Source of the DNA: Betaproteobacteria bacterium
GTDB lineage: Bacteria > Bdellovibrionota_B > Oligoflexia > Silvanigrellales > Silvanigrellaceae
Length of the DNA: 64,000 bases
Reading direction: 5' to 3'
Assembly (NCBI GenBank): GCA_016868315.1
Contig: VGHE01000005.1
Location: 124,001-188,000, forward strand
Part shown: one piece after another, positions 1 through 64,000 of the stretch
How the letters are laid out: every line of letters begins with the position of its first letter
Numbering within the stretch: the stretch's first letter is position 1
Notes under the pieces: generated by a model
The model's input: the letters and a program-made list of their open reading frames with translations, nothing else
What the model was told of the DNA's origin: nothing
The model's database searches: none
Made by a program: the position numbers and the translations under genes

Positions 1-1167
1 ACAACTCAACCCCAAGAGTGGAAAAACAATTGGAGCTCGCCCTACTCGAGAGCTCTTGGCGGAAGCCAAACGGCTCATGCCGTTAACGAAGACGCTGTGT
101 TTTCCAACCCTGCGGCTCTCGCACGCACGCGCAATCCTCGCAGCAGAAAGACTGTTGATGTGGTGGAGATTCCAAAGCTCTCCGTGGGCGGAAACGCCAT
201 ATTGATGGATGCGTTGAAAGGCAAAGGACTACAGCCGAGTAGCTGGTTGAAGAACTTGGGAACAGCAGCTGCCGAGAGCAGAACCTACATGGAGATTCAG
301 CTTTTTCCATGGCTCGTGATGGGGGAAAGGCGCGGTCCAACCTATTTTCTTGGCTTACCTCTGCGCTCTACGCTGCTTGCATTGCCTTCCACTGACGGAG
401 GTTTGTCGCGTCAGATTGAAACTCAAACGACCGCAATGGCTGCGCTCGGGGCTGTTCTCTCGAATCGCTCGGGTACATTTTCACTTGGACTCACACTCCG
501 CCCTAATATGCGCTGGAGCAGTCGCAACAACTTTAATATCATCGACATTGTAAGTTCAAAGAAATTGATATCGGAGGCCAAAAAATCGGCCTTTAAAACC
601 ACTTCAACCGCAATCGATTTAGGCCTCACTGCAACTGCAGGCGATTACTGGCTTCCAACCCTAGGTGTGAGCATTTTAAATCTACCCACGGGTTGTGTTG
701 AAAACTTTCCCAATCCAGCCAACGGAAAAACACAATCAATCTGTGGCGCAAAACGCACCGGCGAGGTCAATAACGACATCCCGGGGACGCAAATAGACCC
801 AACTGAAATTCGAGCTGGCCTCAGTATCACCCCGCGCTTCAAGCTCGGCTCACAGCGCATCAATATTAAAATCTCGGGCGACATATACCCTCTTCCCATT
901 AAAAGCGGCGGCAAAAACTATGGCTTTCAGGATGTGAATATCAACCAACTCACACATGCAGGTGTAGAAATTTTCACAGGAAACGCCTTAAGTAGCAGAA
1001 ACTATTCTCTGCGCGCAGGCTTGAATGAGAAGCGCACGTCTTTTGGCATCTACATTCCAATGCCACACTTCAGCATTGAAGCCGCTGTTTACGATGCGGC
1101 ATTGTTTACCGATGGAGTGGCGGGTAAAGAGCGCCGCTACTTGATTGGGCTCTCCAGCGACTGGTAA
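1..1167 (+). CDS. Outer-membrane beta-barrel-like protein, 5' end outside the window
   Basis: The reading frame is open from base 1, so the true start lies upstream; the GTG at 97 is an internal valine, not a start. About 388 residues are visible. Near the beginning the frame reads NEDAVFSNPAALAR, which resembles the DA-x(3)-NPA-x-LA motif after the signal peptide of FadL/PorV-like outer-membrane barrels. The rest alternates polar and hydrophobic residues, with many Gly, Asn and aromatic residues, and ends in a tryptophan (SSDW), as barrels often end in an aromatic. I infer an outer-membrane barrel of unknown substrate. It lies 56 bases upstream of a lipoprotein gene on the same strand. Confidence 0.6.
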   Translation, partial: TTQPQEWKNNWSSPYSRALGGSQTAHAVNEDAVFSNPAALARTRNPRSRKTVDVVEIPKLSVGGNAILMDALKGKGLQPSSWLKNLGTAAAESRTYMEIQLFPWLVMGERRGPTYFLGLPLRSTLLALPSTDGGLSRQIETQTTAMAALGAVLSNRSGTFSLGLTLRPNMRWSSRNNFNIIDIVSSKKLISEAKKSAFKTTSTAIDLGLTATAGDYWLPTLGVSILNLPTGCVENFPNPANGKTQSICGAKRTGEVNNDIPGTQIDPTEIRAGLSITPRFKLGSQRINIKISGDIYPLPIKSGGKNYGFQDVNINQLTHAGVEIFTGNALSSRNYSLRAGLNEKRTSFGIYIPMPHFSIEAAVYDAALFTDGVAGKERRYLIGLSSDW

Positions 1168-1223
1168 CATCCGTTGGCCATTCTTCGCGCATACAGCGAA
1201 GGTGCCTCACGGAGCGAAAATCG

Positions 1224-2585
1224 ATGAAACACACTTTTTTGCGTCAATTTCTGGCAGGACTGTTTGGACTCCAGTTCGTTGCAGCCTGTGCCACTCAAGG
1301 CAATGTTCCGCCACCTCAGATTGTCGGAAACACGGAACCATCGAGCCCCAAAGCTCCCTCAACATCGACGAATGCAGAGCAGCAACAAACTCCTGCGAAT
1401 CAAGCCGAGCAACCTTCAATTGCTTTCGTCACACAATTCGAAATAGCTCTGGCCAAGCGCAATTGTGAGGCAATCAATTCACTCGAAAAGCGTTTGGTTG
1501 CTCCACCTGAATCCTATTCCAACGGTGTTCTGCTCGCGACGCAGTGGTGTGCTCACCAGAAAGAACCCGAGAACAAAGAGCTGCTCCAAAAACTAAACAC
1601 GACCATCGATCAGGCGCTCAAAAATGAAGCTCCTCTTTTTGACCCAAGTTACCTCGAAACGTTGCGTGCCGATGCTCTTGCTGCTGCCGGCGACGGTGCG
1701 TCTTCGCGACAAGCGTTTGCAAAGGCACTCAGTGTTTCAGCATTGCAATTCATGAACATGGTCTCGGGGCAAACTCTGCGGAACGATCTCCAAGGCCTCG
1801 AATCCGCATTGAGCGGCTCACAGCTCGCGCTGCTGCGTGACGTACGCAGTAATTTGGCCGATTCCATGACACAGGCAGCTGCCCTCACAAAATTCGACGA
1901 ATTGCTTTCTCAAGCACCTGCTGGCTCTCTCAAAGAGAGAATGCAAGCCGTGCGCCTCAAGCTTTTCTCGGCCTTTGAACTTTCGTTTGCGAGCCAGCTC
2001 GCGACTCTCGAAGAGCTCCGGCTCAAAGGCGAGACCTCGAACACCGAGGAACAGGCCAACAAACTGCGCAAAATGTTTCCGAGCCGCCCGCACCAGGTCA
2101 GAATTGATGCACTTGTAGGCACCCCGCAAAGCAATAGACCACAAGTGGCCGACACACCTGCGAACCAATGCAGCACGGTTGCACTGACCAACACAGCCGC
2201 AGGCGATAAGGGCGATTTGACCGCAGACCGAGCCCTGCAGTTGGCTCGTGTAGCTCTGAACGAAGGCAAGCCTGGCGAAGCTGTTGAAACACTTGATAGT
2301 CTTTCAGATGCACAGAAAAGCGACGTCACCCGCCGCCTCCGCCGAGAGGCTTCCGAAGCTCATATCCGCGACCTACGCAGAAAGGCGAACGAGCTTTACC
2401 AAAGAGGAACAAACTCCCCAGACAGGCAGGCAAAGCTTGACAGTTTCAACCAATGCAAACAAATCTTGGAAAATATTCTGACTCGATACCCTGAGACAGA
2501 CAGCTTTACGCGAGTCAAAATTCAAAGATTCCTGAACTCTGTCTCAGAAAACATTCAGGAATTGAGAAAGGCCCAAGCAAAATGA
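1224..2585 (+). CDS. Putative lipoprotein with helical repeat-like C-terminus
   Basis: The 453-residue product starts with a basic n-region, a hydrophobic stretch and a lipobox VAAC (Cys22), so it should be lipid-anchored. A Pro/Ser/Thr/Gln-rich linker of about 40 residues follows. The remainder is Ala/Leu-rich and helical, with TPR-like stretches near residues 330-450 (for example ALQLARVALNEGKPGEAVETL). No catalytic motif was recognised. The start has a GGAG nine bases upstream. The stop overlaps the next start by 4 bases (ATGA at 2582-2585), so it is probably translationally coupled to the phosphohexomutase. A scaffold or envelope-assembly role is only a guess. Confidence 0.65.
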   Translation: MKHTFLRQFLAGLFGLQFVAACATQGNVPPPQIVGNTEPSSPKAPSTSTNAEQQQTPANQAEQPSIAFVTQFEIALAKRNCEAINSLEKRLVAPPESYSNGVLLATQWCAHQKEPENKELLQKLNTTIDQALKNEAPLFDPSYLETLRADALAAAGDGASSRQAFAKALSVSALQFMNMVSGQTLRNDLQGLESALSGSQLALLRDVRSNLADSMTQAAALTKFDELLSQAPAGSLKERMQAVRLKLFSAFELSFASQLATLEELRLKGETSNTEEQANKLRKMFPSRPHQVRIDALVGTPQSNRPQVADTPANQCSTVALTNTAAGDKGDLTADRALQLARVALNEGKPGEAVETLDSLSDAQKSDVTRRLRREASEAHIRDLRRKANELYQRGTNSPDRQAKLDSFNQCKQILENILTRYPETDSFTRVKIQRFLNSVSENIQELRKAQAK

Positions 2586-4432
2586 CAACCTTCAACATCC
2601 CCAGCAATCTTCTTGAGCAGCTCGGCGAAGCTGCCGAACGCATCAACCTCTGGATGAGCGATGCGAGTGTTGAAGCTGAGGGTAAAACCGAAATTCAAAA
2701 CCTCGTTCAGCAAAACAGCATTCAAGAATTGCGTGACCGTTTCTGGCGCGAACTCGAATTTGGAACCGGTGGTCTGCGCGGGGTTGTCGGCGCAGGCAGC
2801 AATCGCATGAATGGCCCTATCATTCGTAAGGCCACCCAAGGATTCGCCAACTACATCCTCAAGCAAGGCGCGGAGGCCAAGCGCAGAGGCGTTGTCATTG
2901 CCTACGATAGCCGCCTCTCTTCACGATTTTTTGCAGAGCAGGCTGCCAGTGTTCTCGCTGCCAACGATATCCAAGTTTATCTTTTTGACCACATCCAGAC
3001 CACACCCTGCCTGTCGTTTGCGGTGCGCAATCTCAAATGCATTGGCGGACTCTGCATTACTGCGAGCCACAATCCACCCCAGTACAACGGCTACAAAGTC
3101 TACTGGGAAGATGGTGCGCAAATCACTCCGCCGCATGATTCTGCCATTCTTGCGGAGGTCTTCGCCGTAACGCGTTACAATCAAGCGCGCTCCATGGCCT
3201 ACTCCGATGCCGTTTCAAAATCACTCATCAAAAACGTGCCTGCCGCCACAATTGATGCCTACTTTGCAAAGGTTAAAGGGTTGCAGCTCGAGCCGAGCAT
3301 CAACAAGGACATTGGCATCGTCTACACCCCGTTGCACGGCACAGGAGCGCTCCCCACGCGTCGAGCCTTGGGTGAGTGGGGTTACAAGAACTTGCACATC
3401 GTACCGGAACAGGAAGAGCCCAATGGTCACTTTCCAACTGTGAAAAAACCTAACCCGGAGGAACCCTCTGCATTGGCGCTGGCCATTCAACAGGCGAGCG
3501 ACCGCAAAGCAGATATCGTGCTGGCCACAGACCCCGATTCCGACCGGCTTGCTCTCGTGGTGCGTGACCCCAAAGCAGCACAAGGTGCCTTCAAACACCA
3601 GGCCTTTGGTGAATATGTTTTCCTCAATGGAAACCAGACTGGCGCACTGATGATTCATTACCTCCTGTCCCAACGCAAAGCGCAGGGCAGCCTCAAACCC
3701 CAACACAAAATCATCAAAACCATCGTGACCTCTGATCTGCATGCACGCATCTGCTCGAGTCACGACATCGAAATCTTCGATACACTTACGGGCTTCAAAT
3801 GGATCGCAGGGGTTGTCAACGAATGGGAACGTCAGGGTAAAAACTCTCATCAATACCTGTTTGGCACGGAAGAAAGTTTTGGCTTCATGCCGGGCGATTA
3901 CGTTCGCGACAAAGACGGGATCGGTGCACTTTGCCAGGCAGTCGAAATGTCTGCCTCATTCAAGAATAAAGGGCTCACTCATTGCGATGTGTTGCTTGCA
4001 TTGTTTGAAAAGCATGGCGCATGGCAGGAAGATTTGATCACTGTAGACCTCGAAGGCGAGGAAGGTGCGCAGCGCATCACACGGCTCATGGCTGCTATGC
4101 GCAATGCTCCGGTCAGCACTTTTGCAGGAACACAGGTTCAAGCTCTGCTTGATTACAAATTCCAATTGAAAAAGCACATGGCTGGCAAGAAAACAGGCGA
4201 GACTGAAAACTTCGCTCAACTGCCCAAATCTGATGTTCTCCAACTCGAGCTGGTCGACGGCAGCAAAATCTCTATGCGCCCGAGCGGAACTGAACCGAAA
4301 ATCAAATTCTACATCTCGGTCTGCACGCCGGTCAGTGGAGCATTGTCTGCGCAAGGGGCATATGCTCAGAGCGTGGAGCGGGTGAACACGTTCCGCAACT
4401 CAATTCACGAATATGTGGCTTCAGTGAAATGA
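2582..4432 (+). CDS. Phosphoglucomutase/phosphomannomutase family protein
   Basis: This 616-residue protein is an alpha-D-phosphohexomutase, which moves a phosphate between C1 and C6 of hexose phosphates. All four family signatures are present: the phosphoserine loop TASHNP (Ser162), the metal loop DPDSDR (Asp317, Asp319, Asp321), the sugar-binding loop GTEESFGF, and the C-terminal phosphate-binding loop RPSGTEPK (Arg566 onward). The N-terminal FGTGGLRG is typical of the PgcA/phosphopentomutase-like branch, which also fits the length. The exact substrate (glucose-, mannose- or pentose-phosphate) cannot be decided from sequence. It is cytoplasmic. It overlaps both neighbours by 4 bases, linking it to a lipoprotein and an SDR enzyme. 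Confidence 0.9.
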   Translation: MTTFNIPSNLLEQLGEAAERINLWMSDASVEAEGKTEIQNLVQQNSIQELRDRFWRELEFGTGGLRGVVGAGSNRMNGPIIRKATQGFANYILKQGAEAKRRGVVIAYDSRLSSRFFAEQAASVLAANDIQVYLFDHIQTTPCLSFAVRNLKCIGGLCITASHNPPQYNGYKVYWEDGAQITPPHDSAILAEVFAVTRYNQARSMAYSDAVSKSLIKNVPAATIDAYFAKVKGLQLEPSINKDIGIVYTPLHGTGALPTRRALGEWGYKNLHIVPEQEEPNGHFPTVKKPNPEEPSALALAIQQASDRKADIVLATDPDSDRLALVVRDPKAAQGAFKHQAFGEYVFLNGNQTGALMIHYLLSQRKAQGSLKPQHKIIKTIVTSDLHARICSSHDIEIFDTLTGFKWIAGVVNEWERQGKNSHQYLFGTEESFGFMPGDYVRDKDGIGALCQAVEMSASFKNKGLTHCDVLLALFEKHGAWQEDLITVDLEGEEGAQRITRLMAAMRNAPVSTFAGTQVQALLDYKFQLKKHMAGKKTGETENFAQLPKSDVLQLELVDGSKISMRPSGTEPKIKFYISVCTPVSGALSAQGAYAQSVERVNTFRNSIHEYVASVK

Positions 4433-5250
4433 ACGACACCGCAATCAAAAATCAAATTCAATCTGTCCTGAAGCCGCGCGGGCAAGTGCTGCGGGGTAAG
4501 ACCGCGCTTATCACAGGTGCCTCTTCTGGCATTGGACTTGCAACTGCTGTGCGGCTTGCGCTTGAAGGCTGCCAATTAAACCTCGTTGCGCGCCGCAAGG
4601 AACGTTTGAATGAACTCAAGGCTGAGCTGCTCAATCTCAACCCCACTCTCAGCGTGCGTACCTTCGCACTCGACCTAACCGCTCCGGAATCCATTCAAAC
4701 TCTGTTGGATGCAGGAGCCTTTTCGGTCGATATTCTCGTGAACAACGCAGGCCTTGCTTTAGGACTCTCGCATGTGCTCAACTCCGATCCAAATGACTGG
4801 GAAAAGATGCTGAGCACGAACGTGAATTCTGCATTTCGAATCAGCCAGGAAGCGGCGAAGCACATGGCTAACAACGGCGGTGGTGACATTGTCGTGTTGT
4901 CGAGTGTTGCGGCTCACAGCGCTTATGAAAACGGTGCTGTTTATTGTGCATCTAAGCACGCAGTGCGCGCCTTCCACGAAGCACTTCGTCTAGAGACTGT
5001 GAGTCAGAACATTCGGGTGATTATGCTCTCGCCAGGAATGGTAGAAACAGAATTCAGCCTCGTGCGCTTCAAAGGTGATTTTGAGCGTGCACAGAAAGTT
5101 TACGATGGCGTTGAAGCTTTGGATGGTGGCGACATTGCCGATACGCTTGTCTACGCGCTGCAACTCGCTCGACACATCAACATCGATGAGCTCATTATTA
5201 AGCCACGCCAACAGGGCAACCCTTGGAAAGTTCACCGCACGAATCCCTGA
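4429..5250 (+). CDS. Short-chain dehydrogenase/reductase (SDR)
   Basis: A classical SDR oxidoreductase of 273 residues. The Rossmann dinucleotide motif TGASSGIG lies near residue 30, followed by an RRK patch after beta-2, which favours NADP(H). NNAG comes in the middle, and the catalytic set is Ser159, Tyr172 and Lys176 (YCASK). The C-terminal PGMVETEF resembles YdfG-type 3-hydroxy-acid/serine dehydrogenases, but the substrate is unknown. The start codon overlaps the mutase stop (ATGA), so this is the last gene of the three-gene unit. It converges on the minus-strand gene ending at 5323. Confidence 0.88.
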   Translation: MNDTAIKNQIQSVLKPRGQVLRGKTALITGASSGIGLATAVRLALEGCQLNLVARRKERLNELKAELLNLNPTLSVRTFALDLTAPESIQTLLDAGAFSVDILVNNAGLALGLSHVLNSDPNDWEKMLSTNVNSAFRISQEAAKHMANNGGGDIVVLSSVAAHSAYENGAVYCASKHAVRAFHEALRLETVSQNIRVIMLSPGMVETEFSLVRFKGDFERAQKVYDGVEALDGGDIADTLVYALQLARHINIDELIIKPRQQGNPWKVHRTNP

Positions 5251-5322
5251 TTGATAAATCGTGCAGCAGCTCGGCTCTCATTTTTTCTGCCGAAATCAAG
5301 ACGGTGAAGCGCTTTGCAGCGC

Positions 5323-8313
5323 TCACCTTCGCACCGGTTCTCTGAAAAAGTAAACCAGCGTGCGCGCGGAGAGCTGCGGGCTTTGCATTTGCGAATTCAG
5401 GTTCAAGAGTCGAGCCAACGTTTCACTTTCAACAACCTTTTTGGTTTCAAGGTCGAAAAGCTGCGGAATCTCGCTCGGGAGAAAAGCCTCTAGACGCATC
5501 GGTAGCGCATCAAGACTCAATGCTTGTGGTCCCACTAAAAAGAACGGCGCATCCGCGGGCTCACTCACGCCTGAAGGTAAATTGAAACTCAGAGTGCCAC
5601 CCATCCAACTCGCCGCCGTGCCTGCAGGTACTCCGCCACTGCCCGGAGCGTCGTGGGATTGAAACCAACTCAGTTCAATGACTTGATCTCTCAGACCGCA
5701 CGGAAAAACCCGAATCACCCTTCCACGTGGAGAAGGTTCCTCAACAATAGGCTGACTCGATTTCAAGCCGAAATACGGCGTCGAGGTTGTCCATTCAAAC
5801 GACTGACAACCCGCAGCCCGCGGCAGAACGATCATACGAAAACGGCTCACTTGCTGCGGGAACGGATGAACTGAGGCAAACGCGGCGCTGCCCTCTGCAG
5901 ATGCCTCAGCGGATAATGGATTAACTGTCTGCGCGCTTGCTGGTGCCGAGGGACGCTTCTCGGAATCTGATTTCGGCGCTTTCTTTGCAGTTGAAAGCTC
6001 ATCAGCCACCGCTGCAACCTTTTGGCCTTCAACCGCAACCGCAGTTAACTCTGGATCGAGGCTTTCGCCGCGGAAGAGAGTGCGGTCAGCACTGTCTTTG
6101 CGTGTGAACTGAACACCCACGACCTGAGCCATGGTTGCAAGACCGTCGTCGAGCGTATGAGTTTTTCCATCGTTCAACTTCTTACCGACAAGCCCGGGAA
6201 TGGAAACATAGAACTGGCCGGTCTGGGATGTTGTATTTCTATCCTTACCCATCCCCGGCAAGAGTAAAGAGACGACCGTGCGATGATAGCTGCGACGAGC
6301 AACGAGATTTTCCAGCATCCAACCAAAAACCCGATCGAGCATCACAATGCGCGCATACTTCTCGGTTTGGCTAGGGGTGGCAAAAGTTTTGAACTTTCTA
6401 TTCTTGAAGACCTGCAGAAAATCTTTGAAAGAAGGGCGCACACTTGGATCATCATTCTGCAGGTAAACGTGCGCAAGAAATCGAACTTGAGCATTCTCTT
6501 TGCTCCAGCGCTGAAAGCTATCCACCAGTCGAGGCAAATAATGACTTTTCGCACTGACCACGGATAGCTCATTTGCACGCCAGTCCGGAACGGCATCACT
6601 TTTATTCTCGAGACCTGAGAGAAGCTTGGACATTTTCTCAAAGTCTTCATCTTCAACCGCAGCTGCTTTGGCATCGCGTTCGCTCTTGAAAATCGCATCC
6701 AAACCACTCGCAGGCTCATTCTGCTGATCGAGTTCCTTGCGGCGCGCAACAAATCGCCAATCGTTATTATCCAGCCAGCGCCCCGCAATCGATGGAATAT
6801 CCGAACCATACGAGAGTGCATCTGGAACAGCCAGGGCATGAGCGGGTGCAAAACTGACAACTTTATAACCGAAATTACGAAACTCTTGATACAGGTTGAA
6901 CACACCTGTTCTTGAAATCAAATCCTTTGTCAGAATCGGCAAATTCACTGGAATGTATTTTCCAAACTGCCGCACAATGGAATGCTGATACAGTTCAGAG
7001 CCACGATTGTAGTTGGGCAAACTCACTTTGAAGGACAAAGATTGATTCAAAAACGCATGTAAATGAGGAGCAAGCGCAGCAAGCACCGCTTCATCGCCCA
7101 CAACTGAATTAAGCAAAGGATCTAACTGCATAAAAAGTAAATTATAGCCGATAGCAACTGACTTTTGTCCGTCAACCGGAATGACCTGATTGAACTTCAC
7201 GGAAGCTGGATCAAGAAGATCCTCGGCGCCCCCGCTACTCGCAGCCTTACCTTTGCCATCTTTTCCTTTCACAGTCTCCGCGGCTTTGCTGCTCCCCTGC
7301 GCTGCCGGGGCACTATTCTGATTCGTTGCAGCGTTTACTGCAGCCACTCCCGTCTGCGCAGTTGAGGGTGCTTCAACGATTCCAGTGGCGGCAGAACCAG
7401 CATTGGCAGCAGCTACTTGCGCATCTTCAGTGGGCGTGGGCGCACCGGTTGTAGATTCTTCAACCCCTTGCTCTGGAGGCGCAGTCTCGGCTGTCTCGGT
7501 CGAATCCTCGTTTGCAGAACGCCACAACTCACTATCCGTGCCCAGCTGAACGGGTAGACGCCCGGATCTGTCCCACTGGGAAATCGACGCAGAGGTCAAA
7601 AGGATTTGTCCGGTTCCCAAACTGAGACGCAACATACTTGCTGCTGCATCATTCACAGGAATCGAAACGAATTGGGGTCGATGCACATCCGCATCCGTAA
7701 ACTGTCTTGCCCAACTGAACTGTCCCAACCAAGCTCGCACATTTGAGGGAGCCAAGGGTACAACTGAGAAAACAATATTGCGTTTGTTGCGCGCGACCGG
7801 AAGGTTGACCCGGATTTCATCGCCCGCAGACATGCTCACTCCCTCGATACACTGCGCACCCGAGGACGTAGGCAAAACAACGTAACTAATATCTTTGAAC
7901 TGCGTGTCCTCGCTCCCCATCCTGCGTCTGGTCGGCAGTGAAGGCCAAATCACCGGTGAACGCGCAGCAACTCCGGCTGGAGCTTCGGGCGAGAGGTACT
8001 GAATCCCGGGGTCAAGGAAAAAATCAAAAAGCGGAACGGTCAGGTAATCCATGCGCCGCATGACTAAACCCAACCTGCGCTGTTGCTCGGAGCGGGGAAA
8101 GCGTTTGAGTTTCTTGCGTTCTTGCTTGTCTTCCTCAAGCGAAGGCATCGGCCAATGACCAACAAAGGTTGAACTGCGAGCCAGTGAAAAATCAGCCAGG
8201 AAAATTGGCCAAGGATAGCGCGTCAAGAGCCACGCACCGCCTGCAACAACAACAACGCTGGCTGTGACCAGGGTCAATAGAAAATTGAGGTGTATTCCAG
8301 TGCGTCGGGTCAT
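5323..8313 (-). CDS. Large membrane-anchored protein, degenerate sulfatase/alkaline-phosphatase-like fold (inferred)
   Basis: A 996-residue protein with an N-terminal membrane anchor (about residues 10-30). A beta-rich segment is followed by an Ala/Thr/Glu/Pro low-complexity linker (about 290-390), a central domain (about 395-760), another linker and a C-terminal beta-rich domain. The central domain follows the order of sulfatase-fold proteins: an initial strand with Asp (YNLLFMQLD), a segment where the nucleophile would sit, a FxxFGYKVVSFAP strand, a VxxLDxxFGWMLENL helix, and a strand ending in LLLPGMGKD. The canonical Thr/Ser/Cys nucleophile and the DHG metal motif are not recognisable, so I infer an inactive fold. 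Its ATG directly follows the upstream TAA (8316/8313), implying coupling to the next gene. Confidence 0.5.
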   Translation of the reverse strand: MTRRTGIHLNFLLTLVTASVVVVAGGAWLLTRYPWPIFLADFSLARSSTFVGHWPMPSLEEDKQERKKLKRFPRSEQQRRLGLVMRRMDYLTVPLFDFFLDPGIQYLSPEAPAGVAARSPVIWPSLPTRRRMGSEDTQFKDISYVVLPTSSGAQCIEGVSMSAGDEIRVNLPVARNKRNIVFSVVPLAPSNVRAWLGQFSWARQFTDADVHRPQFVSIPVNDAAASMLRLSLGTGQILLTSASISQWDRSGRLPVQLGTDSELWRSANEDSTETAETAPPEQGVEESTTGAPTPTEDAQVAAANAGSAATGIVEAPSTAQTGVAAVNAATNQNSAPAAQGSSKAAETVKGKDGKGKAASSGGAEDLLDPASVKFNQVIPVDGQKSVAIGYNLLFMQLDPLLNSVVGDEAVLAALAPHLHAFLNQSLSFKVSLPNYNRGSELYQHSIVRQFGKYIPVNLPILTKDLISRTGVFNLYQEFRNFGYKVVSFAPAHALAVPDALSYGSDIPSIAGRWLDNNDWRFVARRKELDQQNEPASGLDAIFKSERDAKAAAVEDEDFEKMSKLLSGLENKSDAVPDWRANELSVVSAKSHYLPRLVDSFQRWSKENAQVRFLAHVYLQNDDPSVRPSFKDFLQVFKNRKFKTFATPSQTEKYARIVMLDRVFGWMLENLVARRSYHRTVVSLLLPGMGKDRNTTSQTGQFYVSIPGLVGKKLNDGKTHTLDDGLATMAQVVGVQFTRKDSADRTLFRGESLDPELTAVAVEGQKVAAVADELSTAKKAPKSDSEKRPSAPASAQTVNPLSAEASAEGSAAFASVHPFPQQVSRFRMIVLPRAAGCQSFEWTTSTPYFGLKSSQPIVEEPSPRGRVIRVFPCGLRDQVIELSWFQSHDAPGSGGVPAGTAASWMGGTLSFNLPSGVSEPADAPFFLVGPQALSLDALPMRLEAFLPSEIPQLFDLETKKVVESETLARLLNLNSQMQSPQLSARTLVYFFREPVRR

Positions 8314-10425
8314 TTAACGAATCCTCGCTCGCGCAGAGAGCTCGATGGCATGCAGAGCATCTGTCTGAAATTTAGAGAAGAAGAACTGACTCTCGCGCGC
8401 ATCGAGAGGGCGCCAGGACCACGAAGTAGCTTCGCGGGTTTCTGTTTGCTCGGGCACAAGATGCAGAACAACAAACTCTTCGAGAACCTCGGGATGAATT
8501 TTATAACTTTGCGCAGGGAGTGAAGTTGGCACGATCGAAACTACGCGATTCCGTGCAGAGCGATTAGATTCTCCAAGATTTTGCAGGGAGCCGCGGTTGA
8601 GTAACACAGCTCCGCCCTGCCTGAGCCCCTTCGAGGCTCCAGACCAACCATAGATTCCCTTGTATTTGAGGAGATAAACATCCTCAATAGATTGGCTCCA
8701 GGTTCGACATAGAAAACCCAAACCTAACTCACGCGACATCAGACTCGACATGCTTTTGCCAAGCACCGCGAGATCTGCGTCTGGCATTGAAGGCAAGGAA
8801 TTGAGCAATTGCCCCAGACTCCGTTCACGCAAATCGACGGGCTGGAATTTGAAGCCTGGGTCTGCAAAATCGACCTCCGTTTCGAAACAATGCAGTCGCT
8901 CTCCTGCTCCGACATTCGTTCCAACAGAAGTTGAATTTCCGACAGGCAACTTCGGAGAGCTCGGCTCCGCACCAACTTCATTCAAATGACGACCGATTTC
9001 ACGCGCGAAGTCTGAATGCAGAAAGCCAAGCTCAACTCCCGAAGACTGTCGCATGTTCTGAGCCAACTCGGAGCGCGAGGAGATGATCGCAAAACTCTGA
9101 GGATTGGTGCGCTGATCATCCGCGTAGGGCAAGATAATCCACGAGGCTGTGTCACGTGCACCAACGTCATGCAGATACTGAACAAGTTCGCGCACCAGGT
9201 TCTTGTTCACAATCCGCGATTCATAAGATGGCTGCGTCAACATCCAACCGACAGGTCGAAACGGAGCACGAACGCTTCTGAACTCCCTCTCCAGACCAGA
9301 CAGTTGAATGATGACCATCGCACTCTGGTTCTGCTTCATACCCGTCGCGAGTGCAGCGCTTTTTCTGAGGCGAGCAACGTCATCGGCAATTAGGTTGATC
9401 CAAGACAAACCGGAACTAGCAAACGGCACGCCATCAAAAACTCTGAACAGTCCAAAGAGGTGGAGTTGTGATAGCGCGAGGCGACGCTGTGCCTCCTGAA
9501 TCAATAGCGAATCGTTGAAATCTCCCAGATTCTCAGTTCCTCGACCGAGAAGCTGATTTCCAAACCGGATCTGCGGTGAAACGGAAACCAAAACCTGACT
9601 GTTTCCATCGATGATCACCCTTTTAGAACTCGACAAATTTTGCAGTGCCTTGCGTGCGACTTGTGGTGTTCGACCTGGCGTACTCTCGAGGAGAGTATCG
9701 AGCTGCTCTACGACAGATGATTTTGAAATGACGAATGGAACACGCACAGCATCGGCAAGCTTGGCTTGTTCAGCAGCAAACTCTTCACTTTCCAATTGGT
9801 CGGCAGGAACGAGAATGATGTGCATCTGTTTGGAGGAGTTCGTTGCAGCATCATTAGCTGCTGCTGGTTCAGCCTTTGAATTGGTTGGAGCAGGTATTGC
9901 ATGAGTCCGGCGTGTCAGCGAAGTCAATACAAAATGACCTCCCGCAAGAAGTTCAGAAACACGACTCCCCTCCTTCAGCCAGGGTCGTGTTAACTGGGGC
10001 GCCGAGATAACGTTGAGCGAAAAAACAGCGACGTGCGAGAAAACAAGCACGGCCGCGGGCAGGTACTTGATAATTTGAACTCTGATAAAATTTCCGCGAC
10101 GCGATGATCGTAGCAACTGAAAATCAAGGTACTGGCGGCTCAACAAAAGAAGAACAGATGCCGGAAGCGAAATGAGAACTCCCATCAGACCACTCAGTCC
10201 GACAAGCATCAGAGTTGTCCAAAACAGACGCCATTCCGAGAATAGGCCGCGGAATAATCTCAAATCCAGGGAGTCGGTGATCTTGCCATCAGCAACGAAA
10301 AGAACGAAGACAAGCGAAACGCCAATCCAGATGGCCACGGACAGGGAGACAAACCGTGAGACCTGCTCAAAAAAAGCCAACACACCGCCACCCGGTGTAT
10401 ATTTTGAGCGCGTCCTGTAAACCAT
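8314..10425 (-). CDS. Multi-pass membrane protein with degenerate sulfatase-like periplasmic domain (inferred)
   Basis: The start chosen is the ATG at 10425, preceded by AGGGGA; upstream in-frame codons lie inside hutH. This gives 703 residues. Three hydrophobic segments (about 27-45, 68-97 and 120-140) are followed by a large soluble region. That region opens with a strand MHIILVPADQ and later has LVRELVQYLHDVGA followed by a strand ASWIILPYADDQ, which sits where sulfatases have the helix and VVxTSDHG strand. The layout resembles membrane-bound LtaS/EptA-type proteins, but the metal and nucleophile residues are absent. It is the first gene of a two-gene unit with the 996-residue protein. Function unknown. 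Confidence 0.5.
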   Translation of the reverse strand: MVYRTRSKYTPGGGVLAFFEQVSRFVSLSVAIWIGVSLVFVLFVADGKITDSLDLRLFRGLFSEWRLFWTTLMLVGLSGLMGVLISLPASVLLLLSRQYLDFQLLRSSRRGNFIRVQIIKYLPAAVLVFSHVAVFSLNVISAPQLTRPWLKEGSRVSELLAGGHFVLTSLTRRTHAIPAPTNSKAEPAAANDAATNSSKQMHIILVPADQLESEEFAAEQAKLADAVRVPFVISKSSVVEQLDTLLESTPGRTPQVARKALQNLSSSKRVIIDGNSQVLVSVSPQIRFGNQLLGRGTENLGDFNDSLLIQEAQRRLALSQLHLFGLFRVFDGVPFASSGLSWINLIADDVARLRKSAALATGMKQNQSAMVIIQLSGLEREFRSVRAPFRPVGWMLTQPSYESRIVNKNLVRELVQYLHDVGARDTASWIILPYADDQRTNPQSFAIISSRSELAQNMRQSSGVELGFLHSDFAREIGRHLNEVGAEPSSPKLPVGNSTSVGTNVGAGERLHCFETEVDFADPGFKFQPVDLRERSLGQLLNSLPSMPDADLAVLGKSMSSLMSRELGLGFLCRTWSQSIEDVYLLKYKGIYGWSGASKGLRQGGAVLLNRGSLQNLGESNRSARNRVVSIVPTSLPAQSYKIHPEVLEEFVVLHLVPEQTETREATSWSWRPLDARESQFFFSKFQTDALHAIELSARARIR

Positions 10426-10493
10426 TGTCGTTCCCCTGCAGGCTGTTGGAAATATACTAGCGATGGCAGGAAGAAACTTCAAAGAGGTAGGCC

Positions 10494-12059
10494 ATGTCAG
10501 GAAAAGACAAAACTGTAGCGGTTGACTCCCAGCCCGTGGTGCTCGATGGGTGCGCGCTGAATATCGCACAAATCGTGCAAATCGCCCGACATTCCCGGCG
10601 GGTTGAACTTTCCCCCGATGCGCTGCGGAAAGTGCACGCTGCAAGGGCATGTGTGGAATCACGGGTGCAGAGCGGTGAAACTTTTTATGGCATCAATACA
10701 GGGTTCGGTGCTCTAGCCAACATCAAAATACCCAGCGATCATCTTCGGGAATTGCAAGTCAATCTCATCCGCTCACACGCCTGCGGCGTCGGACCTCGGC
10801 TTGAAACTGAGGTGGTGAGAGCCATTATGGCTCTCCGACTTCAAACCATGCTCCGTGGCAACTCTGGAGTGCGTGAAGAGACGCTCCGGCAAATGGAGTT
10901 TTTCCTCAACAACAACATCCATCCTGTAATCCCAAGCCAAGGCTCGGTCGGTGCATGTGGTGACCTTGCACCTCTCGCGCATCTCGCTCTGGCGCTGATT
11001 GGCGAAGGTCAAGTCGAGTGGGAAGGCCAAACCCGCAAGACAGCGGAAGTGCTCGCCCAGCTCAAGCGCCCCGCGCTGAGCCCCGAAGCTAAGGAAGGCC
11101 TTTCTCTCATCAACGGAACTCAAGTTATGACCGCTGTTGGGGTACTTGCTCTTGCCACGGCTGCACATCTTCTCTGCACGGCAGACATCACGCTTGCCAT
11201 GTCGCTCGATGCAACCAAGGGAACGGCAACCGCATTTCGGGAAGAAATACAAAACGTGCGACCTCACAGCGGTCAACAGCGCGCTGCTGCCAATATGAGA
11301 AAAGTTCTTGCCGACGACGGCCTCCGCCTGAGTCATGCCGGATGTAAAAAGGTTCAAGACCCCTATTCCTTCCGATGCGCTCCTCAAGTTCATGGAGCGG
11401 CGCGTAACGCTTACGCTCATGTGCTCGAAACACTGCTCGTCGAGACCAATTCAAGCACCGACAACCCGCTGGTTTTTCCTGAAAGCAATGAAATCCTCAG
11501 CGGTGGCAATTTCCACGGCGAGCCGGTTGCCATGGTGCTCGACTATCTCGCAATTGCAATGGCTGAAGTGGCGAGCATTTCCGAGCGTCGCATCGACAAG
11601 CTCGTGAACCCACATATGAGCGGGCTTCCGCCTTTCCTTATGAAAGAGTCCGGTTTGAACTCGGGCTTCATGATTCCACATGTCGTCGCAGCTGCGCTTG
11701 TCAGTGAAAACAAAGTGCACTGCCACCCAGCATCGGTGGACACCATTCCCACGTCAGCCGAGCAAGAAGACCATGTCAGTATGGGCATGACCTCAGCTCT
11801 CAAAATGCAGAGAGTCCTGAACAACACAGCGCGTGTTCTAGCCATCGAATCGTTGGCTGCAGCGCAGGGGCTCGAGTTTCATAAACCACTCCAAGGTGGT
11901 TTGGGGGTGCGAGCCGCCTATGATTTCGTAAGGCAATGTTCTGAAAAGCTCGACCAAGATCGCGCACTGGCCGACGACATCGAGCTCATGGCTGAAGCCA
12001 TTTTCACGGGAACATTCCGGCGACACGTTGAAGCAGTGGTTGGGGAATTAGACGTTTGA
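10494..12059 (+). CDS. hutH: Histidine ammonia-lyase (HutH), Cys variant of the MIO triad
   Basis: A 521-residue aromatic amino-acid ammonia-lyase, the usual length for HutH, which deaminates L-histidine to urocanate in the cytoplasm. Family motifs include YGINTGFG near the N-terminus, the substrate-selectivity pair Ser94-His95 (RSHACGVG), which in this family marks histidine rather than Tyr/Phe specificity, and GSVGACGDLAPLAH. The cofactor triad reads Ala154-Cys155-Gly156 instead of the usual Ala-Ser-Gly. STDNP and QEDHVSMG are also present. A good ribosome-binding site (AAAGAGG) precedes the ATG. No hutU, hutI or hutG is nearby. The stop overlaps the TTG start of the next gene (TTGA). Confidence 0.93.
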   Translation: MSGKDKTVAVDSQPVVLDGCALNIAQIVQIARHSRRVELSPDALRKVHAARACVESRVQSGETFYGINTGFGALANIKIPSDHLRELQVNLIRSHACGVGPRLETEVVRAIMALRLQTMLRGNSGVREETLRQMEFFLNNNIHPVIPSQGSVGACGDLAPLAHLALALIGEGQVEWEGQTRKTAEVLAQLKRPALSPEAKEGLSLINGTQVMTAVGVLALATAAHLLCTADITLAMSLDATKGTATAFREEIQNVRPHSGQQRAAANMRKVLADDGLRLSHAGCKKVQDPYSFRCAPQVHGAARNAYAHVLETLLVETNSSTDNPLVFPESNEILSGGNFHGEPVAMVLDYLAIAMAEVASISERRIDKLVNPHMSGLPPFLMKESGLNSGFMIPHVVAAALVSENKVHCHPASVDTIPTSAEQEDHVSMGMTSALKMQRVLNNTARVLAIESLAAAQGLEFHKPLQGGLGVRAAYDFVRQCSEKLDQDRALADDIELMAEAIFTGTFRRHVEAVVGELDV

Positions 12060-13246
12060 AAAAAGCTCACAGCAAAAAAACCAACTCAACACCAGCAAGC
12101 TCATTCGGTTCAGAGGCATTAATTGAACGCCTCGAGCGCCTCAGCCAGGCTTCCTCGGGGAATCACCAGAGCTGGATGATTCAGCTGAGCCCAGAAACCA
12201 AGACACTCTGGGAAAGAGATTTTCTCGCAACGCTGAAACCCGAAAAATCAACATTTCCCTTGGGTGGTGATTTTTATACTCTCACCTTTCATTCACCCCT
12301 CTCGAGTGCAGCGCTGCTTGGAACCATATTTCCGCGCTGGTGTTGTCCATTACAGCACCAATGGCCAGTGAATCCGCGTTCGGAAAAATTTGTTGAACGT
12401 GCGGCCGCTGGAATCCAACACAAACTCGGACTGAGCTGGTCACAGCTGCAAATCTTGTCCACGTCGCCGGAACTGAAGCGTATTGCCGTTGGCCTCAAGG
12501 GTCGCCTGCTTCAAATGCAAATGAGTCAGCAACCCCACGACCAAAACGTCTTGGTTGTTCTCGTCCATGCCAAGGGTATTTGTGCTGGACTCAGTACCGG
12601 AGCTATTGAATTGGGAAGTGCTCTTTCTGGGGGGCTCGGATTCCTAAAAAACCCCAAAGACCAGCCTTCCACTGCGCAGGCAACGCAAAATGCACAAACC
12701 ACCGAAACAGACCAAAGCCACCCAGCAAAACCCGAGCGAACAAGCAGAGCCGCTGGAAAAATCACCGAAGTCCTAATGCTTCTTAAAGAACTCGGTATCA
12801 GCAGCACAGACTTCCCTACATGGCTTGAATTGGGTGCTGCGCCGGGAGGAATGACTCAGGAGTTGGTGAACTGGGGAGCTCAAGTCACAGCAGTCGATTT
12901 GGCCGAACTTGCACCCCATATGGTTAAAAATCCGAAAGTCACCTTGTGGAAAATGAACGCAAATGAGATCCGTTCAGCAGAAAAATTTAGTGCAATTCTC
13001 TGTGACATGAACGGTCCAACGCAAAACTCAGCTCAAATCGTCGCGCATTTGTTGGGAACACTATTGCCAGGAAGCCTGCTGATTCACACTTTGAAAGTCA
13101 CACAACTCAACTTGTTAAAGAACTCCATCGAAGCTGTGTGTGCGCTCTTTGAGGAGCAGGGTGCAAGGGTTCTTGCCGTGCGCCATCTTTTCCACAACCG
13201 CACAGAAGTCACAGTCATTGCAGTCAAACTGCGAGCGCATGCCTGA
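12056..13246 (+). CDS. FtsJ-like SAM-dependent methyltransferase, RlmM-like
   Basis: A 396-residue protein starting at TTG and overlapping the hutH stop by 4 bases. The C-terminal third is an FtsJ/RrmJ-type methyltransferase domain: SAM motif WLELGAAPGGMT, acidic VTAVDLAEL, catalytic-type Asp in ILCDMNG, Lys in IHTLKVTQ, and Glu in the last strand (TEVTVIAV). The divergent N-terminal half would be the RNA-binding region, as in RlmM, which 2'-O-methylates C2498 of 23S rRNA. A Gln/Thr-rich low-complexity linker near residues 200-225 separates the halves. RlmM-like is my best call; a different rRNA 2'-O-methyltransferase target is possible. Confidence 0.75.
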   Translation: MKKAHSKKTNSTPASSFGSEALIERLERLSQASSGNHQSWMIQLSPETKTLWERDFLATLKPEKSTFPLGGDFYTLTFHSPLSSAALLGTIFPRWCCPLQHQWPVNPRSEKFVERAAAGIQHKLGLSWSQLQILSTSPELKRIAVGLKGRLLQMQMSQQPHDQNVLVVLVHAKGICAGLSTGAIELGSALSGGLGFLKNPKDQPSTAQATQNAQTTETDQSHPAKPERTSRAAGKITEVLMLLKELGISSTDFPTWLELGAAPGGMTQELVNWGAQVTAVDLAELAPHMVKNPKVTLWKMNANEIRSAEKFSAILCDMNGPTQNSAQIVAHLLGTLLPGSLLIHTLKVTQLNLLKNSIEAVCALFEEQGARVLAVRHLFHNRTEVTVIAVKLRAHA

Positions 13247-13260
13247 ATACTTCCAGAAAC

Positions 13261-13290
13261 AAAAAAACCCACCGGAAGGTGGGTTTTTTT
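13261..13290. terminator. Bidirectional intrinsic terminator between the rlmM-like gene and rplQ
   Basis: An A7 run, a stem CCCACC/GGTGGG with loop GGAA, and a T7 run. It reads as a rho-independent terminator on either strand, and it sits between convergent genes ending at 13246 (+) and 13380 (-). It closes the ribosomal-protein cluster on the minus strand. Confidence 0.9.
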
Positions 13291-13379
13291 GTTGCAAGCG
13301 CCACCACGCGGTCAGCGTGGTCACAGCAACATGGCCTTCTCAACGACGCAACCGGTTTCCCTCAGCGCCGCTCGACCAA

Positions 13380-13757
13380 TTACTTCGCCTCGGGAGCCTT
13401 CACTTCGTCAACAAGCTCAATCAACGCACGGCGCGCGTGGTCGCCAGGGCGGAAGCCCAGCTTGAGAATACGAGTGAAACCACCCGGACGAGTTCCCGTA
13501 GAAGGAGCAACTTCCTTGAACAAACGAGTCACAACTTCTGCACCGTAAAGACGCGCTGCCGCAATTCTGCGGTTCGCAACTGAGTCTTTGCGTGCGAGGG
13601 TGATCAAAGGTTCAACAACGCCGCGCAACTCTTTCGCACGCTCAACTGTAGTCTCAATACGACCCGTTGAGAGCAGCTGCGTTGCGAGACCACGGAGAAG
13701 AGCTTTACGCTCTGTCGCGTTGCGGTTCAGCTTTCTGTATCCAAAACGATGTCTCAT
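13380..13757 (-). CDS. rplQ: 50S ribosomal protein L17
   Basis: 125 residues, close to the usual length. It begins [20 protein letters not shown] and has [18 protein letters not shown], the L17 core that contacts 23S rRNA on the solvent side of the large subunit. Last gene of the alpha-type operon after rpoA, 17 bases from the rpoA stop, and ended by the terminator at 13261-13290. Confidence 0.97.
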
Positions 13758-13774
13758 CGCACATTCCTACCTTT

Positions 13775-14776
13775 TTATGCCTTAAATTCACGCTCGCGCA
13801 GACGGGCAGGATCAAATCCTTCGATCTTCATACCAAGATGGAGACCCATTTCTGCGAGAATGTCTTTGATCTCGTTCAAAGTCTTGCGGCCGAAGTTCTT
13901 GGTCTTGAGCATTTCGGATTCGCTCCGCATGACAAGTTCACCAATATACCGAATTCCAGCATTTTCAAGACAATTTGCTGCGCGTACAGAAAGTTCTAGT
14001 TCGTCCACAGACTTGTAGAGACTTTCGTTCACACGAGCGTCGACCGTCACAGCCTCAGCCACAGGAGCTTCTTCATCAGCTTCCTGGAAGTTGATGAAGA
14101 CAGAGATTTGATCCTTAAGAATCTTGGCTGAGTAAGCCAATGCGTCTTCAGGAGAAACCGCACCGTTGGTGCTAACTTCAATCATCAACTTGTTGAAGTC
14201 CGAACGCTGACCCAAGCGTGTTTCCGTCACGGAGAAGCTCACCCGACGAACAGGCGAGAAAACCGCATCGAGAGGAATCACGCCCACGGGCAAGCCCGCT
14301 TCTTTGATGAGCTCGCTCGTCACGTAGCCCTTGCCTGCGCGAATGTGGAGCTCGGCTTTGAAACGGCCGCCCGCACCCACCGTGCAGATGACCTGCTCGG
14401 GGTCGAGAACCCGCAGAGAACCATCGGCTTCGATGTCTGCACCCGTGACAACTTTTGGACCCACGACGTCGATTGTGGCGACTTTTTCAGTCTCACCATC
14501 GAGCCAAACGCCAAGTGCTTTGAGGTTCAGAACGATTTCGGTGACGTCTTCGGAGACATCAGGAACCGTTGAAAACTCATGCTCAACGCCTTCAATTTTC
14601 AACCCAACCACGGCTGCGCCCTGAAGCGACGACAACAGAACGCGTCGCAGTGCATTGCCGAGAGTCGTTCCAAAACCACGCTCAAGAGGCTTCGCGATGA
14701 AACGACCAAACACACGGGTGACATCTTCTTTTTCAATAAACTGTGGCTTTACAAGCGCTTTCCAGTTGCTCTGCAT
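13775..14776 (-). CDS. rpoA: DNA-directed RNA polymerase alpha subunit
   Basis: 333 residues from the ATG at 14776, which has GGGG six bases upstream; a TTG three bases earlier is less likely. The N-terminal dimerisation domain carries [21 protein letters not shown]. The C-terminal domain ([17 protein letters not shown], then [14 protein letters not shown]) is the helix-hairpin region that contacts UP elements and activators. The two are joined by an acidic linker. It lies in the conserved place between rpsD and rplQ. Confidence 0.98.
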
Positions 14777-14826
14777 CAATTACCCCGTCCCAATTTCAAA
14801 CGAACGCACGTTCAGTGCGCTACGTG

Positions 14827-15459
14827 TTACTTAGAGTAAAGCTCGACGACCATCTGCTCGCGTGCAGGGACAGAGATGTCCTCACGAGCAGGTTTAGCCA
14901 GGACCTCACCTGTGAAGCTGGAATGATCCCACTTCAACCAGGCTGGAGCACCATGACCTTCACGCTTGGTCGCTTCAAGAGCTGCCAACACGGGCGCCAT
15001 GTTACGGCTTCCTTCCGCCAAAGTCACCTTGTCACCAACCTTGAGAACTGCGGAGGGGATGTTTACCCGCTTGCCGTTCACGAGGATGTGGTTGTGACGA
15101 ACAACCTGGCGTGCGCCGTTACGGCTCGCTGCGAGGCCGAGACGATACACAACGGAGTCAAGACGGAGTTCGAGACCCTGGAGCAGGAGCTCACCCGTTT
15201 TACCCTTCTTCTGGGCTGCCTTTTCAAACATGCCGCGGAATTGCTTCTCGAGAATTCCGTACATGCGACGCAGCTTCTGCTTTTCACGCAGCTGATTTCC
15301 GTAGTCGGAAAGCTTGGCGCGACGAGCACCATGCTGACCAGGAGCGGACTTGCGCTTATCTACAGCGCACTTATCTGTATAGCAGCGATCGCCCTTGAGA
15401 TAGAGCTTCACGCCCTCCCGACGACACAATCTACAACTTGGACCAATATAACGAGCCAC
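14827..15459 (-). CDS. rpsD: 30S ribosomal protein S4, zinc-binding type
   Basis: 210 residues with a GTG start behind GGAG. The N-terminus holds four cysteines in the zinc-type pattern (CRLCRREG near residue 9, then RCYTDKC), followed by the S4 RNA-binding domain (LELRLDSVVYRLGLAASR, QVVRHNHILVNGKRVNIPS). S4 is a primary 16S rRNA binder and often an operon autoregulator; whether it regulates here is unknown. Confidence 0.97.
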   Translation of the reverse strand: MARYIGPSCRLCRREGVKLYLKGDRCYTDKCAVDKRKSAPGQHGARRAKLSDYGNQLREKQKLRRMYGILEKQFRGMFEKAAQKKGKTGELLLQGLELRLDSVVYRLGLAASRNGARQVVRHNHILVNGKRVNIPSAVLKVGDKVTLAEGSRNMAPVLAALEATKREGHGAPAWLKWDHSSFTGEVLAKPAREDISVPAREQMVVELYSK

Positions 15460-15478
15460 GGTTTAATCTCCAATTCAA

Positions 15479-15868
15479 TTAGACGCGACGACGCTTGGGA
15501 GGACGGCAACCATTGTGTGGAATGGGTGTTTCATCCTTGATGAGCGTGACCTTCATACCTGTTGCAGAAATTGCACGGATTGCAGACTCACGACCAGAGC
15601 CTGGACCCGTAACGACCACAGAGCACGAACGCATGCCACTTTCCATGGCTTTGCGCGCTGCATCTTCAGCCGCCATTTGCGCAGCGAAAGGCGTGCTGCG
15701 GCGCGAGCCCTTGAAGCCCTTGCTGCCTGCGCTCGACCAGGTGACAACATCACCATTCACATCTGCGAAAGTAATGATTGTATTATTGAAGCTTGCCGAA
15801 ATCGTCGCGATTCCGACGGGAACATTGCGCTTAACGCGCTTTTTCTTGGTAACAACAGCCTTGTTCAT
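15479..15868 (-). CDS. rpsK: 30S ribosomal protein S11
   Basis: 129 residues with the standard S11 core: [39 protein letters not shown], and a C-terminal [13 protein letters not shown]11 forms part of the 30S platform next to the E site. It sits between rpsM and rpsD as in most bacteria. Confidence 0.98.
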
Positions 15869-15891
15869 ACTTTACTCACTTCAGCTGGCGA

Positions 15892-16260
15892 TTATTTCTT
15901 CTTGTTCGCAACAGTCTTCTTCGGACCCTTGCGTGTACGTGCGTTCGTCTTGGTTCTCTGTCCACGAGCTGGCAGCCCGCGACGATGGCGAAGACCACGA
16001 TAGCAACCGAGATCCATCAAACGCTTAACGTTCGACTGAACCATGCGACGCAAATCGCCTTCAACCGTGAGCGCTCCATCGATGGCCTTACGGATCTGGT
16101 TGACTTGGTCGTCGTTCAGCTCCTGTGCCCGGATGTCGCGGCTAATAGAAAGACTGTCAAGAAGCTTTTGAGCTGTCTTGCGGCCAATTCCATAAATATA
16201 AGTCAGAGACACTTCAATCCGCTTGTTACGCGGAATATCTACACCGGCAATACGTGCCAC
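15892..16260 (-). CDS. rpsM: 30S ribosomal protein S13
   Basis: 122 residues with a GTG start preceded by a GGGGG tract. Typical motifs are [24 protein letters not shown], and the C-terminal basic [19 protein letters not shown]13 sits in the head of the 30S subunit and contacts the P-site tRNA and the large subunit. It follows rpmJ by 18 bases. Confidence 0.98.
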
Positions 16261-16278
16261 GGAATACCCCCAAAAACC

Positions 16279-16392
16279 TTAACCTTGGCGTTGCTTATGT
16301 TTCTTAATAGAGCAAATCACCCGAACAATACCTTCCCGACGAATGACTTTGCACTTGTCGCAGATAGGCTTAACGCTCGCACGAACCTTCAT
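16279..16392 (-). CDS. rpmJ: 50S ribosomal protein L36 (zinc-ribbon form)
   Basis: A 37-residue reading frame beginning [17 protein letters not shown] and ending KKHKQRQG. It keeps the C-x2-C ... C-x4-H zinc site (Cys11, Cys14, Cys27, His32), so it is the zinc-binding form. It lies between infA and rpsM, its common position. Confidence 0.97.
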
Positions 16393-16416
16393 AACTACCT
16401 CACAAAACCAAAAAAC

Positions 16417-16635
16417 TTACTTCGCGCGGAAAACAATCCGACCGCGTTGGAGATCGTATGGACTTAGCTCAACCTTCACGCGGTCACCCGGCAAAATGTT
16501 GATAAAGTTCATTCTCATCTTTCCAGACACATGAGCCAGAACAATATGTCCATTTTCGAGCGCAACCCGAAACATGTTGTTCGGAAGCTTCTCGGCGACA
16601 GTACCCTCTACCTCAATTCGATCATCACGTTCCAT
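16417..16635 (-). CDS. infA: Translation initiation factor IF-1
   Basis: 72 residues from the ATG at 16635 ([13 protein letters not shown]), exactly the common IF-1 length; an upstream in-frame extension is not needed. It is a single OB-fold with [20 protein letters not shown] and [18 protein letters not shown]-1 binds the 30S A site during initiation. It lies between adk and rpmJ; no map gene is present here. Confidence 0.97.
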
Positions 16636-16705
16636 ACACATCCCACCAATGACCGAAGTCCGATGCGCCAAGTCGCTAACGCAAAATTAGCGAACCGGCA
16701 ACAAC

Positions 16706-17371
16706 TCACTTCAGTTTTTTCGTTATGACTGCAGCCACGTCCAGGTACACCATTTCAGGATCGCGCTGGGCATCGAGTCGATGCAGCAGACCCTGTCTTT
16801 GGTAATCCCCCGAAACTGGTGCAGTTTCCGCTTCATACACGCCCAAACGCTTGGCCACAGCTGCTGGCTCATCGTCTTTGCGGCGTGCATATGAGTGAGT
16901 GGCTCCACAGGAAGCGCAGGATGAGGGGGCTAAACCCTCAGCATTCCCCGAGACCACTGCTGAACACTTTTGGCAAGTCCATCGGTTGCTTAGTCGTGCG
17001 ACCAAAACATCCTTGGAGACCTCAAAATCAATTGCCGCGTCGACTTTGAGATTCAACTTGAGAAGAACTTCGTCCAAAATTCGAACTTGACTTAAATTAC
17101 GCGGTACGCCGTCAAGAAGCAGAGAATTCTTTCCGGCTTCTTTAGCGCGCACCAGCGTTCCATGACAGCATTCAAATAGGGTCTGGTCGTCGACCAACGA
17201 GCCGGACTCTACGATTGCCTTCACCTTCTGACCCAATGCTGAGCCAGACTTAATTTCCTCGCGGAGCAGAGCCCCTGTTGAGATATGCGCAGCACCCAAT
17301 CGGCTAGCGACCAAAGCAGCCTGGGTGCCTTTTCCAGCCCCAGGTGCACCCAACAAGACAAACACCTTCAC
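16706..17371 (-). CDS. adk: Adenylate kinase, zinc-lid type
   Basis: 221 residues. The P-loop is GAPGAGKGTQ, the AMP-binding region has STGALLREE, and the nucleotide-binding DGVPRN replaces the usual DGFPRT. The LID carries two Cys-x2-Cys pairs (CQKC and CASC), indicating a zinc-stabilised lid as in Gram-positive and many other adenylate kinases. It interconverts ATP + AMP and 2 ADP. The GTG start overlaps the secY stop by 4 bases (GTGA), so translation is probably coupled to secY. Confidence 0.95.
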   Translation of the reverse strand: MKVFVLLGAPGAGKGTQAALVASRLGAAHISTGALLREEIKSGSALGQKVKAIVESGSLVDDQTLFECCHGTLVRAKEAGKNSLLLDGVPRNLSQVRILDEVLLKLNLKVDAAIDFEVSKDVLVARLSNRWTCQKCSAVVSGNAEGLAPSSCASCGATHSYARRKDDEPAAVAKRLGVYEAETAPVSGDYQRQGLLHRLDAQRDPEMVYLDVAAVITKKLK

Positions 17372-18702
17372 GTTGGGCTCCGTTCCGTTGTGGGACCAAA
17401 CTTCGGCTCAGCCGAAGTGTCCTTGCCTGAGAACAGAAGCGAATCGTAGCGTTGTGTCGCCAACTGTGCGCTAACCTGCCGAACGGTTTCAAGAGCGACG
17501 CCCACTACGATGAGCAAACTCGTTCCACCGACGAACAACGACTCGGAGAAGCCACCCGTAACAACCTGGGGAATCAAACACACCAGGTTCATGTACAGAG
17601 CACCTGCGAGAGTCAGCCGGGTCACCACCATATCCAATGCCTCGGCGGTTTCCGTGCCCGGACGAATTCCTGGGATGTATGCGTTCTGCTTCTTCAGATT
17701 CTCAGCAATGTCGTCCGGCTTGAACGTAATTGAAGTGTAGAAATAGCAGAAGAACAACACGAGGAATGCAAACAAAACATTGTGCAACCACTGATTCGGG
17801 TACAACGCCGCCATCCAAGGACTTTCGGAGCGACCGAAAAAACCACCAAAAGAAAGCGGTACCGCAAGAATAGTACTTCCAAAAATAGCCGGAATAACAC
17901 CTGCCATATTCACCTTCAAAGGAAGGTGCGTCGATTGGCCTGACATCACACGGTTACCCACCAATCGCTTCGCATAATGCACAGCGATCTTTCGGTAGCT
18001 CTGCTCGATGAACGCAATTCCAAAGACCGTGGCCACCAGAAAGACCAAGAAGCCCAAAGCGGTCACAACAGTCATGGTGTTTTCGCGCAACGCGACTACA
18101 ACAGCTCCCAACCCACTTGGAAAATAGGCGACGATACCTGCAAAAATAATGAGAGAGGTGCCGTTTCCGATGCCCTTCTCGGTGATTTGCTCACCAAGCC
18201 ACATCACGAAACAGGTACCACTTGTCAGAAGAAGTGCAGCAAGAATTCTGAATGAAAATCCGGGATCAAGAACCGCAGCACCTGCCGCAGTTTCCGGAGC
18301 ACTCTCGAGCGCAGTTGCGGCCAGGTAACCCTGGAGCACTGCGATGACAACCGCCAAAGTGCGTGTGATGCGGTTGATTTTCTGCCGCCCCACTCCGCCT
18401 TCTTTCTGCAGCTGTTCAAGCGAAGGAACCACCACAGTCATCAACTGGATGATAATGCTTGCCGAGATATAGGGCATGATGCCCAACGCGAAAATCGAAA
18501 ACTGGTTGAGGGCTCCACCTGAAAACATGTTCAACATTTTCAGAAGGCCGCCCGAATTCTGGCTGGCGAGTTCCACGAGCGCTTTGGTGTTCACCCCCGG
18601 AGTCGGAATGTGCACGCCCAAACGAAAAACCAACAAAGCCATCAGAGTGAACAACACTCTTTTCAACAATAAGTTCTCACCGCTTTCTTCGGCAAGTGCC
18701 AT
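17368..18702 (-). CDS. secY: Protein translocase subunit SecY
   Basis: 444 residues with about ten hydrophobic segments, the expected topology of the translocation channel. Motifs include RLGVHIPTPGVN after the first membrane segment, MPYISASIIIQLM, and a cytosolic loop with KIAVHYAKRLVG. Preceded by GAGGAG overlapping the rplO stop region, eight bases after rplO, and coupled to adk downstream. secE is not found in this window. Confidence 0.97.
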   Translation of the reverse strand: MALAEESGENLLLKRVLFTLMALLVFRLGVHIPTPGVNTKALVELASQNSGGLLKMLNMFSGGALNQFSIFALGIMPYISASIIIQLMTVVVPSLEQLQKEGGVGRQKINRITRTLAVVIAVLQGYLAATALESAPETAAGAAVLDPGFSFRILAALLLTSGTCFVMWLGEQITEKGIGNGTSLIIFAGIVAYFPSGLGAVVVALRENTMTVVTALGFLVFLVATVFGIAFIEQSYRKIAVHYAKRLVGNRVMSGQSTHLPLKVNMAGVIPAIFGSTILAVPLSFGGFFGRSESPWMAALYPNQWLHNVLFAFLVLFFCYFYTSITFKPDDIAENLKKQNAYIPGIRPGTETAEALDMVVTRLTLAGALYMNLVCLIPQVVTGGFSESLFVGGTSLLIVVGVALETVRQVSAQLATQRYDSLLFSGKDTSAEPKFGPTTERSPT

Positions 18703-18709
18703 CGCGTCC

Positions 18710-19132
18710 TTACTCCTCGATCTTTACGCCAGCGGCGCCGAGTTTTTCGCGTGTAGTCCCTGACACGCGGATGGATTTCACGACCTTGAGCGACTTTGGA
18801 ACATCGCCCACGGACAGGAGCTTCACAATCGCCTTCTCACCGGCAACGTTAACTCCGTCAAGCACACCAGCCTCAATGTAAGGCTCTACGTCGCGGAGAT
18901 TCAGTGCAAACACTTCAATGGCATGCACGTTAGTGAAGCCACGCTTGGGAAGACGACGGTAAAGAGGGGTCTGACCGCCTTCAAAACCAGGGCGAATTCC
19001 GCCACCAGCGCGAGCCGTTTGACCCTTACCACCGCGTCCACCGGTTTTACCGAGACCACTTCCAGGTCCACGGCCGAGGCGACGTCTATCTTTGGTAGCG
19101 CCATCATTGGGGCGCAAATCTTGCATTCTCAC
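18710..19132 (-). CDS. rplO: 50S ribosomal protein L15
   Basis: 140 residues. It contains the Gly/Arg-rich N-terminal tail (RRLGRGPGSGLGKTGGRGGKGQ) and GGQTPLYRRLPKRGF. The GTG start at 19132 has GAGGTGA at ideal spacing; an ATG six bases later would give a product two residues shorter. It lies between rpmD and secY. Confidence 0.96.
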   Translation of the reverse strand: MRMQDLRPNDGATKDRRRLGRGPGSGLGKTGGRGGKGQTARAGGGIRPGFEGGQTPLYRRLPKRGFTNVHAIEVFALNLRDVEPYIEAGVLDGVNVAGEKAIVKLLSVGDVPKSLKVVKSIRVSGTTREKLGAAGVKIEE

Positions 19133-19142
19133 AATTCACCTC

Positions 19143-19340
19143 TTACTCAGCGGGTTCGACTTTGACCCACTGAATGACCTTGTTAACTTGGCCAAGAATG
19201 GGGTTGAGATTCGGAAGCACGCGTGACTGGCCAATCTTCTTGAGGCCAAGTGAAACGAGCGTCCGCTTCTGTGTTTCTGAACGACCTGCTGAGCTTCTCA
19301 ACAGGGTGACTTTGATGTTTTTAGTATTAAGGCTATTCAT
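19143..19340 (-). CDS. rpmD: 50S ribosomal protein L30
   Basis: 65 residues from the ATG at 19340, which has GAGG six bases upstream; an ATG at 19352 lacks a good site and overlaps rpsE. The L30 core is visible (IKVTLLRSSAGRSETQKRT, LGLKKIGQSRVLPN, GQVNKVIQWVKVEP). It follows rpsE in the usual order. Confidence 0.95.
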   Translation of the reverse strand: MNSLNTKNIKVTLLRSSAGRSETQKRTLVSLGLKKIGQSRVLPNLNPILGQVNKVIQWVKVEPAE

Positions 19341-19348
19341 GGCCGACC

Positions 19349-19828
19349 TCATTTACGTGCGTTGACGTATTCTTCGCGTGTTGTCAGCTGGCGCAAACCT
19401 GCGAACGTTGCCTTAACAACGTTGTGCGGGTTGCGGCTTCCCTGGATTTTCGCCATCAGGTTGGGAATACCAGCGAGCTCAGCAATGGCACGCACAGCGC
19501 TTCCTGCCACGATTCCTGTACCATCTGGAGCTGGGCTCATAAGAAGCTTGCTTGCGCCGAACTTGGACTGAACCATGAATGGAATGGTTTGGTTCTCAAG
19601 CGGAACGCTCACGAGAGACTTCTTGGCCTGAGCAACTGCCTTGCGAACAGCCTCTGGCACTTCACCGGCCTTACCGAGACCGAATCCAACAGTTCCTTCT
19701 TTATCGCCGACGACCACGAGAGCCGAAAAGCTCATGCGACGTCCGCCTTTCACCGTTTTAGAAACGCGTGCAACACTGACCACACGATCTTCAAAGCGGT
19801 CTTTTTTCTCTTCAGTTCTAACCTGCAT
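19349..19828 (-). CDS. rpsE: 30S ribosomal protein S5
   Basis: 159 residues. Motifs: EDRVVSVARVSKTVKGGRRM, GDKEGTVGFGLGKAGEVPEA and GTGIVAGSAVRAIAELAGI. S5 lines the mRNA entry channel and helps decoding accuracy. AAGGAG precedes the ATG. Confidence 0.97.
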   Translation of the reverse strand: MQVRTEEKKDRFEDRVVSVARVSKTVKGGRRMSFSALVVVGDKEGTVGFGLGKAGEVPEAVRKAVAQAKKSLVSVPLENQTIPFMVQSKFGASKLLMSPAPDGTGIVAGSAVRAIAELAGIPNLMAKIQGSRNPHNVVKATFAGLRQLTTREEYVNARK

Positions 19829-19848
19829 GACCTACTCCTTGACCTTCC

Positions 19849-20211
19849 TTAGAATTTCAAACCGGATTCACGAGCAGAGTCCGCCAGAACCTGGACGCGG
19901 CCGTGGTAGCAGAAGCCATTACGATCGAAGACAACCTCTGTGAGGCCGATCTTTTTCGCTCTCTCTGCAATAGTGGCGCCAACCTTCTTAGCCATGTCCT
20001 TACCACGAAGACCCGTGGTTCGGATGGAGCTCTCGAAAGAAGTTGCCGATGCCAAAACCTTTTGCGCTTTGTCATCAATCAACTGAACTTGGATGTGCCG
20101 AGCGCTTCTGAAAATACACAGGCGCGGCTTGCTGAGGTCATTCATGCGACGACGCCAGAAGCGCATCTTGCGAAGCTCACGCACACGACGTCTGTTCACA
20201 ACACGATACAT
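19849..20211 (-). CDS. rplR: 50S ribosomal protein L18
   Basis: 120 residues with the L18 features RPRLCIFRS-like KPRLCIFRSARHIQVQLID, ATSFE and the C-terminal RVQVLADSARESGLKF. L18 binds 5S rRNA together with L5. GAGGAG lies six bases upstream of the ATG. Confidence 0.97.
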   Translation of the reverse strand: MYRVVNRRRVRELRKMRFWRRRMNDLSKPRLCIFRSARHIQVQLIDDKAQKVLASATSFESSIRTTGLRGKDMAKKVGATIAERAKKIGLTEVVFDRNGFCYHGRVQVLADSARESGLKF

Positions 20212-20258
20212 AATGTTCTCCTCGTCGCCTGCTCACATACAGGCGGACATATTCACGT

Positions 20259-20795
20259 TCACTTCTTACCAGATGACTTACCGACTTTGGTCACGATCAC
20301 TTCGCCAGAGTAGCGAATACCCTTGCCGTGATAGGGCTCGGGAGCGCGCACTGCGCGAACTTGAGCCGCAACGCGACCGACCAACTCTTTGTCGGGACCA
20401 GCGACAGAAACCTTGCCCGCTTTATCGACATCGAATGCGATGCCTGCAGGAGGGGTCATGCTGACAGGGTGGGAATATCCCACTGTCAACGTGAGGTTCT
20501 TGCCAGCCATGGCGGCACGGTAACCCGTACCAACCAGCTCGAGCTGTCTTGTGTACCCAGTCGTCACGCCTTCGACCATGTTGGCCAGAAGGGTTCTGTA
20601 GAGTCCCCAGAAGTTAGCTCCGTCTTCGATTGCAGGCTGAACCGCAATCTCTGCGCCTGTCTGGCTCAGCTTGATGCGGCCAAATGTGTCGCGCTTGAGG
20701 GAGCCCTTAGGTCCATTCACTTCCAGAACGGAGCCGTTCAACTTAACGGTTACGCCGTTTGGAATTTTAATAGGCTGTTTACCGATTCTTGACAT
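20259..20795 (-). CDS. rplF: 50S ribosomal protein L6
   Basis: 178 residues, the standard length. It begins MSRIGKQPIKIPNGVTV, has LLANMVEGVTTGYTRQLELVGTGYRA, and ends with the L6 signature PEPYHGKGIRYSGE. L6 sits near the factor-binding site of the large subunit. Confidence 0.98.
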   Translation of the reverse strand: MSRIGKQPIKIPNGVTVKLNGSVLEVNGPKGSLKRDTFGRIKLSQTGAEIAVQPAIEDGANFWGLYRTLLANMVEGVTTGYTRQLELVGTGYRAAMAGKNLTLTVGYSHPVSMTPPAGIAFDVDKAGKVSVAGPDKELVGRVAAQVRAVRAPEPYHGKGIRYSGEVIVTKVGKSSGKK

Positions 20796-20824
20796 AAATC
20801 ACACTCACTTCCTTCAGCTGCAGA

Positions 20825-21223
20825 TCACCAAACCTGAGCCAAAATTTCACCGCCAACCTTCTCAGCACGCGCAGTCGCATCAGTCATGACGCCCTTTGGT
20901 GTAGAGACAATGGCGAGCCCCAGTCCAGCGCGCACAGGTTTCAACTTTGCAACGCTCGAGTACACGCGGCACCCAGGCTTGGACACACGAGCCAAACCAC
21001 GGATGGCAGGAGCGCCACTCTCGCTGTACTTCACAGCGATTTTGATTTTGCCTTGACCATTGTCACGGATAAGGCGGAAACCACGGATGAAGCCTTCGGC
21101 CTCGAGAATCTTGGTGATTTCAACCTTCAACTGGCTCGCGGGAACTACGGCGTAGCGCAGGCCGGCAGAGCTTGCGTTGCGAACGCGAGTCAACATATCT
21201 GCAATTGGATCTGTCGTATTCAT
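20825..21223 (-). CDS. rpsH: 30S ribosomal protein S8
   Basis: 132 residues: DPIADMLTRVRNAS at the N-terminus and the C-terminal GLGLAIVSTPKGVMTDATAR with the S8 RNA-binding STP-KG motif. S8 is a primary 16S rRNA binder and in some bacteria represses the spc operon. GAGGTGA precedes the ATG. Confidence 0.98.
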   Translation of the reverse strand: MNTTDPIADMLTRVRNASSAGLRYAVVPASQLKVEITKILEAEGFIRGFRLIRDNGQGKIKIAVKYSESGAPAIRGLARVSKPGCRVYSSVAKLKPVRAGLGLAIVSTPKGVMTDATARAEKVGGEILAQVW

Positions 21224-21234
21224 TTTACTTCACC

Positions 21235-21420
21235 TCACCAGCTGGCCTTGATCATGCCTGGAATTTGGCCGTTGAGAGCCAACTTTCTCAAGCACAGACG
21301 GCAAACACCGAAATCACGGTAGTAAGCTCTTGGACGTCCACACTGGTTGCAACGGTTGTGTGCGCGCGTGGAGAACTTCGGTTTCTTATTCGCTTTGTTG
21401 ATCATTGCTAAGCGTGCCAT
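21235..21420 (-). CDS. rpsN: 30S ribosomal protein S14, zinc-binding short form
   Basis: 61 residues, the short S14 form, with two Cys-x2-Cys pairs (CNQC and CRLC) that bind zinc. It starts [19 protein letters not shown] and ends [11 protein letters not shown]. It lies between rplE and rpsH. Confidence 0.97.
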
Positions 21421-21430
21421 CGTTCAAACC

Positions 21431-22069
21431 TCACTTACGGAATGGCATGTCGAGAAGACTGAGCAGCTCGCGCGCGGCTTCGTCGGTCTTCGCAGACGTT
21501 ACGATTGTGATGCTCAGGCCGCGTGATTTGTCGACCTTGTCAGCTTCGATTTCGGGGAAGATAATTTGCTCGCGCAAACCCAAAGAGTAGTTCCCGCGAC
21601 CGTCAAAGCTGTTCAGGGACACGCCACGGAAGTCACGTACGCGTGGCAGAGCAACGTTAACAAGGCGATCGTAGAATTCGAACATTCTCTCGCGACGAAG
21701 AGTCACGGAAGCGCCAATGGGCATCCCTGCGCGCAGCTTAAACGACGCGATGGACTTCTTCGCACGGGTGATCAGGGGCTTCTGGCCGGTGATCATCTCG
21801 AGCTCAGCAGCTGCCGACTCGAGGGCTTTGATGTTCTGGGTTGCTTCACCCTGGCACGTGTTCACCACGATCTTCACGATCTTTGGCAACTGCATGGGAT
21901 TCGTGTCTGTGTGACGCTTCTTAAGTTCAGGAAGAACGCTCTTCGCGAACTTCTCTTGGTAGCGAGGCTTCGCTCCCTTGACGTGCTCACCGCGAGCAAC
22001 AACTGCCGCAGCGTCAGCACCTTTCTTGCCGCCAGATTTCTTGGCTGGCGCGTTCTTATCGGTAGCCAT
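21431..22069 (-). CDS. rplE: 50S ribosomal protein L5 with N-terminal extension
   Basis: 212 residues, about 30 longer than the common 179. The extra N-terminus is Lys/Ala-rich ([18 protein letters not shown]). The L5 body follows: [56 protein letters not shown] and a C-terminal [23 protein letters not shown] precedes this ATG, supporting the long form. Its start is only 2 bases from the rplN stop, so the usual rplX is absent. Confidence 0.96.
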
Positions 22070-22071
22070 AA

Positions 22072-22449
22072 TTACAAGACCTCCGGAGCGAGACTGATGA
22101 TTTTGCCGCAGTTACGTGCACGCAGTTCACGTGCAACTGGTCCGAAAATACGCGTACCAATGGGTTCGCGCTCGTTCTTCACGATTTTCACAAGCACAGC
22201 TGCATTTTCATCAAAGCGAATGCTCGAGCCGTCAACGCGCGAGACTTCCTTTTTGCATCTAACTACGATGGCCTTGTGAACTTCACCTTTCTTCACACGG
22301 CCTCCCGGCACAGCATCTCTGACCGAAACGACGATAAGGTCACCAACGCGCGCGTAACGACGGAATGAACCGCCCATCACGCGAATGACGTTGAGTGATC
22401 GCGCTCCGCTGTTATCAGCTGCTACCAGGATGGATTCCGGTTGAATCAC
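22072..22449 (-). CDS. rplN: 50S ribosomal protein L14
   Basis: 125 residues with a GTG start behind GAGGTG. The signature [19 protein letters not shown] and the region [23 protein letters not shown] mark L14, which lies on the intersubunit face near the factor-binding site. It is followed directly by rplE. Confidence 0.97.
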
Positions 22450-22474
22450 GATACACCTCTTAAATTCTCAACGA

Positions 22475-22729
22475 TTAAATTACGGAAACGACTTTCCAGC
22501 TCTTTGTCTTCGAAATACGGCGGCAGGGAAGAATCATAACTTCTTTACCCACGACAACCGGCGCTCCGGTGGAATCCACATGCAGCGAGATTTCACGGCG
22601 CAGGCGTTTGCCATAGCGAGGAGCCACGACAACGCGTGGAACTTCAACTTTGGCTGTCTTGCCATCCTTAGAAAGTCCGACAACGCGGGCTCTCACAGGG
22701 TTCTTGGTTACATTATCTGTTGTTGTCAC
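22475..22729 (-). CDS. rpsQ: 30S ribosomal protein S17
   Basis: 84 residues, GTG start with GAGGAG six bases upstream. OB-fold motifs: RARVVGLSKDGKTAKVEVPR, RYGKRLRREISLHVDS and GKEVMILPCRRISKTKSWKVV, although the usual H-K of the K-Y-x(4)-R-x(4)-H segment is altered. Primary 16S rRNA binder. Confidence 0.95.
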   Translation of the reverse strand: MTTTDNVTKNPVRARVVGLSKDGKTAKVEVPRVVVAPRYGKRLRREISLHVDSTGAPVVVGKEVMILPCRRISKTKSWKVVSVI

Positions 22730-22739
22730 AGCCTACTCC

Positions 22740-22937
22740 TCACTTCTTCTTCTGGTTGGCGCTCACGGCGCGACCCAACGTACGCAATTCGCGGCGCAGC
22801 TGAACCGGACCTTTGCCCGACTGAATGACGCTCGGGTCGAGGGAAACGCGGAACTTCACGAGCTCCTTAGCCAATTCCTTCTTGCGAGCGGCAGCATCAG
22901 CTGCTGAAACCGTTTCTTTAGCCTTCTTCGAGCTCAT
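22740..22937 (-). CDS. rpmC: 50S ribosomal protein L29
   Basis: 65 residues from the ATG at 22937, whose first base is the last base of the rplP stop (TAATG). The protein is a Lys/Ala-rich helical hairpin with the L29 end IQSGKGPVQLRRELRTLGRA. L29 lies at the peptide exit tunnel. The sequence is divergent; the position between rplP and rpsQ supports the call. Confidence 0.92.
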   Translation of the reverse strand: MSSKKAKETVSAADAAARKKELAKELVKFRVSLDPSVIQSGKGPVQLRRELRTLGRAVSANQKKK

Positions 22938-23362
22938 TAGACCTCCCAAACCTTAGCTGCACGCGAAACAACGCGTGTCTTGAACGGGAGCTTCGCAGCT
23001 GCAAGCTCGAACGCTTCTTGCGCGAGATTTTCAGGAATACCCTGAATTTCGAACAGTACGCGACCCGCACGAATCGGAGCTACCCAGTGATCCAAGCCAC
23101 CCTTACCGGAACCCATACGAGTTTCTGCCGGCTTCTTAGTGATCGGCTTGTCGGGGAACACCCGAATCCACACCTTACCACCACGCTTAATGTGACGAGT
23201 CAAGGCAATTCGGCTTGCTTCGATTTGGCGAGAAGTTAGCTTGCCAGGTTCAATCGCCTGAAGAGCAAAGTCCCCAAAATCCACGGTGTTACAACGGTTT
23301 GCTACACCTTTAATGCGTCCCTTGTGGGACTTACGAAATTTAACTTTCTTTGGAGCCAACAT
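22937..23362 (-). CDS. rplP: 50S ribosomal protein L16
   Basis: 141 residues: [47 protein letters not shown] and the C-terminal ALAAAKLP-like [15 protein letters not shown]16 contacts the elbow of A-site tRNA. It starts 6 bases after rpsC. Confidence 0.98.
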
Positions 23363-23368
23363 TGTCCA

Positions 23369-24061
23369 TCACTCCTCATTCGAGCGAGGCGTACGGCTTT
23401 CCTTGCCCGGAACAGCCTTGCCAAAGATTTCGTTTTTGAAGATCCACACTTTCACGCCGATGATCCCGTACGTGGTGAGAGCTTCAGCAGTCGCGTAATC
23501 GATGTCAGCGCGGAGAGTGTGGAGAGGAACGCGACCTTCCATATACCACTCTGTACGAGCCATTTCGGCACCGTTCAGACGGCCAGAAACACGAACCTTG
23601 ATACCCTTAGCGCCAGCCTTCATTGCTGACTGCATAACCTTGCGCATCGCACGGCGGAAAGAAATACGCTTCTCGAGCTGCTGAGCAACGTTGAGCGCGC
23701 TCCACTGAGCGTTCGTATCCGCGTTCTTCACTTCGAAAATGTCAACCTTCACAGCACGCTCAGGCTGCTTGAGCAGACCCTTGATTTCGTCCCTGAGGAT
23801 TTCGATTCCCTTACCCTGCTTGCCGATGATGCGGCCAGGCTTGGCTGTATAGATTTTCACCAACAGCTGTTTAGCAGCGCGTTCGATCTCGATTTTCGAG
23901 ATGCCGGCTACATCAACTGAGCCATACTTCTTCGTAACGAACTTACGAACGTTCAGGTCTTCATTGAGATAGCGCGCAAAATCACGCTGACTATACCAAC
24001 GGGAATCCCAAGTTTTGTTGATTCCCAAACGCAAACCAATTGGATTTACTTTCTGTCCCAC
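23369..24061 (-). CDS. rpsC: 30S ribosomal protein S3
   Basis: 230 residues from a GTG at 24061, giving the canonical [13 protein letters not shown] start; GAGGGG lies eight bases upstream. The KH domain has [17 protein letters not shown], and the C-terminal domain has [14 protein letters not shown] and [14 protein letters not shown]3 forms the mRNA entry helicase with S4 and S5. Confidence 0.97.
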
Positions 24062-24074
24062 TGCAAATCCCCTC

Positions 24075-24398
24075 TCAACCAAGTGCCAAGCGAACTGTAA
24101 GGTGTGACGTTTTCTTCGTCACTGGCGATGCACGACCCTGTGCGCGAGGCATATAGGTCGTCCGACGCGGACCTTCGTTCACCACCAAGTCAGCCACAAC
24201 TGCATTCGCAGCCAATTCCCGAGGGAGTTGTGCCATAGCAGACTTGATTAGTTTAATAGTTGCCACCGAACCGGCGCGGCGTTCAGCACTGAGAAGTGCA
24301 ACTGCAGCTGCCGCTGTTTTGCCCTTAACCAATGGACGAAGCAGTCGCGCTTTGCGGGGCGTGCACCGTGCAGCGTAATGTGTAGCTTTCGCGTTCAT
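24075..24398 (-). CDS. rplV: 50S ribosomal protein L22
   Basis: 107 residues from the ATG at 24398, which follows AAGGGGAGTG; the longer frame upstream overlaps rpsS and is not needed. L22 motifs: [41 protein letters not shown] and the tail [19 protein letters not shown]22 lines the exit tunnel. Confidence 0.96.
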
Positions 24399-24408
24399 AT
24401 CACTCCCC

Positions 24409-24684
24409 TTACTTCTTCTTCGCTGCCTTCTTATCGGCACCATGGCCGAAGAAGGTCCGCGTTGGCGCAAACTCACCGAGCTTGTGTCCAACCATGTTTT
24501 CATTGACATACACTGGAACGAACTTCTTGCCGTTGTGAACAGCGAAGGTCAAACCAACAAAATCTGGAACGATAGTCGAACGACGGCTCCAGGTTTTGAT
24601 GACTTTACCGGCGCCCTTGTTCTTCTCAGCCGCCTTCACGAGGTAGCCATCGACAAATGGTCCCTTTTTTAACGAACGTGGCAT
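24409..24684 (-). CDS. rpsS: 30S ribosomal protein S19
   Basis: 91 residues beginning [18 protein letters not shown], with [30 protein letters not shown] and [13 protein letters not shown]19 sits in the 30S head near S13. Confidence 0.98.
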
Positions 24685-24698
24685 AAATCAAACCCCTC

Positions 24699-25532
24699 TT
24701 ACTTCTTCTTGCGGCGACTGATGATGAATTTGTCACTTGGACGAGCCGTACGACGAGTCTTGTAACCCTTCGCCAACTGGCCCCAAGGCGAACATGGATG
24801 ACGACCACCGGATGTACGGCCTTCACCACCACCCATTGGGTGGTCGATTGGGTTCATTGCAACACCGCGGACAGATGGGCGTACACCCTTCCAGCGCGCA
24901 CGGCCAGCTTTACCCAAGGAAACATTCATGTGGTCTGAGTTCGAAACAGTACCAATCGTCGCGTAGCAGTTCTCAGGGATCATGCGAAGCTCGCCAGAAG
25001 GCATACGCACCTGCGCATATCCTTCAATACGACCAACGAGAGTTGCTGAGCCGCCTGCACTGCGCACAAGCTTCGCGCCTGCACCAGGCTTCAGCTCGAT
25101 GCTGTGGATTGCTGTACCTGCAGGAATCTTGCGCATCGGAAGGCTGTTACCAGGCTTGATGTCCGCCTCTTCCGAGTTCATGATCTTGGTGCCAACGGTC
25201 ACACCGTTGGTGGCCAAATGATAACGGCGATCTCCGTCTTTGTACTGGACGAGAGAAATGAATGCTGTGCGGTTGGGATCATACTCAACGCTGGTCACAA
25301 CGCCTTCGATATTACGGCGTGCACGTTTCCAGTCGATGATACGATACTTGCGCTTGTTTCCACCGCCCTGATGACGAACCACAATACGGCCGTTGTTGTT
25401 GCGTCCCGCCTTCTTGGGCAGAGCTTCCAACAGGCCTTTGTAGGGCTCGTTCGTGGTCAATACTTCGCGGTACTTGATGTAGCTTTGGAACCGCGTGGTG
25501 GCCGTGTAAGGCCGCATCTGACGAATTGCCAT
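24699..25532 (-). CDS. rplB: 50S ribosomal protein L2
   Basis: 277 residues, standard length. Motifs: GRNNNGRIVVRHQGGGNKRKYR, NPIDHPMGGGEGR including the conserved histidine needed for peptidyl transfer-related function, and a C-terminal KTRRTARPSDKFIISRRKKK. L2 is required for subunit association. Confidence 0.98.
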   Translation of the reverse strand: MAIRQMRPYTATTRFQSYIKYREVLTTNEPYKGLLEALPKKAGRNNNGRIVVRHQGGGNKRKYRIIDWKRARRNIEGVVTSVEYDPNRTAFISLVQYKDGDRRYHLATNGVTVGTKIMNSEEADIKPGNSLPMRKIPAGTAIHSIELKPGAGAKLVRSAGGSATLVGRIEGYAQVRMPSGELRMIPENCYATIGTVSNSDHMNVSLGKAGRARWKGVRPSVRGVAMNPIDHPMGGGEGRTSGGRHPCSPWGQLAKGYKTRRTARPSDKFIISRRKKK

Positions 25533-25584
25533 ATACCTCTCCTAAGGGCACGATAGCGAGGTTTTTATCCGCGCCCTGAATTGA

Positions 25585-25911
25585 TTACTTACCCTGCTCG
25601 GTCGTTTCAGGCACCGAACTTGCCACAGGCAGAGTCTGACCGTCCTTCAACCGCACATATGCCTTCTTGTAGTTGGGAGCCTTCACCGTGACAGGACCAG
25701 CCTTCTTGCTGCGAGCCTTACGAGCAACGCGACCGCGGACGATAGATGTGTTGACGTCGAGGACGTCGACACCGAACACGCTTTTTACAGCCTTGCTCAC
25801 GTCAGCTTTGGTTGCCTTCTTAGCCACTTTAAGTGTGAAGACGTTTTGAGTTGAAAGCGTAACGGCTTTTTCACTCAAGATAGAACCGAGAATAACGAGA
25901 TCAGCGCGCAT
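25585..25911 (-). CDS. rplW: 50S ribosomal protein L23
   Basis: 108 residues: ILSEKAVTLSTQNVFTLKVAKKATKADVSKAVKSVFGVDVLDVNT and the basic loop RGRVARKARSKKAG. L23 docks trigger factor and SRP at the tunnel exit. The C-terminus has about 10 extra residues (SSVPETTEQGK). Confidence 0.97.
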   Translation of the reverse strand: MRADLVILGSILSEKAVTLSTQNVFTLKVAKKATKADVSKAVKSVFGVDVLDVNTSIVRGRVARKARSKKAGPVTVKAPNYKKAYVRLKDGQTLPVASSVPETTEQGK

Positions 25912-25922
25912 CTCTCACCCCT

Positions 25923-26519
25923 TTACTTTCCGAAACGGCGAGAGAGGATTTCCATCGCCTCTCCGGTCGCGACAAGTTTACGGCTCTCAACGATATCGAG
26001 AGCAGTGACTTGTTCTGGTTTCACGAGAACGACACCGCGAATGTTACGGATAGCGCGGAGTGTTGTTTCTGATGGATTCGAAAGGCAAACCAAAACCTTG
26101 CCGTAGTTTTCTTCAATTGGCTTGAAGAACTTGTACGCGTCTTTGGTTTTACCCGATGGAATGTCAAGTGCTCCGGTGAACACTTTTCCAGCCTTCACGC
26201 GATGCGCGAGAGCAATTTGGAGTGCAACATTTGCCATCTTTGTTGGGATAGCTTCGCGGTAGTCACGAGCTTTAGGACCATGCGCAACTCCGCCACCAAC
26301 ATGGAGAGGAGAAACGAATGAACCGCGGCGAGCGCTACCGGTTTTCTTCTGCTTGAAAGGTTTCTTGCCGGTTGATGCAACCATAGCACGGGTCTTCACA
26401 CCCACAGTGCCCTGGCGACGATTTGCGCGGTAAGCTTTGACAATTTGCCAAAGGGTGCCTTCGTTCTTCTCCGCACCTTCCGCCAACCAACTTGGTAATG
26501 TGTTTACTTGTGACAACAT
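25923..26519 (-). CDS. rplD: 50S ribosomal protein L4
   Basis: 198 residues from the ATG at 26519 (GAGG nine bases upstream). Motifs: YRANRRQGTVGVKTRAMVASTGKKPFKQKKTGSARRG in the tunnel loop, and ALDIVESRKLVAT near the end. In enterobacteria L4 represses the S10 operon; no such leader structure was identified here. Confidence 0.96.
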   Translation of the reverse strand: MLSQVNTLPSWLAEGAEKNEGTLWQIVKAYRANRRQGTVGVKTRAMVASTGKKPFKQKKTGSARRGSFVSPLHVGGGVAHGPKARDYREAIPTKMANVALQIALAHRVKAGKVFTGALDIPSGKTKDAYKFFKPIEENYGKVLVCLSNPSETTLRAIRNIRGVVLVKPEQVTALDIVESRKLVATGEAMEILSRRFGK

Positions 26520-26542
26520 CTCAGTGTTCCTCACTCGCCTAA

Positions 26543-27094
26543 TTAAATGAATACAAGGCCGCCGCGAGGTCCAGGCACGCCACCGACAACAGCGAGAATT
26601 GCTTCTTCGCTCGACCAGTATGCGACTTCAACCTTACGCAGGGTGACATGTGAATCGCCGTGATGACCAGGCAAACGCTTGCCCTTGGGCGTACGACCTG
26701 GCTCGGTACGCATACCCACGGAGCCCGGAGCACGATGGAAACGGCTACCATGGCTTGCAGGGCCGCCTGCGAAACCGTGACGCGTTACGGCGTCTTGGAA
26801 GCCTTTACCTTTTGAAACACCGGAACATTTGATGAGTTGGCCTGCGGCGAGATTTGGCGAGGTGACTGTGTTGCCTACGGGGAAATCCGCGGCGTTATCA
26901 ACAATCCATCCACGAGTGGTCTTCTTTTTCACACCGGTGTCGTACTCGACAACAACGAGCGTGCGCCCATCTTGGAGACTTTCGTGGCGGACAACCTTGG
27001 CGGGCTGAAGACGAAGGACTGTTACGCCCTGAGCTTCACCTGCTTCGGTAAATGCACTGGTCATGCCGACCTTGATAAATGCATTACGAATCAT
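26543..27094 (-). CDS. rplC: 50S ribosomal protein L3
   Basis: 183 residues from the ATG at 27094 behind GAGGGAAG; the long upstream extension of the frame is ignored. The family core is present: FIKVGMTSAFTEAGEAQGVTV, KCSGVSKGKGFQDAVTRHGF, SHGSRFHRAPGSVGMRTEPGR and KGKRLPGHHGDSHVTLRK. It is shorter than the roughly 205-210 residues of many L3 proteins, losing part of the middle loop and the C-terminal tail. L3 helps form the peptidyl transferase centre. Confidence 0.95.
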   Translation of the reverse strand: MIRNAFIKVGMTSAFTEAGEAQGVTVLRLQPAKVVRHESLQDGRTLVVVEYDTGVKKKTTRGWIVDNAADFPVGNTVTSPNLAAGQLIKCSGVSKGKGFQDAVTRHGFAGGPASHGSRFHRAPGSVGMRTEPGRTPKGKRLPGHHGDSHVTLRKVEVAYWSSEEAILAVVGGVPGPRGGLVFI

Positions 27095-27176
27095 ATGACT
27101 TCCCTCGGACTGGATGCGAGCAATTCGCAGCGCCAGTTTGTTTAAGAACGAATCGCATGCCTGCGACGCGCTCGAG

Positions 27177-27488
27177 TTAGTAGAGATTGATCTCGACGTC
27201 AACACCAGCGGCAAGGTCAAGCTTCATAAGAGCGTCGACTGTCTGCTGCTTGGGTTCGAGGAGGTCGATCAGACGACGATGCGTTCTGATTTCGAACTGC
27301 TCGCGTGACTTTTTGTCCACGTGCGGCGAGCGCAAAACCGTATAACGGTTGATGAGTGTAGGCATTGGAACTGGACCGGCGATACGCGCTCCCGTTCCTT
27401 TTGCTTTGCTAATGATCTGTGCAACGCTTTGATCAACAAGCGCAACATCATATCCCTTGAGGCGAATGCGAATTTTTTGGCTTTCCAT
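27177..27488 (-). CDS. rpsJ: 30S ribosomal protein S10
   Basis: 103 residues: [57 protein letters not shown] and [12 protein letters not shown]. First gene of the S10 run, behind its own promoter (27516-27544). S10 also pairs with NusB/NusG in antitermination. Confidence 0.98.
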
Positions 27489-27515
27489 CTAGACATCTCC
27501 GAGTATGGGCCTCGA

Positions 27516-27544
27516 CCCATATCCAACAGCTGAAACCTTGTCAA
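27516..27544 (-). promoter_or_regulatory. Sigma-70-type promoter for the S10-spc-alpha cluster
   Basis: On the minus strand TTGACA (27539-27544, perfect -35) and TATGGG (27516-27521) are separated by 17 bases. It lies between the rpoC terminator and rpsJ, as expected for a separate S10 promoter. The -10 sits inside a short inverted repeat (TATGGG ... CCCATA). Confidence 0.7.
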
Positions 27545-27583
27545 GCAACTCTTGAAAAAGAGATTTCGCGAGACTTTCTCGAA

Positions 27584-27616
27584 CAAAAAAAGCCCCGGGC
27601 TCAAAATCCCGGGGCT
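27584..27616 (-). terminator. Intrinsic terminator after rpoC
   Basis: On the minus strand a 9-base stem AGCCCCGGG/CCCGGGGCT with an 8-base loop is followed by seven T. It lies 28 bases past the rpoC stop and separates the rpoBC transcript from the S10 cluster. Confidence 0.92.
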
Positions 27617-27643
27617 TAATTAAAAGCACACAACTTTAAGCTG

Positions 27644-30600
27644 TTAGCGGAAGTTGTGGTTGTGACCACCCATCCGGGCAACCATCGAAGGCGTTGCCGC
27701 CTCAATAATAGCCTCGGCATCGAGCGTCTGGCCTTCAACGAACATATCAACGTGCTTGTAAAGCGAGACACCTGTTCCGGCAGGGATCAGACGCCCCATA
27801 ATCACGTTTTCCTTCAAGCCACGCAGAAGGTCGACGCGGCCCGAGAGAGACGCCTCGGTAAGCACCTTGGTGGTCTCCTGGAAGGACGCTGCCGAAATGA
27901 ATGACTCGGTCGACGACGCAGCACGCGCGATACCAAGCAGCAATGGCTCAGCAACAGCGGGACGTGCACCACGGGCGACTGCCAACTCGTTCTGCTCCTC
28001 GAAAGTCCACTTCTCGACCTGAGCCGCAGGCAGAAACTCGGTGTCTCCCGAATCCTTGATTTTAACGCGACGCAACATCTGCTTAACAATGATTTCGATG
28101 TGCTTGTCGTCGATTGGCACGCCCTGGAGCTTGTAGACCGCCTGAATCTCGGAGACGAGATACTTGGCCAATTCTTTCTCGCCCTTGACCCGAAGAATAT
28201 CGTGCGGGTTCAACGAACCGTCGACAAGAGGTTCACCAGCTTGAATGAAGTCGCCTTCGGTCACGACAACGTGGCGTCCCTTCGGAATCAGATATTCTTT
28301 CTGATCACCGATTTCGGGCTTCACAACCACGCAACGCTTGCCTTTTGTATCCTTGCCGAAGCTAACATAGCCGTCGATTTCGGAAATGATCGCAAATGTG
28401 CGGCGTTTTTGCGCGAGGAACAGCTCGGCCACACGCGGCAGACCACCGGTAATGTCTCGAGTCTTCGCCTGTTCACGTGGAATCTTGGCAAGAATATCGC
28501 CAGGGAATACAGCTTCGCCGTCAGCGAACATAACTGTTGCACCGCTTGGAAGCAGATATTTCGCATCACGTGTCTGCGAGATTTTCACAGCTGTGCCGCT
28601 GGAGTCAGTGACGAGAAGGGCTGGCTTGACCTTCGCATCGCGAGTTTCGAGGATAACGCGGCGGGAAATACCCGTCGTTTCTTCCTGACGCTCTTCGTAT
28701 GAGATGCCTTCTTCCATGTCCGAGTAGCGCACTTTACCGGCCACTTCGGCCACGATAACTACAGAGTGCGGATCCCATTCAATGAGCTGGTCGCCCACAG
28801 CTACAGACTGCCCATCCTTGATGAACACCCTTGAGCCATATGGAATGGAATGACGATCGCGTTCGTTGCCGTCGAGGTCGTAGACGAGCACTTCGCCGTT
28901 ACGTCCCATGGCACGGAACCAGTTTTGATCTTTGCCCTTCTCTTTACCACGAACCAGGTTCGAGTTGACGAGTTTGACCGTTCCCTCGAGCTTCGCCTCG
29001 TGCGAGGACTGCTGTGCTTGCGTTGATGCCGCACCACCCTGGTGGAACGTACGCATCGTGAGCTGTGTACCCGGCTCACCAATCGACTGAGCAGCAATAA
29101 CGCCGACAGCTTCGCCTACGTTAACAAGGTTACCGGTCGCAAGGTCACGACCATAGCATTTCGCACACACACCGCGGCGTGTACGGCAGGTCAAAACCGA
29201 ACGCACTTTTACGCGGTCGATTTTAGCGGCTTCAAGTTTCGCATTGACTTCTTCCGACATTTCTTCGTTCGCACGAACAATAATTTCGCCCGTTGAACGG
29301 TTCTTGACGTCTTCCAGTGAGGTACGACCGAGAATACGCTGGCCGAGCTTCTGAATGACTTCGCCGCCATCGATGACAGGGGTCATCTCGATACCATCCA
29401 TCGTTCCGCAATCGTATTCGGAGACGATTGTATCTTGAGCCACGTCGACGAGCTGACGGGTCAGGTAACCTGAAGAAGCAGTTTTCAACGCCGTGTCGGC
29501 AAGACCCTTACGAGCACCGTGCGTGTTAATGAAGTACTGCAACACTGTCAGACCTTCACGCAGGTTCGCCGTAATCGGTGTTTCAATAATCTCGCCTGTG
29601 GCCTTCGCCATCAGACCGCGCATTCCCGCCAGCTGACGCATCTGGGACTTGCTACCACGCGCTCCGGAGTCAGCCATCATGAAGAGCGAGTTGAACGAAG
29701 GAATGATTGTATCCTTGCCTGTTTCGTCCTTCACCTTCTGGGTCGAAATCTGCTTGAACATGTGCTCAGCAATGTTGTCTTGAACACGTGACCAGATGTC
29801 GATGACCTTGTTGTGGCGCTCGCCTTCGGTAATCAAACCTTGGTTGTACTCTTCATGAACCGTACGCACGTCTTCGTGTGCCTGGTTCAAAAGTGCAATT
29901 TTCTCTTCAGGAATGACCATGTCCTTGATGGAAATGGAGATACCCGCTTGAGTTGCATGACGGTAACCCAATTCACGCAATGCGTCGGCAAGAAGCACAG
30001 TTTCCTTGGCTCCGCACATGCGGTAGGTTTCGTTCACCAAGGCCGACAGGCTCTTCTTGTCCATGGCTTTGTTGTACTTTTCGAAAAACGGAACGCGATT
30101 CGGCACAACTTCACGCAAAATAACACGACCCACTGTGGTTTGGGTCAATGTCTTGTCCGCTGGCTTCACGCGAACGTGGATGCGGGAGTGGATATCGATG
30201 TGACCGTGATCGTATGCAGCGCGAACCTCTCCGAGGTCTGAGAACTTCTTGCCACTGCCCTTCGCTCCCACGTTTTCACGGGTGAGGTAGTAAAGGCCAA
30301 GTACGATGTCCTTGGTAGGCTCGATAATTGGTGTACCGTGCTGCGGCGAAAGAATGTTGTTGGTGGACATCATCAGAACGCGCGCTTCGATTTGAGCCTC
30401 AAGGCTCAAAGGCACGTGAACACACATGGTGTCGCCGTCGAAGTCGGCGTTGAACGCCTGGCATACCAGCGGGTGAAGCTGAAGAGCCTTACCTTCCACG
30501 AGCACAGGTTCGAAGCCCTGGATACCCAAACGGTGAAGTGTAGGCGCACGGTTCAGCAGAACTGGGTGCTCTTTAGTCACTTCCTCGAGAAGATCCCAGA

Positions 30601-31837
30601 CTTCTGGACGTTCCTTCTCGACCATCTTTTTTGCACTCTTGATGGTCGAAACAAAACCACGCTCTTCGAGCTTGTTGAAGAGGAATGGTTTGAACATCTC
30701 GAGAGCCATGAGCTTGGGCAGACCGCACTGGTGCAGCTTGAGCTCGGGACCAGAAACGATCACAGAACGGCCGGAGTAGTCGACGCGCTTACCGAGAAGG
30801 TTTTGGCGGAAGCGACCATTCTTACCTTTGAGCATATCGGAGAGTGAACGCAGCGGACGCTTGTTTGGACCCGTAAAGGTCTTGCCACGACGACCGTTGT
30901 CGAAGAGTGCATCGACAGCTTCTTGAAGCATGCGCTTCTCGTTGCGGACGATAATATCTGGAGCGTTAAGCTCACCCAGACGCAACAAACGATTGTTACG
31001 GTTGATAACGCGCCGGTACAGGTCGTTCAAATCGGAAGTCGCAAATCGGCCACCATCGAGAGGAACGAGTGGACGCAAATCAGGCGGCAACACAGGGATA
31101 ACGTTAAGCATCATCCACTCAACGCTGTTGTCGCTGGTCATGAACGCGCCGACAACCTTCAGACGCTTGATGAGTTTTTTGGTTTGCGCGTCGGAGGTCA
31201 CATTTTTGAGCGACTCACGCAATTGGTTGGCGAGCTCAAAAACGTCGATCTGCTGTAGCATGTCCATGATAGCTTCAGCGCCGATTGCAACCTGGAACGT
31301 GTTGTTTCCATACTGGCGCAATGCTGCTTGGAATTTATCTTCCGACAGAAGCTCATGCTTTTTGAGATCGGTTTCCTTGGGGTCAAGGACAATATACGAC
31401 TCGCAATAAAGAATCTTTTCGAGATCCTTCAGCGAGAGATCGAGCACAGCACCGATACGGGAAGGAAGGCACTTCAAGAACCAGATGTGAGCCACAGGAG
31501 AGGCCAAGTTGATATGGCCGAGGCGCTCACGACGCACCTTACTTTCGATGACTTCAACACCACATTTTTCACAGACCGTGCCGCGGTGTTTCTTGCGCTT
31601 GTATTTTCCGCAGATGCACTCGAAATCGCGCACTGGTCCAAAGATCTTACCACAGAAAAGACCATCTCGTTCCGGCTTGAACGTACGGTAGTTGATGGTT
31701 TCAGGCTTCTTAACTTCACCAAACGACCAGCTACGGATTCTCTCAGGAGAAGCGAGGCCGATTTTCACAGCGGTGAAATCGAGCGGATCAACGGGCTTTT
31801 CGAAGAAGCTGTATGCAGTTCTCAGATTATCGTTCAT
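27644..31837 (-). CDS. rpoC: DNA-directed RNA polymerase beta' subunit
   Basis: 1397 residues. The N-terminal zinc site [23 protein letters not shown], the catalytic magnesium motif NADFDGD, the bridge-helix region and a second cysteine cluster ([15 protein letters not shown]) are all present, as is [28 protein letters not shown]. It forms the active site with beta. It starts 54 bases after rpoB, with AGGAG upstream, and ends in a strong terminator. Normal bacterial length with no split. Confidence 0.98.
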
Positions 31838-31891
31838 TTTTTGCTCCTAGGGGCGAAGGTTTTTCATTCTCAGCGAGCCAGAAAGAGAGAA

Positions 31892-34800
31892 TCAGTTGCT
31901 CTCTCTTTGTTCCCGCTGGAGGTCTTCGTGACTGACCTCCTCGCCCTCTCTGATCAATTTCACATCCAACGCGAGCGATTGCATTTCCTTGACCAAGACG
32001 TTGAAAGACTCTGGCAATCCGGGGAGCATCATGTTCTCGCCCTTGACCACAGCTTCGTACATCTTCGTGCGGCCAACGATGTCATCAGACTTGACCGTCA
32101 GGAATTCCTGCAAGGTGTAGGCCGCACCATAGGCCTCCATTGCCCACACTTCCATTTCACCCAGACGCTGACCACCGAATTGTGCCTTACCGCCGAGAGG
32201 CTGCTGGGTCACAAGACTGTATGGTCCAATAGAGCGCGCGTGAATCTTCTCGTCCACCAAGTGGTGGAGTTTGAGGATGTACATGACACCCACGGTCACA
32301 GGACGGTCGAATTTATCACCCGTGCGACCATCATAAAGTTCAACTTGTCCAGTTTCAGGCAGACCCGCGAGCTTCAGGTAACCGAACACCTCTTTCTCTT
32401 CCGCACCGTCGAAGACTGGATTGGAGAGAGTCACACCCTCGCGATACTTGCGCACGAACTGACGCAGTTCTTCGTTGCTGCAGCCCTTGATGAAACTGCG
32501 CACGCTTTCGTCGTCCCAAACCTTGAGCAGGTATTGCTCGAGCTCGGCACGTGGCGCAGCTTTTTCGATCATGTCGTTGATCTTTTCACCGATACCGCGT
32601 GCTGCCCAACCAAAGTGGGTTTCCATGACCTGACCAATGTTCATACGCGATGGAACACCAAGTGGGCTCAACACGATGTCCACAGGTGTACCGTTCTCCA
32701 TAAACGGGAGGTCTTCCTGAGGAACGATCTTGGAGATAACGCCCTTGTTTCCGTGACGGCCAGCGAGCTTGTCGCCCACCTGGAGACGGCGCTTAATGGC
32801 CACATAGACCTTCACCATCTTGATAACGCCAGGAGGCAACTCATCGCCACGTTTGACACGGCTGATGAGGTCTTCTGTCATGACCTGGGCGAAGTTGAGT
32901 TTTTCGTCCATCGACTTCTTAATTTTAGCAAGAAGCGAGCTCTTCTCAGGGCTCACAACTTCCAAGCGACGGATTTGATCGATCGACATTCCACGGAACA
33001 CTTGCTCAGAAATCTTCTGACCTGCAGTGATTTTGGTCACTACGCCCGAGTGGGTGGTTTCGATAGCTGCAGATGCAGTTTCACCAACCAACAGTGCCTG
33101 GAGCTTCTCAAGTGCTGACTGGCGGATGATCTCGATACGATCGCGCTCGTCTTTACGCAGCTTGGCGATTTCTTGCTCTTGGATAGCCTGCATACGGCTG
33201 TCAGGCTCAGCTCCTTCGCGCGAGAACACCTTCGCACCGATAACAGTTCCCACCACTCCTGGCGGAACGCGCAACGAAGTATCGCGCACGTCTGCAGCCT
33301 TCTCACCGAAGATGGCGCGCAGCAGCTTCTCTTCGGGAGTAAGCTGTGTCTCGGCCTTCGGGGTGAGCTTTCCAACGAGAATGTCGCCAGGCTTCACTTC
33401 AGCACCGATATTCACAATACCAGCGTCGTCGAGGTTCTTGAGAGCTTCTTCACCGACGTTGGGGATGTCGGATGTGATTTCTTCTCGACCGAGCTTGGTG
33501 TCGCGGCTGATACACTCAAATTCTTGGATGTGGATGGATGTGTAGAGGTCGTCTTTCACGACGCGCTCGGACACAACGATCGCATCTTCGAAGTTGTAAC
33601 CCTGCCAAGGCATGAACGCGACAACCACGTTCTGGCCAAGTGCAAGTTCACCGTTTTCAGTTGAGAAGCCGTCAGCGATAATATCGCCGGCGTTGATTTT
33701 CTCGCCAACCTTAACGATTGGACGCTGGTTGATACACGTATCAACGTTCGAGCGCTGATACTTAACGAGGTTGTAAATATCCACGTCAGATGCAACTTCG
33801 GTTGAATCTGCAGCAACGTCGTTGGTCTTGACCACGATGCGCTCTGCGTCAACGCGAATGACCGTACCCGAGCGCTTGGCAACAACAGTTACGCCCGAGT
33901 CGGATGCAACCTTGCGCTCCATGCCTGTACCCACCAGTGGCGCGCGTGTGCGCAGCAGTGGCAGACCCTGACGCTGCATGTTCGCGCCCATCAACGCACG
34001 GTGGGCGTCGTCGTTCTGCAAGAACGGAATCAACGAAGCAGCAACAGAAACGGGCTGGTTTGTTGCAACGTCGATCAGGTCAACTTCCTCAGCGGGTGCC
34101 ATGGTTGTTTCACCAGCACGACGCGTGGTCTGAAGTTGGTTTTGATTGATTTGCTTGTTTTTATCGAGCGACACGTTGGCCTGGGCAATCGTGTGATCGC
34201 GCCATTCATCGGTCGACGAGTAATAACGAACTCCTTCGGACAACTTGCGATCTTTGACTTCCCGATAAGGCGTCTCAATGAAACCGTATTGGTTCACGCG
34301 CGCAAAAGATGCCAACGAAACGATAAGACCGATGTTCGGACCTTCAGGCGTTTCGATAGGACAGATTCGGCCGTAGTGAGTTGGGTGAACGTCACGCACT
34401 TCAAAGCCGGCGCGCTCACGCGACAAACCACCTGGTCCAAGAGCCGACAAACGGCGCTTGTGGTAAACCTCGGCGAGCGGGTTGGTTTGGTCCATGAACT
34501 GGCTGAGCTGCGATGAGCCGAAGAATTCCTTGACCACGGCTGTCACTGGCTTCGCGTTCACGAGGTCGTGTGGCATCAGGCTGTCGAGGTCTTGGAGCTG
34601 CAAACGCTCACGGATAGCGCGTTCGATACGCGTCAGACCGATGCGGTACTGATTTTCAAGCAACTCGCCCACAGCGCGCACGCGACGGTTTCCGAGGTGG
34701 TCGATATCGTCCACGACAGCTGCGCCCGAACGAACTTCGAGGAGCATCTTGACTGTGCCAAGAATGTCTTCGCGTGTCAGCGTGCGATGATCGATGTCGA

Positions 34801-36067
34801 TTTTGTCGCCAAGGCTGAGCTTTTCGTTGAGCTTAAGACGACCCACGCGCGAAAGATCGTAACGCTCTTTCACGAAGAACAGGTTGTCGAAAAGCTGGCT
34901 CGCGTTGTCGAGTGTTGGAGGATCTCCGGGACGCATACGCTTATAGATTTCAATAAGCGCTTCTTCCTGGTTTGCAGTTTTGTCGGCATTGAGTGTGTCG
35001 CGGAACGAAGAGTCCACGTTGACGTCGTCAATGAACAGAACCTCAAACTGCGAGATGCCCTTGAGTTTGATTTGCTCGAGAACAGGTTTCTGCAACTCAG
35101 TATTGACCGGAAAGAGAACTTCTCCGGTGTCTTCGTCAATGACGTCGCGAGCGATGACTTTCTTGCTCACTTCATCATCGGTCATAGGGAGTGCGTTGAC
35201 GTTCTCAGCCTGCAACTGCCTTACGACCTTCGCAGTAATCTTACGATTGCGCTTGACGAGAACTTCTCCAGTCTTGGGATCGACGATGTCGGAAGGAGCG
35301 CGCTTGGAGCTCAAGAACTTCCAATCAACCTTACGGAGGAACTTGCCGTCTTTGAGCAGAATTGTTTCACGCTCATAGAAGTGATTGAGCAATTCTTCCG
35401 TTGAGAATCCAAGTGCCTTCAACAGAATGGTTGCAGGCATCTTACGGCGACGGTCGATTCGGCAATAGAGAATATCTTTGGTGTCGAATTCGAAGTCCAA
35501 CCACGATCCGCGGTATGGAATGATGCGAGCGTTATACAACAACTTACCAGAGGAAAGTGTCTTGCCCTTATCGTGATCGAAGAACACACCAGGTGAACGG
35601 TGCAACTGGGAAACGACAACGCGCTCCGTGCCGTTGATGATGAACGTTCCGTTCTCGGTCATCAATGGAATTTCGCCGAAATACACTTCCTGCTCTTTGA
35701 AGCCACGAATCGACTTCACACCGGTCTCGTGATCGACATCCCAGATGATGAGGCGGATGTTAACCTTGATAGGTGCAGCGTAGGTCATGCCTTTAGAACG
35801 ACATTCCTCAACTGTATACTTCGAATCGTCGAGCAAATAACTGACGAATTCAACAGAAGCCGTTTTGTCGAAGTCCGTGACGGGGAAGACGCTTTTGAAA
35901 ACACCCTGCAGACCAATCTCGCTGCGAGTGTCGGCGGTTTCCACTCCCTGGAGGAATTCGGCGTACGACCTCTTTTGAATGTCAATTAGATTGGGCATAC
36001 CGATAATCGGATTAACTTTTGCAAAGTTTCTCCGATGGCGAACAAAACTAGATGCCATGTTGGACAT
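31892..36067 (-). CDS. rpoB: DNA-directed RNA polymerase beta subunit
   Basis: 1391 residues. The rifampicin region [17 protein letters not shown] ... [10 protein letters not shown] is typical and looks wild-type. Other hallmarks are [32 protein letters not shown] and [24 protein letters not shown] lies upstream of the ATG. It follows rplL after 180 bases that contain strong hairpins. Confidence 0.98.
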
Positions 36068-36172
36068 AAAGAGGACCTCGTTACGTTACTGATCCAAACC
36101 ACAATTCTGAGCTCACCCCACAGGTGACCCGTTTTTGCGCATGTAGGCCGAAACTTATCTTCCTAATAGCAA

Positions 36173-36234
36173 AAGTCAAGCCAACCAGAGGAATCCAGTT
36201 GGCTTGATTTGGCCGTGCCGGCCAAATGGCCGGC
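36173..36234 (-). promoter_or_regulatory. Two hairpins between rplL and rpoB, probable transcription attenuator
   Basis: Two perfect inverted repeats lie 14 and 43 bases after the rplL stop: GGCCGGC/GCCGGCC (36217-36234, 4-base loop) and CAAGCCAAC/GTTGGCTTG (36177-36206, 12-base loop). On the minus strand the second is followed by ACTTTTG. This resembles a weak terminator that would let only part of the transcripts continue into rpoBC, as known for the rplL-rpoB gap in enterobacteria. Confidence 0.6.
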
Positions 36235-36247
36235 CGTATAGGAGCGA

Positions 36248-36625
36248 TTACTTGATATCAACAGTTGCGCCAGCAGCTGTAAGCTTCTTCTTGATGTCTT
36301 CAGCTTCAGCCTTGGAAACGCCAGTCTTGAGGCTCTTCGGAGCGCCTTCAACCAGGTCCTTAGCTTCCTTGAGGCCGAGGCCAGTCAGAGCGCGAACTTC
36401 CTTGATGACGTCGAGCTTCTTGTCGCCGCCAGCCTTGAGGATGACTTCGAATTCGGTCTGAGCTTCAGCTGCGGGAGCAGCAGCGCCACCAACAGCAGCA
36501 ACTGCAACAGGAGCAGCAGCAGAAACGCCGAAGATTTCTTCGAGTTCTTTGACGAGCTCAGCAGCTTGGATGAGGGTCAGGCCTTTGATGTACTCAACGA
36601 ATTGCTCTTTAGTGATAGTCGACAT
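36248..36625 (-). CDS. rplL: 50S ribosomal protein L7/L12
   Basis: 125 residues. N-terminal dimerisation helices, an Ala/Val/Pro hinge (about 36-55), and the C-terminal domain [40 protein letters not shown]. It forms the flexible stalk that recruits translation GTPases, in a complex with L10. Confidence 0.98.
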
Positions 36626-36683
36626 ATTTTATCTCCAATTAATTTGATTAATATTTAAGCAATACTCAATTCAATAACACGCA

Positions 36684-37202
36684 TTAAGCCGTCTTGGTTT
36701 CCTTGATTTGATTCAAGACGCTGACCAACGCTCTTGGAACGCCCTGGACGACGCCCAGCATTCCGCGGTGTGGAGCAACGAGAGAACCAAGAATCTTGGC
36801 AATAAGAACTTCGCGAGAGGGCAAAGAAGCGAGCGCTTCGATTTGCTTCACGCCAAGCTTTTCAGCTTCCATGTAACCGGCGACAGGCTTGAGCTTCTCG
36901 TTTTTCTTCGAAGCATCGTTAAAGGCCTTCGCAGCCGCAGCAACATCGCCAAAAACAAAGACGATACCAGTCTGGTTCTTGAGGTCAGAAGCGATGACGG
37001 CTTCCTTGCGACCTTCAATGGCCTTTTTGGCGATCGTGTTTTTCACGACGCGGAACTCAGCATTGGCAGCCTTCAGAGCGCGACGCAATTCGGTCAGCTC
37101 CTCCACTGTCATGCCTTGGTATTGCGCCAGAAATAGCGCGGACGACTTGTCTAGGTATTTAACCACGTCGTCGCGCCAGGCGACTTTGGCATTCCTATCC
37201 AA
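36684..37202 (-). CDS. rplJ: 50S ribosomal protein L10
   Basis: 172 residues. The start is TTG at 37202 with GGGAGG five bases upstream; no in-frame ATG exists before residue 31. L10 features: SALFLAQYQGMTVEELTELRRAL, FRVVKNTIAKKA and a C-terminal L12-binding helix. In other bacteria L10 represses its own operon by binding the leader mRNA; here a 122-base leader (37203-37324) separates it from rplA. Confidence 0.95.
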   Translation of the reverse strand: MDRNAKVAWRDDVVKYLDKSSALFLAQYQGMTVEELTELRRALKAANAEFRVVKNTIAKKAIEGRKEAVIASDLKNQTGIVFVFGDVAAAAKAFNDASKKNEKLKPVAGYMEAEKLGVKQIEALASLPSREVLIAKILGSLVAPHRGMLGVVQGVPRALVSVLNQIKETKTA

Positions 37203-37324
37203 TCGAACCTCCCTTCGGAATTGACGGCTTTCGCCATCGGTTTAAAAAGAGGGTCTTAGTCTATGCGGGATTTACCTCGAACCGACGAGAACCTGCAGTC
37301 TTCGACCCACAAAAATCAAAAGAT

Positions 37325-38017
37325 TTATTTCATTTCAGTTGTGTCGAGGCGGATACTGGGGCTCATCGTAGCGCTGACGTAAGCGGACTTAACGTAAGTC
37401 CCCTTCGCAGCTGAGGGCTTTGCCTTCAGAATCGCTTCGACGAAAGTCTTGAGATTCTCTTCGATAGCAGGAGCAGAGAACGAAGTCTTGCCCACAGGAG
37501 CCTGGATAATTCCAGCCTTGTTCACTTTGAATTCAACGCGACCAGCCTTGGCATCCTTCACTGCATTGCGAAGATCCATGGTCACGGTACCAACCTTGGG
37601 GTTGGGCATGAGACCGCGTGGCGCAAGGATTTTACCCAAGCGACCCACAACGCCCATCATGTCGGGAGTAGCAACAGCAGCTTCGAAGTCGAGCCAACCG
37701 CCAAGAATCTTCTGAGCGATATCGTCGCCACCAACGAAGTCGGCACCAGCTTCTTCAGCTTCTTTGATTTTCTCGCCCTTTGCGAAAACCAGAACGCGGA
37801 CTTTCTTACCGAGACCGTGAGGAAGGACAACGGCTCCGCGAACATTCTGGTCGGCGTGGCGAGGATCAACACCGAGGTTCATGGCAACTTCAACAGTGCC
37901 GTCGAACTTCGTGTAGCTAACTTCTTTCAAAAGCGCAGCAGCTTCAGGCAGCGCATAACGCTTCTCTGAGTTCACTTTCTTGCGCGCGTCTGAGAGCTTT
38001 TTACCAATCTTCTTCAT
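37325..38017 (-). CDS. rplA: 50S ribosomal protein L1
   Basis: 230 residues: [54 protein letters not shown] and [17 protein letters not shown]1 forms the mobile stalk at the E site and often represses the rplK-rplA mRNA. Confidence 0.98.
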
Positions 38018-38074
38018 TTTAAACTCCTGAGGTGCAGTCGGCCGAAAGGCCTCCCTCGTGAATGTATTTAAAAA

Positions 38075-38500
38075 TTACGCTTTGACTTCGAGACCCATAG
38101 AACGAGCCGAGCCCTTGATGAGGCGCTTAGCTGTCTCAACGTCGTAGCAGTTGAGGTCGGGAAGCTTGGTCTTGGCAATTTCCTCAACCTGCTTCTCGGT
38201 CACCGAACCGCACAGAGCCTTGCCAGGCGTCTTGCTGCCAGACTGAATTTTCGCAGCCTGCTTGAGCAACACCGTAGCTGGTGGCGTCTTGGTGATGAAT
38301 GTGAATGATTTGTCAGAGTAGACCGTGATGATTGTGGGGAGGATTGTTCCTGCCTGCTTTTGCGTGCGGGCATTGAATTCCTTCACGAACATCGCGATGT
38401 TGACGCCGCGCTGACCCAGGGCTGGACCGATTGGTGGAGCCGCTGTAGCCTGCCCAGCAGTAATCTGGAGCTTAATAAGACCAACTATTTTCTTTGCCAT
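38075..38500 (-). CDS. rplK: 50S ribosomal protein L11
   Basis: 141 residues from the ATG at 38500 ([12 protein letters not shown]), with GAGGAAGG upstream. Motifs: [26 protein letters not shown] and [26 protein letters not shown]. First gene of the L11-L1-L10-L12-rpoBC run. secE and nusG do not precede it. Confidence 0.98.
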
Positions 38501-38610
38501 TGGCAACCTTCCTCGTTTCGACTTTTCCAGAGTTACAGCGCGAAATCGGCTGTTTCCGGACGTGAGTCGTCTCGCTTAATACAAAGCTGAGAGCTGCGCA
38601 AGCAGTAAAC

Positions 38611-39735
38611 TCAGAACTGGTATGTGGCTTGAATCTCGAACTTTCCGCGCACAAGCGGAGCGGATGGAATCTTAGGGTTTTCCCCGTTGGCAGGAACCTT
38701 GGATTCAATTTTGGCTCGACTCGAGCCGACCTCGAGACCCAGACCTCCGAGCAAACCGTACCGACCTGCCTTTTCTTCGGGCGAAACGTAAGATGCCAGC
38801 GCCATGACCTGCAACGCAAAACGCTTTTCGACCCAGCTGTACTGGGTCTCTTGGGCGTCTTTGATGATGAGGTCAGCATGCTCATAAGCAGGAGTCAGGC
38901 GAAGATAGCCGCGCAGAGGCGCCTCGATCTCTAAGTCAGAAGGTTTCCAATTGATGATTTCCAAATCAGCCGGGAGAAGAAGCCTGAGGGAGGGATGCGC
39001 GCGAGAAAAGTCTGCGAATTCACTGATGACAGAACGAACGCGTTTTGTGTCGTTGCGGTCGAAGGGCTTGTCAGCTCCACCATCCGTGGTGATTTGCGCC
39101 GAGTGAATCTCGAAGACCATACCCTGGGTGTAGGCCGGGTAGATAGCCTCTGCATAAGCCGTGCGCAAAGTGAGGCCTGTGCGGCTAATCTTGGCGTCGT
39201 CTGAGTTCTTGTAGCTGTATGAACGAAAACCAAGCCCCGCATTGAATGATGACTGACGCTCCGCACGGCGGAGCAACTGATATGCAGCCCCAAAGTCAAC
39301 GTATGTCCAGGCGCCCGACTCAAGAAAATGCTGCCCCAGGGTGGTGACTCCAAGAGTCCGGAACGCGTCCCCACCCACAGCCAGTCCGCGGGTCAGCCCC
39401 AACATACAAGAAGACACCATTGAGCAAGAAAGCTCGGCTTCTTGGGGTAAAACGGCTGGATGAAGCCTGTTTTCGAGGAGCGAGGACGCAGGAACAGCGC
39501 GCAGAGGACTAGACAGAGTGGAAAGCGATGCGCTTCCCGAAGCTGAGCTTTGTGGCACTGGGGACGATGCTGGCGCAGCAGCTGGTGCAGGAGCTGGCGA
39601 AGCAGTCTGCGCCCACGCAGGACGAATGACTCCTCCCAGCCCAAATCCAACTGTGCCGGAAATAAAAAATACCGAGCTAGCTGCTGCAACGGAATTCACC
39701 AGATTTGCTTTGCGGCGGTTGGTCATCATCCCCAT
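38611..39735 (-). CDS. Exported protein, probably outer-membrane beta-barrel; unknown function
   Basis: 374 residues from the ATG at 39735 (AAGGGAG upstream). The N-terminus has a signal peptide with likely cleavage after AWA (about residue 42), then an Ala/Pro/Ser-rich linker of about 45 residues. The mature part alternates hydrophobic and polar residues and ends with an aromatic strand (KFEIQATYQF), a C-terminal Phe typical of BAM-inserted barrels. No homologous family recognised. It is divergent from the methionine S-methyltransferase gene and reads toward rplK. Confidence 0.6.
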   Translation of the reverse strand: MGMMTNRRKANLVNSVAAASSVFFISGTVGFGLGGVIRPAWAQTASPAPAPAAAPASSPVPQSSASGSASLSTLSSPLRAVPASSLLENRLHPAVLPQEAELSCSMVSSCMLGLTRGLAVGGDAFRTLGVTTLGQHFLESGAWTYVDFGAAYQLLRRAERQSSFNAGLGFRSYSYKNSDDAKISRTGLTLRTAYAEAIYPAYTQGMVFEIHSAQITTDGGADKPFDRNDTKRVRSVISEFADFSRAHPSLRLLLPADLEIINWKPSDLEIEAPLRGYLRLTPAYEHADLIIKDAQETQYSWVEKRFALQVMALASYVSPEEKAGRYGLLGGLGLEVGSSRAKIESKVPANGENPKIPSAPLVRGKFEIQATYQF

Positions 39736-39926
39736 GACGGCTCCCTTTTGAATCAATTTCTTGTGGCCGCCATACTGTGGGCAGGACGTCGATTTTGCAA
39801 CTTCCCTGCCATGTTGTGTATTGAAGACATCTGAAGCACACCACCCCGTGGGCATCGCTTCACCCTCTGGCACTGCGCAACACATCAGCGTGATCGAGCA
39901 CTTTGAGAAAATGGGGAGCGAGCTAC

Positions 39927-42900
39927 ATGACACTCATCAGCCCAGAAGAATTTTTGGAACGTTGTACGGAATCGAGTCAGACAACATACGACCTTCTGAA
40001 AAAGCTACTCGACGAGGCACTCACACCCGAAGGCCGCGCAGAGACTCGACGGTTTCTGACACGCTTACGCAAAGCGTGCGATGAATCCGAGCTGAACGAT
40101 GATGAGTTCCTCGCTCAGCACCACTTCACATTCAATACGCTTGCACTCGATAACGGCAGTGGTGGTGAAAATGCGCTTTGCCTGTTGCAGCTGCCCAGTA
40201 TCTTTACTCCAGAAGACTGGTCTTTCACCTTCTTTGAAGGTTTGGCGCGTTACCCCGCATCAGAATTTCAAGGACGCGTTGTTGCCGAGCTTGGGTGCGG
40301 CAACGGTTGGATTTCGATCGCCCTCGCTGCGAAGGCCTCCCCGCAGAAAATTCTTGGGCTTGATATCAACCCGCGCGCCATCACATGCGCACGTTTGAAC
40401 CTGCTTCTCAATGCACTCGACGACTCCGGCACACCAAAAATCGACCATGAGGGAAAAAGCCTTCTTGATCGCGTCGAATTTCACGTCTCTGACCTGCTGA
40501 GTTACCCAATCGAAAAACGTATTTCTCTCGACCGCGTGATTGGTTGCATTCCACAAGTTCTGAGTCCAGAGCCTCTCGTCGCTGCACAGTTCGTTTCCGA
40601 AGATGCCGACGATAATTTCCTTTATTCTCTGAGCAACTATTGCGAGAAACAAGGGTACGTCGAAGACCAGTTCGGACTTGGTTTAATTGCTCGTGCTCTT
40701 GAGGAGTCCATTGCTATTAGCAAACCTGCAGCGAAAGTGATTCTAAACCTGGGTGGGCGCCCTGGGACGGCAGTCCTTGAAAGATTGCTCTCGCGGCGTG
40801 GATTTTCGGTCAAGAAAATTTGGAGCACGAAGGTCTGGCAAGCTGCAGACACAGACATCTTGCCACTCGTGGAAATTGAAAACATAACACCACACCGCTT
40901 TGAGTTCTTCACAAGCCTGACCAGTGATGAACCAATCTGCGCACGCACAGCGTTGGAATATCAAAAGAGGGGCGGGCAGATTGCTCACAGCTTAAGTGTC
41001 TACGAAGCTCAAATTAAATATCCGTCCGCAGTCCGTTCGATCTTCAAACTCATCGGCCAGACCGGATTCGAAGATTCACGCAACGGCCTGGATCTTGCGT
41101 TCGCAAACGACGAACTTGCCGAAGAGAAAATCAACTTCATTGGTGGCCTTGCCGAATGGCTGCAGCAGAAACCAAATTTGCCCTATTCGGATGCTGAGGG
41201 CGAACCGCAGTTGCGTCGGCAAATTGCACAATTTCTGCGGAGCTACTGGAAAATCCCACTGACGGCTAAGAGTGTGTTCGTCACACCCAACCGTAAGGCT
41301 GCACTCAAAAATCACATCCAAATGTTGCGTCCGAGACTCACGCTGATTCAAAAAGATCTTACCCAACACATTCCCCCTCACTGGCTCAATGCATCGAGCC
41401 GAGGCGCGAACACAACTCCAGGAATCGTGGAGGCTCCCAAACGAGTCGACGAGATCTGCAAGTTGGTTCTTTCTCTTGAGCCGCAGCTGGTTATCTGTTC
41501 GCTGCAGGATTTCGAGGTTCGCACGAGTGATGCTTTTGTCAGGCTGGTGGAGACCTGTACGCGCGTCAATGCGCAGTTGATTGTCGACCTCTCCGACCAC
41601 TTCGAATTGTCGAGCCAGCCTGCACCACACGGAGTGCTCTCTTGGCTCTCCGAACATCCTTTGCCCGGACAGGTCACGTTGCTTTTTGCGCTTGTGCGCA
41701 ACCGCGTTTACAGCGATCTGGAACTGAGTTTCCTCATCACGGAAAATCTCGATTTACTTGAACGCATGACAGCCGCAGCGGAGCTGACTTATAGCCGAAC
41801 TCCGCTTCTGACACAGCGCTATTTCGGAAAGATATTTGCGGATCTTTTGAATTTTCAGCTCACCGACCTGCGCCGTTCCAAGAGCGAGCAGCTGCGCCTT
41901 CCACGCAACCCTGAAGCAACGAAAATGCTCCCCCTCCCGGAAAATATCGTTGAGGCTTTCCAGCACCCCGCAATCGCAGTGCACAGTCTCGAACTCAGCC
42001 CTCAGCATGTCAGATTGGATTATGGTGAAAACTGCCTTGCCTCACCGCTGCAACTCGATAGTGCGATCATGGAAAGTTATCTGCGTCAGAACATTTCGGC
42101 GCATGAATTAAATTGTGAAAAACCCGTGATCGAAATGGTCGAGAAACGTTTTGGACTAAATCATTTTACAGAGAGAAACGTGGTTCTTGGGCTTGGTGTA
42201 GCCCCCCTCTTTTGCGCAGCTCTCGAAATGATTGCGTCGCGGGGCGAGACGATTGCATTGCCCACAGGGGCATATGGTTATTTCCGAGCAGCATGCGATT
42301 ACGTTGGTGTGCCCTGCGCAATGGTTCAAACGAGTGATAAAAATAGGTTCAAAATAACCACGAATGAACTCGATCAGTTCCTCTCCGAGAAACGCTGCCA
42401 GTGGCTTTACTTGAATGGCCCGATTGTTAATCCGACCGGTGTCATATACTCCAATGGAGAAATTCTAGATTTGCTTGACGTCCTCGAGCGGCATAAATGT
42501 GGACTGATCTTCGACACCATCTTTTCAGGCCTCGAATTCAACGGAAAACATACGCATCTTAGCCTCAGCCGCTTCCGCCAGGCACGTTCCGAACAACCGC
42601 CTGCATCCAAAATGATTGTTCTGGGTGGGCTGTCCAAGGAACTCGCTGCAGGGGGGCTACGCTTGGGCTGGGCTGTTACCGAAGACGACGAACTTGCACA
42701 AAACCTGAGAGCTCGCGTCACCGGAACCCCACACGCCACAGTGCGATATGCAGCACGGAAAATTTACTTGGCTCTCAACGACGCGAATCATTCCGTCCAA
42801 AAGGAACTTGAGCAGCAAAAAGCCACACTCCGCAGCAGAGCTGAGAAACTCACCACTGCTCTGACTGAATTGGGCTGGGACGTTATTGAACCAGAAGGGG

Positions 42901-43157
42901 GATTGTTCGTCTGTGCCTCACCTCAAAAGTACCTCGAAGGTTTGGGGCGCGATGTTCCCGAGAGCCAACTCCGCACGGCAGCCGACGATATCGCAACACA
43001 ATTACGCATCCAGACGGGACTGCTGGTTAACAGCGCCACGTGGACGGGGCTGCCGCACCAGTTGCGTTTTGTCATCAGTGTGGAAGAAGAAACCTTGGAG
43101 TCCGGAATTGAGCGACTGAAACAATTCGACTCAAATTGGCAAAACCAAGGTCGATAA
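39927..43157 (+). CDS. Methionine S-methyltransferase, plant-type two-domain enzyme (MMT)
   Basis: 1076 residues from the ATG at 39927 (GGGGAG upstream); the plant enzymes are of nearly the same length. MMT transfers a methyl group from SAM to methionine to make S-methylmethionine. The N-terminal half has PSIFTPEDWSFTFFEGL, the SAM motif ELGCGNG (from about residue 121), LGLDINPRA and GCIPQVL, then SLSNYC and VEDQFGLGLIARA, all nearly identical to plant MMT as I remember it. The C-terminal half is aminotransferase-like, with NPTG (Asn835), IFDTIF (Asp863) and SKELAAGGLRLGW (Lys904, Arg912). Followed after 39 bases by a P-loop kinase gene. A SAM-linked methyl or sulfur storage role is inference. 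Confidence 0.9.
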   Translation: MTLISPEEFLERCTESSQTTYDLLKKLLDEALTPEGRAETRRFLTRLRKACDESELNDDEFLAQHHFTFNTLALDNGSGGENALCLLQLPSIFTPEDWSFTFFEGLARYPASEFQGRVVAELGCGNGWISIALAAKASPQKILGLDINPRAITCARLNLLLNALDDSGTPKIDHEGKSLLDRVEFHVSDLLSYPIEKRISLDRVIGCIPQVLSPEPLVAAQFVSEDADDNFLYSLSNYCEKQGYVEDQFGLGLIARALEESIAISKPAAKVILNLGGRPGTAVLERLLSRRGFSVKKIWSTKVWQAADTDILPLVEIENITPHRFEFFTSLTSDEPICARTALEYQKRGGQIAHSLSVYEAQIKYPSAVRSIFKLIGQTGFEDSRNGLDLAFANDELAEEKINFIGGLAEWLQQKPNLPYSDAEGEPQLRRQIAQFLRSYWKIPLTAKSVFVTPNRKAALKNHIQMLRPRLTLIQKDLTQHIPPHWLNASSRGANTTPGIVEAPKRVDEICKLVLSLEPQLVICSLQDFEVRTSDAFVRLVETCTRVNAQLIVDLSDHFELSSQPAPHGVLSWLSEHPLPGQVTLLFALVRNRVYSDLELSFLITENLDLLERMTAAAELTYSRTPLLTQRYFGKIFADLLNFQLTDLRRSKSEQLRLPRNPEATKMLPLPENIVEAFQHPAIAVHSLELSPQHVRLDYGENCLASPLQLDSAIMESYLRQNISAHELNCEKPVIEMVEKRFGLNHFTERNVVLGLGVAPLFCAALEMIASRGETIALPTGAYGYFRAACDYVGVPCAMVQTSDKNRFKITTNELDQFLSEKRCQWLYLNGPIVNPTGVIYSNGEILDLLDVLERHKCGLIFDTIFSGLEFNGKHTHLSLSRFRQARSEQPPASKMIVLGGLSKELAAGGLRLGWAVTEDDELAQNLRARVTGTPHATVRYAARKIYLALNDANHSVQKELEQQKATLRSRAEKLTTALTELGWDVIEPEGGLFVCASPQKYLEGLGRDVPESQLRTAADDIATQLRIQTGLLVNSATWTGLPHQLRFVISVEEETLESGIERLKQFDSNWQNQGR

Positions 43158-43196
43158 ACTATACTTTCGGCACCCAAAAGAGAGGACTTTGCAGCC

Positions 43197-43862
43197 ATGC
43201 GTATTGCCATTTCGGGCCACAGCGGATGCGGAAACACCACGGCGACCACAAATGTCGGTCAGGCGTTAGGGTTGAAGATAGTGAATTACACTTTCCGCGA
43301 CCTCGCCAGAGAGCTCGAAATGAGCTTCGATGACCTTCACAAGCAGGCTCCAACAAATTTCATTTTTGATTATCTGACCGATCTGAAATGCATCCGCTCA
43401 GCATTGACGGAAAATATCGTGCTCGGCACGCGCCTTGCTGCCTGGCTCATGGATGCCGATCTGAGAATCTGGCTTCACGCGCCTCTCGAAGAAAGAGCGC
43501 GCCGCATCAACAAGCGCGAAACCGAAAAAGCTGCGACCTACGAATCGGTTCTCTACAAAACCCTGAAGCGAGATGAACAAAACCGAAAACGCTACTTGCA
43601 GCTTTATGGTCTAGATATTCACGACCACTCTGACTTCGACATTACCATCAATACCGACAAACTCACGGCAGAGCAGGTTTCGAGCTTGATTGTTGCTGCA
43701 GCGCAGTGGGCTAGCAAAAACCAACTCGAGCGCAAGAACATTCACATCAAGCGCATTCGTGAAATCATCGCCGACAAACTCAAAGTCTCTGAACAGCAAA
43801 TCCTTGACCCGAACCATCCTATCGATGTGAAGGAAATATACGCGCGTCTGAATAAAGTCTAA
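43197..43862 (+). CDS. Cytidylate kinase-like P-loop protein
   Basis: 221 residues. The N-terminal P-loop reads GHSGCGNTT, where the usual Walker-A lysine is Asn. It is followed by NYTFRDLARELEMSFDDL and an RLAAWL / DLRIWLHAPLEERARRI region, as in the cytidylate-kinase-like family (nucleoside monophosphate kinases of the archaeal CMP-kinase branch). A C-terminal extension of about 60 residues is rich in Lys/Ile helices (IKRIREIIADKLKVS). CMP/dCMP phosphorylation is likely from the family but the variant P-loop leaves activity open. It ends with a 4-base convergent overlap on the next minus-strand gene. Confidence 0.7.
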   Translation: MRIAISGHSGCGNTTATTNVGQALGLKIVNYTFRDLARELEMSFDDLHKQAPTNFIFDYLTDLKCIRSALTENIVLGTRLAAWLMDADLRIWLHAPLEERARRINKRETEKAATYESVLYKTLKRDEQNRKRYLQLYGLDIHDHSDFDITINTDKLTAEQVSSLIVAAAQWASKNQLERKNIHIKRIREIIADKLKVSEQQILDPNHPIDVKEIYARLNKV

Positions 43863-44794
43863 AGACGCTCAGACCAGCGCAAGCCAAAGCTAGTCTGCTG
43901 CAACTCAAGATCGACCGCATCGAGGACTTCACCTGTACTGGTGTACTCCGCCGCGATAGCATCTGCGTGTCGGGATTTGCTTTCCCAAGTGAATGACAGC
44001 TGATGCTTGTGGGGAGCATTGCCCCCTTGCGCATCTCGCCACTGCACACTCGAAAAATCAACACTGAATGCAGCGGAAATCATTTGACCGGTGACACTGC
44101 GGTCGGGCTGAAACTTCACCCGGTTCGCTGTTGCTGAGCGACTGACCGGAAAAGCATCGTGCTTGACAGCTGTTTTACCGAAGCCAAGCCACGCGTAGTC
44201 GGCACCAAGACCGAAGGACACAGCAGAATCAGCGACGGTGGTGTCCTGTTGAATCAGCGTACCAGCCCTCAGTGGAACCCCATAAAGAGCAAGCGTACCG
44301 CGAGGATAATGAATACGCTCATAGAGTGCCTCTGCAGAGCCCAACCAACGCAAACGGGTGTTTTCGGCCAAACTGAACTGTTTCTCAAGTCCAGCCTCAA
44401 AAGCAAGATCAAACCAAGAAACAGCTTGGAGGTCGTAACTTCTTCCAGCCGCAGGGAAGATGTTCTTCAACTTGAGCGAGTAAAACGATCGCGTGAACAG
44501 GCTCTCGGAGCTGAAATTGCGGTGCACTCCGAAGCGAAATGCGGTGAAGCGCAAGTTGTTCTCGTAGGAACCAAACCCTGGCGGACTATAAGGGAGCGTA
44601 ACGTGACCCATTCCCACCGCGACAGCAATTTCCGGATGCATGTTTCCATCAGAGGTGCCGTCACGCGGTTCCTCGGTATTAGACGACACCAACTCGAAAT
44701 CTTCTGTGGGCACAATCTCGGCCAAAGCTTTCTGAGGGGTCACAATTTGAACCAGAAGAGCTGCGAGAGCGCATTGAATAAAACCATAATTCAC
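43859..44794 (-). CDS. Exported protein, possible outer-membrane barrel; unknown function
   Basis: 311 residues from the GTG at 44794, which overlaps the upstream stop (GTGA) and gives a clean signal peptide ending in QKALA (about residue 25). An ATG further upstream would place the signal inside the protein. The mature region is rich in aromatic and Gly residues in alternating strands (FGLGADYAWLGFGK, HQLSFTWESKSRH, QQTSFGLRWSERL). A barrel in the outer membrane is inferred; no family recognised. Coupled to the OsmC-CinA gene. Confidence 0.55.
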   Translation of the reverse strand: MNYGFIQCALAALLVQIVTPQKALAEIVPTEDFELVSSNTEEPRDGTSDGNMHPEIAVAVGMGHVTLPYSPPGFGSYENNLRFTAFRFGVHRNFSSESLFTRSFYSLKLKNIFPAAGRSYDLQAVSWFDLAFEAGLEKQFSLAENTRLRWLGSAEALYERIHYPRGTLALYGVPLRAGTLIQQDTTVADSAVSFGLGADYAWLGFGKTAVKHDAFPVSRSATANRVKFQPDRSVTGQMISAAFSVDFSSVQWRDAQGGNAPHKHQLSFTWESKSRHADAIAAEYTSTGEVLDAVDLELQQTSFGLRWSERL

Positions 44795-46701
44795 GATTTG
44801 ACGCTCCCTAAGCTTTCGGCAACACCAACAAGTGTGCACAGCGCAAAGACGCTGGCGCGTTTTTGGATAAGTTCGCGTGGAAGATGTTTACCGAAACGCT
44901 TCTCAGCGCACAAAAGCACATCTGAAGATTGCGGCTGACCAGTGACACGCTCCCAGCCCTGAAGACTCAGAGATTCAAGCAGCGCAGAGCTCTGCAGACG
45001 CCCCCACAATCCTTCACTCAGTGAGACTGCAAAACAGACTGTGCCGACCGGTTTTTCTGCAGTTTCGCCACCAGGACCTGCAATGCCGGTCACCGACAGC
45101 GCCACGGCCGAATCAAAAACACGCCGCGCTCCCAGAGCCATCTCGGCTGCTGTGGCGTTGCTCACAGCACCGTGCTTGCGCAAGGTCTCATTCGAAACAC
45201 CCAACAAAGTGGCTTTGGACTGATTCGAATAGGCGACCACTCCACCCGAAAAGACTGCCGAGATTCCCGGAAAAGCAGTCAGCTCAGCTGCAATCCGACC
45301 ACCCGTGCACGATTCGGCGAGCGCGAGGCGCAGATCCGCTCGAGCGAAATATTCGTGCAGACGCTCGACCAGCGTTTGGGTTCCACGGTACAGCAGGCGC
45401 TGACCAAAAATTGCCTCAATGCGATTCACTTCAGAAGCAACATCGCATTCATCAGCCGCGGCTGTAGCCTCTTCGTTTGGAGCACTCTGTTCTGCTTTAA
45501 AACTATAAGAAACGTATCCAGCATGAGCCTGGTAGGACACATGCAGGTTCGGATACTTTCCGAGAAGGTCATGCTCAACAGCTGACAACTGAGTCTGCAG
45601 CGCTGATTCTCCTATGCCCCACACATGCCAAGGACCCCATTCACGGAACGTACGTTCCGCTGACCTGAGATGCTTTTTAACTTCCTGCAGGAACATCTGT
45701 TCACACTCCCATGGAACACCCGGAAGCGCGAAAAGTGTGCTGCTGTGCTCTGGATAAGATTTGGTAACAAAGAATCCTGCGGCGGTTCCAAAACCATTCG
45801 GTAAAATACCTGCCCCTGAAGGAAGCATCGCCTGCTTGCGGTTGCTCTCCGGAATTTCAGTTCGGCCGAGCAACTGAAATGCTCTCACACAGATATCCCA
45901 TGCCTCTTGAGAGAACTCGAGAGGAACCTTGAGAGTCTCGGCCACGACTTCAGCCGTGAGGTCATCCTGAGTTGGCCCAAGTCCACCCGTCATGAACACA
46001 AACTCGTGCACAGCCGCCAGTTCATTCAAGGTCTTGCCAAGCATCGTGCGATCATCGCCCACCATGCGAACTTCGTTGACCTGAATTCCCAGACGATTGA
46101 GTTCCTTGATAATGAAGCGCCCATTTGTGTCAGCAGTTTTACCCGCAAGAAGCTCATTTCCTGTCAGCAGAACAGCAGCGCGCAGCTGAGATTGGTTTGC
46201 ACGAACTGAAGATGAGTTATCCTTTTCGAGTTCCTCGAGAGCCCGAACAAACTCGACAGAGAGGTCATTCCCATTGAGGAGCAGACGGGGCTCAAACTCA
46301 CAACCGCTGCGCTTGATCATGGCGCTGACACCACAATAACGGGCATAGGAGAGAGCTGCTGCGCGCAAAACCCGATCGGATTCCAGACCCTCTCCGAAAA
46401 ACCTGTAGGTCAAAACACAATGCGAAAACACCCGCGGATGCTCATCGGTCACGGAAAATTCCGTGTCGATCAGAAGCTCCTGCAATGGTTGCCGCATTTT
46501 TTTTAGAATGGAGACAACATCCACGCCGGTGCAACCCGCCACGCCCATGGCGACGAGATCTTTGGGCGAGTGATGACGCTTGGGTACTCCGGGCGTCGAT
46601 GATGCACCCATCAGGGTGCGCAAGCCATCCGCAGAGATTCCCTCGAACTCAAGCTCGTTGGGCGGCTCATTTTTGAGCCATCGTACCGACATTTTAATCA
46701 T
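44791..46701 (-). CDS. Fusion of an OsmC-like domain to CinA
   Basis: 636 residues from the ATG at 46701 (GGAGG six bases upstream). Residues about 1-140 are OsmC/Ohr-like with both redox cysteines: Cys57 in AMGVAGCTGVDV and Cys123 in YARYCGVSAMI, suggesting peroxide reduction. From about 172 the protein is CinA: a molybdopterin-binding-type domain (LLTGNELLAGKTADTNG, TGGLGPTQDD) and a C-terminal nicotinamide-nucleotide amidase domain with catalytic ESCTGG (Ser464), FSGGVVAYSN and VTGIAGPGG. CinA hydrolyses NMN or cleans up pyridine nucleotides. The frame runs through both parts with no stop. I do not recall this fusion as a known architecture. Confidence 0.85.
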   Translation of the reverse strand: MIKMSVRWLKNEPPNELEFEGISADGLRTLMGASSTPGVPKRHHSPKDLVAMGVAGCTGVDVVSILKKMRQPLQELLIDTEFSVTDEHPRVFSHCVLTYRFFGEGLESDRVLRAAALSYARYCGVSAMIKRSGCEFEPRLLLNGNDLSVEFVRALEELEKDNSSSVRANQSQLRAAVLLTGNELLAGKTADTNGRFIIKELNRLGIQVNEVRMVGDDRTMLGKTLNELAAVHEFVFMTGGLGPTQDDLTAEVVAETLKVPLEFSQEAWDICVRAFQLLGRTEIPESNRKQAMLPSGAGILPNGFGTAAGFFVTKSYPEHSSTLFALPGVPWECEQMFLQEVKKHLRSAERTFREWGPWHVWGIGESALQTQLSAVEHDLLGKYPNLHVSYQAHAGYVSYSFKAEQSAPNEEATAAADECDVASEVNRIEAIFGQRLLYRGTQTLVERLHEYFARADLRLALAESCTGGRIAAELTAFPGISAVFSGGVVAYSNQSKATLLGVSNETLRKHGAVSNATAAEMALGARRVFDSAVALSVTGIAGPGGETAEKPVGTVCFAVSLSEGLWGRLQSSALLESLSLQGWERVTGQPQSSDVLLCAEKRFGKHLPRELIQKRASVFALCTLVGVAESLGSVKS

Positions 46702-46773
46702 GACAGTCCTCCGCTTGTGCCCGGGCACGTGTCCAACACTGCTCGGGATTTCCCACAGCGGGTTCCTGCAGAG

Positions 46774-47478
46774 TTAGGATCGGCGGATAGTTTGTCTTAA
46801 ATAGGAGGAGAGTTCCAGAAGCACGGGCTCGAAAGGTGCTTCACCAGAAACAACACGATCGGAGCGTTCCTTGCTTGGCTCAACAAACTGCTCATGCATG
46901 GGAAGGACAGTTTCCCGGTATTGCTGGGTCACTGATTCAGGAGATCTGCCTCTGTCCTTCACATCGCGACGCAGGCGTCTGTGGAACCGGATGTCTTCGG
47001 CGGTCTCAATGAAAATCTTGTGATGAATTTTAGACTCGAGAATTGTGTCTGAAAAAATCAGGATTCCCTCCAGCACGACGATCGGGCGGGGAGAGACGAT
47101 TCTTTGAATCTGGTTACGGGTGTAAGTCTTGAAATCGTACTGCGGAACAGCCACCTGATGCCCCACCGAGAGCAAATCGAGGTGTGTGCACAGGAGTGGA
47201 AACTCGATGGCATCGGGATGATCGAAATTGCAGGTTGTCCGTTCTTCTAAGGGCAAATAACTGAGATCACGGTAGTAGTCATCTTGGCGCAAATAGGCGA
47301 CCTGATCCCGCCCCACCAAATCCAGAAGCTTGTCGCAGAAAGTCGTCTTGCCGCTTCCTGAGCCCCCGGAAACACCGAGGATAAGCGGTGGGACGAAGCT
47401 TTTCTCACGGTTTCCGGTCGCTTCCAGAACCTTCCGTGACAGAGAATGCAGCCGTAAAGCCGACCATCCGAACGTCAT
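46774..47478 (-). CDS. udk: Uridine kinase
   Basis: 234 residues from the ATG at 47478 (GAGG upstream). P-loop GVSGGSGSGKTTF, the uridine-binding DDYYRDL, NFDHPDAIEF, PQYDFKTYTR, and IVVLEGILIF. It salvages uridine/cytidine to UMP/CMP with ATP. The chosen start avoids an upstream extension that overlaps the divergent intergenic region. It lies 72 bases upstream of the OsmC-CinA gene on the same strand. Confidence 0.93.
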   Translation of the reverse strand: MTFGWSALRLHSLSRKVLEATGNREKSFVPPLILGVSGGSGSGKTTFCDKLLDLVGRDQVAYLRQDDYYRDLSYLPLEERTTCNFDHPDAIEFPLLCTHLDLLSVGHQVAVPQYDFKTYTRNQIQRIVSPRPIVVLEGILIFSDTILESKIHHKIFIETAEDIRFHRRLRRDVKDRGRSPESVTQQYRETVLPMHEQFVEPSKERSDRVVSGEAPFEPVLLELSSYLRQTIRRS

Positions 47479-47534
47479 ACTTATTCCTCGTGTAGGTTGG
47501 CGCGCTTCTACCGGGCTCCCCAGGATTTGGCAAG

Positions 47535-47562
47535 TTGCAAAAAAAGGACAGAGCACTAGACT
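47535..47562 (+). promoter_or_regulatory. Possible promoter of the propionyl-CoA operon
   Basis: TTGCAA (47535-47540) and TAGACT (47557-47562) are 16 bases apart, about 85 bases before the first start codon, in the 168-base divergent gap between udk and the mutase subunit. The match to consensus is moderate. Confidence 0.3.
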
Positions 47563-47646
47563 GCGTCCCAGCAAGAAAAAACCAAGCGTCTTGGCGCTCT
47601 GAGGCCACAAATTTACCTCGGACAGCCGAGACACCGGAGCAGACCC

Positions 47647-48138
47647 ATGATTGAGTGTCCAAAAATTTATTTCACGCCCGATCCTCCCGACCAGAACGGC
47701 GCAGCCGGCGGCGGTGTTTCCATTGCCGGAGTGAAGTTTTCCAAGATTCCTCGCGTCCTCATCGCCAAACCTGGCCTGGATGGTCACGACCGTGGCGCAA
47801 AATACATCGCAAAGGCTCTGCGTGATGCGGGCATGGAAGTTATCTACACGGGCATCAGGCAGTCTCCCGAGGACATCGCCATCACAGCTGTGCAGGAAGA
47901 TGTCGACGTCGTAGGCCTGTCACTGCTCTCTGGTGCGCACACGGCGCTTTTTCCTCGAGTGTTAGATGCGCTTAAAAAGCAGGGTGGCGGCGATATTCCT
48001 GTGATTGGCGGCGGAATCATTCCCGATGAAGATGTTCCTGAACTTATCAAGGCCGGAGTAGGCGCAATTTTCACGCCCGGCACGCGTATTGAAGACGTCA
48101 TCTTAGAAATTAAAAGACTTCTGGAGAACCAACCGTGA
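47647..48138 (+). CDS. Cobalamin-binding subunit of an acyl-CoA mutase (methylmalonyl-CoA mutase, small subunit)
   Basis: 163 residues consisting of a B12-binding domain behind a 30-residue Gly/Pro-rich tail. The base-off/His-on motif is DGHDRG with His47; SLLSGAH and GGGIIP complete the cobalamin pocket. The domain matches the C-terminal part of methylmalonyl-CoA mutase as a stand-alone subunit, as in split archaeal-type enzymes. The catalytic large subunit is not in this window. Context (PCC, epimerase and MeaB downstream) makes methylmalonyl-CoA the likely substrate. The stop overlaps the GTG of the next gene. Confidence 0.88.
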
Positions 48139-49691
48139 CACTCACGACAGCACAGTCCATCGAAAAGCTTCACCGCGAGCGTAGTAAAGCCATTGAGGGC
48201 GGTGGTTCAAAGCGTGTCGAGGCACAGCACAAAAAAGGCAAGATGACCGCGCGCGAGAGAATTGCCGAGTTTGTCGACCCGGGCACCTTCACTGAATTCG
48301 ACGCTTTCGTGGTTCACAACTGCTCTGACTTCGCCATGGAAAAACAAAAGGTGCTTGGCGATGGTGTCGTCACCGGATGTGGAAAAGTGAACGGTAGAGA
48401 TGTTTACCTCTTCGCGCAAGATTTTACTGTTTTCGGCGGCAGCCTCTCGGAAATGCACGCAAAGAAAATCTGTAAAGTAATGGATCTCGCCGTTCAAAAT
48501 GGTGCACCTGTGGTCGGACTCAACGACAGTGGTGGCGCGCGCATTCAGGAAGGTGTGGCGAGCTTGGGTGGTTATGCGGAAATTTTTTACCGCAACACAC
48601 TGGCCAGTGGAGTCGTTCCTCAAATCAGCGCCATTCTCGGTCCGTGCGCGGGCGGCGCGGTTTACTCTCCTGCCATCACCGACTTCATTGTCATGACCCA
48701 GCACACGTCGCATATGTTCATTACAGGTCCTGATGTCATCAAGACCGTGACCGGCGAAGAGATCGACTTTGAAACTCTGGGGGGTGCAGAAACACACAAC
48801 GTGAAAAGCGGTGTTGCAGATGCAGCATGCTCTGACGAATACGAGACGCTTCAGTTTGTCAAAAACCTGCTCAGTTACATGCCTCAGAACAATCTTGAAT
48901 CTGCGCCTGTCGTGCCTTGCACCGACCCCACTGACCGCGCCGATGCCGAACTCAACACATTGATTCCCGACAACCCCAACCAACCTTACAGCATGCACGA
49001 TGTCATCAAGCGCGTGTGTGATTCAGGTTCGTTCCTTGAGGTTCAACCCCTCTATGCGAAGAATCTGATCATCGGCTTCGCCCGCTTGGGTGGTCAGTCG
49101 GTGGGAATTGTTGCCAACAACCCCATGGCTCTTGCTGGGGTGCTCGACATCAATGCAAGCATCAAAGGAGCGCGTTTTGTGCGCTTCTGTGACTCCTTCA
49201 ATATCCCTTTGGTGGTCTTCACCGACGTCCCCGGCTTCCTGCCAGGCACGGCTCAGGAGTTCGGCGGCATCATCAAGCACGGAGCGAAACTGCTGTATGC
49301 CTTCTCGGAAGCATCTGTACCACGCTTCACCGTCATCACACGCAAAGCCTACGGTGGAGCGTATGATGTGATGAACAGCAAGCATATCGGTGCTGACCTG
49401 AACGTCGCTTGGCCGTCAGCGGAAATTGCGGTGATGGGACCCGAAGGGGCTTGCAATATCATTTTCAAAAATGAAATCGCGCAGGCCGAGAATCCAGAAG
49501 CGAAAAGAAAAGAGCTTATTGAGGCCTACCGCGATACGTTTGCGAATCCTTATGTGGCTGCATCGAAGGGTTTCATCGATGACATCATCGAGCCCCGAGA
49601 AACCCGTCGGGTTCTCGTGACTGCACTGAAGATGAACGCCAACAAACGCAAGAATCTTCCGCGCAGAAAACACGGAAATATCCCGCTCTGA
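48135..49691 (+). CDS. pccB: Propionyl-CoA (acyl-CoA) carboxylase, carboxyltransferase subunit
   Basis: 518 residues, GTG start overlapping the previous stop (GTGA). Carboxyltransferase features: [84 protein letters not shown] and [12 protein letters not shown]. It transfers CO2 from carboxybiotin to propionyl-CoA, giving (S)-methylmalonyl-CoA. Propionyl rather than acetyl specificity is inferred from the neighbours. Confidence 0.92.
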
Positions 49692-49715
49692 TGAGCAACA
49701 AGGACTTGAAAGAAC

Positions 49716-51305
49716 ATGACCACAACAATTCCTAAATACAACGAACTGGTGTTCCGACCCTTCAAAAAGGTGCTGATTGCCAACCGCGGTGAGATTGCTG
49801 TCAGAGTCATTCGCGCCTGTCGCGACCTCGGACTTTCGCCGATCGCGGTTTACTCAGAAGCCGACGCCGAGGGTCGACACGTCTCTATGGCCGACCAAGC
49901 TTTGTGCATTGGCCCAGGCCCAAGCGCTGAAAGTTATCTGAAGATAGAAAATATCATCAAGGCTGCGCACGACTCTGGCGCAGAAGCTGTGCATCCAGGT
50001 TTTGGCTTTCTCTCCGAAAATGCCGAATTTGCGAATGCTGTGCTTAAAGCCGGACTGATCTGGATTGGTCCGTCACCGAGTGCCATCCACTCCATGGGCG
50101 ACAAGACCTTTGCCAAGCGCGCGGTGACAGCCGCAGGAGTCCCCTGCTCTCCCGGTAAAAATGAGCCTCTCAAGAACGTCGAAGACCTCAAGAGTGTGCT
50201 CAAGGAGATTGGCTATCCGGTTATTCTTAAAGCTGCAGCGGGTGGTGGTGGCCGCGGGATGCGTGTCATCCGCAAACCAGAAGAAATTGAGGATGCATTT
50301 AACAACTGCCAACGTGAAGCACTCAGCTACTTCGGCAATTCTGATGTCTTCTGCGAACGATTTATTGAACGCCCGCGCCACGTCGAAATTCAAGTTCTCG
50401 CTGACGGGCACGGTAACACTGTGCACTTGTTCGAGCGTGACTGCACCATCCAGCGCCGCAATCAAAAACTTATTGAGGAAGCGCCGAGCAGCTACATTTC
50501 TGAAGCGACCCGTGCAGAAATGGGACGCGTTGCGGTGAAGGCTGCTCAGGCCGTGGGTTACGTCAATGCAGGGACGTGCGAGTTCATTCTCGAATCCCCT
50601 GAAAAATTCTACTTCATGGAGATGAACACCCGTATTCAGGTGGAGCATCCGGTAACAGAGGCCATCACGGGCATAGACCTTGTGCAGTGGCAATTGCGTG
50701 TTGCTGCGGGCGAAGCACTGGGCTTTCAGCAGAAAGATCTCTCCATCCGCGGCTGGGCATTCGAAGCGCGTATCAACGCAGAAGATCCCTTCAACGGATT
50801 TCGTCCATCCGCGGGCGAAGTGCAGCTGCTAGAGCTTCCCGCAGGTCCTGGAGTGCGCGTGGATACCCAGCTTTACAGCGGTTATCGTATACCCACCCAC
50901 TACGACTCGATGATCGCTAAAATCATCGTACATGGTCAGAATCGGGCAGACGCTTTGGCCAAACTCTATCGTGCCTTGGGTGAAACCGTCATTCACGGCG
51001 TTGAAACAACGATTCCCTACCACCAAGCGCTCATCAAATGTCCGGCGTTTCAAAGCGGCGAATACACAACCCGCTTTGTTGAAGAAAATGAAGCGCTGCT
51101 CAAAGAATTCGAAACAAAGCAGACTCCGCTCACTGCTGAGTCGGCCTTGGCTGCGGGTCTCAAAATCCATTTGGCACGCACGCTGGGTACAGCAACAGCC
51201 GCCGAGGCCGCCAATTCCACAGCGCATGCAGGCGCGTCGTCGAATAGTGCGACCAACTTAAGCCCCTGGCGACAAGCTCACCTGCTCGAAGCAACGCGGC
51301 AGTGA
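49716..51305 (+). CDS. pccA: Biotin carboxylase subunit of propionyl-CoA carboxylase
   Basis: 529 residues; a biotin carboxylase without the usual C-terminal biotin-carrier domain. It has FKKVLIANRGEIAVRVIRA, HPGFGFLSENAEFA, the ATP-grasp loop KAAAGGGGRGMR, ERDCTIQRRNQKLIEEAPS and MEMNTRIQVEHPVTEAITG. The last 60 residues are Ala/Ser-rich and look unstructured. It carboxylates the biotin on the separate carrier protein encoded next. Confidence 0.92.
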   Translation: MTTTIPKYNELVFRPFKKVLIANRGEIAVRVIRACRDLGLSPIAVYSEADAEGRHVSMADQALCIGPGPSAESYLKIENIIKAAHDSGAEAVHPGFGFLSENAEFANAVLKAGLIWIGPSPSAIHSMGDKTFAKRAVTAAGVPCSPGKNEPLKNVEDLKSVLKEIGYPVILKAAAGGGGRGMRVIRKPEEIEDAFNNCQREALSYFGNSDVFCERFIERPRHVEIQVLADGHGNTVHLFERDCTIQRRNQKLIEEAPSSYISEATRAEMGRVAVKAAQAVGYVNAGTCEFILESPEKFYFMEMNTRIQVEHPVTEAITGIDLVQWQLRVAAGEALGFQQKDLSIRGWAFEARINAEDPFNGFRPSAGEVQLLELPAGPGVRVDTQLYSGYRIPTHYDSMIAKIIVHGQNRADALAKLYRALGETVIHGVETTIPYHQALIKCPAFQSGEYTTRFVEENEALLKEFETKQTPLTAESALAAGLKIHLARTLGTATAAEAANSTAHAGASSNSATNLSPWRQAHLLEATRQ

Positions 51306-51325
51306 CACACAGAGGAGCCACCTGA

Positions 51326-51895
51326 ATGAGATTTAAAGTTCAACAAAAAGGCGATGCCGAAGCCTGGTTCTTCGAAGTCAGTGATCACCTGCTGGCCAAT
51401 GGTCTCAGCAGCGGAAAAACCTTTAAAGCCAAAAAGCTCACGAGTGACCTCACTGATGCCGGCGAGCTCGAAGTGCGCCTGCATGCAGACAGACGGTCGA
51501 TTGTGGTCGGCCAACACATTGTTCCCTTCTCCGGATTGGGACAAATGCTCAAAGGCCACGATGCACGTTTGAAAATGGGAGCGCCAGCAACTTTCCGCAG
51601 GATTTCTGTGGAGCCCATAAAGCCCATTCTCCCCAAAAAAACCGCTGCGAACTTGGGTGGTGGCGACCAAAAATCACCGCTCACTGGAAAAGTTCTGGCT
51701 GTTTTGGTCACAGAAGACCAGATGGTTAATGAAGGAGATGTTCTGCTGACCATCGAGGCCATGAAGATGGAAAACAGAATTCTCGCCGAGTGCGCCGGTC
51801 GCATCCAGAATATTAAGGTTGCTCCTGGCAACAGCGTCTCTGTGGGAGACGTGCTGTGCTTCCTGCAACCCTCTGCGAATGAGAACAATTCATGA
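51326..51895 (+). CDS. Biotin carboxyl carrier protein for the acyl-CoA carboxylase
   Basis: 189 residues. The C-terminal biotinyl domain has the motif AMKMEN with the biotinylated lysine at residue 147, preceded by GGGDQKSPLTGKVLAVLV. The N-terminal 115 residues form a beta-rich domain, likely the subunit-assembly (BT-like) region. It ends by an ATGA overlap into meaB. Confidence 0.88.
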   Translation: MRFKVQQKGDAEAWFFEVSDHLLANGLSSGKTFKAKKLTSDLTDAGELEVRLHADRRSIVVGQHIVPFSGLGQMLKGHDARLKMGAPATFRRISVEPIKPILPKKTAANLGGGDQKSPLTGKVLAVLVTEDQMVNEGDVLLTIEAMKMENRILAECAGRIQNIKVAPGNSVSVGDVLCFLQPSANENNS

Positions 51896-52902
51896 TCATC
51901 CAAAGAACGCTGGATGTCTCTCAACTTGCGAAACAACTGACGGGCGAAACCCTTGTTGATGGCATGACAGACAACTGGCGTTCGCGTGTCCGAGCACTCA
52001 GCCGTGCAATCACCTTCCTTGAAAACGATCCCTTGCTTGCCCTCAACGTCTTGGGCAACGCTGGCTTCACACAGGAAAAATCACAGAGTCGGGTGATTGG
52101 TTTAACCGGTCTTCCAGGTGCAGGGAAAAGCTCGCTCACCAACTTAATGGTGCGCGCTCTGCGCAAAGCCGGCAAAACGGTAGCTGTGCTAGCTGTCGAC
52201 CCGTCCTCGCCCCTGTCTGGTGGAGCTGTGCTGGGTGACCGCGTGCGCATGCAGGAACATTTTCGCGACCCAGGCGTTTTTATTCGCTCGATGGGAAGTC
52301 GCGGAGCTCTGGGTGGTGTGGCGCGCTCGACGCGCGGTGCCGTGCGTCTGGCTGGCCTCCTGGGCTTCGATGCCATCATTGTGGAGACGGTGGGCATTGG
52401 ACAAAGTGAAAGTGAGATTGTTGAGCTAGCGGACACCACAATTCTTGTCTTGATGCCCAACAGCGGCGATGAAGTTCAATTGATGAAAGCAGGAGTCCTG
52501 CAACTTGCTGACATTTACGTGGTCAACAAATCTGACCTCGCTAGCCCTGCCCGCATGATCAACGAACTTCATGAAAATACAGCGCCCGATCATCCGGATC
52601 TTTGGTGTCCGCAAATTGTCGCGACCAGTGCTGCAAATGAAGAAGGCATCGACAAAATCATTACAGCAATAGAGCAACACCAACTTTATGAGTCGAACCA
52701 TCCCAAAGGGCATGAACTACGCAAGCAAAGAGCTGTGAAGGAAATCCTGCGCGCCCTGCACCACGTCATTGAACCCGAATTCCTCGAGGCCATTTCAAAA
52801 GTTCCCCCGAGCCAACTTGAAGAGATCATCGAAGGCAAGCGACCAGCCTTGGCTTTGGCACACGACCTAGCCCTCAAATTCAGAAGGAAGGCAACACCAT
52901 GA
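51892..52902 (+). CDS. meaB: Methylmalonyl-CoA mutase-associated GTPase MeaB
   Basis: 336 residues of the ArgK/MeaB G3E family. Walker A is GLPGAGKSS, switch region AVDPSSPLSGGAVLGDRVRM, Walker-B-like VETVGIGQSE, and guanine motif NKSD. The protein loads and protects adenosylcobalamin on the mutase. The overlaps with both neighbours support one operon. Confidence 0.94.
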   Translation: MIIQRTLDVSQLAKQLTGETLVDGMTDNWRSRVRALSRAITFLENDPLLALNVLGNAGFTQEKSQSRVIGLTGLPGAGKSSLTNLMVRALRKAGKTVAVLAVDPSSPLSGGAVLGDRVRMQEHFRDPGVFIRSMGSRGALGGVARSTRGAVRLAGLLGFDAIIVETVGIGQSESEIVELADTTILVLMPNSGDEVQLMKAGVLQLADIYVVNKSDLASPARMINELHENTAPDHPDLWCPQIVATSAANEEGIDKIITAIEQHQLYESNHPKGHELRKQRAVKEILRALHHVIEPEFLEAISKVPPSQLEEIIEGKRPALALAHDLALKFRRKATP

Positions 52903-53327
52903 AGATTCTGAGAATCAACCATCTCGGTATTGCGCCCAAAGCGCCCACACAAGCGAAATCCTTCTTTGAGTCTATCTTAATGTTACAAAATCAGGGCGAA
53001 GAGGTTGTCGCCGACCAAAAGGTGCGCGTCACATTCTTCGAGGCAGAGCGCAGCCGCATCGAAATCCTTGAGGCGACCGACCCTTCCAGCCCGGTCGCCA
53101 AGTTCATTGAAGATCGTGGCGGTGGCATTCAGCATGTCGCACTCGAGGTCGACGATCTCGAGGCTTGGCTGAAGGCTTTGAGTGAACAGGGCGTGCAGAT
53201 GATTGACCCCCAGCCACGCCGTGGTGCGCACAACACTTTGATTGCGTTCGTGCATCCACGCTCAACGGGTGGTATCTTGGTCGAGCTCGTTCAGGAAATG
53301 AAGGAAAAAGTTCATGCAGCGAAATAA
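52899..53327 (+). CDS. mce: Methylmalonyl-CoA epimerase
   Basis: 142 residues of the vicinal-oxygen-chelate fold. The metal ligands expected in the family are visible: His in RINHLGIA, His in GIQHVALEV and Glu in ILVELVQE; RSRIEILE lies between. It converts (S)- to (R)-methylmalonyl-CoA. The next gene starts 14 bases before its stop. Confidence 0.92.
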   Translation: MKILRINHLGIAPKAPTQAKSFFESILMLQNQGEEVVADQKVRVTFFEAERSRIEILEATDPSSPVAKFIEDRGGGIQHVALEVDDLEAWLKALSEQGVQMIDPQPRRGAHNTLIAFVHPRSTGGILVELVQEMKEKVHAAK

Positions 53328-54141
53328 AATGAAGCCATTGTGGTTTGCCTTGCTGACTCTTGGCCTTGCCGCGCCCGTTTTGAGTCTGCAGGTGAGTTGC
53401 GAGATCAAGCCCATCTCAGAGTTGAGTCCTGAAGATGGTATCGTGCGTTTACGCGGCTTGCACAAAGACGAATCGTGGGAACGGCTCATCCAGGAAGTGA
53501 ACGAGTACAGAAGTCGCTTTCCATACTCTCAATATGCTTCCGAGGCTGAACTTCTGCAGGGCGATGCCTTCTTCAGAACCAAGCGCTTCCCCGAGGCTAT
53601 CAGCAACTATGAAGATTTCGTGCGACGTAACCCAAGCCACCCTCAGGCGGATTTTGCCCTTTTCCGCGTTGCAAAATCATTCGATCTGCAGTGCCCTGAA
53701 GACGAACAGCGCGAACAGGCAACAACCCAACGCGCACTCGACAAGTACGCCGAATTGAAGCGGCGTTTTCCACGCTCACAGCACATTGCTGAATCAAACG
53801 ATCGCAGTGCAGTGCTGCGCAAGAGGCTTGCCGATCACCACATCTTCGTCGCCAACTTCTATTGGAAGAAAAGCCTCTTCCACGCGGCGTTAAACCGGTA
53901 TTTATACGTGGTCGACACATTCGATGAGCAGAAAGATCTTCAGGTTCTGGCTTTGCAGCGTGCGTCTGAAAGTTATCTTTGGCTAGCCAAAGAGCTCGAG
54001 CGCAACCCGAAATCAGACGCTGTAAGTTTCTACACATCTCAAACACCCGATCAGTTGAAGCAAAAGTCTGCTGAACTGATCGCAAAGAGAAAATCGCTAC
54101 TCGGTTCTCAGCCCACAAAGACATCCGAGAAAGAAGGCTGA
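53314..54141 (+). CDS. bamD: BamD-like TPR lipoprotein (outer-membrane assembly)
   Basis: 275 residues. A hydrophobic signal ends in LQVSC; Gln at -3 makes it a poor lipobox, so lipidation at this Cys is likely but not certain. Helical TPR-type repeats follow, with the BamD hallmarks FPYSQYASEAELLQGDAFFRTKRFPEAISNYEDFV and TQRALDKYAELKRRFPRSQHI. BamD works with BamA to insert barrels. AAGGA precedes the ATG at 53314, inside the epimerase gene. A strong terminator follows. Confidence 0.75.
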   Translation: MQRNKMKPLWFALLTLGLAAPVLSLQVSCEIKPISELSPEDGIVRLRGLHKDESWERLIQEVNEYRSRFPYSQYASEAELLQGDAFFRTKRFPEAISNYEDFVRRNPSHPQADFALFRVAKSFDLQCPEDEQREQATTQRALDKYAELKRRFPRSQHIAESNDRSAVLRKRLADHHIFVANFYWKKSLFHAALNRYLYVVDTFDEQKDLQVLALQRASESYLWLAKELERNPKSDAVSFYTSQTPDQLKQKSAELIAKRKSLLGSQPTKTSEKEG

Positions 54142-54156
54142 TTCGGGAATCAACAC

Positions 54157-54196
54157 AAAGGGCGCCTCGGCAAATGCTGCGGCGCCCTTTTCTTTT
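54157..54196. terminator. Terminator after the bamD-like gene (usable from both strands)
   Basis: Stem AAAGGGCGCC/GGCGCCCTTT with a 14-base loop, followed on the plus strand by TTCTTTTT. It lies between convergent genes ending at 54141 (+) and 54220 (-). Confidence 0.88.
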
Positions 54197-54219
54197 TGAA
54201 TCGATGCTCAAAGCTCTAT

Positions 54220-55431
54220 TTACTGAGCCGAGTGCAGCCTGGTCAGACTCTCCTTGATTTTTGGGTTCTGAACCACGAACAGCTCAAAGGTTTTCGACCT
54301 AGCAGAGCCCACGAATTTAAACGGGTTTTTGTCTGCAGAACCAATGAAAACATCGATGTGATTACCATATAACGCACCACCCGTGTCTGCTGTAAAGAAA
54401 TAACCGTCGTGGAAGTGCACCGAGCCGTCGGCCAGAATGACCTGCGCACCTCGCGCGGAGGGAATATAGACGAGCGTGCCGTAGGGCAGCCAACCTGGGT
54501 CGACAGCAATTGTGCGGTAGGGCTGCAACACGTATCCCGCCACACCATCTCCAAAACTTCCCTTAGCGCGGTAGAATCGGGAATAGCCTAGCCCTGGCAG
54601 TGAGATCCAACGAGAGCAATCCACCTGCAGCGACTCTTCATGGCTTCCTACGTAATTGAACACGATTGACTTGCCATCGTTGCCAAGAACCCGAACGGAT
54701 CCCTCGAGAGAGGCATGACACCAGTCTTTCGCCTGCAATGAAGCCCCTAGACGACGTCCTGCCATGTCGAGCAACGGATAGCCGGAATCACCGGCATCAC
54801 GGAAGGTCGGAATAAAATAATAAGTCGCCCAAGCTGAACGAACAGATGAAATTTCCGAGTTATAGGGGCTCCGGAAGTCAAACGGGCTGTCGCCAACAGG
54901 TGCCGATCGCCCCTCATCGTTATCCGGCTTACCCAATGATTCAAAAAACAATCTCGACCAGCGCATTGTCTCGCAAGCGTCACCGCCTTTAGCAGCAACA
55001 CAATCATTGTATTGCGTTTTCAAGAATGGACCATACACGTGCTCACCATCAGCACACACGTTGAGCTTGGTGTTCCACTCGGTGCCTTCAGAGCAAAGTT
55101 CCTTTCCTCTAAGCTGCTGCGCAAAACCACGCTCCCAGTGCAGACCATCGCAGGGTTCGCCTCCGCCAAAGGCTTTGCACTTTTGAATCATCGAAATACT
55201 GAATGGCCCAATGACGCCTGCAGCGCTATAACATTGATTGAAGGTCAGGTCGTAGCTGTAGCCCTCAGGACAATAGATATCATCCGGTGTCACGAGTCCT
55301 GGACGACCATGGTTCTGCTGATCCGCCTCAGGCTTTGGTTCCGCTTTCTCCCGACAACTCGAAAGCGTGAAAACGCTCACAGTGGCTGCACAAAGGGCGC
55401 TCAAAAGAAATGAAAGATGCATTTTTCTCAA
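54220..55431 (-). CDS. Lipoprotein with C-terminal 3D (MltA-type) domain
   Basis: 403 residues. Signal MRKMHLSFLLSALCAA... ends in a lipobox LSSC. Two copies of a cysteine module follow (C-x(2)-G ... NQC / C-x(2)-G ... NVC, each with a second C-x(8)-C pair). The C-terminal domain has VDPGWLPYGTLVYIP and TADTGGALYGNHIDVFIG, the three-aspartate 3D signature of lytic transglycosylase MltA and related cell-wall enzymes. Start: TTG at 55431, overlapping the MFS stop (TTGA) and with GGAG eight bases upstream; an ATG at 55422 is the alternative. A peptidoglycan-cleaving role is inferred. Confidence 0.75.
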   Translation of the reverse strand: MRKMHLSFLLSALCAATVSVFTLSSCREKAEPKPEADQQNHGRPGLVTPDDIYCPEGYSYDLTFNQCYSAAGVIGPFSISMIQKCKAFGGGEPCDGLHWERGFAQQLRGKELCSEGTEWNTKLNVCADGEHVYGPFLKTQYNDCVAAKGGDACETMRWSRLFFESLGKPDNDEGRSAPVGDSPFDFRSPYNSEISSVRSAWATYYFIPTFRDAGDSGYPLLDMAGRRLGASLQAKDWCHASLEGSVRVLGNDGKSIVFNYVGSHEESLQVDCSRWISLPGLGYSRFYRAKGSFGDGVAGYVLQPYRTIAVDPGWLPYGTLVYIPSARGAQVILADGSVHFHDGYFFTADTGGALYGNHIDVFIGSADKNPFKFVGSARSKTFELFVVQNPKIKESLTRLHSAQ

Positions 55432-56675
55432 TGTGACTTCTCCAATTCTTCATTGAAATCGAGATCTCGACCGTGGGTTTCTTTCAGAGCCCAAACAGCA
55501 AGAAAAGAACAAAGAAAAGCTGCAAAGGTGGCCCACCAGGCTCCGGTAACAATCCGTCCATCGGCAGCAAAATAAGCAACGATAAAATTCATGGGAACAA
55601 CTGAACCACGCACAAAATTAGGCACCGTAGTGGTTGCTGTCGCGCGTAAATTGGTTCCAAAAGTCTCGGCTGTTGTGAGAACGAAGAGTGCCCAGTAGCC
55701 AATAGCAATTCCAAGCAACACAAAACTCGCGTGAAAAACAAAAGAATGTGCCGCAGCAAACGTGAGATGCGCAACCGAAAGCAGAGCAGCACTTGCCATG
55801 AAAGCGGCGATAACCTTTTTGCGCGATGCCACTGCATGACTGAGTATGCCTGAGCCCAAATCACCCAAAGCAAGGCCGATGTATACCAACATGACTGCTG
55901 TCGAGGCTTTCACTGGAAACTCGATGCCTCGAGCCTGCGCAAGATCGGGAGCTAGAGTTGCAAAAACACCCACAACAAGCCAAACCGGCACACCCAATCC
56001 GATGCAAGAGAGGTAGCGAGAGAGGCGGTCTTTGTTGGTAAAAAACGCAAGAAAAGTTCCACGCACGCTTGGCTTTGATGCGGCAATCTTTGCAAAGATC
56101 TCGGATTCACCCGTCTTCATACGCAACAGTAGAAGCAAAAGTCCGAGCACCCCACCCAACGCATACGCGAACCGCCAACTCAGCGCTTCACCCACAAGAG
56201 CAGCAGCAATCGAACCCAGCAGGCCAAAACCAGCGACTACCCCAGCCGCTGCGCTGCGCAATTCCTTGCCCAAGACCTCACTGACAAGAGTAATTGCAGC
56301 GCCAAGCTCACCCGCGAGGCCAACCCCGGCAATAAAGCGCAAGACTCCATAAGTCAGCTCGTCATGCACAAAGGCATTTGCAAGATTCGCAAGAGAATAA
56401 AGCAAAATAGAACCATAGAGCACCGAAATGCGTCCACGTTTGTCACCCAGAACACCCCAAATGACACCCCCCACCAACATTCCAATCATCTGCAAATTGA
56501 TGAGTAGAATACCGGATTCAAGAATGCGTTCTTCAGGAACCCCAATGTCGAGCAGACTCTTTTTTCGAACGACACTGAAAAGAATGAGATCGTAGATGTC
56601 GACAAAATAACCGAGTGCGGAAACCACTACGGCACGATGAAAAAGTGTAGGCTTCGCTGCCTCAGCTGAGCTCAT
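55428..56675 (-). CDS. MFS transporter (metabolite:H+ symporter-like)
   Basis: 415 residues with about twelve membrane segments. The first reads GYFVDIYDLILFSVVR, which is typical of the MHS/SHS branch; motif A is GVLGDKRGR in the loop after segment 2, and GLAGELGAAITLVSE follows. Members import carboxylates, sugars or osmolytes with protons; the substrate here is unknown. GGAGTC precedes the ATG. Overlaps the downstream lipoprotein gene by 4 bases. Confidence 0.88.
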   Translation of the reverse strand: MSSAEAAKPTLFHRAVVVSALGYFVDIYDLILFSVVRKKSLLDIGVPEERILESGILLINLQMIGMLVGGVIWGVLGDKRGRISVLYGSILLYSLANLANAFVHDELTYGVLRFIAGVGLAGELGAAITLVSEVLGKELRSAAAGVVAGFGLLGSIAAALVGEALSWRFAYALGGVLGLLLLLLRMKTGESEIFAKIAASKPSVRGTFLAFFTNKDRLSRYLSCIGLGVPVWLVVGVFATLAPDLAQARGIEFPVKASTAVMLVYIGLALGDLGSGILSHAVASRKKVIAAFMASAALLSVAHLTFAAAHSFVFHASFVLLGIAIGYWALFVLTTAETFGTNLRATATTTVPNFVRGSVVPMNFIVAYFAADGRIVTGAWWATFAAFLCSFLAVWALKETHGRDLDFNEELEKSH

Positions 56676-56714
56676 AATCGACTCCGTTCGAAAATGTCAC
56701 AGCGTTTTAACGGG

Positions 56715-57332
56715 TCAACTCATATTGCGCAAGAGCAGCCGACCGAGCTCGGCCAGTGGCACTCGCCCCAAATGCTGCTTTGCGAGCAGGTTGATTTCTA
56801 CATCGAGATCGTCTTCAGGTGTATGCTGTTGAGCCAATGCAAGGAGTGTATTGAGACGCTCCAAATCGAGCCACTCGGCAGGAGCCGGAAGGCTACTTTC
56901 TTGTTCAAAGTTCAATTCGCACAAGCTTAACTCATAATTTCCTGATTGTTGTGGAAGAGCAGCAGGTATCTCTGCCATCTTGAGAGGTAAGCCTTGGCTG
57001 CGACAAATAACGGGGCGCACAGGATAGATAGAACAGCTCTTCTCTGCGAGAAAAAAGCACTCCGGCGTAGCCTCGACAGAGCTCTCCGCTGCAGCAGCGA
57101 TTGGTCTCCACGATGCAGAAATTTTCTTTTGCTCGCTTGCAGGAAGTACCTTCCACCAAGAAAAAATCAGCTGTGCCTCAACCGGAAAAACGCTCAAATG
57201 GACACGGCAGCATTGCGCACATCCTGCGGCACACTTCATATATTTCTGGTGTTTTTCGTGAAATTTATTGAAGAAATCTGTTACATTGGCCTGCAGGGAT
57301 TCAACAAGCTGCGGTTTTTTGCCTTGTGTCAT
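56715..57332 (-). CDS. YkgJ-family cysteine cluster protein
   Basis: 205 residues. The N-terminal cluster MKCAAGCAQCCRVHL and a second set CSIYPVRPVICRSQG give the Cys pattern of the YkgJ (CxxCxxCC) family, thought to bind zinc or an iron-sulfur centre. The C-terminal third is helical without cysteines. Function unknown. It lies 39 bases upstream of the MFS gene, on the same strand. Confidence 0.78.
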   Translation of the reverse strand: MTQGKKPQLVESLQANVTDFFNKFHEKHQKYMKCAAGCAQCCRVHLSVFPVEAQLIFSWWKVLPASEQKKISASWRPIAAAAESSVEATPECFFLAEKSCSIYPVRPVICRSQGLPLKMAEIPAALPQQSGNYELSLCELNFEQESSLPAPAEWLDLERLNTLLALAQQHTPEDDLDVEINLLAKQHLGRVPLAELGRLLLRNMS

Positions 57333-57437
57333 CAGAACATCCTGGGTGAATCATTTTGCATCGTGGCTTCTACCTGCGCACATTGAAATTTGGCAAAGTG
57401 GAAAAAGCAAGAGTCACACTCAAAAAAGGAGCAGACC

Positions 57438-57680
57438 GTGTTGAAATCTGTCGGTTGGTTTCTGGGAGCAGGCCTAACGTGGCTGTTTCTATTTTCACTG
57501 CCCATCGGTTCTGGCAAAACACTTTATCAGCTGGGGCAACACTTCATTATTAAAACTTCGCCTGTGCAGTGGTTGGGAAGCAAAATCTCGACCGGCTATG
57601 AAGCCACTCTCGAGGCAACCAACGAAAGTGAATTGACCGATACCGTTCGCGAACTTCCCGAGAAGCTCTCCCGCCGCTGA
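57438..57680 (+). CDS. Small membrane protein, unknown
   Basis: 80 residues from the GTG at 57438, with AGGAG six bases upstream; a longer frame from 57390 has no ribosome-binding site. One hydrophobic segment (VGWFLGAGLTWLFLFSLPIG) is followed by a short polar tail with TNESELTDTVREL. It is a plausible single-pass membrane protein, but no family is recognised. Confidence 0.5.
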   Translation: MLKSVGWFLGAGLTWLFLFSLPIGSGKTLYQLGQHFIIKTSPVQWLGSKISTGYEATLEATNESELTDTVRELPEKLSRR

Positions 57681-57741
57681 AATAAAGCGCTCTTACAATG
57701 CGACCGCCTTGAAAGGCAGAGCTTGTGGGAGCTGCATTCAC

Positions 57742-59148
57742 TTATTCCAATGCAACAGTATCGGGTAAAAAACGACTCGCAAATGGCCATGGGAGCACCC
57801 CCTGGATGCTTGCGGCATTCATGAGAAGTGCAATCAGACGATCTAGACCAAGTGCGTTGCCGATGCATGGATAGATGCCACGTGTCAGACAGGTATCGAA
57901 CTGTGGATCCAAAAAAATCTCAGGCCGCTCTTGCTGAAGTCCAAGAAGTCGAGCGTGGTAATCCTTCGAATCAACAAGCTCTTTATAGCCATTGCAGATC
58001 TCTGCACCAAAAACATAAAGCTCAAACCGGTCAACATAGAATGGCTGAGTTGCACTCGTCGCTGCAAGTGCCCCCATACGCTTCGGATAATGAGTCACGA
58101 AGCACGCTTGCTGTGTTTTCAAAAAGGGCTCCACAAATTCCATGAAAACTTTACAAAAAACATCATCCCAGGTGTCTGTGGCGGCAATAGAAATGCATTT
58201 CTCAGCCGCTCTATTTCTGAATTCATCAGTATCAGCGAGCGCCTTGAGATCGAGGTTAACGAGCTTCAGAAACAAACTCTCAATTGTAAATCGAGGCCAA
58301 CACCCTTGCGGAAGCGCATCGACACTGCCAACAGCCTGAGCGACGCACTCCACAACCCTCTGCGTCTCACTCAAGAGGTCATCGAAATCCTCGCCCTGAC
58401 GATACCACTCAAGCATCAGGAATTCAGGGTCGTGGTGAGCAGAGAGTTCACCATTGTTGCGGTATGCATGATCGAGCGAAAAGATACGCTCGCTGCCCTC
58501 ACACATTATTTTTTTTAACGCTAACTCAGGACTCGTTGGCAACTGCAAAGGCCACTGCTGACCGCGGTGATCTGTGTAGTGGGTCACAAATGAATTCAAG
58601 TAGCGTTCAAGCCCGCCAGATGGCACCAGTGTGGGTGGATCCAATTCAAGATACCCGTCAGCCAAAAAAAGCAAGCGGGTGCGCTCAATCGCGCAGGAGC
58701 GCGCACGCAGCCGTGACAACCGCTCTGACGTTCGAGTTTGGAAATACTGAGTCTGAGTGCGAGACACTTCGGCCGAAGGAAAATCAGGGGCATGTGCAGG
58801 GTCTGGAATGAAAGGGAGAGTCCAACGCGCCACATCCTCTCCAGCCACCCAAACCAGAGACTCAACGAGAAGCAAAGTTGACGTTTGAAGTTCAACAACG
58901 AAGGAGTTCGTCTGAGATGAACTGCTTCGTTGCTCTGTCTTGGTGCTCATCTCGAGCCGATAAATACGCCCCGCAACAGGCTGTGCAGCCGCAGCGCTCG
59001 GCAGAAGCGAAACAGGCCAAATCGCTCCTGAGCCATCGGAAAAACCGAACAGGCTGTCCTGCACAAAGCAGCGCCCAAAGGCAACCCTAGGCCGACAGGA
59101 TTGAACACTCCTCAGTTCAAAAATCTCTCGGAGTGAATAGCGAGTCAT
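57742..59148 (-). CDS. epmA: Lysyl-tRNA synthetase-like ligase (EpmA/GenX family)
   Basis: 468 residues. The C-terminal 350 residues match the class II catalytic core without a full LysRS anticodon-binding domain: PTSPELALKKIM, motif 2 region AYRNNGELSAHHDPEFLMLEWY, KELVDSKD and motif 3 GNALGLDRLIALLMN. EpmA lysylates elongation factor P. About 115 extra N-terminal residues (FGFSDGSGAIWPVSL) may form an OB-like domain, so this is longer than the usual 325. Translationally coupled to the upstream LonB-like gene (ATGA overlap). EpmB and efp are not nearby. Confidence 0.8.
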   Translation of the reverse strand: MTRYSLREIFELRSVQSCRPRVAFGRCFVQDSLFGFSDGSGAIWPVSLLPSAAAAQPVAGRIYRLEMSTKTEQRSSSSQTNSFVVELQTSTLLLVESLVWVAGEDVARWTLPFIPDPAHAPDFPSAEVSRTQTQYFQTRTSERLSRLRARSCAIERTRLLFLADGYLELDPPTLVPSGGLERYLNSFVTHYTDHRGQQWPLQLPTSPELALKKIMCEGSERIFSLDHAYRNNGELSAHHDPEFLMLEWYRQGEDFDDLLSETQRVVECVAQAVGSVDALPQGCWPRFTIESLFLKLVNLDLKALADTDEFRNRAAEKCISIAATDTWDDVFCKVFMEFVEPFLKTQQACFVTHYPKRMGALAATSATQPFYVDRFELYVFGAEICNGYKELVDSKDYHARLLGLQQERPEIFLDPQFDTCLTRGIYPCIGNALGLDRLIALLMNAASIQGVLPWPFASRFLPDTVALE

Positions 59149-61790
59149 CTCTTCACAGAGCGCTTCTTGGGGGTTTTAGCAGCTCGTGCTGCCACCTTCT
59201 TCTCTTTGCTGGCCTTACGCAGCTCAGCCTTCTTTTCTTCCTGTCCGGACTTCGGATGAAGAGCTTTGGCCACCTCTGCAAAAGCGCTGCCTGGTGCGAA
59301 ACGTTGCTTCTTTTCGTCCCATTCGCCCGCTGCGAAACCAGTCAGAAGCTCAAACGCTTCCTCGACTCGGGTCACTGTCCAGATGTGGAAATCACCGCGC
59401 TCCACAGCTTCGCGAACCTCGCGCTGGAGCATCAAATGCTTCATATTCTGAACGGGAATAATCACACCTTGACGTTTATTGAAGCCTTTTATTTTACAGA
59501 CGCGATAGAAGCCTTCGACTTTTTCATTGATGCCACCTACGGGCTGCACCTCACCGAACTGGTTCACAGAACCTGTCACGGCGATGCTCTGATCAATAGG
59601 CAAATTCGCAAGAGTGCTGAGGATCAAAACCATTTCAGCCAGGGTTGCTGAGTCACCATCCACGCCACTGTAGTTCTGTTCAAAACAGATGGTCGCAGCG
59701 AGCACAACAGGATCTTTGCGTCCGAACACAGCATTTATCCAGCTCGTCAGAATCGAAATACCCTTATTGTGAATCTTGCCGGAGAGGGCGGCATCGCGCT
59801 CGATATTCACAATTCCAGGTTTGCCTTTGTAGGTTCGACAGGTGATGCGTGTTGGCATACCGAACGATACATCGCCCAGGTTGTAAACCGCCAGACCGTT
59901 GATTTCCCCCACGCGGCGTGAATTCGCAGAAATTAGAATGTCACCACGAGTGACCATCTCACTCAGGTGATCCTGGACAAGCGCCGAGCGGAAGTAACGC
60001 TCATCAACGGCCTTCTCAACATCTTCGCGGGAAATTCGTTTAGCCTTGCGCTCTTTGGCCATAAAATCGGCTTCGATGGTCAGATCTTTGATGAGGCTGA
60101 AGCGGGTCGTGAGCTTGTCCTGGTCATCGACAATCCGGCTGCTGTATTCAACAATGCTTGCGATCGCAGACGCCTCGAAGGGCAAAAGATTTTCGACCTG
60201 CGTGCGGGTTGAAACGAAATTGATGTAGTCCTTGATGGTTTCTTCGTTTCTGGGCATCTGTAAATCGAAATCCGCTTTAATTTTAAAGATCTTGTTAAAG
60301 TCTTCATCGAATTGATACAGCATCCGATAGACCCAATCAGAACCAATGAGCACGATTTTCACGTTGAGTGCGATAGGCTCCGGGCGAAGACCGCTTGTTG
60401 GCAGAATACTGTACTGCTCGCCAAGATCTTCAATAAATAGCTTTTGGTTTTTGAGGACTCTCTTGAGCGTGTCCCAGACCTGCGGATTTCTTAGGACGTC
60501 GATGGTATTGAGAACGAGATAACCACCGTTGGCTCGCGCAAGTGCACCTGCCTTGATCATCTTGAAGTCGGTTGTGTAGATACCGTATTCAATATTTTTC
60601 TCAATTTTCCCGAACAGATTGTAAAACGTCGGGTTGGTTTCAATAACAATCGGAGCACCTTTGGTCTCGGTGTTGTCCACAAAGACATTGACGCGATAAG
60701 GCAAATAGGAGTCACCTTTTCTAAGGTGATGAGGCACGGGGCTTTCATCGCCCTCTCCATCTTCATCATCTTCATCTTTTGCAAAGTCTTCGATGTTTTC
60801 GAGCAGGTGCTCCTTGGCTTCGTTCAGGTAATTCACAATTGCTGAGTTGTTTGCATACTCTTTGAGAAGAGGCTGCATTGCAGCGCTCACCACGTAGTCG
60901 CCAATTTCTGAGCGCAGCGACTCGAGCTTTTGCTTTGTTTCATTTTCGATAGCACGAACCTTACGGGCAAAGTCGAGAACTTCAGGTTCCAACTGATTGC
61001 GCTCAAGTTCTATTTTTTCCTTTTGGTCATCGCTCAGGTCAGCATAGTCTTTTTCCGACAACGGTTTTCCATCAACAATCGGAACGGTGACGATACCCAT
61101 CCGTGTGGATTTCACGCCAAAGTTCATAGCCTTCGAAGTTCTCTCGAGTTCGCTGAAGAGCTTCGCTTTTTTCTCATTGCTCGAGTTCACTGTCGAATTG
61201 ACGTTGTTCTCATATTCTTCAGACTGCAGAGCATCAGGTATCTCGGTGCCGAGTTGCTCAATCAACTCGTCCATATCTTTCTTAAACTTCTTGGCCATAC
61301 CTGTGGCCACTTCAATGGCGCGAGGCGATTCTGTGTTCTTGAAGTTGTAAACGTAAATCCAATCTGAGGGAGTCTTCTGCGTTTCTGCAGTTTTCTTCAG
61401 AAAGCCGCGAATGACGCTTGTTTTGCCAGTACCTTGAACACCTGCAACATAGATATTGTAGCCAGGCTTTTGCACACCCAACCCCACAGTGATTGCGCGC
61501 ACTGCTCTGGCTTGCGAAATAATCTCGTAATTGGGTACCTTGGCTGCATTTTTGCGAACAGTGTCGCCGTCAATGCCACAGTGCCTGAAGACCTCGTCAC
61601 CGTTCAGACGCCTGAAACTGCGACGCGTCTTGTCAATCTTGGCATCGACAGGAAAATCTTTGTCACGCTGTGCCAAGAGTTGAAGAGTCACCGAGCTTCC
61701 GCTCGCGGTGGATGAGCTCGCCTTCGCAGCTTTGCTCGTTCCACTCTTCCGAACAACCGTCTTTTTGGTTTTGGTCTGTTTTTTCTTCAC
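59145..61790 (-). CDS. LonB-like AAA+/S16 serine protease
   Basis: 881 residues from the GTG at 61790 (AGGA six bases upstream); a GTG at 61850 would add 20 residues but has no proper site. Basic N- and C-terminal tails (KKKQTKTKKTVVRKSG; AAKTPKKRSVKR). Walker A is AGVQGTGKTS. A long coiled-coil insertion (about 180-330) precedes the second half. The Lon-type protease domain has catalytic Ser in GVDGDSATLAEM and Lys in GGINEKVEGFY. Energy-dependent cytoplasmic proteolysis is likely; substrates are unknown. Couples to the EpmA-like gene. Confidence 0.87.
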   Translation of the reverse strand: MKKKQTKTKKTVVRKSGTSKAAKASSSTASGSSVTLQLLAQRDKDFPVDAKIDKTRRSFRRLNGDEVFRHCGIDGDTVRKNAAKVPNYEIISQARAVRAITVGLGVQKPGYNIYVAGVQGTGKTSVIRGFLKKTAETQKTPSDWIYVYNFKNTESPRAIEVATGMAKKFKKDMDELIEQLGTEIPDALQSEEYENNVNSTVNSSNEKKAKLFSELERTSKAMNFGVKSTRMGIVTVPIVDGKPLSEKDYADLSDDQKEKIELERNQLEPEVLDFARKVRAIENETKQKLESLRSEIGDYVVSAAMQPLLKEYANNSAIVNYLNEAKEHLLENIEDFAKDEDDEDGEGDESPVPHHLRKGDSYLPYRVNVFVDNTETKGAPIVIETNPTFYNLFGKIEKNIEYGIYTTDFKMIKAGALARANGGYLVLNTIDVLRNPQVWDTLKRVLKNQKLFIEDLGEQYSILPTSGLRPEPIALNVKIVLIGSDWVYRMLYQFDEDFNKIFKIKADFDLQMPRNEETIKDYINFVSTRTQVENLLPFEASAIASIVEYSSRIVDDQDKLTTRFSLIKDLTIEADFMAKERKAKRISREDVEKAVDERYFRSALVQDHLSEMVTRGDILISANSRRVGEINGLAVYNLGDVSFGMPTRITCRTYKGKPGIVNIERDAALSGKIHNKGISILTSWINAVFGRKDPVVLAATICFEQNYSGVDGDSATLAEMVLILSTLANLPIDQSIAVTGSVNQFGEVQPVGGINEKVEGFYRVCKIKGFNKRQGVIIPVQNMKHLMLQREVREAVERGDFHIWTVTRVEEAFELLTGFAAGEWDEKKQRFAPGSAFAEVAKALHPKSGQEEKKAELRKASKEKKVAARAAKTPKKRSVKR

Positions 61791-61852
61791 ACTCAGTCCT
61801 GCATCAGCAAAAATTGTCGATATGTTGTGATTGCATAAAAATTCTGCCACTC

Positions 61853-63727
61853 CTACAAGTGGTCTGGCAATGTTAGCGTCAGAGCCCCATCATCACGTGC
61901 TGCGGAATGACGCATTCTCTTTGTCGCACGTGATTCGCACAAATCACACTGACCACATTGCATGCGTGCGGAAAGGCTCGCGCCCGTCGGCCTTCCTGTA
62001 AAGAATGAGTTTGCGAACTGCATTCGACACTGATCCGCAAGAACAAAGCTCGAGAGTGCCTGCAGGCTCTGCCCAAGAGCTGAGCGCAGCCGAGTATAGC
62101 GGTCGAATTGTTGCATCAACTCGGCCAGTGAGCCCCCGAAGAGCAAACTTGCGCGCGCGTCTTCTTGAGAAATGATTTGAAAACTGAGTTCCGAACGTTC
62201 GGAATAATAACGCAGCACCTCAAAAACCTTCTCCCAGGCTAATTGCAGATCTTCGAGCATTTCTGAGAGAGAGAAGACTGCAAAAACGATGCCTTTCGAT
62301 TGATTACTCGGATTGAAACGCTGCCCAATCCACTCGAGCACCATTCTGCGCCGGGAAGGTCCCGGCGGGAGTTGTGAAGTCAGCACAGAAATCGATTCAA
62401 TGTGCTTGATTTCGAGCTTGACGAGATCGCTATTGGCAGAAGACTGGCCACCGCCGCAGCCAAGCATCTGCAAAATTCCGGAGATATTTTCAGCCGCCTG
62501 ATCGACGTCGCGCTCGTTTTTGTGAAAGCTTTGCAGCACTTTTTTGAGATCGTGACGTGGCACCAGACGCGCTTGTCCGGAACCTGGGAAGAAGTGCGCC
62601 ATCGCTCGAAATTGTTCGAGCAAGACTCCTGGCTCAGGCAACATTTTGTCGAACTGGAAGGAGCGGCGTTTGGGATCGGAGCCTGACCAAACGATCATCG
62701 CTTTGGCTTTTTCGCCCTGCCGACCAGCACGCCCCATCATTTGGAACAGTTCTTCTATGTTCCCTGGAAAACCAACCACAACAATCAGCTGTACGTCGGG
62801 CAAATCGATTCCCATTCCAAACGCCAGAGTCGCACAGATCACCACAGGACGCGCAGACTGGCGCAAATATTCTTCCACCGATCGACGCACATCTCGCTGC
62901 AAACCGGCATGATAAACCACTGCATTGAGACCGCATTTTTTTAGCTCTTGAGCTGCGTTCTGACACTGCTCGCGCCGCGGAAAATAAAGAATCGTCTTGC
63001 GTGAATCAGACGAGGTCACGAGACCTCGAACAACTGTCCAGCGCTCCTCTTCGGAGTAAACACGGACTGCGGAAACACCGATATTTTCGCGCAAGGGCCT
63101 GTCGACAATTTCTGTCACAGATCCCGGATCGGGAAAAAGCATTTCACGAATCAAACGGCGGCTTGATTTTGAGGCTGTGGCCGTCAATGCAAGCACCTTC
63201 CGGATATTCAGACCACGCAAAATTGAGGCCAGCTGAGCATATTCGGGGCGAAATGAATGCCCCCAAGACACCACGCAATGTGCCTCGTCAACCACAACCA
63301 TCCGAATCAAGAACCGCTTCAGGAAGCGTTGAAAGCTGAGGAGAGCCAAACGCTCTGGACTCACAAAAAGCAGACGCACTTGCCCACTCATGAGGCTTTT
63401 ATAGGCACTCCGACGCTCATCCTCAGATTGTTCAGAGCAAATAATTGCCGCAGGAATTCCTGCTTGAGTCATGCGCAAATATTGGTCGCGCATCAAGGCA
63501 ATGAGAGGACAGACGACAACTGTCATGCCCTCCGGAAAAAGCTGGCTCCCGAGAGCATAAATCAGTGTTTTGCCTGCACCCGTGGGTAAAGTGACGAGAA
63601 GTTGATCTTTCGAGAGAAGCCCTTTGAAGACCTCCCGCTGCTGAGGACGCAGGGTCTGGATTGAAAAATGTTTGAGAGCGAGCGCCTCAAGTTGCCCGAG
63701 GACTGCCTCCATTTCCGTCTCGACCAA
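61853..63727 (-). CDS. RecQ-family ATP-dependent DNA helicase
   Basis: 624 residues. Helicase motifs: FSIQTLRPQQREVF (0), LPTGAGKT (I), VVDEAHCVVSWGHSFRPEY (II plus RecQ loop), LALTATASKSSRR (III), ATLAFGMGIDLPDVQLIVVVG (V) and QMMGRAGRQG (VI). A zinc-binding cysteine group near the end (CRMQF ... CGQCDLC) resembles RecQ's zinc site. No clear HRDC domain. The start is TTG at 63727 with GGGG five bases before it; an ATG at 63712 is the alternative. Unwinds DNA 3' to 5', cytoplasmic. Confidence 0.9.
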   Translation of the reverse strand: MVETEMEAVLGQLEALALKHFSIQTLRPQQREVFKGLLSKDQLLVTLPTGAGKTLIYALGSQLFPEGMTVVVCPLIALMRDQYLRMTQAGIPAAIICSEQSEDERRSAYKSLMSGQVRLLFVSPERLALLSFQRFLKRFLIRMVVVDEAHCVVSWGHSFRPEYAQLASILRGLNIRKVLALTATASKSSRRLIREMLFPDPGSVTEIVDRPLRENIGVSAVRVYSEEERWTVVRGLVTSSDSRKTILYFPRREQCQNAAQELKKCGLNAVVYHAGLQRDVRRSVEEYLRQSARPVVICATLAFGMGIDLPDVQLIVVVGFPGNIEELFQMMGRAGRQGEKAKAMIVWSGSDPKRRSFQFDKMLPEPGVLLEQFRAMAHFFPGSGQARLVPRHDLKKVLQSFHKNERDVDQAAENISGILQMLGCGGGQSSANSDLVKLEIKHIESISVLTSQLPPGPSRRRMVLEWIGQRFNPSNQSKGIVFAVFSLSEMLEDLQLAWEKVFEVLRYYSERSELSFQIISQEDARASLLFGGSLAELMQQFDRYTRLRSALGQSLQALSSFVLADQCRMQFANSFFTGRPTGASLSARMQCGQCDLCESRATKRMRHSAARDDGALTLTLPDHL

Positions 63728-63839
63728 GACCGCCCCTTTTTAGTGCATAAATTTGTGTTGCGGTTCCCACCTTAGCAGTCCCGACCTCCCGCGCAACCCC
63801 GAGCAGCCGAATCGTCTCAATTTCATCTCCCTGCAGCGA

Positions 63840-63868
63840 TTGGCCACAATTTCGGCAGGGTGTATAGT
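63840..63868 (+). promoter_or_regulatory. Candidate promoter upstream of the gene at 63897
   Basis: TTGGCC (63840-63845) and TATAGT (63863-63868) with 17-base spacing, followed 29 bases later by the ATG, in the divergent gap upstream of recQ. Confidence 0.5.
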
Positions 63869-63896
63869 CAGGCGTTGTCGTTTGGGAGGATGTGGA

Positions 63897-64000
63897 ATGC
63901 CACTTTGGCTGCGCATAACGCTGTTGAGCATCGTTGGTTTTTCGCTCGGGTTTGCGGGTATCTACTCACTCATGAACCAGGACGATGCTAATTCCCTTTC
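63897..64000 (+). CDS. Unknown exported or membrane protein, 3' end outside the window
   Basis: ATG at 63897 with GGGAGGA seven bases upstream. The 34 visible residues (MPLWLRITLLSIVGFSLGFAG...) are a basic n-region plus a hydrophobic segment, either a signal peptide or a membrane anchor. Nothing else can be read. Confidence 0.6.
   Translation, partial: MPLWLRITLLSIVGFSLGFAGIYSLMNQDDANSL

Follow-up and report, generated by a model that had tools for sequence, protein, structure and literature searches.

The window, i.e. the whole stretch of 64,000 nucleotides that was analysed, carries at 39927-43157 a gene whose product is supported as a full-length plant-type (Group III) methionine S-methyltransferase (MMT). 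Very probably, this protein consists of an N-terminal domain that would make S-methylmethionine (SMM), a decayed middle domain and a C-terminal domain that may be expected to bind PLP. A plant-like MMT in Oligoflexia is already reported and this gene is a further example, since enzymes with the dual-domain structure of the plant protein, termed Group III, have been described in some Deltaproteobacteria and Oligoflexia, and the mechanism of these dual-domain enzymes has been argued to be a shared one (Peng et al. 2022, PMC9135737, citing Williams et al. 2019). No function has been assigned in the literature to SMM in bacteria with a Group III MMT, and it was considered hard to predict (PMC9135737). 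The decayed middle aminotransferase fold, the invariant PLP residues of the C-terminal domain and the cyanobacterial members of the group go beyond the published accounts found. The invariant PLP residues, compared between bacteria and plants, offer a cheap and concrete test of the role of the large second half of the protein.

Gene integrity and N-terminal methyltransferase domain

The features of the locus are the following:
39913..39918 (+): ribosome-binding-site-like GGGGAG, read from the sequence, 8 nt 5' of the MMT ATG
39927..43157 (+): Group III MMT gene, open reading frame starting with ATG, 1076 aa, stop included
39927..40931 (+): SAM-dependent Met S-methyltransferase domain, aa 1-335, with the motif ELGCGNGW
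41052..41996 (+): degenerate fold-type I aminotransferase-like domain, about aa 376-690, from hhalign, AF2, Foldseek and alignment columns
41997..43154 (+): fold-type I PLP aminotransferase-like domain, aa 691-1076
43197..43862 (+): cytidylate-kinase-like gene, 39 nt after MMT

The open reading frame given in the first-pass annotation was exact, starting with ATG behind a good ribosome-binding site and remaining open over its 1076 codons, with no internal stops, in a host genome assembly of 3.24 Mb (27 contigs, 94.8% complete). The host most likely belongs to Silvanigrellaceae or a family near it, which places it in Oligoflexia under the older naming. Homologues in a 14-sequence alignment (A1) were 39-71% identical over the full length. 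The identification as a full-length plant-type MMT was borne out by the presence of both an N-terminal SAM methyltransferase and a C-terminal aminotransferase domain. All the peptides that had been quoted in its favour were located in the protein (PSIFTPEDWSFTFFEGL at 90-106, ELGCGNGWISIA at 121-132, SLSNYC at 234-239, VEDQFGLGLIARA at 245-257 and NPTG at 835-838), and the majority of these positions are invariant across the 14 bacterial homologues, which belong to two phyla, far above chance. The two-domain layout that had been proposed holds in that both domains were found, but it is understated, because structure prediction gives three parts. The view that such a protein is unusual for a bacterium was only partly right, considering the cases from Oligoflexia and Deltaproteobacteria in PMC9135737 and the presence of the gene in most of its own family.

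A divergent open reading frame (38611-39933, minus strand) overlaps the MMT start in its longest form, which probably begins too far upstream. No promoters or terminators scored above shuffles at the MMT locus, and the dN/dS analysis of MMT was uninformative, with synonymous sites saturated.

In comparison with the Group III MMT of Peng et al. 2022 (PMC9135737), the protein has the same length (1076 aa, within the about 1070-1090 aa of the group) and an identical architecture, with the N-terminal Met S-methyltransferase followed by the C-terminal aminotransferase. In MmtN of Groups I and II (PDB 7vvv-7vvx), the catalytic domain is homologous to the N-terminal domain described here and has identical SAM-site residues, but these enzymes are single-domain proteins of about 305 aa. 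BurB, found in some Burkholderia, likewise forms SMM from Met, but it is a SET-domain enzyme with an unrelated fold.

A search of the PDB has revealed that the best solved relative of the N-terminal domain is MmtN of Roseovarius indicus (7vvv, E=2.3e-12). The GxGxG motif for SAM corresponds to G123, G125 and G127, and the equivalents of Asp69, Ser101, Leu102 and Cys121 of MmtN are D146, S188, L190 and C207, which are invariant in all rows of the alignment. Met is bound in MmtN by Glu127, R132 and E250; of these, Glu127 is unmatched in the pairwise alignment, where it falls on S213 (A, S or N in the relatives), and the equivalent of E250 lies outside the pairwise alignment with 7vvv. Because the domain is homologous to MmtN and its SAM-site positions are invariant, formation of SMM is highly likely, as judged from homology to MmtN and MMT. 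In the proposed mechanism, SAM would be held in a Rossmann pocket with the Met thioether set beside its methyl group, and the products would be SMM and S-adenosylhomocysteine.

Middle and C-terminal aminotransferase-like domains

The middle domain matched no Pfam family and no sequence in the PDB (best E=0.2). When it was compared with the C-terminal domain by hhalign, an E value of 0.0022 with collinear residues was obtained, the control domain pairs giving 0.13-0.14. The domain modelled alone reached an AF2 pLDDT of 79.6, and every top Foldseek match was an enzyme with the PLP fold (best E=2.9e-11, prob 1.00, TMq about 0.53). In place of the PLP lysine, the aligned residue (591) is R, K, H or Y, and the phosphate-binding arginine (599) is replaced by E, Q or S, so that the domain is a decayed aminotransferase copy. 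It probably serves as a structural or dimerisation partner. As modelled, the whole protein is a methyltransferase followed by two aminotransferase folds, the first dead and the second apparently live.

The C-terminal domain was recognised by Pfam (Aminotran_1_2, E=3.6e-39) and by PDB matches. Its AlphaFold2 model had a mean pLDDT of 85.7 and a pTM of 0.83, and the top Foldseek matches were solely fold-type I PLP enzymes (1gd9, E=7e-20, TMt 0.80). By pairwise alignment, K904 pairs with the Schiff-base lysine (SKELAAGGLRLG against SKSHAMTGWRLG) and R912 with the phosphate arginine; N835 matches the asparagine of NPTG (N835-G838) and D863 matches Asp222, and R1047 is the equivalent of the carboxylate arginine Arg386 (LRF against FRI). 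Inspection of the alignment columns revealed that K904, R912, N835, D863, Y783 and R1047 do not vary among the 14 bacterial proteins, which represent two phyla, and K904, R912, N835, D863 and R1047 are likewise kept in a fifteenth bacterial protein. The domain probably binds PLP, because the residues that hold PLP and the amino-acid carboxylate are retained. Fold-type I aminotransferases and ACC synthase (1gd9, 4my5, 6f77, 1m4n) have the same fold and the same PLP lysine, phosphate arginine, NPxG, aspartate and carboxylate arginine, but the domain described here is fused to a methyltransferase and has Phe at the Tyr225 position (F866, all 14 rows). The replacement of this PLP-contacting tyrosine could mean a weaker ordinary transamination. 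The nearest curated single family was GntC, with 96 bits, far below its cut-off of 415.

The substrate of this domain may be SMM or an amino acid related to it, with transamination or elimination as the reaction; alternatively, the domain may sense Met or SMM. Catalysis on SMM is a tentative prediction; transamination would lead to 4-dimethylsulfonio-2-oxobutyrate and elimination would release dimethyl sulfide. Rhodes and co-workers reportedly proposed in 1997 the transamination of SMM as a step of plant DMSP synthesis (cited in PMC11464771), so a fused PLP domain acting on SMM is chemically plausible. A wider proposal, speculative and rather unlikely as a whole, is that bacterial MMTs are bifunctional, the N-terminal domain making SMM and the PLP domain of the same chain consuming it, with the plant MMT as a descendant or relative with a dead second site. 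If true, bifunctionality would explain the absence of linked genes for SMM use.

It is quite possible, if short of probable, that the PLP-fold C-terminal half is non-catalytic in bacteria and has a structural or regulatory role, e.g. as a Met/SMM sensor or in dimerisation; the protein would then be an SMM synthase only, and general methyltransferases would recycle its product, as happens in the SMM cycle of plants. The clear degeneration of the middle domain is in line with this explanation, as are the Phe in place of the usual Tyr at position 866 and the faster divergence of the C-terminal domain, which is 61% identical among congeners against 79% for the N-terminal domain. The invariance of K904, R912, N835, D863 and R1047 across Silvanigrella-like bacteria, family f12 and cyanobacteria, despite an identity of the domain to the query of 35-61% across homologues, is unexpected for a dead site and speaks against this explanation. 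In the sequence which we take to be that of the Arabidopsis MMT, positions 904, 912 and 835 are presumably Leu, Lys and Ser; this absence of the lysine fits a non-catalytic half. If the database sequence confirms these residues, plants would have a dead second active site and bacteria an apparently live one, which is given here as a lead.

Gene neighbourhood and metabolic context

The MMT gene, which is chromosomal, adjoins the rplK-rplA-rplJ-rplL-rpoB region and is followed by the cytidylate-kinase-like gene (Pfam PF13189, E=1.1e-16). Contamination or recent insertion is very unlikely because the same rplK-rpoB/kinase arrangement was found in the congeners L004 and L006 (three separate genomes). 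The kinase-like gene is a neighbour conserved in the genus without an evident functional link to MMT. Genetic linkage was rejected as a guide to function because the MMT neighbours vary between genera. In genus g5 (L036 7094-12330, L035 and L037), an acetate-CoA ligase gene is located directly 3' of MMT on the same strand, with an overlap of 28 bp in L036 and L035 and a gap of 39 bp in L037. The 665-aa product of this MMT-overlapping gene was considered as a clue to function and discarded as an ordinary acetate-CoA ligase that scored above the curated cut-off. In family f12, an arylformamidase gene and an unrelated methyltransferase gene adjoin MMT; in L038 (G046), the arylformamidase gene (5919-6575, minus strand, TIGR03035 above cut-off) follows MMT on the same strand after a spacing of 52 nt.

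Among the neighbours of MMT, in the window as well as in the relatives examined, no DMSP, NRPS or amine-oxidase gene was recognised, which agrees with the absence of linkage described for Group III MMT (PMC9135737) and differs from the Group I mmtN genes, linked to DMSP or NRPS genes. The possibility that MMT is here the first enzyme of DMSP synthesis by the methylation route is improbable. That route has SMM as its first intermediate, and the Group III bacterium Pseudobacteriovorax antillogorgiicola produced DMSP, but the other three of the four Group III strains tested were without it (PMC9135737), so that the DMSP-type chemistry suggested in the first-pass annotation finds no support in gene context and a precedent in one of four bacteria. 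Generic decarboxylases of the ornithine/arginine type were also considered as a clue to DMSP; they occur throughout the class and are therefore uninformative.

The host genome contains MetH and an adjacent HMT-MTHFR fusion, and no dedicated SMM-using homocysteine S-methyltransferase of a plant-type SMM cycle was found besides them. The fusion may use SMM, and a general enzyme of this kind next to metH throughout the class would suit a protein that is an SMM synthase only; against this, the MetH and HMT-MTHFR genes are present in the class with or without MMT rather than in MMT carriers only, and MetH alone was found in the three cyanobacteria tested.

Other genes were observed in the window. 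A 645-aa open reading frame (44791-46728, minus strand) fuses an OsmC-like domain to CinA (MoCF_biosynth and CinA); at this site the congeners L004 and L006 have reading frames of comparable length (627 and 646 aa) and with a similar start, and a 470-aa reading frame in L034 begins directly as CinA-like. An aromatic amino acid lyase of the HAL/PAL type is encoded at 10494-12059 (plus strand, Pfam E=2e-191), and two large adjacent reading frames of 996 and 782 aa, neither of them matched by Pfam, are located at 5323-10662 (minus strand).

Distribution among bacteria and relationship to plant MMT

The search of the class covered 58 genomes, and its repetition at phylum level gave the identical 58. 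Full-length MMT was present, without stops and with 42-71% protein identity, in 11 of the 14 genomes of the own family, and two of the three genomes without it are just 72% and 83% complete. Family f12, of the same class, had MMT in 2 of its 7 genomes, and it was not found in the remaining 37 genomes of the class. Outside the class, MMT was found in Xenococcus sp. PCC 7305, a Xenococcus MAG, a Xenococcaceae MAG and one more member of that family, i.e. in 4 of the 27 family genomes of these Xenococcaceae-type cyanobacteria; a single seed genome carried it among 390 sampled cyanobacteria. Viral contigs contained no MMT homologue and plasmids no MMT copy. No mention of a cyanobacterial MMT was found in the MMT literature examined.

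The identity of RpoB between the host genome and genus g5 was 80%, with 66-67% for f12 and about 57% for the cyanobacteria (over 600 aa only), and the corresponding MMT identities were 42-45%, 40-43% and 39-41%. In the MMT tree, the own family did not form a group separate from f12 and the cyanobacteria; rejection of the own-family grouping was borderline (p-AU 0.0498), with long branches involved. A transfer of MMT among bacteria is possible from these comparisons. For the plant gene, an ancestral or a transferred origin, as suggested in the first-pass annotation, would both be conceivable.

The protein which we take to be the Arabidopsis MMT aligns over the full length with 38% identity overall (53, 35 and 28% by domain), has a tentative place in the tree (support 42-62) and is presumably no closer than the cyanobacterial MMTs. 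The conserved site between the rplK-rpoB region and the kinase gene, shared by three genomes of the genus, and the divergent copies carried by most genomes of the family largely refute a recently acquired plant or algal gene or a contaminating contig, and the presumed distance of the Arabidopsis protein, as a lead, points the same way. This most improbable origin had in its favour the long stretches of peptide identity to plant MMT noted in the first pass. The cyanobacterial MMTs (L005, L007, L008 and L040) are full-length Group III proteins, and their genes lie in differing neighbourhoods.

Follow-up and report, generated by a model that had tools for sequence, protein, structure and literature searches.

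A plant-like methionine S-methyltransferase of a Silvanigrella-like bacterium with a predicted PLP site and a degenerate internal aminotransferase domain

The locus and its methyltransferase module

The stretch of DNA analysed here (64,000 nucleotides of contig VGHE01000005.1; hereafter the window) contains an ORF of 1076 amino acids with an ATG start, which encodes a plant-like ("Group III") methionine S-methyltransferase (MMT) of a Silvanigrella-like bacterium. The host genome comprises 3.24 Mb in 27 contigs, and the nearest named relative at this locus is an uncultured Silvanigrella, whose protein is 71% identical. The protein was divided into three modules, which are listed in Table 1 together with the neighbouring genes and the residues discussed below.

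Table 1 Features of the MMT locus (positions in the window).
Feature	Position	Strand	Basis
Upstream divergent gene	38611-39933	-	no Pfam match
Plant-like (Group III) MMT, three modules	39927-43157	+	translation; full-length orthologs in relatives and other phyla
Module 1, residues 1-331, SAM-dependent methionine S-methyltransferase domain	39927-40919	+	match to MmtN structure 7vvv
Module 2, about residues 395-645, degenerate aminotransferase large domain	41109-41861	+	AlphaFold2, VIA-align, hhalign
Tyr420 in Y-x4-G-x4-R (Tyr420/Gly425/Arg430), Tyr70* position of AAT	41184-41186	+	invariant, 23 complete orthologs
Arg591, module 2 position opposite Lys904	41697-41699	+	hhalign register
Ser623-Arg624, invariant pair	41793-41798	+	23 complete orthologs
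Module 3, about residues 666-1072, complete fold-type I aminotransferase domain	41922-43142	+	AlphaFold2, VIA-align
Asn835 of NPTG (AAT Asn194)	42429-42431	+	invariant, 23 complete orthologs
Asp863 ... Phe866 (AAT Asp222 ... Tyr225); codons 42513-42515 and 42522-42524	42513-42524	+	invariant, 23 complete orthologs
Ser903-Lys904, Schiff-base lysine position (AAT Ser255/Lys258); codons 42633-42635 and 42636-42638 (AAG)	42633-42638	+	aligned to PDB aminotransferases
Arg912 (AAT Arg266, PLP phosphate)	42660-42662	+	invariant, 23 complete orthologs
Arg1047 (AAT Arg386, substrate alpha-carboxylate)	43065-43067	+	invariant, 23 complete orthologs
Archaeal-type (d)CMP kinase	43197-43862	+	TIGR02173, above cut-off
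Propionyl-CoA/methylmalonyl-CoA block	47647-53327	+	

The MMT gene was solitary, and its surroundings were common to close relatives only. Fluviispira (L042) and Spirobacillus (L033) also had the divergent upstream gene adjoining MMT, in an otherwise different neighbourhood. The (d)CMP kinase gene, which was kept in close relatives, lay directly downstream of MMT and was followed by CinA and others. The propionyl-CoA/methylmalonyl-CoA block consisted of a methylmalonyl-CoA mutase B12 domain (encoded by a small gene of its own), carboxyltransferase, biotin carboxylase, biotin carrier, MeaB, and epimerase. This operon, 4.5 kb downstream, was considered as a sink for 2-oxobutyrate and rejected, as the linkage was found only in three close relatives sharing the whole block. 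No genes for S-methylmethionine (SMM), DMSP, or methionine were linked to MMT in the neighbourhood of the window gene or of its relatives, which agrees with the report that Group III genes in bacteria are unlinked to DMSP or methionine-cycle genes (PMC9135737).

A stand-alone homocysteine methyltransferase able to recycle SMM was not found in the host genome; the sole candidates found were MetH (1180 aa) and an ORF of 644 aa, the length of an HMT-MTHFR fusion, and SMM is thus left with no evident other consumer. The second of these, the MTHFR-type ORF, has an HMT domain that might accept SMM. At G000:C4:228823-229641, and likewise in relatives, an S-methyl_trans domain was observed in an ORF of 596-660 aa, corresponding in length to homocysteine-methyltransferase/MTHFR proteins, near the MetH gene.

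Orthologs were gathered from relatives, named genomes, and further searches; 23 of them, including the window gene, were complete. Their distribution was patchy. MMT was present in 11 of the 14 genomes of its own family (G000 counted), in 7/290 genomes in the phylum of L043, in a single one of the 292 genomes of the cyanobacterial sample, and in 2/197 in the order of Pleionea. A search of viral contigs gave no relatives, and no plasmid record covered 80% of the MMT query, the plasmid matches listed being ordinary aminotransferases.

Residues 93-321 of module 1 matched the structure of MmtN, a Group I enzyme (PDB 7vvv), with an E-value of 6.3e-14 when a profile of the module was used. The GxGxG motif appeared as LGCGNGW at residues 122-128, and Asp146 and Cys207 aligned with the MmtN SAM ligands Asp69 and Cys121. 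No like residue was found in the alignment for the MmtN methionine ligands Glu127 and Arg132, suggesting that the methionine site of MMT may differ from that of MmtN. The two proteins have a homologous methyltransferase domain with shared SAM ligands, whereas MmtN is without the aminotransferase modules. Module 1 would be expected to methylate methionine to SMM using SAM.

The plant MMT (EC 2.1.1.12; Group III), a protein of about 115 kDa, likewise begins with a methionine S-methyltransferase and ends with an aminotransferase-like region (PMC9135737). The hallmark of the group, an aminotransferase-like region of about 700-800 residues at the C-terminus, was present in the window protein, which belongs by lineage and layout to the bacterial Group III MMTs of Oligoflexia and Deltaproteobacteria (PMC9135737). 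Peng et al. (2022; PMC9135737) described these bacterial plant-like MMTs as dual-domain proteins, with no PLP site described, observed DMSP production in one of four tested strains, and considered the role of SMM in such bacteria difficult to predict. In comparison with that description, the present protein has a degenerate aminotransferase domain as an additional, third unit and a full set of PLP ligands, and the MMT family extends here also to cyanobacteria, Gammaproteobacteria, Flavobacteriales, Thermoanaerobaculia, and Planctomycetota. Group III MMTs of bacteria are thus already known, whereas the ligand set and the degenerate middle domain appear to be newly described: a literature search for a PLP site in MMT, a live PLP site, a second aminotransferase domain, or an internal pseudo-dimer found no report, which is weak evidence since its coverage of subscription papers was small.

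The predicted PLP site of the C-terminal module

The full-length AlphaFold2 model had a pLDDT of 87.3 and a pTM of 0.85. When residues 666-1069 were compared with the aspartate aminotransferase (AAT) 8wkj by VIA-align, a Z of 43.1 was obtained, with 2.7 A over 375 residues. Pfam Aminotran_1_2 matched residues 744-1064 (E 3.6e-39), and a profile of 21 C-terminal domains matched many solved aminotransferases in the PDB, the best with an E-value of 8.6e-27. Both in phmmer and in hmmsearch against the PDB, Lys904 fell on the catalytic SK of class I aminotransferases.

An earlier sequence-only reading had noted, in the C-terminal half of the protein, NPTG (Asn835), a D-x(2)-F step at Asp863 and Phe866, Lys904 in the Schiff-base position, and Arg912. 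The numbering was right on the 1076-aa ORF, and the placement of Lys904 was borne out by the alignments above and by its conservation: a lysine occupied this column in all 27 covering rows. These rows comprise the window gene and 26 bacterial relatives from several phyla, namely Silvanigrellaceae, other Bdellovibrionota, two cyanobacterial genomes, Gammaproteobacteria, Flavobacteriales, Thermoanaerobaculia, and Planctomycetota. Among the 23 complete orthologs, eight of the nine canonical PLP and substrate positions (N835, P836, G838, D863, F866, K904, R912, and R1047) were invariant, and the ninth, S903, was Ser in 22 and Ala in one. Across the module 3 domain, 39 of 386 columns (10%) were invariant; the corresponding hypergeometric P is 4.5e-8, a figure to be read as a guide because the positions were picked from family knowledge.

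The equivalents of AAT Asn194, Asp222, Ser255, Arg266, and Arg386 were thus all present (N835, D863, S903, R912, and R1047). The residue that makes the Tyr225-type hydrogen bond to PLP O3' was not kept; Phe866 takes its place in the complete orthologs, whereas Tyr stands at this place in the clearly alignable class I aminotransferases encoded by the same genome. The Y225F mutant of E. coli AAT shows slower transamination and a higher substrate affinity. Fast ordinary transamination is accordingly not assured for module 3, and Phe866 is equally compatible with a sensor or with an enzyme other than a transaminase. Judging from the conserved lysine and ligand set, module 3 very probably binds PLP through Lys904. 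The sequence-only reading had suggested PLP binding by the bacterial protein and structure prediction as a check; the predicted complete aminotransferase fold around Lys904, obtained with good confidence, makes such binding likely.

The substrate was less evident. No NCBIfam model reached its cut-off against module 3, and the substrate is therefore not readable from curated family naming. The closest curated models, none of them near its cut-off, were a mix of aspartate, tyrosine, and alanine transaminases and of cyclising enzymes (GntC and VioD). With class I aspartate and aromatic aminotransferases (8wkj, 1gd9, and 4my5), module 3 shares the complete fold (Z 42-43) and the PLP ligands; MMT differs from them by the Phe in place of Tyr225 and by the fusion to a methyltransferase, and in that the place of the partner subunit seems to be taken by a degenerate domain within the chain. 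ACC synthase (7dly and 1b8g) and GntC (8fft) belong to the same fold family, and their match was no better than that of ordinary transaminases; the ACC synthase ACS7 gave a Z of 39.9 and C-S lyases gave about 38, so that these enzymes, at Z 38-40 in the structure list, were not clearly separated from transaminases. No feature specific to ACC synthase was established in module 3. A shared Glu in a D-Y-G-E-N motif was not taken as a sign of ACC synthase identity, since ordinary aminotransferases have G-E-P there. The fold is shared, but the aligned stretch of ACC synthase begins after its Glu47 region. Both ACC synthase and GntC carry out reactions at the gamma carbon of their substrate, a sulfonium or hydroxylated amino acid, and this type of chemistry would suit SMM.

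The middle module as a possible internal partner

Module 2, which the sequence-only reading had not mentioned, is a second and degenerate aminotransferase domain. AlphaFold2 prediction of residues 332-684 alone gave a pLDDT of 85.2, and this model had 814 Foldseek matches at E <= 0.001; among the matches listed, nearly all were aminotransferases or close PLP relatives. Comparison with an aminotransferase large domain gave a VIA-align Z of 17.7, with 2.7 A over 199 residues. Residues ~395-645 covered residues ~41-290 of an aminotransferase chain, that is, the large domain without the small domain, and hhalign aligned module 2 with module 3 at an E-value of 2.2e-5.

We considered whether module 2 could be a second live PLP site and rejected this. 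NPTG was absent from module 2, and the position opposite Lys904, which is Arg591 in the window protein, varied among the 23 complete orthologs (K in 11, R in 5, H in 3, Y in 2, N in 1, and Q in 1); a Schiff base between module 2 and PLP is therefore very unlikely.

Other residues of module 2 were kept without variation. A profile of this stretch matched nearly exclusively aminotransferases in the PDB at the Tyr420 motif (best E 0.0024), and the spacing of Tyr420, Gly425, and Arg430 is exactly that of Tyr70, Gly75, and Arg80 of AAT. By motif reading, the Ser623-Arg624 pair presumably lies at about the Ser296*/Asn297* position, facing the PLP site of the partner. In AAT, Tyr70 and Ser296-Asn297 act on the active site of the partner subunit across the dimer interface.

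Module 2 has thus lost the set of PLP lysine, Asn, and Arg and has kept Tyr420 and Ser623 invariantly, whereas module 3 has kept the cis ligands and is gapped, in HMMER alignments, at the place of the Tyr70 loop of aminotransferases. Such reciprocal retention and loss is as expected of an internal pseudo-dimer. Furthermore, five structure-match rows of the full model, the bulk of which lay on module 3, included residues from 414-426, the Tyr420 loop, which suggests that this loop packs against module 3 in the model. Taken together, we consider it likely that modules 2 and 3 pair as an internal pseudo-dimer, which would leave each chain with a single PLP site. Such an arrangement, in which one live and one dead copy share out the active-site roles, would be unusual for a fold-type I PLP enzyme. 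The distances correlated between the three modules at 0.84-0.94, and the modules evolved as a unit; the rate of change was higher in module 3, with a mean difference of 0.62 compared with 0.47 in the methyltransferase module.

In Arabidopsis MMT, the position of Lys904 is presumably Leu (C-L-S-L-N), in agreement with the 'SLN' named in the sequence-only reading. Lys904, Asn835, Arg912, Tyr783, Tyr420, and Ser623-Arg624 would be Leu, Ser, Lys, Asn, Phe, and Gly-His, respectively, in Arabidopsis; all of these residues were kept in the complete bacterial orthologs. The presumed Arabidopsis sequence would share 53% identity with the window protein over the methyltransferase module and 28% over module 3. 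If this holds, the two halves of the proposed common PLP site would have decayed jointly in plants.

In L045, and in L078 and L079 (Bacteriovoracaceae UBA1018 / G270), MMT was in two reading frames, split at about residues 560-600, which is inside module 2; this may be either a real split or an assembly error.

Possible reactions and alternative readings

We propose that module 3 would be an intact fold-type I aminotransferase domain with PLP bound via Lys904, that module 2 would act as a fixed, built-in form of the partner that a second subunit normally supplies, and that it would contribute Tyr420 and Ser623 to the PLP site of module 3, giving one site per chain. This site would act on an alpha-amino acid, since Arg1047 is kept, and most likely on methionine or on the SMM made by the adjacent module, given the fusion to a methionine methyltransferase and the co-evolution of the modules. 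To this reading as a whole, a three-module MMT whose PLP site is completed by module 2 and acts on methionine or SMM, we assign a probability of roughly 0.6. The bacterial MMT is probably a two-reaction enzyme and not a methyltransferase with a dead tail.

The break-down or transamination of the sulfonium product, which the sequence-only reading had raised, is a reasonable inference. The chances are slightly in favour of real catalysis by module 3 on methionine or SMM. Its particular course is more doubtful: transamination to 4-dimethylsulfonio-2-oxobutyrate or the keto acid of methionine is a rather unlikely prediction, and gamma-elimination or cyclisation with release of dimethyl sulfide is an unlikely one. 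As a tentative proposal, somewhat short of an even chance, the protein would be a self-contained bifunctional enzyme that converts methionine to SMM and then deaminates or eliminates it at a single PLP site formed with an inactive internal aminotransferase copy, the second activity being dead in plants. If this were true, bacteria could turn methionine into DMSP precursors or dimethyl sulfide by means of one protein. A PLP site that is intact and shares the chain with the methyltransferase would offer a direct and testable answer to the role of SMM in Group III bacteria and a possible one-protein source of these compounds. It would also explain the large aminotransferase-like region of the plant MMT, as a second activity that is present in bacteria and was apparently lost in plants.

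An improbable alternative is that module 3 holds PLP on which methionine or SMM is captured as an aldimine with no turnover, the occupancy of the module controlling the methyltransferase. An aminotransferase-like domain controls DNA binding in MocR regulators, and a MocR-type regulator model matched 20 of 21 members, weakly and no better than many transaminases did. A sensor is also consistent with the invariant Phe866 in place of Tyr, and the presumed retention of the domain in plants without the lysine fits a structural or allosteric role. However, the catalytic ligand set, including Arg1047 and Asn835, is kept without exception in the complete orthologs, which argues against a sensor.

Module 3 could also be a PLP enzyme for an unrelated amino acid, with the fusion merely co-regulating or co-localising two activities. 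The mixture of closest curated models is compatible with this, and no genomic context tied module 3 to SMM; it is nevertheless quite improbable, because the fusion was kept in all phyla in which MMT was found and the modules co-evolve. That module 3 is a dead structural remnant without PLP, as presumed for plants, with the lysine kept by chance or for folding, is very improbable: its faster evolution and the lysine remaining in a partly decayed relative (L077) would fit, but the invariance of the canonical positions would not, and exactly these residues would not persist if the site were dead in several distant lineages.

L077 (G195) is an incomplete MMT relative that was not alignable at the C-terminal end. 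Lys904 was kept there, whereas Asn835 was replaced by Asp, Phe866 by Leu, and Ser623-Arg624 by Gly-Ser: a PLP site in partial decay, in which the cis and trans residues were altered together.
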